This document shows, piece after piece, positions 1 to 12,025 of a stretch of DNA of 12,025 nt (positions are counted from its first letter, which is position 1; the number at the start of each line of letters is the position of its first letter). The DNA is from Clostridia bacterium. Lineage in GTDB: Bacteria; Bacillota; Clostridia; Oscillospirales; Butyricicoccaceae. The notes under the pieces are model-generated. The model did no database searches. It was not told where the DNA came from and saw only the letters and a program-made list of their open reading frames with translations. The DNA lies in assembly GCA_017407765.1 (NCBI GenBank), contig JAFQVZ010000297.1, positions 1 to 12,025 on the forward strand, in the 5' to 3' direction. Position numbers and translations under genes: made by a program.

Positions 1-80
1 CTTTCTTCTGCCTTTTTGGCGTCATTCCAGCGGGATCCCCACAAAATCTGCGATTTTGCGAGGGCCCCTTGAAATTGATA

Positions 81-130
81 GATTTGCCGCAAATAAACTT
101 ACGGCAAATCGTGCGCCGCAAAAAGCGGCG
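81..130. repeat. Paired inverted repeats inside repeat unit
   Basis: GATTTGCCG at 81-89 is the exact reverse complement of CGGCAAATC at 102-110 (12-nt loop). CGCCGC at 114-119 pairs with GCGGCG at 125-130 across five A residues. The next copy keeps the first hairpin exactly (263-271 with 284-292), but its second stem has one mismatch. A third short hairpin, CAAAATC/GATTTTG with a 3-nt loop, lies at 42-58 and recurs at 224-240. No U-tract follows in either direction, so these are not convincing terminators. Confidence 0.8.
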
Positions 131-157
131 GGAATGGACCGCACTATGTATAGGTTG

Positions 158-215
158 TTATACGTTGTGCTTAACTCTGTCTCTTTCCTCTGCCTTCTTG
201 GCGTCGTTCCAGCGG
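158..215 (-). pseudogene. Duplicated 3' tail of the NrdD-like gene (repeat copy 2)
   Basis: Read on the minus strand, this segment encodes the same C-terminal residues as the intact gene at 340-600, from Arg69-Trp70 to the final RVKHNV and TAA (158-160). It differs by three silent changes (AAT/AAC, GTC/GTT and CAT/CAC). It has no start codon or ribosome binding site; immediately upstream on that strand is the GGGATCCC part of the non-coding repeat. Positions 1-33 hold the matching start of another tail copy, also with only silent changes. These are tail fragments, not genes. Confidence 0.85.
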
Positions 216-339
216 GATCCCCACAAAATCTGCGATTTTGCGAGGGCCCCTTAAAAATGATAGATTTGCCGCAAATAAACTTACGGCAAATCACGCGCAG
301 CAAAAAGCGGCGGGAACGGACCGCACTATGTATAGGTTG

Positions 340-600
340 TTATACGTTATGCTTGACTCTGTCTCTTTCCTCTGCCTTCTTGGCGTCATTCCAGCGGTCC
401 ATTGTACCTACAAGGTATCCGGTGATGCGGCGGATACGCTCAAAGGGAACAGGCGCAAGTGTATAGTTGAGATCTACATACTCACCGTCAATGGTGATGG
501 TAAGCTCGTCGACCTTCTGATGATTCTTGTCCTGAATATAATCGATATAAGCCTGAACTTCCTGCTGCGACATCTGGCCGCCCTGCACATTTATGGTCAT
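340..600 (-). CDS. Small stand-alone NrdD C-terminal-like (glycyl-radical segment) protein
   Basis: This 86-residue protein resembles the extreme C-terminus of anaerobic (class III) ribonucleoside-triphosphate reductase NrdD, where a glycine in an R-[VIT]-[CT]-G-Y-L motif carries the catalytic radical. Here the motif is RITGYL at residues 58-63, with Gly61 as the candidate radical site, followed by a charged tail ending in RVKHNV. The large NrdD barrel and the zinc-binding cysteines are absent (no Cys at all). The start is the ATG at 598-600, preceded by GGAGGT at 613-608; the frame also opens further upstream, but without a ribosome site and through the regulatory region. Two NrdR-box-like palindromes just upstream independently support a ribonucleotide-reduction role. 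It could be a spare radical domain by analogy with YfiD for pyruvate formate-lyase, or a short paralogue of other function. The last 18 codons lie within the tandem repeat. Confidence 0.7.
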   Translation of the reverse strand: MTINVQGGQMSQQEVQAYIDYIQDKNHQKVDELTITIDGEYVDLNYTLAPVPFERIRRITGYLVGTMDRWNDAKKAEERDRVKHNV

Positions 601-613
601 AACAGATACCTCC

Positions 614-629
614 ATACAATATTTTGTGG
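614..629 (-). promoter_or_regulatory. NrdR box, gene-proximal (candidate)
   Basis: ATACAATATTTTGTGG resembles the NrdR consensus ACACWATATATWGTGT, less perfectly than its partner. Its centre lies 22 bp (about two helical turns) from the second box, and it abuts the GGAGGT of the gene at 340-600. NrdR is the known repressor of ribonucleotide reductase genes and usually binds paired boxes in phase on the helix. Confidence 0.65.
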
Positions 630-635
630 TTGCGT

Positions 636-651
636 ACACAATATTTAGTGT
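636..651 (-). promoter_or_regulatory. NrdR box, distal (near-consensus)
   Basis: ACACAATATTTAGTGT is a near-perfect palindrome matching the NrdR consensus at nearly every position. It sits 10 bp downstream of the minus-strand -10 element TATAAT (666-661), so bound repressor would cover the transcription start. The paired arrangement with 614-629 makes a chance match unlikely. Confidence 0.75.
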
Positions 652-660
652 TCAATATTT

Positions 661-666
661 ATTATA
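661..666 (-). promoter_or_regulatory. -10 element for the NrdD-like gene
   Basis: The minus strand reads TATAAT here, with only a weak -35 (TTGCAT at 688-683, 16-bp spacer). It is the only good -10 in the gap and puts the start point just before the NrdR boxes. Confidence 0.5.
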
Positions 667-724
667 CACACAAAATAGAGAAATGCAATAGGGAAAATTA
701 AGGCTTTTATTTCCAGAGGTAATA

Positions 725-733
725 TGGTATACT
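725..733 (+). promoter_or_regulatory. Extended -10 promoter for the amidohydrolase gene
   Basis: TGG-TATACT forms an extended -10 element (TGn plus 5 of 6 consensus bases). The -35 position is AT-rich with no clear hexamer, as is common for extended -10 promoters. It would give a leader of about 45 nt before the AAAGGAG (773-779) and ATG at 787. Confidence 0.5.
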
Positions 734-786
734 CAAGATGTAACCACGTTAAAAAAGCTACAAAATAATATTAAAGGAGCTTAGAA

Positions 787-2082
787 ATGAACGTACAGGA
801 AATGAAAAAGCTGGTTTGCGAAGCCATCGACAAAAATCGCGACAACATCATCGGCATTGCTGAGAGCATCTTTGCTGAACCCGAACTCGGCTACAAGGAG
901 TTCAAGACAGCAGCAAAGGTAAAGAAGGTTTTTGACGAGCTGGGCCTCGAATATCAGGATGAAGTAGCCGTAACAGGCGTTATTGCCAAGGTTCCCGGCG
1001 GCCAGCACAATGCCAAGATCGCTCTGATGGGCGAGCTGGATGCCGTTGTATGCCCCGGTCATCGCTGCGCTGATCCCGAAACAGGCGCTGCACACTCCTG
1101 CGGCCACCATGCTCAGATCGCTTCTCTGATGGGTGCTGCTTACGGCCTCGTACAGAGCGGTGTTATGCCCGAGCTGGGCGGCGATGTTGCTCTTATGGCT
1201 GTTCCCGCTGAGGAAGGCGTAGAGCTCGAATACCGCAACGACCTTATGCAGGCCGGAAAGATCTCTTTCCTCGGCGGCAAGCAGGAATTCATTAAGCTTG
1301 GTGTATTTGACGATATCGATGCTATGGTCATGCAGCACACAGTTGCAGGCGACAAGGTTACAGCTGGCGGCCCCGGCGGCATGGGCTTTGTTGCAAAGAT
1401 CGTCCAGTACATCGGTCAGGAGAGCCATGCTGCTTCTCCCCATATGGGCGTAAACGCACTCGACGCTGCAAAGATCGGCCTCGTAGCCTGCGATGCTCAG
1501 AGAACAACATTCAAGGATGAAGACGGCATCCGTTTCCATCCCATCATCACAAAGGGCGGCGCTCTGGTTAACGTCGTTCCCGCTTTCGTTCAGATCGAAA
1601 CATTTGTCCGCGGCCGCTCCATCGAGGCTATCAAGGACGCAAGCTTCAAGATCGACCGCGCTCTCCGTGCAGGCGCTGACGCTATGGGCGCTGAGTGCAA
1701 GATTTTCAATCTGCCCGGTTATCTCTTCTCCGTCGAGTCTCCCGAGCTCAAGAGCCTCGTAGAGGGCAACATTGTAGAGCTGGTTGGCGAAGAGCGCCTC
1801 GGCAAGTCTCCCTCCGGCTTCACAACCGAAGCTAACGACGTTTCCAACATCATCCCCACAGTTCATGCTATGGTTGGCGGTTCTGAGGGTATCGGCCACA
1901 GCTCCAACTATGAGATCGCCGATAAGGAAACAGCTTATATCGTAGCAGCCAAGATGCTGGCTATGTCTGCTGTTGATCTGCTGGCAAACGGCGCTGAGAA
2001 GGCTATCGAGATCAAGAAGAACTTCAAGGCTCCTCTGACAAAGGAAACATATCTCCAGCTCCTCGAGGATCTGAAGAAGTAA
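787..2082 (+). CDS. M20-family amidohydrolase / aminoacylase-type metallopeptidase
   Basis: This 431-residue cytosolic enzyme belongs to the M20D amidohydrolase group (hippurate hydrolase, N-acyl-amino-acid hydrolase, AbgB-like p-aminobenzoyl-glutamate hydrolase), which removes acyl groups from amino acids or small amides with a two-metal centre. Visible motifs in order: GELDAV (82-87), HSCGHH (103-108, metal-binding Cys105 and His107), PAEE (140-143, catalytic/metal Glu), MQHT (182-185, His184), the SHAASPHMGVNALDA-type lid/dimerisation segment (213-227), and GIGHSSNYE (368-376, His371). All ligands are present, so it should be active; the substrate cannot be read. It is somewhat longer than the usual 380-400 residues. 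The start has AAAGGAG 7 nt upstream. Of 15 Thr codons 14 are ACA, the pattern of the ribosomal genes here and unlike the next gene, suggesting high expression. It is monocistronic, ending at a strong terminator. Confidence 0.9.
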   Translation: MNVQEMKKLVCEAIDKNRDNIIGIAESIFAEPELGYKEFKTAAKVKKVFDELGLEYQDEVAVTGVIAKVPGGQHNAKIALMGELDAVVCPGHRCADPETGAAHSCGHHAQIASLMGAAYGLVQSGVMPELGGDVALMAVPAEEGVELEYRNDLMQAGKISFLGGKQEFIKLGVFDDIDAMVMQHTVAGDKVTAGGPGGMGFVAKIVQYIGQESHAASPHMGVNALDAAKIGLVACDAQRTTFKDEDGIRFHPIITKGGALVNVVPAFVQIETFVRGRSIEAIKDASFKIDRALRAGADAMGAECKIFNLPGYLFSVESPELKSLVEGNIVELVGEERLGKSPSGFTTEANDVSNIIPTVHAMVGGSEGIGHSSNYEIADKETAYIVAAKMLAMSAVDLLANGAEKAIEIKKNFKAPLTKETYLQLLEDLKK

Positions 2083-2119
2083 TTTCCGATATACATATAA
2101 TCTTATATTGTATGGTTAT

Positions 2120-2158
2120 GGCGGCACGGTTTATCCGTGCCGCCTTTTCTTTTTATTT
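2120..2158 (+). terminator. Rho-independent terminator of the amidohydrolase gene
   Basis: The stem GGCGGCACGG (2120-2129) pairs perfectly with CCGTGCCGCC (2135-2144) around a 5-nt loop, followed by a T-rich tract (TTTTCTTTTTATTTT). It lies 37 bp after the stop codon. Confidence 0.93.
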
Positions 2159-2230
2159 TGTCGAAAAAACGGGAACATCGGTGTGCTTAGGCAGTCTAAA
2201 GCGTACAGAGAAAAACCGGGAGGTTAAGAT

Positions 2231-3595
2231 ATGAAATACAAACACGAAAAGGCTTCGGGCGGCACAAAACCCATGTGGCTGCTTTGGGTGCTTGCCGCTG
2301 TGCTGGTGGTTATTATAGGCGGAATGCTGGTGAAGTATGTTCTGCCCGCAGGCGGCGATGAAGCTCAGAATAATGCCGAAGAAAACAAAGTTTCTGAGGA
2401 TAATAATGTTCCTTCGGATGAAGACAAGGCTGAGGAAGACGAAAAGACAGCCGAAGAAGAACCTGCACTTGACGGTGATGCCGAAGTGATAGCCAAAGCT
2501 GACCTTCTGGCAAGAGGCTATTACTATGACGAGGCCATCGAGCTTGTAAGCGCACTTGAAAGTGAAGAGGCCAAGGCAAAAAAGGCCGAGTATGAGAGGC
2601 TTAAGGCGGCTCTTGTGCCTTATACGGGCCGATATTATCATGTGTTCTTCCACAGCCTTATCATCGACACCGAGCTTGCCTTTGACAACAAGGGACATTC
2701 GGCTGAAGGCTATAATATGTGGATGACCACCGCATCCGAGTTTAAAAAGATGCTCCCTCTGCTGCTCGAAAATAACTTTGTTATGTATGACATAACCGAG
2801 ATGGTGGAGATCGATGCAAACGGCAAAGCAGTTCCCAAGCAGATCATGCTGCCCGAGGGCAAGAAGCCGCTGGTCATTTCGATCGATGATGTAAACTATT
2901 ATGACTATATGAAGACCGATGGTTTTGCCGACCGCCTGGATGTTGATGAAAACGGCAGAGTTGTGACCATCGTAAAGAATGCCGACGGCAGCGAGAGCGC
3001 TACATACGACGGCGATGTAATGCCTATCCTCGACAGCTTCTGCCTCGAGCATCCCGAGTTTTCCTATCGCGGCGCCAAGGGTATTGTGGCCTCCACGGGT
3101 TATGCCGGTGCTTTCGGCTATCGCATCACCGACCTTGAGCTCTATTCCGAGGAAGAGGGCAAGGCTATGCTGGCAAAGGTAGAAGAAGTCGCACAGGCGC
3201 TGAGAAACTGGGGCTGGCAGATTTCGAGCCACAGTTATACCCACAATCAGTATTGGAACAAGCTCACCATCACCATGGATGAGATGGCTTATGACACCGG
3301 CCGCTGGAAGAACGAGATCATGCCTTATACCGGCAAGACAAACATTATGGTCCCGCCCTTCGGTGTATCTTTTGATCCCGATGATGCCAGGTTCCGCTAT
3401 CTCATTGACGAAGGCGGATTTGAGATCTATTGCCCCGTAGGTTCGGGCATGAACGCATGGTTTGAGGATGATGTGTTCTTTATGGAGCGTCTTAATCTTG
3501 ACGGCTACACTATGATAAAGCATCCCGAGCGCGTTTCGAACCATTTCTTTGACCCCAGCCTGGTTCTTGACGAAACAAGACCGCCTCTGGATTAA
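2231..3595 (+). CDS. Membrane-anchored polysaccharide deacetylase-like (NodB/CE4 fold) protein
   Basis: This 454-residue protein is predicted to sit outside the cell on one N-terminal membrane segment (about 15-38, after a Lys-rich start). An acidic low-complexity linker (about 43-83, rich in Glu, Asp, Asn, Ala) and a short helical stretch (about 84-128) precede the enzyme domain. That domain has polysaccharide-deacetylase signatures: FHSLI (140-144), SIDD in place of the usual TFDD (217-220, Asp219/Asp220), SHSYTH (333-338, metal ligands His334 and His338) and PPFG (375-378), where the usual preceding Arg is replaced by Val. CE4 enzymes remove N- or O-acetyl groups from peptidoglycan, chitooligosaccharides or xylan; cell-wall modification is the natural guess, but the substrate is unknown. 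There is an insertion of about 100 residues between motifs 1 and 2. GGGAGGT lies 6 nt before the ATG. The GNAT gene starts 16 bp after the stop, so co-transcription is likely. Confidence 0.78.
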   Translation: MKYKHEKASGGTKPMWLLWVLAAVLVVIIGGMLVKYVLPAGGDEAQNNAEENKVSEDNNVPSDEDKAEEDEKTAEEEPALDGDAEVIAKADLLARGYYYDEAIELVSALESEEAKAKKAEYERLKAALVPYTGRYYHVFFHSLIIDTELAFDNKGHSAEGYNMWMTTASEFKKMLPLLLENNFVMYDITEMVEIDANGKAVPKQIMLPEGKKPLVISIDDVNYYDYMKTDGFADRLDVDENGRVVTIVKNADGSESATYDGDVMPILDSFCLEHPEFSYRGAKGIVASTGYAGAFGYRITDLELYSEEEGKAMLAKVEEVAQALRNWGWQISSHSYTHNQYWNKLTITMDEMAYDTGRWKNEIMPYTGKTNIMVPPFGVSFDPDDARFRYLIDEGGFEIYCPVGSGMNAWFEDDVFFMERLNLDGYTMIKHPERVSNHFFDPSLVLDETRPPLD

Positions 3596-3611
3596 TGTTG
3601 AGGGAGATAAA

Positions 3612-4079
3612 ATGGAAATAAGAAGATTCAAAAATGATGATGCCATGGAACTGGCGGAGGTCATTGCCGAGACCCTTAGAGTAAGTAACAGTAAGGATTA
3701 TCCTGACAGTTTTATCGAATATAATATAACCTCTCATTCAGCAGAAGCACTTATAGAAAGGGCAGGCAGCAGCCATATGTATGTGGCCTGCGATGGGGCG
3801 CAGATCATAGGATGCGGAGCCATTGCCGGTTACTGGGGAAGCACGACCGAAAGCATATTGCTGACCATTTTTGTTCTTCCGTCCTATCAGGGCAAGGGTG
3901 TGGGGAGAAGCATCATTGATACTCTTGAGAGGGATGAATACTTCCTCAGAGCAAGCCGCATAGAGATCCCTGCTTCCATAACAGCCCTTGGATTTTACAG
4001 GAAGATGGGATATGGTTATAAAAACGGAGTTGACGAACCGGAAGACGGCGTTATGTATCGTCTTGAAAAGTTCAGATAA
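3612..4079 (+). CDS. GNAT-family N-acetyltransferase
   Basis: This 155-residue protein has the Gcn5-related acetyltransferase fold. Residues 87-102 form strand 4 and the acetyl-CoA pyrophosphate loop with QGKGVG (93-98), and ALGFYRKMGY (125-134) is the usual motif B helix. The family moves an acetyl group from acetyl-CoA to an amine; the acceptor cannot be predicted. I chose the ATG at 3612 because GAGGGAG (3600-3606) precedes it and the protein then starts with the typical MEIRRFKNDD; an earlier in-frame ATG at 3549 overlaps the previous gene and lacks a ribosome site. It follows the deacetylase-like gene by 16 bp and is the last gene of that unit. An acetyl-transfer role linked to the deacetylase would be speculation. 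Confidence 0.88.
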   Translation: MEIRRFKNDDAMELAEVIAETLRVSNSKDYPDSFIEYNITSHSAEALIERAGSSHMYVACDGAQIIGCGAIAGYWGSTTESILLTIFVLPSYQGKGVGRSIIDTLERDEYFLRASRIEIPASITALGFYRKMGYGYKNGVDEPEDGVMYRLEKFR

Positions 4080-4086
4080 AGCAAGC

Positions 4087-4118
4087 AAAACCCGGCCTGC
4101 AGCTGCAGGCCGGGTTTT
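4087..4118. terminator. Bidirectional terminator, perfect 32-bp palindrome
   Basis: AAAACCCGGCCTGCAG (4087-4102) is followed directly by its exact reverse complement ending in TTTT (4118). Because each arm has A's outside and G/C inside, transcripts from either side form a GC-rich hairpin followed by a short U-run. It sits 8 bp after the GNAT stop and 6 bp from the end of the converging phosphorylase gene, so it should end both. Confidence 0.9.
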
Positions 4119-4123
4119 ACTGT

Positions 4124-4891
4124 TTATTCCTGAGACGATAATCTGAATGCGATTTCCACTGCGACCACAAGAAGGCGCTCTCTCATATCCTGAGGAACAT
4201 TTCCGAGGATCCTGCTGTCCCATGTGCTGCCGTCCAGACAGTCTGCGGCATACAGGAACTGATAGACTTCTTTATGTCGGAATTGTCCAACAGACATGAT
4301 GGAAGCGCACTCCATTTCTACGATACCACAGCCTTCTTTCTTGCGCAGCTCCATATTACGGTCTGTTTCACGGTAGAAAGCATCTGTTGTCCACGTTTTG
4401 GTGGTCTTGTAAGGGATGTGCATATCATCAAGTATCTTTGTCAGCTTGGGTGCAGACTTGATCTCCAGATAATCGGATGCTTCTGCGTAATGATAACTGA
4501 CGCCTTCATCCCTGTAGGCTGACGTAGGAACCAGCAGGTTACCCTCTGCTATATCTTTATCAAGTGCTCCGCAGGAACCAAAGAACAGAAACCTTTCTCC
4601 GCCCAATGCAATAAGCTCTTCGAGGTAAGCGGAAGAACCTGCACCGCCCATAACTGTGGTGAAAAAGCCTATCTCGGCGCCTTTGTATTCAAACTTGTAA
4701 ATAGGATGGCTCAGGCCTCCGCCGCTCAGATAACCTATTTCCTGTGCGTTATGCTTTTTGAGGAAGAGTGAGCAGAACTTGGCTGAGAAGACAACGATCA
4801 CAGTTTTGGGGAAATCATCTATCTTTTTAAGTTTATCTGAGGCTTTGAGGATCTCTTTTCCAAACAGATCAAAGGTGTTAATTATACTCAT
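4124..4891 (-). CDS. Nucleoside phosphorylase (uridine/purine phosphorylase superfamily)
   Basis: This 255-residue cytosolic protein belongs to the PNP/UDP phosphorylase superfamily, which cleaves nucleosides with phosphate to a free base and ribose-1-phosphate for salvage. Visible landmarks are GFFTTVMGGAGSSAYLEEL (75-93), the phosphate/ribose region; FFGSCGAL (103-110); DEGVSYHY (128-135); TTDAFYRET (168-176), in the base-binding region; and VEMECAS (191-197), whose Met-Glu contacts the ribose in relatives. Length fits the uridine phosphorylase/DeoD branch, but base preference cannot be assigned. The start is the first ATG of the frame; its ribosome site (AAAGGA) is rather far, about 13 nt upstream. 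It is the last gene of the minus-strand operon, starting 23 bp after the hydrolase stop, and ends at the palindromic terminator. Confidence 0.85.
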   Translation of the reverse strand: MSIINTFDLFGKEILKASDKLKKIDDFPKTVIVVFSAKFCSLFLKKHNAQEIGYLSGGGLSHPIYKFEYKGAEIGFFTTVMGGAGSSAYLEELIALGGERFLFFGSCGALDKDIAEGNLLVPTSAYRDEGVSYHYAEASDYLEIKSAPKLTKILDDMHIPYKTTKTWTTDAFYRETDRNMELRKKEGCGIVEMECASIMSVGQFRHKEVYQFLYAADCLDGSTWDSRILGNVPQDMRERLLVVAVEIAFRLSSQE

Positions 4892-4914
4892 CTTATGCTG
4901 TTATCCTTTCGATT

Positions 4915-5781
4915 TTATTTATTAAATGTGCGTTTTACAAAGTCTTCAATGACGGGGAAGACATAATCGGGGCGGTCGCCGAAGACCGAGTGGGACGAAC
5001 GCTCGACGATGTGCAGCTCCGACTGGGGCATAGCTTCGTGCATCTCCACCGAATGGATGGGCGCCGTTACGAAGTCGGCCTCACCTGCGACGATCAGGAC
5101 AGGGCATTTGACCTCGGGCAGCCGGGGAACAAAGTCGAAGGTCGCCAGCTCGCCGCTGCGCTGATAGTTGTTGACCTCGGTGTGAGATATCTTCCTCGTG
5201 CGTGCGTCAACCACCTCCTGCCAGACCTCGTCGTCATATTTGTAATGATAGAGGCTCTCCATCTTTTTCATATAATCGTCAAAGTCGGTGATCTCGCCAG
5301 CCCACTTTTTGCGCCACAGCTCCTTCTGCTCCTCGGTGCCTCGCTCCATGATGATCTGAGTGGCGGTCTCGTTGATCCTGTAGCTGGGAGCGGTAGTGAT
5401 AAGAATAAGGCCGTGGAGATGCTCCTGATGGTCGAGGGCATACTGCTGTGCAACCATTCCGCCGTAGGACTGGCCGAGTACATATATCTTATCAAGGCCC
5501 AGATACTGCCTTACAGCCTCGGCATCTTCCGAGTTCTGCTTCATGCTGCTGGTTTCGATGGGGCCCCATTCGCTGCGGCCGCTGTTGCGGTGGTCGAGGA
5601 AAATCAGCTGCATATGCTCGGCTAAAGGCAGGATGCCGGGGAGAAAATGGCTGTGGTCAGAGCCGGGGCCGCCGTGCAGCACAAGGCACACCGGCTTTTC
5701 ACGCATCACAGGGCCATCGGGCACAAACTGTTTGCCGGCTACATCAAAAAAGATCCTGGTTCCGTTTACTTTTGCATACAT
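4915..5781 (-). CDS. Alpha/beta hydrolase, prolyl-iminopeptidase-like (S33)
   Basis: This 288-residue predicted cytosolic protein is an alpha/beta-hydrolase-fold enzyme closest in motifs to prolyl iminopeptidases, which release N-terminal proline from small peptides. The oxyanion motif HGGPG (36-40) is intact. The nucleophile elbow is GQSYGG (103-108, Ser105), the acid is likely Asp236 in AGEADFV, and the base His264 in ERSSHSVF. The segment normally reading D-Q-R-G-x-G-x-S is DHRNSGRS (63-70), and the elbow is GQSYGG rather than GGSWG, so substrate use may differ from true proline iminopeptidase; other acyl-amide or ester substrates are possible. The GGAGGT site (5795-5790) lies in the 19-bp gap after the PLP enzyme gene, indicating operon transcription. 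A cap region of about 60-80 residues (136-215) is visible. Confidence 0.85.
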   Translation of the reverse strand: MYAKVNGTRIFFDVAGKQFVPDGPVMREKPVCLVLHGGPGSDHSHFLPGILPLAEHMQLIFLDHRNSGRSEWGPIETSSMKQNSEDAEAVRQYLGLDKIYVLGQSYGGMVAQQYALDHQEHLHGLILITTAPSYRINETATQIIMERGTEEQKELWRKKWAGEITDFDDYMKKMESLYHYKYDDEVWQEVVDARTRKISHTEVNNYQRSGELATFDFVPRLPEVKCPVLIVAGEADFVTAPIHSVEMHEAMPQSELHIVERSSHSVFGDRPDYVFPVIEDFVKRTFNK

Positions 5782-5800
5782 ATATATTTACCTCCTGCGC

Positions 5801-6859
5801 TTACTGGGCCTTGCCGCGGCTGACTATGGGTCGGCATGCGGTTATTTCTTCACCGTCGGAGTAATAAAGCTCGTCATAAAGGTTGACGGTAGCACAGCAG
5901 TGGCCGGGAATGACCATGACTGTATCTCCAACCTTGAAGTTATGCTCGCCATAGAAAGATGTGTGTTCCTCGCTGAGGGATACATCATCATAATCCCAGC
6001 CGAGCACCTGAGGAGGCCCCTGATCGGGGGATATGCTCTTGATGCCCGCATCGATGACGAAGCGGCCCTTGCCTGCCGAAATGACGGTGGCAGCGACGAA
6101 GAGGGCGTTTTCAAAACCGACTTCCATGGGGCGGTAGGCCCTGTCCATAAACATGAAGGAGCCGGCCTGAAGCTCGGTGTATACGGTATCCTCTGCTTTG
6201 AGATAGGATGTGCCGGTGCTGCCGCCGCTGACATTCTCGCTCTTTATGCCGCGTGATTCGAGGAAGGCGATGAGCTCCTTAAGGCGAGCCTCATTGCCCA
6301 GGGTGGTCTTTTCGCGATATGCTCGGTCGTATTCATGGGCAAGATTTCCGGCATAGGCCTGAATGCCGCCGTATGTGACGCCGGGAAGGCTGTTTGCCAG
6401 CCATGCCAGCTCGCAGAAGAATTCAAAATCGTTTACACCGCAGCGGTTCATGCCCATTTCGAGCTCGACATAAACATTGACGTTGGTGCCGGCAAGGCAT
6501 GCGGCATCGGATATGGCCTTGAGGTTATCGGCATCGTCGACACAGACGGTAAGATGGCATCTTCCGGCAAGATGTGCCATTTTGGCTATCTTGGAGGGCT
6601 GCACCACCTGATTGGCGATCAGGATATCTTTGATGCCGTAATTTGCAAGGTCTTCGGCCTCCGACAGCTTCGAGCAGGTTATGCCCTTGGCTCCTTTTGC
6701 GATCTGAAGGGCGGCAATGTAGGGGCTTTTGTGGGTTTTATAGTGTGGACGCAGCCGGGGATGCTTTCCCTCAAGCATAGAGAGCATCCTGTCGAGGTTG
6801 CGTTCCATCGTCTTTTCCATAACTACAAGGGCGGGGGTCTCAAGGTCGCGTATCTTCAT
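5801..6859 (-). CDS. PLP-dependent D-serine dehydratase / D-threonine aldolase family enzyme
   Basis: This 352-residue protein has the alanine-racemase-like barrel of the DSD1/D-threonine aldolase family, which acts on D-hydroxy amino acids. RPHYKTHK (37-44) holds the expected PLP lysine, Lys41. YVELEMGMNRCGV (130-142) and the phosphate-binding SGGSTGT (211-217) follow. Near the C-terminus IPGHCCATVNLYDE (317-330) contains the H-x-C pair (His320, Cys322) that binds a divalent metal, zinc in characterised D-serine dehydratases, near the active site. D-serine dehydratase (pyruvate and ammonia), D-threonine aldolase (glycine and acetaldehyde) and D-3-hydroxyaspartate aldolase cannot be separated by sight. 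The ATG overlaps the end of nnrD by 20 bp and its GGAGG lies inside that gene, which suggests translational coupling. Confidence 0.87.
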   Translation of the reverse strand: MKIRDLETPALVVMEKTMERNLDRMLSMLEGKHPRLRPHYKTHKSPYIAALQIAKGAKGITCSKLSEAEDLANYGIKDILIANQVVQPSKIAKMAHLAGRCHLTVCVDDADNLKAISDAACLAGTNVNVYVELEMGMNRCGVNDFEFFCELAWLANSLPGVTYGGIQAYAGNLAHEYDRAYREKTTLGNEARLKELIAFLESRGIKSENVSGGSTGTSYLKAEDTVYTELQAGSFMFMDRAYRPMEVGFENALFVAATVISAGKGRFVIDAGIKSISPDQGPPQVLGWDYDDVSLSEEHTSFYGEHNFKVGDTVMVIPGHCCATVNLYDELYYSDGEEITACRPIVSRGKAQ

Positions 6860-7739
6860 CTCGTATTTCCTCCAGTTCCTTTAATATATAAGGTATCTCA
6901 TTTATAATATCGCTTGGCAGCATCCCATATCGTCCCAGCCTGCTTGCGGCTCGTCTTCCTGCGGCGCTGTGAACATAAACGCCCAGCACAGCGGCATCTT
7001 CGGCAGGCAGACCCTGAGCCAGAAAGGATGCGATGCATCCCGCAAGGACATCTCCGCTGCCGCCTTTGGCAAGGCCCGAATTGGGAGCATCCAGCAGATA
7101 GCGGGCATTGTCTGATACTATATTTGTCGCGCTGCTTTTGGCCGCTATGACTGCACCGCTTATTTTATGCAGATGTTCGGCGCTTTCGCAGGGGTCATTT
7201 ATTACGGCGGCTCGGTCTTTGGCGATAAGGCTTGCAAGTTCGCCGAGATGAGGGGTGAGGACCGTGCCGGCCTTCCGGGCTCTTAGTGATGAGATATTAT
7301 CCTTCAGAGAGTTAAGGCCGTCGGCATCTATTACCATGGGTAATGGGCTGTTTTCAGAAAGACCGTCCATCAGGCTGCGGGTGTCTGCACTTATGCCCAT
7401 GCCGCATCCCGCAAGAATGGCAGTGGGGCGGGGAAGAGACAGAAGTCTGTTGGCATTGACCGATGCGATATGGCCGCCGGCATCCTCGGCAAGAGGAATA
7501 TATATCGGTTCCAGCATACGGTTTTGCGCCACCGATATGACCGAAGGCACCGAGGCCAGCATGACAAGGCCGACTCCGCACCTCAGAGCGGCCATGGCCG
7601 AAAGGCAGGCTGCCCCCGGCATATCACGGCTTCCGCAGACCGACAGAAGGGTGCCGAAAGTTCCCTTATGCCCCGAATCGGGGCGAGCGGGGAGAAGTGC
7701 TGATGCAAGTTTGGGGTTGACAATTATGGGTTCATGCAT
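6840..7739 (-). CDS. nnrD: ADP-dependent NAD(P)H-hydrate dehydratase
   Basis: This 299-residue enzyme corresponds to the YjeF C-terminal (CARKD) domain, which converts damaged hydrated NAD(P)H back to NAD(P)H using ADP. Family landmarks occur in order: HKGTFGTLLSVCGS with PGAA (24-44), GCGMG (111-115), VIDADGLNSL (136-145), LTPHLGEL (161-168) and the nucleotide/catalytic NSGLAKGGSGDVLAGCIASF (220-239, Asp230 the likely catalytic base). The epimerase domain (YjeF N-terminal), fused in many bacteria, is absent, so the epimerase would have to be encoded elsewhere. The ATG is the first of the frame, with AAGGGA about 11 nt upstream. It is the first gene of the minus-strand operon and overlaps the next gene by 20 bp. 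A TGG-TATAAT promoter lies 55 bp upstream. Confidence 0.92.
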   Translation of the reverse strand: MHEPIIVNPKLASALLPARPDSGHKGTFGTLLSVCGSRDMPGAACLSAMAALRCGVGLVMLASVPSVISVAQNRMLEPIYIPLAEDAGGHIASVNANRLLSLPRPTAILAGCGMGISADTRSLMDGLSENSPLPMVIDADGLNSLKDNISSLRARKAGTVLTPHLGELASLIAKDRAAVINDPCESAEHLHKISGAVIAAKSSATNIVSDNARYLLDAPNSGLAKGGSGDVLAGCIASFLAQGLPAEDAAVLGVYVHSAAGRRAASRLGRYGMLPSDIINEIPYILKELEEIRDEDTRP

Positions 7740-7793
7740 TATAATAAACTTCCCTTTGAAACAGATTTGTAATAAAATCGTCTACTGCAGTTG

Positions 7794-7802
7794 ATTATAC
7801 CA
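7794..7802 (-). promoter_or_regulatory. Extended -10 promoter of the nnrD operon
   Basis: The minus strand reads TGG-TATAAT (TATAAT at 7799-7794), a perfect -10 with a TGn extension. No good -35 is present. The same TGG extension occurs at 725-733. Confidence 0.6.
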
Positions 7803-7860
7803 CAATATATGTGAAAAAGGCAGAGAGACGGGCCGAATTTATATAAAAAAGCTATGCATT

Positions 7861-7897
7861 TTGACAGCTTGACCTGAAGGCGGGATTATGATATATT
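7861..7897 (+). promoter_or_regulatory. Promoter of the rpmG-secE-nusG cluster
   Basis: TTGACC (7869-7874) and TATATT (7892-7897) are 17 bp apart, each matching 5 of 6 consensus bases. An alternative is TTGACA (7861-7866) with GATTAT (7884-7889), also 17 bp apart. A start near 7904 would leave a leader of about 84 nt that contains a T8 run and a small hairpin, GCCTG-AACA-CAGGC (7928-7941). Confidence 0.6.
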
Positions 7898-7912
7898 GAT
7901 ATCACCTGTCAA
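7885..7912 (-). promoter_or_regulatory. Second, distal minus-strand promoter toward nnrD
   Basis: On the minus strand TTGACA (7912-7907) is followed after 16 bp by CATAAT (7890-7885), matching the consensus at 11 of 12 positions. It would give nnrD a leader of about 140 nt and physically overlaps the plus-strand rpmG promoter. Spacing is one base shorter than ideal. Confidence 0.5.
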
Positions 7913-7987
7913 GGGTCTTTTTTTTGTGCCTGAACACAGGCCGACTCTTTCAGGGAGGCAACAATAAATTAAGGAGGTGCCGCAACA

Positions 7988-8137
7988 ATGCGAGTTAAAG
8001 TCACACTTGCCTGCACAGAATGCAAGCAGAGAAATTACAACAGTATCAAGAACAAGAAGAACGATCCCGATCGTCTCGAAATGAACAAGTACTGCCCCTT
8101 CTGCAAGAAGCACACCGCTCACAGAGAGACACGCTAA
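7988..8137 (+). CDS. rpmG: Ribosomal protein bL33 (zinc-binding form)
   Basis: This 49-residue protein begins [12 protein letters not shown] and ends TAHRETR. It is a large-subunit ribosomal protein near the E site. Two Cys pairs, CTEC (9-12) and CPFC (36-39), form the zinc ribbon of the 'C-plus' type of L33; many bacteria also carry a cysteine-free copy used under zinc shortage. A strong AAGGAGGTG (7971-7979) lies 8 nt before the ATG. Its place just before secE-nusG is the classic Gram-positive arrangement. The secE gene follows after 30 bp. Confidence 0.96.
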
Positions 8138-8167
8138 AAGCTGTCAACATTAGAAACGAGGTGCAAC

Positions 8168-8446
8168 ATGTCTGAGCAGAAAAAGAGCGTTCAGGAAAAC
8201 GCTCCCAAGAAGAGCGAGAAGAAGGCCGAGAACAAGCCCGGTTTCTTCACACGCGCTAAGAACACAGTTTCTAAGTGGATCAGAGATTTCCGCAGCGAAT
8301 GCAAGAAGATCGTCTGGCCTTCGAAGAAACACGTTATCAACAACACAATCGTTGTTATCGCAGTCGCTATTGTGTTCTGCATCCTGGTATACGTCCTCGA
8401 CGTATCCTTCGGCTTTGTCCGTGACACGATTGTAAAGCTTGTCTAA
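8168..8446 (+). CDS. secE: Preprotein translocase subunit SecE
   Basis: This 92-residue inner-membrane protein is the SecE part of the SecYEG channel. The first 25 residues are a charged, Lys/Glu-rich extension. The conserved amphipathic segment with the ECKKIVWPSKK signature (44-54) follows, then one transmembrane helix (about 59-80), as expected for the short single-span SecE of Gram-positive bacteria. GAGGTG lies 4-5 nt before the ATG. The nusG start follows 12 bp after the stop, so the two are co-transcribed and probably translationally coupled. Confidence 0.96.
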   Translation: MSEQKKSVQENAPKKSEKKAENKPGFFTRAKNTVSKWIRDFRSECKKIVWPSKKHVINNTIVVIAVAIVFCILVYVLDVSFGFVRDTIVKLV

Positions 8447-8458
8447 TAGGTGATCATA

Positions 8459-8986
8459 ATGGCTGAAGAAGCAAGATGGTATGTTATCCACACATACTCG
8501 AGCTACGAAAAAAAGGTAGCCGACACTATCAAGCAGTCCGTTAAGAACCGCGGTCTCCAGGAACTCATCCACGAAGTCACAATTCCCATGGAAACAGTGA
8601 CCGAGATCACAGATGAAGGCCCCAAGGAGGTCGAACACAAGCTCTTCCCCGGCTACGTTCTGGTCAAGATGATCATGAACGACGACAGCTGGTATGTAAT
8701 CCGCAACACACGCGGTGTTACGGGATTTGTTGGCCCTGCCTCCAAGCCCGTTCCCCTCACCGATGAAGAGGTCGCTTCCCTTGGCGTAGAAGCCAAGAAG
8801 GAGATCAAGCTCTCCTACGAAGTAGGCGACAGCGTCAAGGTCATCGACGGTCCCTTCGACGGCAACATCGGTACAGTAGCAGAGATCTCCATCCCCACCG
8901 AGACGGTTACAGTAAATGTAAGCCTCTTCGGCAGAGAGACTCCCGTCGAACTCAAGTTTAATCAGGTAGCTTCGCTTAGAAAATAA
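8459..8986 (+). CDS. nusG: Transcription termination/antitermination factor NusG
   Basis: NusG binds RNA polymerase at the clamp and tunes pausing and Rho-dependent termination; it also links transcription to translation. Starting from ATG 8459 it has 175 residues. The N-terminal NGN domain starts ARWYVIHTYSSYEKKV and contains FPGYVLVKM (63-71) and NTRGVTGFVG (83-92). The C-terminal KOW domain begins at EVGDSVKVIDGPFDG (121-135). I prefer the ATG because AGGTGA (8447-8453) is then correctly spaced; a GTG at 8450 in frame would add three residues and put the ribosome site inside the gene. Confidence 0.96.
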   Translation: MAEEARWYVIHTYSSYEKKVADTIKQSVKNRGLQELIHEVTIPMETVTEITDEGPKEVEHKLFPGYVLVKMIMNDDSWYVIRNTRGVTGFVGPASKPVPLTDEEVASLGVEAKKEIKLSYEVGDSVKVIDGPFDGNIGTVAEISIPTETVTVNVSLFGRETPVELKFNQVASLRK

Positions 8987-8999
8987 GAAGCAGCCTTTT

Positions 9000-9030
9000 G
9001 TAAGTGGGAGGGTTAAGAACCCACATTTAC
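9000..9030 (+). promoter_or_regulatory. Hairpin before rplK, candidate L1 autoregulatory site
   Basis: GTGGG (9004-9008) pairs with CCCAC (9020-9024). An outer helix GTAA (9000-9003) with TTAC (9027-9030) is offset by a two-base AT bulge. The 5' arm and loop start share GTGGGAGG-TTA with the hairpin before rplA. Free L1 represses the rplK-rplA mRNA in several bacteria by binding two short helices joined by an asymmetric loop; the shape fits, but binding is inferred. Confidence 0.45.
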
Positions 9031-9058
9031 CACATTTTTTATAGGAGGTGCAACGAAA

Positions 9059-9484
9059 GTGGCACAGAAAGTAACAGGTCTTATTAAGCTTCAGATCCCC
9101 GCAGGCAAGGCAACTCCTGCTCCCCCAGTTGGTCCTGCTCTCGGTCAGCATGGCGTCAACATCATGGCATTTACAAAGGAATTCAACGAGCGTACAAAGA
9201 ATGACGTTGGTCTTATCATCCCCGTCGTAATCACAGTTTACGCTGACAAGTCCTTTACATTCGTTACAAAGACACCCCCCGCAGCTGTCCTCATCAAGAA
9301 GGCATGCAACATCGAAAGCGGCAGCGGCGTTCCCAACAAGACAAAGGTAGCCGTTATCTCGAAGGAAGATGTTCAGAAGATCGCCGAGCTCAAGATGCGC
9401 GACCTGAACGCAGCAAGCCTCGAGGCTGCTATGAGCATGATCGCCGGCACAGCACGCTCGATGGGCGTCACAGTTGGTGAGTAA
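9059..9484 (+). CDS. rplK: Ribosomal protein uL11
   Basis: This 141-residue protein is the L11 subunit of the GTPase-associated centre, which contacts 23S rRNA and elongation factors and is the platform for thiopeptide antibiotics. The N-terminal domain carries [20 protein letters not shown] (14-33) and the C-terminal rRNA-binding domain ends [20 protein letters not shown] (115-134). The start codon is GTG at 9059, supported by AGGAGGTG (9043-9050) 8 nt upstream and by the canonical start xAQKVTG; no ATG is available. Of 11 Thr codons 10 are ACA. It is 72 bp after nusG. Confidence 0.97.
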
Positions 9485-9533
9485 TTTTTACTCTGCCGAC
9501 CCCCTAACCATATAAATAACTAATTATTTTTTC

Positions 9534-9584
9534 GCGGCAAAAGAGAGCCGCTATGTGGGAGGATTATTCCGAAAAACCACTATA
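9534..9584 (+). promoter_or_regulatory. Structured leader before rplA, candidate L1 site
   Basis: Two hairpins lie between rplK and rplA. The first is GCGGC (9534-9538) with GCCGC (9547-9551). The second is GTGG (9555-9558) with CCAC (9577-9580), with an outer TAT/ATA helix offset by one bulged T. GTGGGAGGATTA (9555-9566) nearly repeats GTGGGAGGGTTA before rplK, which supports a common ligand, most likely L1. The second hairpin ends just before the AAGGAGG (9584-9590), so protein binding could block translation of rplA. Confidence 0.45.
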
Positions 9585-9600
9585 AGGAGGAAAACAACTC

Positions 9601-10296
9601 ATGCGCAGAGGTAAGAATTACGTAGAAAGCGCTAAACTTTTCGATCGCACAAAGCTTCACGATACAGAGGAAGCTATCGATGTTATGCTTCAGACAGCCA
9701 AGGCTAAGTTTGACGAGACAGTAGAAGTTCATGTCAAGCTCGGCGTTGACTCCCGTCACGCTGACCAGCAGGTCCGTGGCTCCATCGTTCTGCCCAACGG
9801 CACAGGTAAGAAGGTCCGCGTCCTGGTTTTCGCTAAGGGCGACAAGGCTGACGAGGCTCGTGCAGCTGGTGCTGACTATGTCGGTGATACTGACCTGGTC
9901 CAGAAGATCCAGAGCGAGAACTTCTTTGACTACGAAGTAGTCATCGCAACACCCGACATGATGGGTCTGGTTGGTCGTCTCGGCCGTGTTCTCGGCCCCA
10001 AGGGCCTCATGCCCAACCCCAAGGCTGGCACAGTTACAATGGATGTAACAAAGGCTATCAACGAGTCTAAGGCTGGCCGTATCGAGTATCGTCTCGACAA
10101 GACAAACATCATCCACTGCCCCCTCGGCAAGGTTTCCTTCGGCCAGGAGAAGCTCGTTGAGAACTTCAACGCTCTGCTCGGCGCTATCGTAAAGGCTAAG
10201 CCCGCAGCTGCTAAGGGTCAGTACATCCGTTCTTGCGTCGTAGCTTCCACAATGGGCCCCGGCGTTAAGATCAACCCCGCTAAGCTGTCCAACTAA
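9601..10296 (+). CDS. rplA: Ribosomal protein uL1
   Basis: This 231-residue protein forms the mobile L1 stalk that guides deacylated tRNA out of the E site, and in many bacteria it represses its own mRNA. The family signature [20 protein letters not shown] lies at about residues 125-144. The N-terminal [16 protein letters not shown] and the C-terminal [11 protein letters not shown] are typical. AAGGAGG lies about 10 nt before the ATG. It follows rplK after 116 bp of structured leader. No terminator follows; a separate promoter for rplJ begins 26 bp downstream. Confidence 0.97.
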
Positions 10297-10321
10297 TTTT
10301 AGTTTACAGCAAAAAATTATA

Positions 10322-10350
10322 TTGACAGTCTGATTGACTTTTGATATAAT
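10322..10350 (+). promoter_or_regulatory. Full-consensus sigma-A promoter for rplJ-rplL
   Basis: TTGACA (10322-10327), a 17-bp spacer and TATAAT (10345-10350) match the housekeeping consensus at all 12 positions. A TGn extension (10342-10344) is also present. It gives rplJ-rplL a transcription unit separate from rplK-rplA, starting near 10357 at the L10 leader. Confidence 0.88.
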
Positions 10351-10356
10351 ATCTTT

Positions 10357-10480
10357 GTTGTCCAAAGACCGCAGGAGAAAGTAAACGGCTTGAGCCGTCC
10401 TGCCGAGGATGCGCACAAGCTACATTTATGTGTATTTTCGTGCCTCTGCGTCTTTGGATGCAGAGGCACTTTTTCTTTGC
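10357..10480 (+). ncRNA. Ribosomal protein L10 leader RNA
   Basis: The segment matches the L10 leader in layout and in its conserved core. A first strand, GACCGCAGGAGAAAG (from 10367), is answered by CGTCCTGCCGAGGATG (10397-10412), forming the GCAGG/CCTGC stem flanked by a purine-rich loop where the L10(L12)4 complex binds. A terminator hairpin ends the leader. In characterised Gram-positive leaders, excess L10-L12 complex favours termination. Boundaries are approximate. Confidence 0.85.
10440..10478 (+). terminator. Attenuator of the L10 leader
   Basis: GTGCCTCTGC (10440-10449) pairs perfectly with GCAGAGGCAC (10460-10469), followed by TTTTTCTTT. It sits 14 nt upstream of the rplJ ribosome site, where conditional termination would lower rplJ-rplL expression. 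Confidence 0.9.
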
Positions 10481-10507
10481 AAAATCTACACGGAGGTGAA
10501 AACCAGA

Positions 10508-11035
10508 ATGCCTAACGCTAAGGTACTGTCTGAGAAGCAGGCAATCGTCGCTTCGATGGCTGAACAGATGAGAAACGCAAAAGCCGGCGTATTCGTTGAC
10601 TATAAGGGCATCACAGTTGAGGCTGATACAAAGCTTCGTGCTGACATGCGCGCCAACAACGTCGAGTATTCTGTCGTTAAGAACACACTGACACGTTTTG
10701 CTGCTAAGGAAGTTGGTTTCGACGAGCTCGATTCTATCCTGAACGGTACAACATCTCTCGCAATCAGCATGGAAGATCCCATCGCTCCTTGCAGACTGGT
10801 CGGTGACTTTATCAAGAAGAACCCCAAGGCTACATTCGCCGTTAAGGGCGGTTTTGTAGAGGGTAAGGTTGTTGATGTTGAAACAATCATGGCCCTGTCC
10901 GAGCTGACAAACAAGAACGACCTGATCGCTACTGTCCTCGGCACCCTGAACGCTCCCATCGCTGCATTTGCTCGCGTTATCAACGCTATTGCTGAGCAGC
11001 AGGGCGCTCCCGCAGCTGAAACTGCAGCTGAATAA
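10508..11035 (+). CDS. rplJ: Ribosomal protein uL10
   Basis: This 175-residue protein anchors L7/L12 dimers to the ribosomal stalk next to L11. It shows the typical order: the N-terminal MPNAKVLSEKQAIV; FVDYKGITVEADTKLRADMR (29-48), the rRNA-binding region; VVKNTLTRFAA (56-66); and a C-terminal helix (about 145-165), the L12-binding spine, ending in an Ala-rich tail. The start is ATG 10508, 9 nt after GGAGGTG (10492-10498). An in-frame ATG at 10409 would run through the leader and attenuator and is rejected. L10 with L12 is expected to bind its own leader and limit its synthesis. The rplL gene follows after 40 bp. Confidence 0.97.
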   Translation: MPNAKVLSEKQAIVASMAEQMRNAKAGVFVDYKGITVEADTKLRADMRANNVEYSVVKNTLTRFAAKEVGFDELDSILNGTTSLAISMEDPIAPCRLVGDFIKKNPKATFAVKGGFVEGKVVDVETIMALSELTNKNDLIATVLGTLNAPIAAFARVINAIAEQQGAPAAETAAE

Positions 11036-11075
11036 TTAAAAAAGACTTAAAGTTATATTTTGGAGGTAAATCAAA

Positions 11076-11450
11076 ATGGCTAGCGAAAAGATTACAGCTA
11101 TGATCGAAGAAGTTAAGAATCTCACAGTTCTGGAGCTCTCCGAGCTCGTTAAGGAACTCGAGGAGACATTTGGTGTTTCCGCTGCTGCTCCTGTTGCTGT
11201 TGCAGCTCCCGGCGCTGCTGCTGCTGCTGTTGAAGAGCAGACAGAGTTCACAGTAGTCCTGAAGGCTGCTGGCGCTAACAAGATCAACGTTATCAAGGTT
11301 GTTCGTGCTATCACAGGTCTCGGCCTGAAGGAAGCTAAGGAGCTCGTAGACGGCGCTCCCAAGAACGTTAAGGAGAACGTTGACAAGGCTACAGCTGACG
11401 ACATCGCTAAGCAGCTCACAGAGGCTGGCGCTGAAGTCGAGGTTAAGTAA
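11076..11450 (+). CDS. rplL: Ribosomal protein bL12 (L7/L12)
   Basis: This 124-residue stalk protein recruits translation GTPases. The N-terminal dimerisation helices (about 5-33, [20 protein letters not shown]) are followed by an Ala/Pro/Gly-rich hinge (about 35-52). The C-terminal factor-binding domain follows (KTxEFxVxL-type start at about 54, then [20 protein letters not shown]). GGAGGT lies 8 nt before the ATG. It is the last gene of the unit; a terminator follows 25 bp after the stop. Codon use is strongly biased (GCT, ACA, AAG), as expected for the most abundant ribosomal protein. Confidence 0.98.
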
Positions 11451-11475
11451 TTTAACTTATTCTAAAGCCAATAAA

Positions 11476-11511
11476 ATGCTCGGCCTCACGGCCGGGCATT
11501 TTTCTTTTTAT
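11476..11511 (+). terminator. Rho-independent terminator after rplL
   Basis: ATGCTCGGCC (11476-11485) pairs with GGCCGGGCAT (11490-11499), with one G-T pair and a TCAC loop, followed by TTTTTCTTTTTA. It closes the ribosomal cluster. Confidence 0.92.
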
Positions 11512-11521
11512 ATATGAAAAT

Positions 11522-11556
11522 GGCCCTCTTCGGTTAATTTATAACCAAAGAGGGCC
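11522..11556. terminator. Long-stem terminator between converging genes
   Basis: GGCCCTCTTCGGTTA (11522-11536) pairs with TAACCAAAGAGGGCC (11542-11556), 15 bp with a single C-A mismatch and a 5-nt loop. It lies 6 bp beyond the stop of the minus-strand acetyltransferase. On that strand ATTTTCA follows; on the plus strand TGTTTTTTA follows. It can act for the acetyltransferase and as backup for rplL. Confidence 0.85.
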
Positions 11557-11562
11557 TGTTTT

Positions 11563-12025
11563 TTATGTTCTTTTTCTGATCACACAGCAGGTGCCTTCGG
11601 GTTCAAATCCTACCCGGGCGGCAGTTTTACATGAGCCGATATTGGTCGTATGGCAGCCCCACACGGGTTCTTTGCCTACCGACATTACATAATGAACCAT
11701 AAAGCTGGCCAGCAGCACAGCGAGACCTTTTCCACGATGGTCGGGACAGACCTCGATACCGATGTCGATCTGTTTGCGGCTTATTGCGGAAGTGAATGCC
11801 CATGCAACGGGAGCTCCGTCATATATTGCGCAGAATCCGCGTCCCTTGGATACGAATTGCTCGGTGTCGTTCCAGAAGGAAGCCGGAACGATACGTCCAT
11901 CAAGTTTGTCGATAACCTTTTCATCCAATTCTGCAAGGGTGTAACCTGCAGGGGCGGGGAAAAGGCCGCAATGTCCGCTGTGGCTGAACAAAGTCCTTTC
12001 TTCAATAACCAGGTCTTCTTTAGCA
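11563..12025 (-). CDS. GNAT acetyltransferase, 5' end beyond the window
   Basis: At least 153 residues are visible and the frame stays open to the window edge (preceding residues AKEDLVIEERTLFSHSGHCG), so the true start is outside. The C-terminal half is a GNAT domain: IDIGIEVCPDHRGKGLAVLLAS-like motif A with the acetyl-CoA loop HRGKGLA, then a CHTTNIGSCKTAARVGF-type segment. The layout, with an N-terminal arm and a W-x-C-x(3)-N pattern, resembles the GNAT_acetyltran (ZbpA/zwittermicin-resistance-related) family. The acceptor is unknown. A TTG within the frame at 11991 is only an internal codon. It converges on rplL, with two terminators between them. Confidence 0.8.
   Translation of the reverse strand, partial: AKEDLVIEERTLFSHSGHCGLFPAPAGYTLAELDEKVIDKLDGRIVPASFWNDTEQFVSKGRGFCAIYDGAPVAWAFTSAISRKQIDIGIEVCPDHRGKGLAVLLASFMVHYVMSVGKEPVWGCHTTNIGSCKTAARVGFEPEGTCCVIRKRT

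Follow-up and report, generated by a model that had tools for sequence, protein, structure and literature searches.

A dispersed hairpin element of Clostridia that is flanked by copies of gene 3' ends and can carry an arm complementary to its insertion junction

The window, by which we mean the whole stretch of 12,025 nucleotides analysed here, is the complete contig C165 of a draft genome of a Clostridia bacterium (G000; 1.76 Mb in 378 contigs, 83% complete). Contigs are given C numbers, loci L numbers, genomes G numbers and genera g numbers, the genus of the window being g1. At its left end, a small gene on the minus strand is followed by further copies of its own 3' end (X), separated by hairpin DNA (E). 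The features of this region, and the corresponding element core on a second contig, are as follows.

340-600, minus strand: small gene for an NrdD-tail protein, 86 aa plus stop, last 58 bp duplicated; orthologues in the 7 genomes of the genus
340-397, minus strand: X copy 1 (X1), in frame, the gene end with 18 codons plus stop
216-339, minus strand: E copy 1, 124 bp of hairpin DNA; conserved core 218-316 (70.2 bits, model R1)
158-215, minus strand: X copy 2 (X2); codon differences from copy 1 are synonymous
34-157, minus strand: E copy 2; conserved core 36-134 (74.6 bits, model R1)
1-33, minus strand: X copy 3, truncated by the start of C165
394-403, minus strand: P, the target sequence AATGGACCGC across the insertion junction (398/397), read from the sequence
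133-142, minus strand: P' in E copy 2, GCGGTCCATT, the exact reverse complement of P, read from the sequence
315-324, minus strand: P' in E copy 1, GCGGTCCGTT, which departs from the complement of P at one position; exact match over at most 7 nt
3473-3571 of L013 (contig C101), minus strand: E core

The tandem array of 182-bp units that the initial annotation had placed at positions 1-397 was borne out. Tandem Repeats Finder reported a period of 182 with 2.2 copies and 94% matches, and a repeat search found 1-182 and 183-364 to be 94% alike, with a third copy of the tail (33 nt) at 365-397. The make-up of the unit, a 58-bp tail of the NrdD-like gene (18 codons and the stop) plus 124 bp of hairpin DNA, was likewise as annotated, and so was the junction, which falls between bases 398 and 397, after coding nucleotide 203 and inside codon 68. 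Because the window begins at the first base of C165, the array has at least 2.2 copies. The predicted fold of the 218-nt stretch 183-400 on the minus strand, comprising one unit and the next tail, was better than that of 200 out of 200 shuffled versions (z -3.57).

The last 31-34 residues of the 86-aa protein matched the C-terminus of NrdD (Pfam PF13597, 32.9 bits), and NCBIfam models of NrdD matched it far below their whole-protein cut-offs. It shares RRITGYLVGTMDRW with the C-terminus of a full-length NrdD encoded in the same genome (L018, contig C142). By analogy with YfiD/GrcA, the protein possibly serves NrdD as a separate glycyl-radical "spare part", which is our assumption. Near-full-length matches to the protein were present in 13 genomes (g1, g9, g15). 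Elsewhere in the window, a ribosomal protein L10 leader (Rfam RF00557, 51.9 bits, cut-off 44) lies at 10344-10484 on the plus strand, before an L10-like ORF.

The other end of the array was found on contig C101 (L013), which shares the codons of C165 for 16 bases past the junction before X, E and X. Beyond the last X, the contig continues with a terminator-like hairpin and long ORFs, which gives no support to the idea that the array might be the edge of a larger element lying to the left. Combined, the two contigs give the order gene-(X-E)n-X-terminator, and since the last X is not followed by E, the array is not a simple duplication of X plus E. A single unit is present on C101, against two or more on C165, which may reflect either variation in copy number within the population that was sampled or a break of the assembly graph at this place.

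A search of the contigs of the same genome detected E-like DNA on many further contigs. At seven places (C165/C101, C184, C44, C27, C56, C262 and C263), E followed a different gene and was in turn followed by a copy of the 3' end of that gene. The initial annotation had proposed a non-autonomous cassette that sits at a gene 3' end and keeps the frame, and this part holds in a wider form, as E is dispersed and is placed likewise at other genes. The accompanying proposal of repeated site-specific recombination found no support: no candidate recombinase came to light, and different loci repeat the tails of different genes. Two genes of G000, at L193 and L195, are related and have a similar E at the same point (112/128 positions); they were either duplicated together with E or hit twice.

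In order to describe E as a family, 32 cores were aligned, and the resulting consensus with two hairpins was used to build a covariance model. In this alignment, 15 of the 22 consensus pairs had changed on both sides in some sequence. Consensus pairing was possible in 95.2% of cells, compared with 78.8% in shuffled sequences (none of 500 reached the same level) and 33-61% in slid versions. Members are about 100-125 bp long, non-coding, and present in many dispersed copies. Rfam returned no match to E at an E-value of 1 or below for the six sources tested, and the possibility that E belongs to a known RNA family was dropped.

All seven genomes of the genus carried E according to the covariance model, with 34, 23, 66, 30, 4, 17 and 82 copies; the genome richest in E was G006 (82 copies, 98% complete). 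With stricter filters, E was detected in 37 of 87 genomes of the family. The matches were concentrated in g1, g7, g9, g10, g12, g13 and g15, where 29 of 30 genomes had between 1 and 47 copies (22 of 23 in the six genera other than g1); among the remaining 57 family genomes, 8 had a single match. A simpler one-hairpin pattern, run over GTDB genomes, returned 83 stretches, many of them by chance, and the members came from metagenome-assembled genomes of uncultured gut and rumen Clostridia/Oscillospiraceae. Twelve of the pattern matches from outside the Clostridia were scored with the model, and none of these twelve exceeded 17.7 bits. In IMG/VR, the pattern matched 15 stretches, of which L322 scored 97.3 bits and L315 22.1 bits; the other 13 scored 13.9 bits or less or not at all and look like chance matches. 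The full E of L322 (8040-8137, minus strand) lies on a contig classed as viral, IMGVR_UViG_3300021311_000133, and possible explanations are carriage by a phage or contamination with host DNA.

The flanks of E were compared for 60 fetched regions, mostly the best-scoring places of five genomes, together with the earlier loci. This sample contained 99 E matches in 81 sources. After removal of 8 partial matches, 91 E remained, from 81 loci that in part represent units of one array, and these were scored for direct repeats. The scores fell into two groups, with 60 E at 45 or above, 27 at 28 or below, 4 unscorable, and none between. In 56 of the 91, the downstream copy of the repeat began -1 to +7 nt from the end of E. 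The direct repeats at the ends of E were 30-128 nt long and nearly always represented the 3' end of the adjacent gene: an ORF of at least 90 codons ended in or beside the upstream repeat in most of 55 listed cases, and in L215 it was a tRNA-Val gene whose 3' end, together with a terminator-like hairpin, was repeated. Ten of the 56 repeats continued into a neighbouring E and thus belonged to arrays, and two of these ten, L017 and L030, were E-E tandems without a gene tail. In a control on the first set, repeats were found in 48 of 75 comparisons with own flanks, but in only 5 of 885 with foreign flanks. The tail of one gene in G002 (L198/L113, C20) contains two different E, whose junctions are separated by 24 nt, and each has a tail copy of its own.

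Of a further 46 E, taken from G004, G006 and other genera, 15 passed the same threshold, one of which repeats a locus of the first set. The passes included E from G060, G063, G065, G066, G070, G073, G075, G076, G077 and G078, the repeat in G077 being identical over 68 of 68 nt. In G006, 11 of the 13 E examined had no tail copy at the threshold; the other two were an E-E tandem and a repeat scoring 44. The E loci of this genome (CANSNO01 loci among L050-L121) frequently had an extra 5' hairpin before E, of the AAGTTGTGC..GCACAACTT type. E of G006 may possibly represent an inactive or differently inserting lineage.

E follows genes in a preferred orientation. Among 41 repeat loci with enough flanking sequence, a sense gene lay upstream in 37 (14 of which also had a convergent gene), two were antisense-only and were second units of arrays, and two were neither. 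For 24 E without an end-adjacent repeat, the corresponding numbers were 16 sense upstream (5 convergent), 5 antisense-only and 3 neither.

The copies of the tail have evolved under coding constraint. In a comparison of 680 codons from 39 loci with distinct tails, 146 of the 176 differences between the upstream and the downstream tail fell on third codon positions (83%), 16 on first and 14 on second positions, and the differing codons were synonymous in 134 and non-synonymous in 21 cases. If the downstream tail drifted as non-coding DNA, we would expect roughly half of the differences at third positions. The excess therefore indicates that both copies of X evolved as coding sequence, a feature that, like the arm described below, is new relative to the initial annotation. 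Also the further tails of the window array, read from the sequence, differ synonymously only. We read this as two alleles, joined by recombination between strains, that would constitute the two tails; alternatively, the downstream tail may still be in coding use through loss or excision of E.

Similarity between the tails ended within -3 to +6 nt of the stop codon in 26 of 36 non-array loci, before it in 6, and beyond it in 4. A cut at the stop codon was considered as the cause of these ends. We now think it more probable that selection and exchange keep only the coding part of the tails alike and that the remainder decays, but some loci with few synonymous changes also have an X that ends at the stop.

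Related genomes provided the empty sites that the initial annotation had proposed to look for. Orthologues of the gene in the window were present in 7 of 7 genomes of the genus, and in five of these (G001, G003, G004, G005 and G006) the gene had no E and a terminator-like hairpin followed the stop; six more orthologues in g9 and g15 also had no E. G002 had one E, located at the same nucleotide of the gene as in the window. The two E shared 88 of 106 aligned positions, and their hairpin sequences were different. Insertion at the same point in two species was also seen at other genes (L025/L212, L028/L207 and L093/L222).

The second feature absent from the initial annotation is an arm, located on the 5' side of E, with complementarity to gene sequence at and near the junction (P' and P). 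In the first 19 loci, an exact complement of at least 10 nt was present in 13, compared with 0.6% of 342 cross-locus pairs and none of 95 shifted windows, and in a larger set it was present in 22 of 54 loci (0.38 expected). In order to avoid bias in the choice of region, we also scanned 49 loci for complements of at least 9 nt, over a region that began 150 nt before the junction and extended to the end of X. Such a complement was found in 25 of 49 loci and contained the junction in 20 of them, and the expectation from 2346 cross-locus pairs was 1.73 complements, 0.23 of them containing the junction. The complements that contain the junction are 9-14 nt long and span from about -6..+1 to +4..+13. 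We count against a guiding function of the arm that 24 of the 49 loci have no complement of at least 9 nt, and that the longest complement misses the junction in 5 of 25; loci without an arm may have decayed or may have been made otherwise. At sites where the two tails differ, P' matches X1 in 15 and X2 in 6 cases, a count that leans to X1 because P was defined on X1.

What can be read directly from the sequences is a dispersed, covarying family with tail copies, sense bias, empty sites, shared insertion points and a P' across the junction in 20 of 49 loci. We consider it most likely, with moderate confidence, that E is a mobile, non-autonomous hairpin element that is placed by base pairing of its 5' arm. 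E would be copied by something acting in trans and would settle near gene 3' ends in sense orientation, giving rise to the order gene-X-E-X-terminator. Because the tail of the gene (about 30-110 nt) is present on both sides of E, neither the frame nor the stop is disrupted, and in some cases the terminator is preserved as well. P' would serve as a guide, in the form of either RNA or single-stranded DNA. Its pairing with the coding strand at the junction would bring the 3' end of E (GGGGA) to this point, and a subsequent staggered event or re-copying would duplicate the tail. The sense bias, together with the antisense relation of P' to the mRNA-like strand, suggests either that transcription opens the target or that an RNA step is involved. 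Once present, the X-E unit could be exchanged between strains through homologous recombination within the gene. The tail of the donor would then end up upstream and that of the recipient downstream, which would explain why tail differences are mostly synonymous. Arrays such as that of the window could result from repeated insertion at the regenerated target or from unequal exchange between copies of X.

Several observations weigh against placement by the arm. The 35 of 91 E without an end-adjacent repeat are counted against a guided mobile element. The target stays intact upstream of an inserted E, and the guide would therefore still match its own locus. Persistence of the full target upstream of E also weakens the idea of a homing nuclease with E as its guide RNA. 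How each site came by a guide arm of its own is left unexplained by a guided element.

A more far-reaching form of this explanation, which we hold only tentatively, is that E represents the smallest kind of programmable element. It would consist of some 100 nt of structured RNA or single-stranded DNA, and its 5' arm, complementary to the coding strand of the target, would guide insertion at gene 3' ends. The mover would be a host or trans-acting enzyme and not a known reverse transcriptase, IS110, TnpB or RAYT, and the element would be tolerated because the tail is re-supplied. Tests of these four single families identified no enzyme for E, and since single families were searched in draft genomes, absence is weak evidence where genomes are incomplete. 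IS110 transposases (PF02371) were found in 6 of 23 genomes and in none of the seven genomes of g1, and proteins of the TnpB type (PF07282) in 6 of 23, with one match below the cut-off (G001) in g1; neither family tracked E, and both were dropped as candidates.

A different account, which appears unlikely, is that E is a REP/REPIN-like sequence that is mobilised as single-stranded DNA by a RAYT (TnpA_REP, an HUH/Y1 transposase), with the tail copies as by-products of repair. RAYT-like proteins do occur in E carriers, namely in G000, G001, G002, G003, in all three genomes of g12, and in G064 and G066 (g9); the calls are based on matches to NCBIfam NF047646 below its cut-off and to Pfam PF01797 at or just above its cut-off. 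In addition, the available portion of one study proposes that REPs are non-autonomous elements moved by TnpA_REP (PMC8266576). However, the E-carrying genomes G004, G005, G006, G063 and G065, those of g7, g10 and g13, and the carriers in g15 gave no RAYT match, whereas four g2 genomes (G008, G010, G011 and G023) have a RAYT, yet no E or one weak match. With one query protein in draft genomes, RAYT was found in 13 of 87 family genomes and overlapped poorly with E. Few RAYT genes have E within the flanks fetched for them (G003 C236, L258/L277, and a 37-bit match in G064 C42, L249/L275), whereas REPINs adjoin RAYT genes according to the accessible part of PMC3116915, in which tail duplication goes unmentioned. 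The association being partial and non-exclusive, RAYT/Y1 was not retained as the enzyme of E. Two RAYT-like proteins of 163-167 aa, encoded at L248:961-1464 (minus strand) and L250:1333-1824 (plus strand), scored below the NF047646 cut-off, and their fetched flanks contained no E.

We regard it as rather improbable that E moves by target-primed reverse transcription, in which an RNA copy of the element would be converted into DNA at the target and a second nick 30-110 nt downstream would produce the tail copy as a long target-site duplication. Such a process would fit the order gene-X-E-X, the fixed 3' end of E (GGGGA) beside X, the variable length of X, the covarying RNA-like structure and the sense bias. 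It would also fit the end of X homology at a T-tract in L207, L028, L215, L199, L227 and L232, where the T-tracts mostly belong to terminator-like hairpins, resembling an RNA 3' end; the last two of these loci are near-copies of each other within one genome. Against it, no match to RVT_1 was found in G000, G002, G003, G004, G006, G059, G060, G064, G067, G070, G072 and G076, and of these carriers G006, G059, G060, G067, G072 and G076 are each at least 97% complete. RVT_1 was detected in 6 of 21 genomes tested and does not track E; by eye, the reverse transcriptase ORFs of G001, G005 and G085 are unlike each other, one of them resembling that of a diversity-generating retroelement (DGR), and the fetched flanks of the reverse transcriptase genes contained no E. 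As it is not common to the carriers, a reverse transcriptase of the RVT_1 family was rejected as the enzyme of E.

There is also little reason to believe that E is a functional 3'-UTR structure, acting in mRNA stability or 3'-end protection, with P-P' as a selected cis stem and the tail copies as old duplications. The sense orientation and the strong conservation of structure agree with this, as does the preference of P' for X1 over X2, subject to the bias of that count towards X1. It leaves unexplained, however, why a complement should span the junction, why the tail is copied, why a tRNA gene is affected, and why E is present or absent at the same gene in sister species. A local tandem duplication or an assembly artefact limited to the window locus is highly improbable: the array of the window taken alone resembles one, and the unit numbers of C101 and C165 conflict, but the same architecture recurs in separate genome records, several genera and many genes, the 124-bp part is not confined to the window or to one copy in all relatives, and the simple duplication considered in the initial annotation accounts neither for the dispersed copies nor for the sites that are empty in sister species nor for the distal X without E.

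If E is placed by its arm, a tiny element without an enzyme would avoid the damage to host genes that limits insertions in compact genomes, by landing at 3' ends and re-supplying the tail. It would keep an antisense record of its own target, so that the guide hypothesis is testable with filled and empty alleles, and the enzyme behind E would represent a new guided DNA-insertion activity. Even with P' as a by-product, the loci would form a natural series of tail duplications for studying gain and loss of small bacterial repeats.

In the literature covered, to which most subscription papers do not belong, we found no description of such an element, and comparison is therefore with systems that resemble E in part. 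ICEs at gene 3' ends have direct repeats of 12-54 bp, some comprising only the exact gene end, according to the portion of PMC4701971 available. Like these ICEs and IMEs, E has the tail of its target on both sides and leaves the gene intact. In contrast to them, E measures about 124 bp and comes without an integrase, which no ORF of the 182-bp unit could encode; it has many unrelated targets per genome and an antisense copy of the junction. With REP/REPIN sequences, as described in the accessible parts of PMC3116915 and PMC8266576, E shares its short, palindromic, non-autonomous nature and its many copies. It differs in having several different hairpins in a row, a duplication of the gene tail, a complement of the junction and an inconsistent association with RAYT. 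A GTAG/CGTC tag adjoining the palindrome is among the features by which REP/REPIN-RAYT systems are recognised (tag names from the title of PMC3733652). Prokaryotic MITEs are shorter than 500 bp, have no transposase of their own and are flanked by direct repeats from target duplication (PMC10969869, in the section accessible), and E resembles them in size and in lacking a transposase, while its direct repeats may correspond to such a target duplication. In possible contrast to MITEs, inspection showed no terminal inverted repeat shared by the E copies, no parent transposon was encountered, and the repeated tail is 30-110 nt long. The conserved parts of E are separate hairpins, and by inspection the terminal complement P' differs between sites.

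The internal guide sequence of group I introns and the bridge RNA of IS110 elements are internal stretches complementary to the target across the insertion point. The complement that E holds across its insertion point may be analogous to these, although E has no recognised ribozyme core, no IS110 transposase was found in g1, and E has a long copy of a tail in addition. The single parts of E resemble known systems, and what we have not met before is the combination of these features together with an antisense record of the junction.
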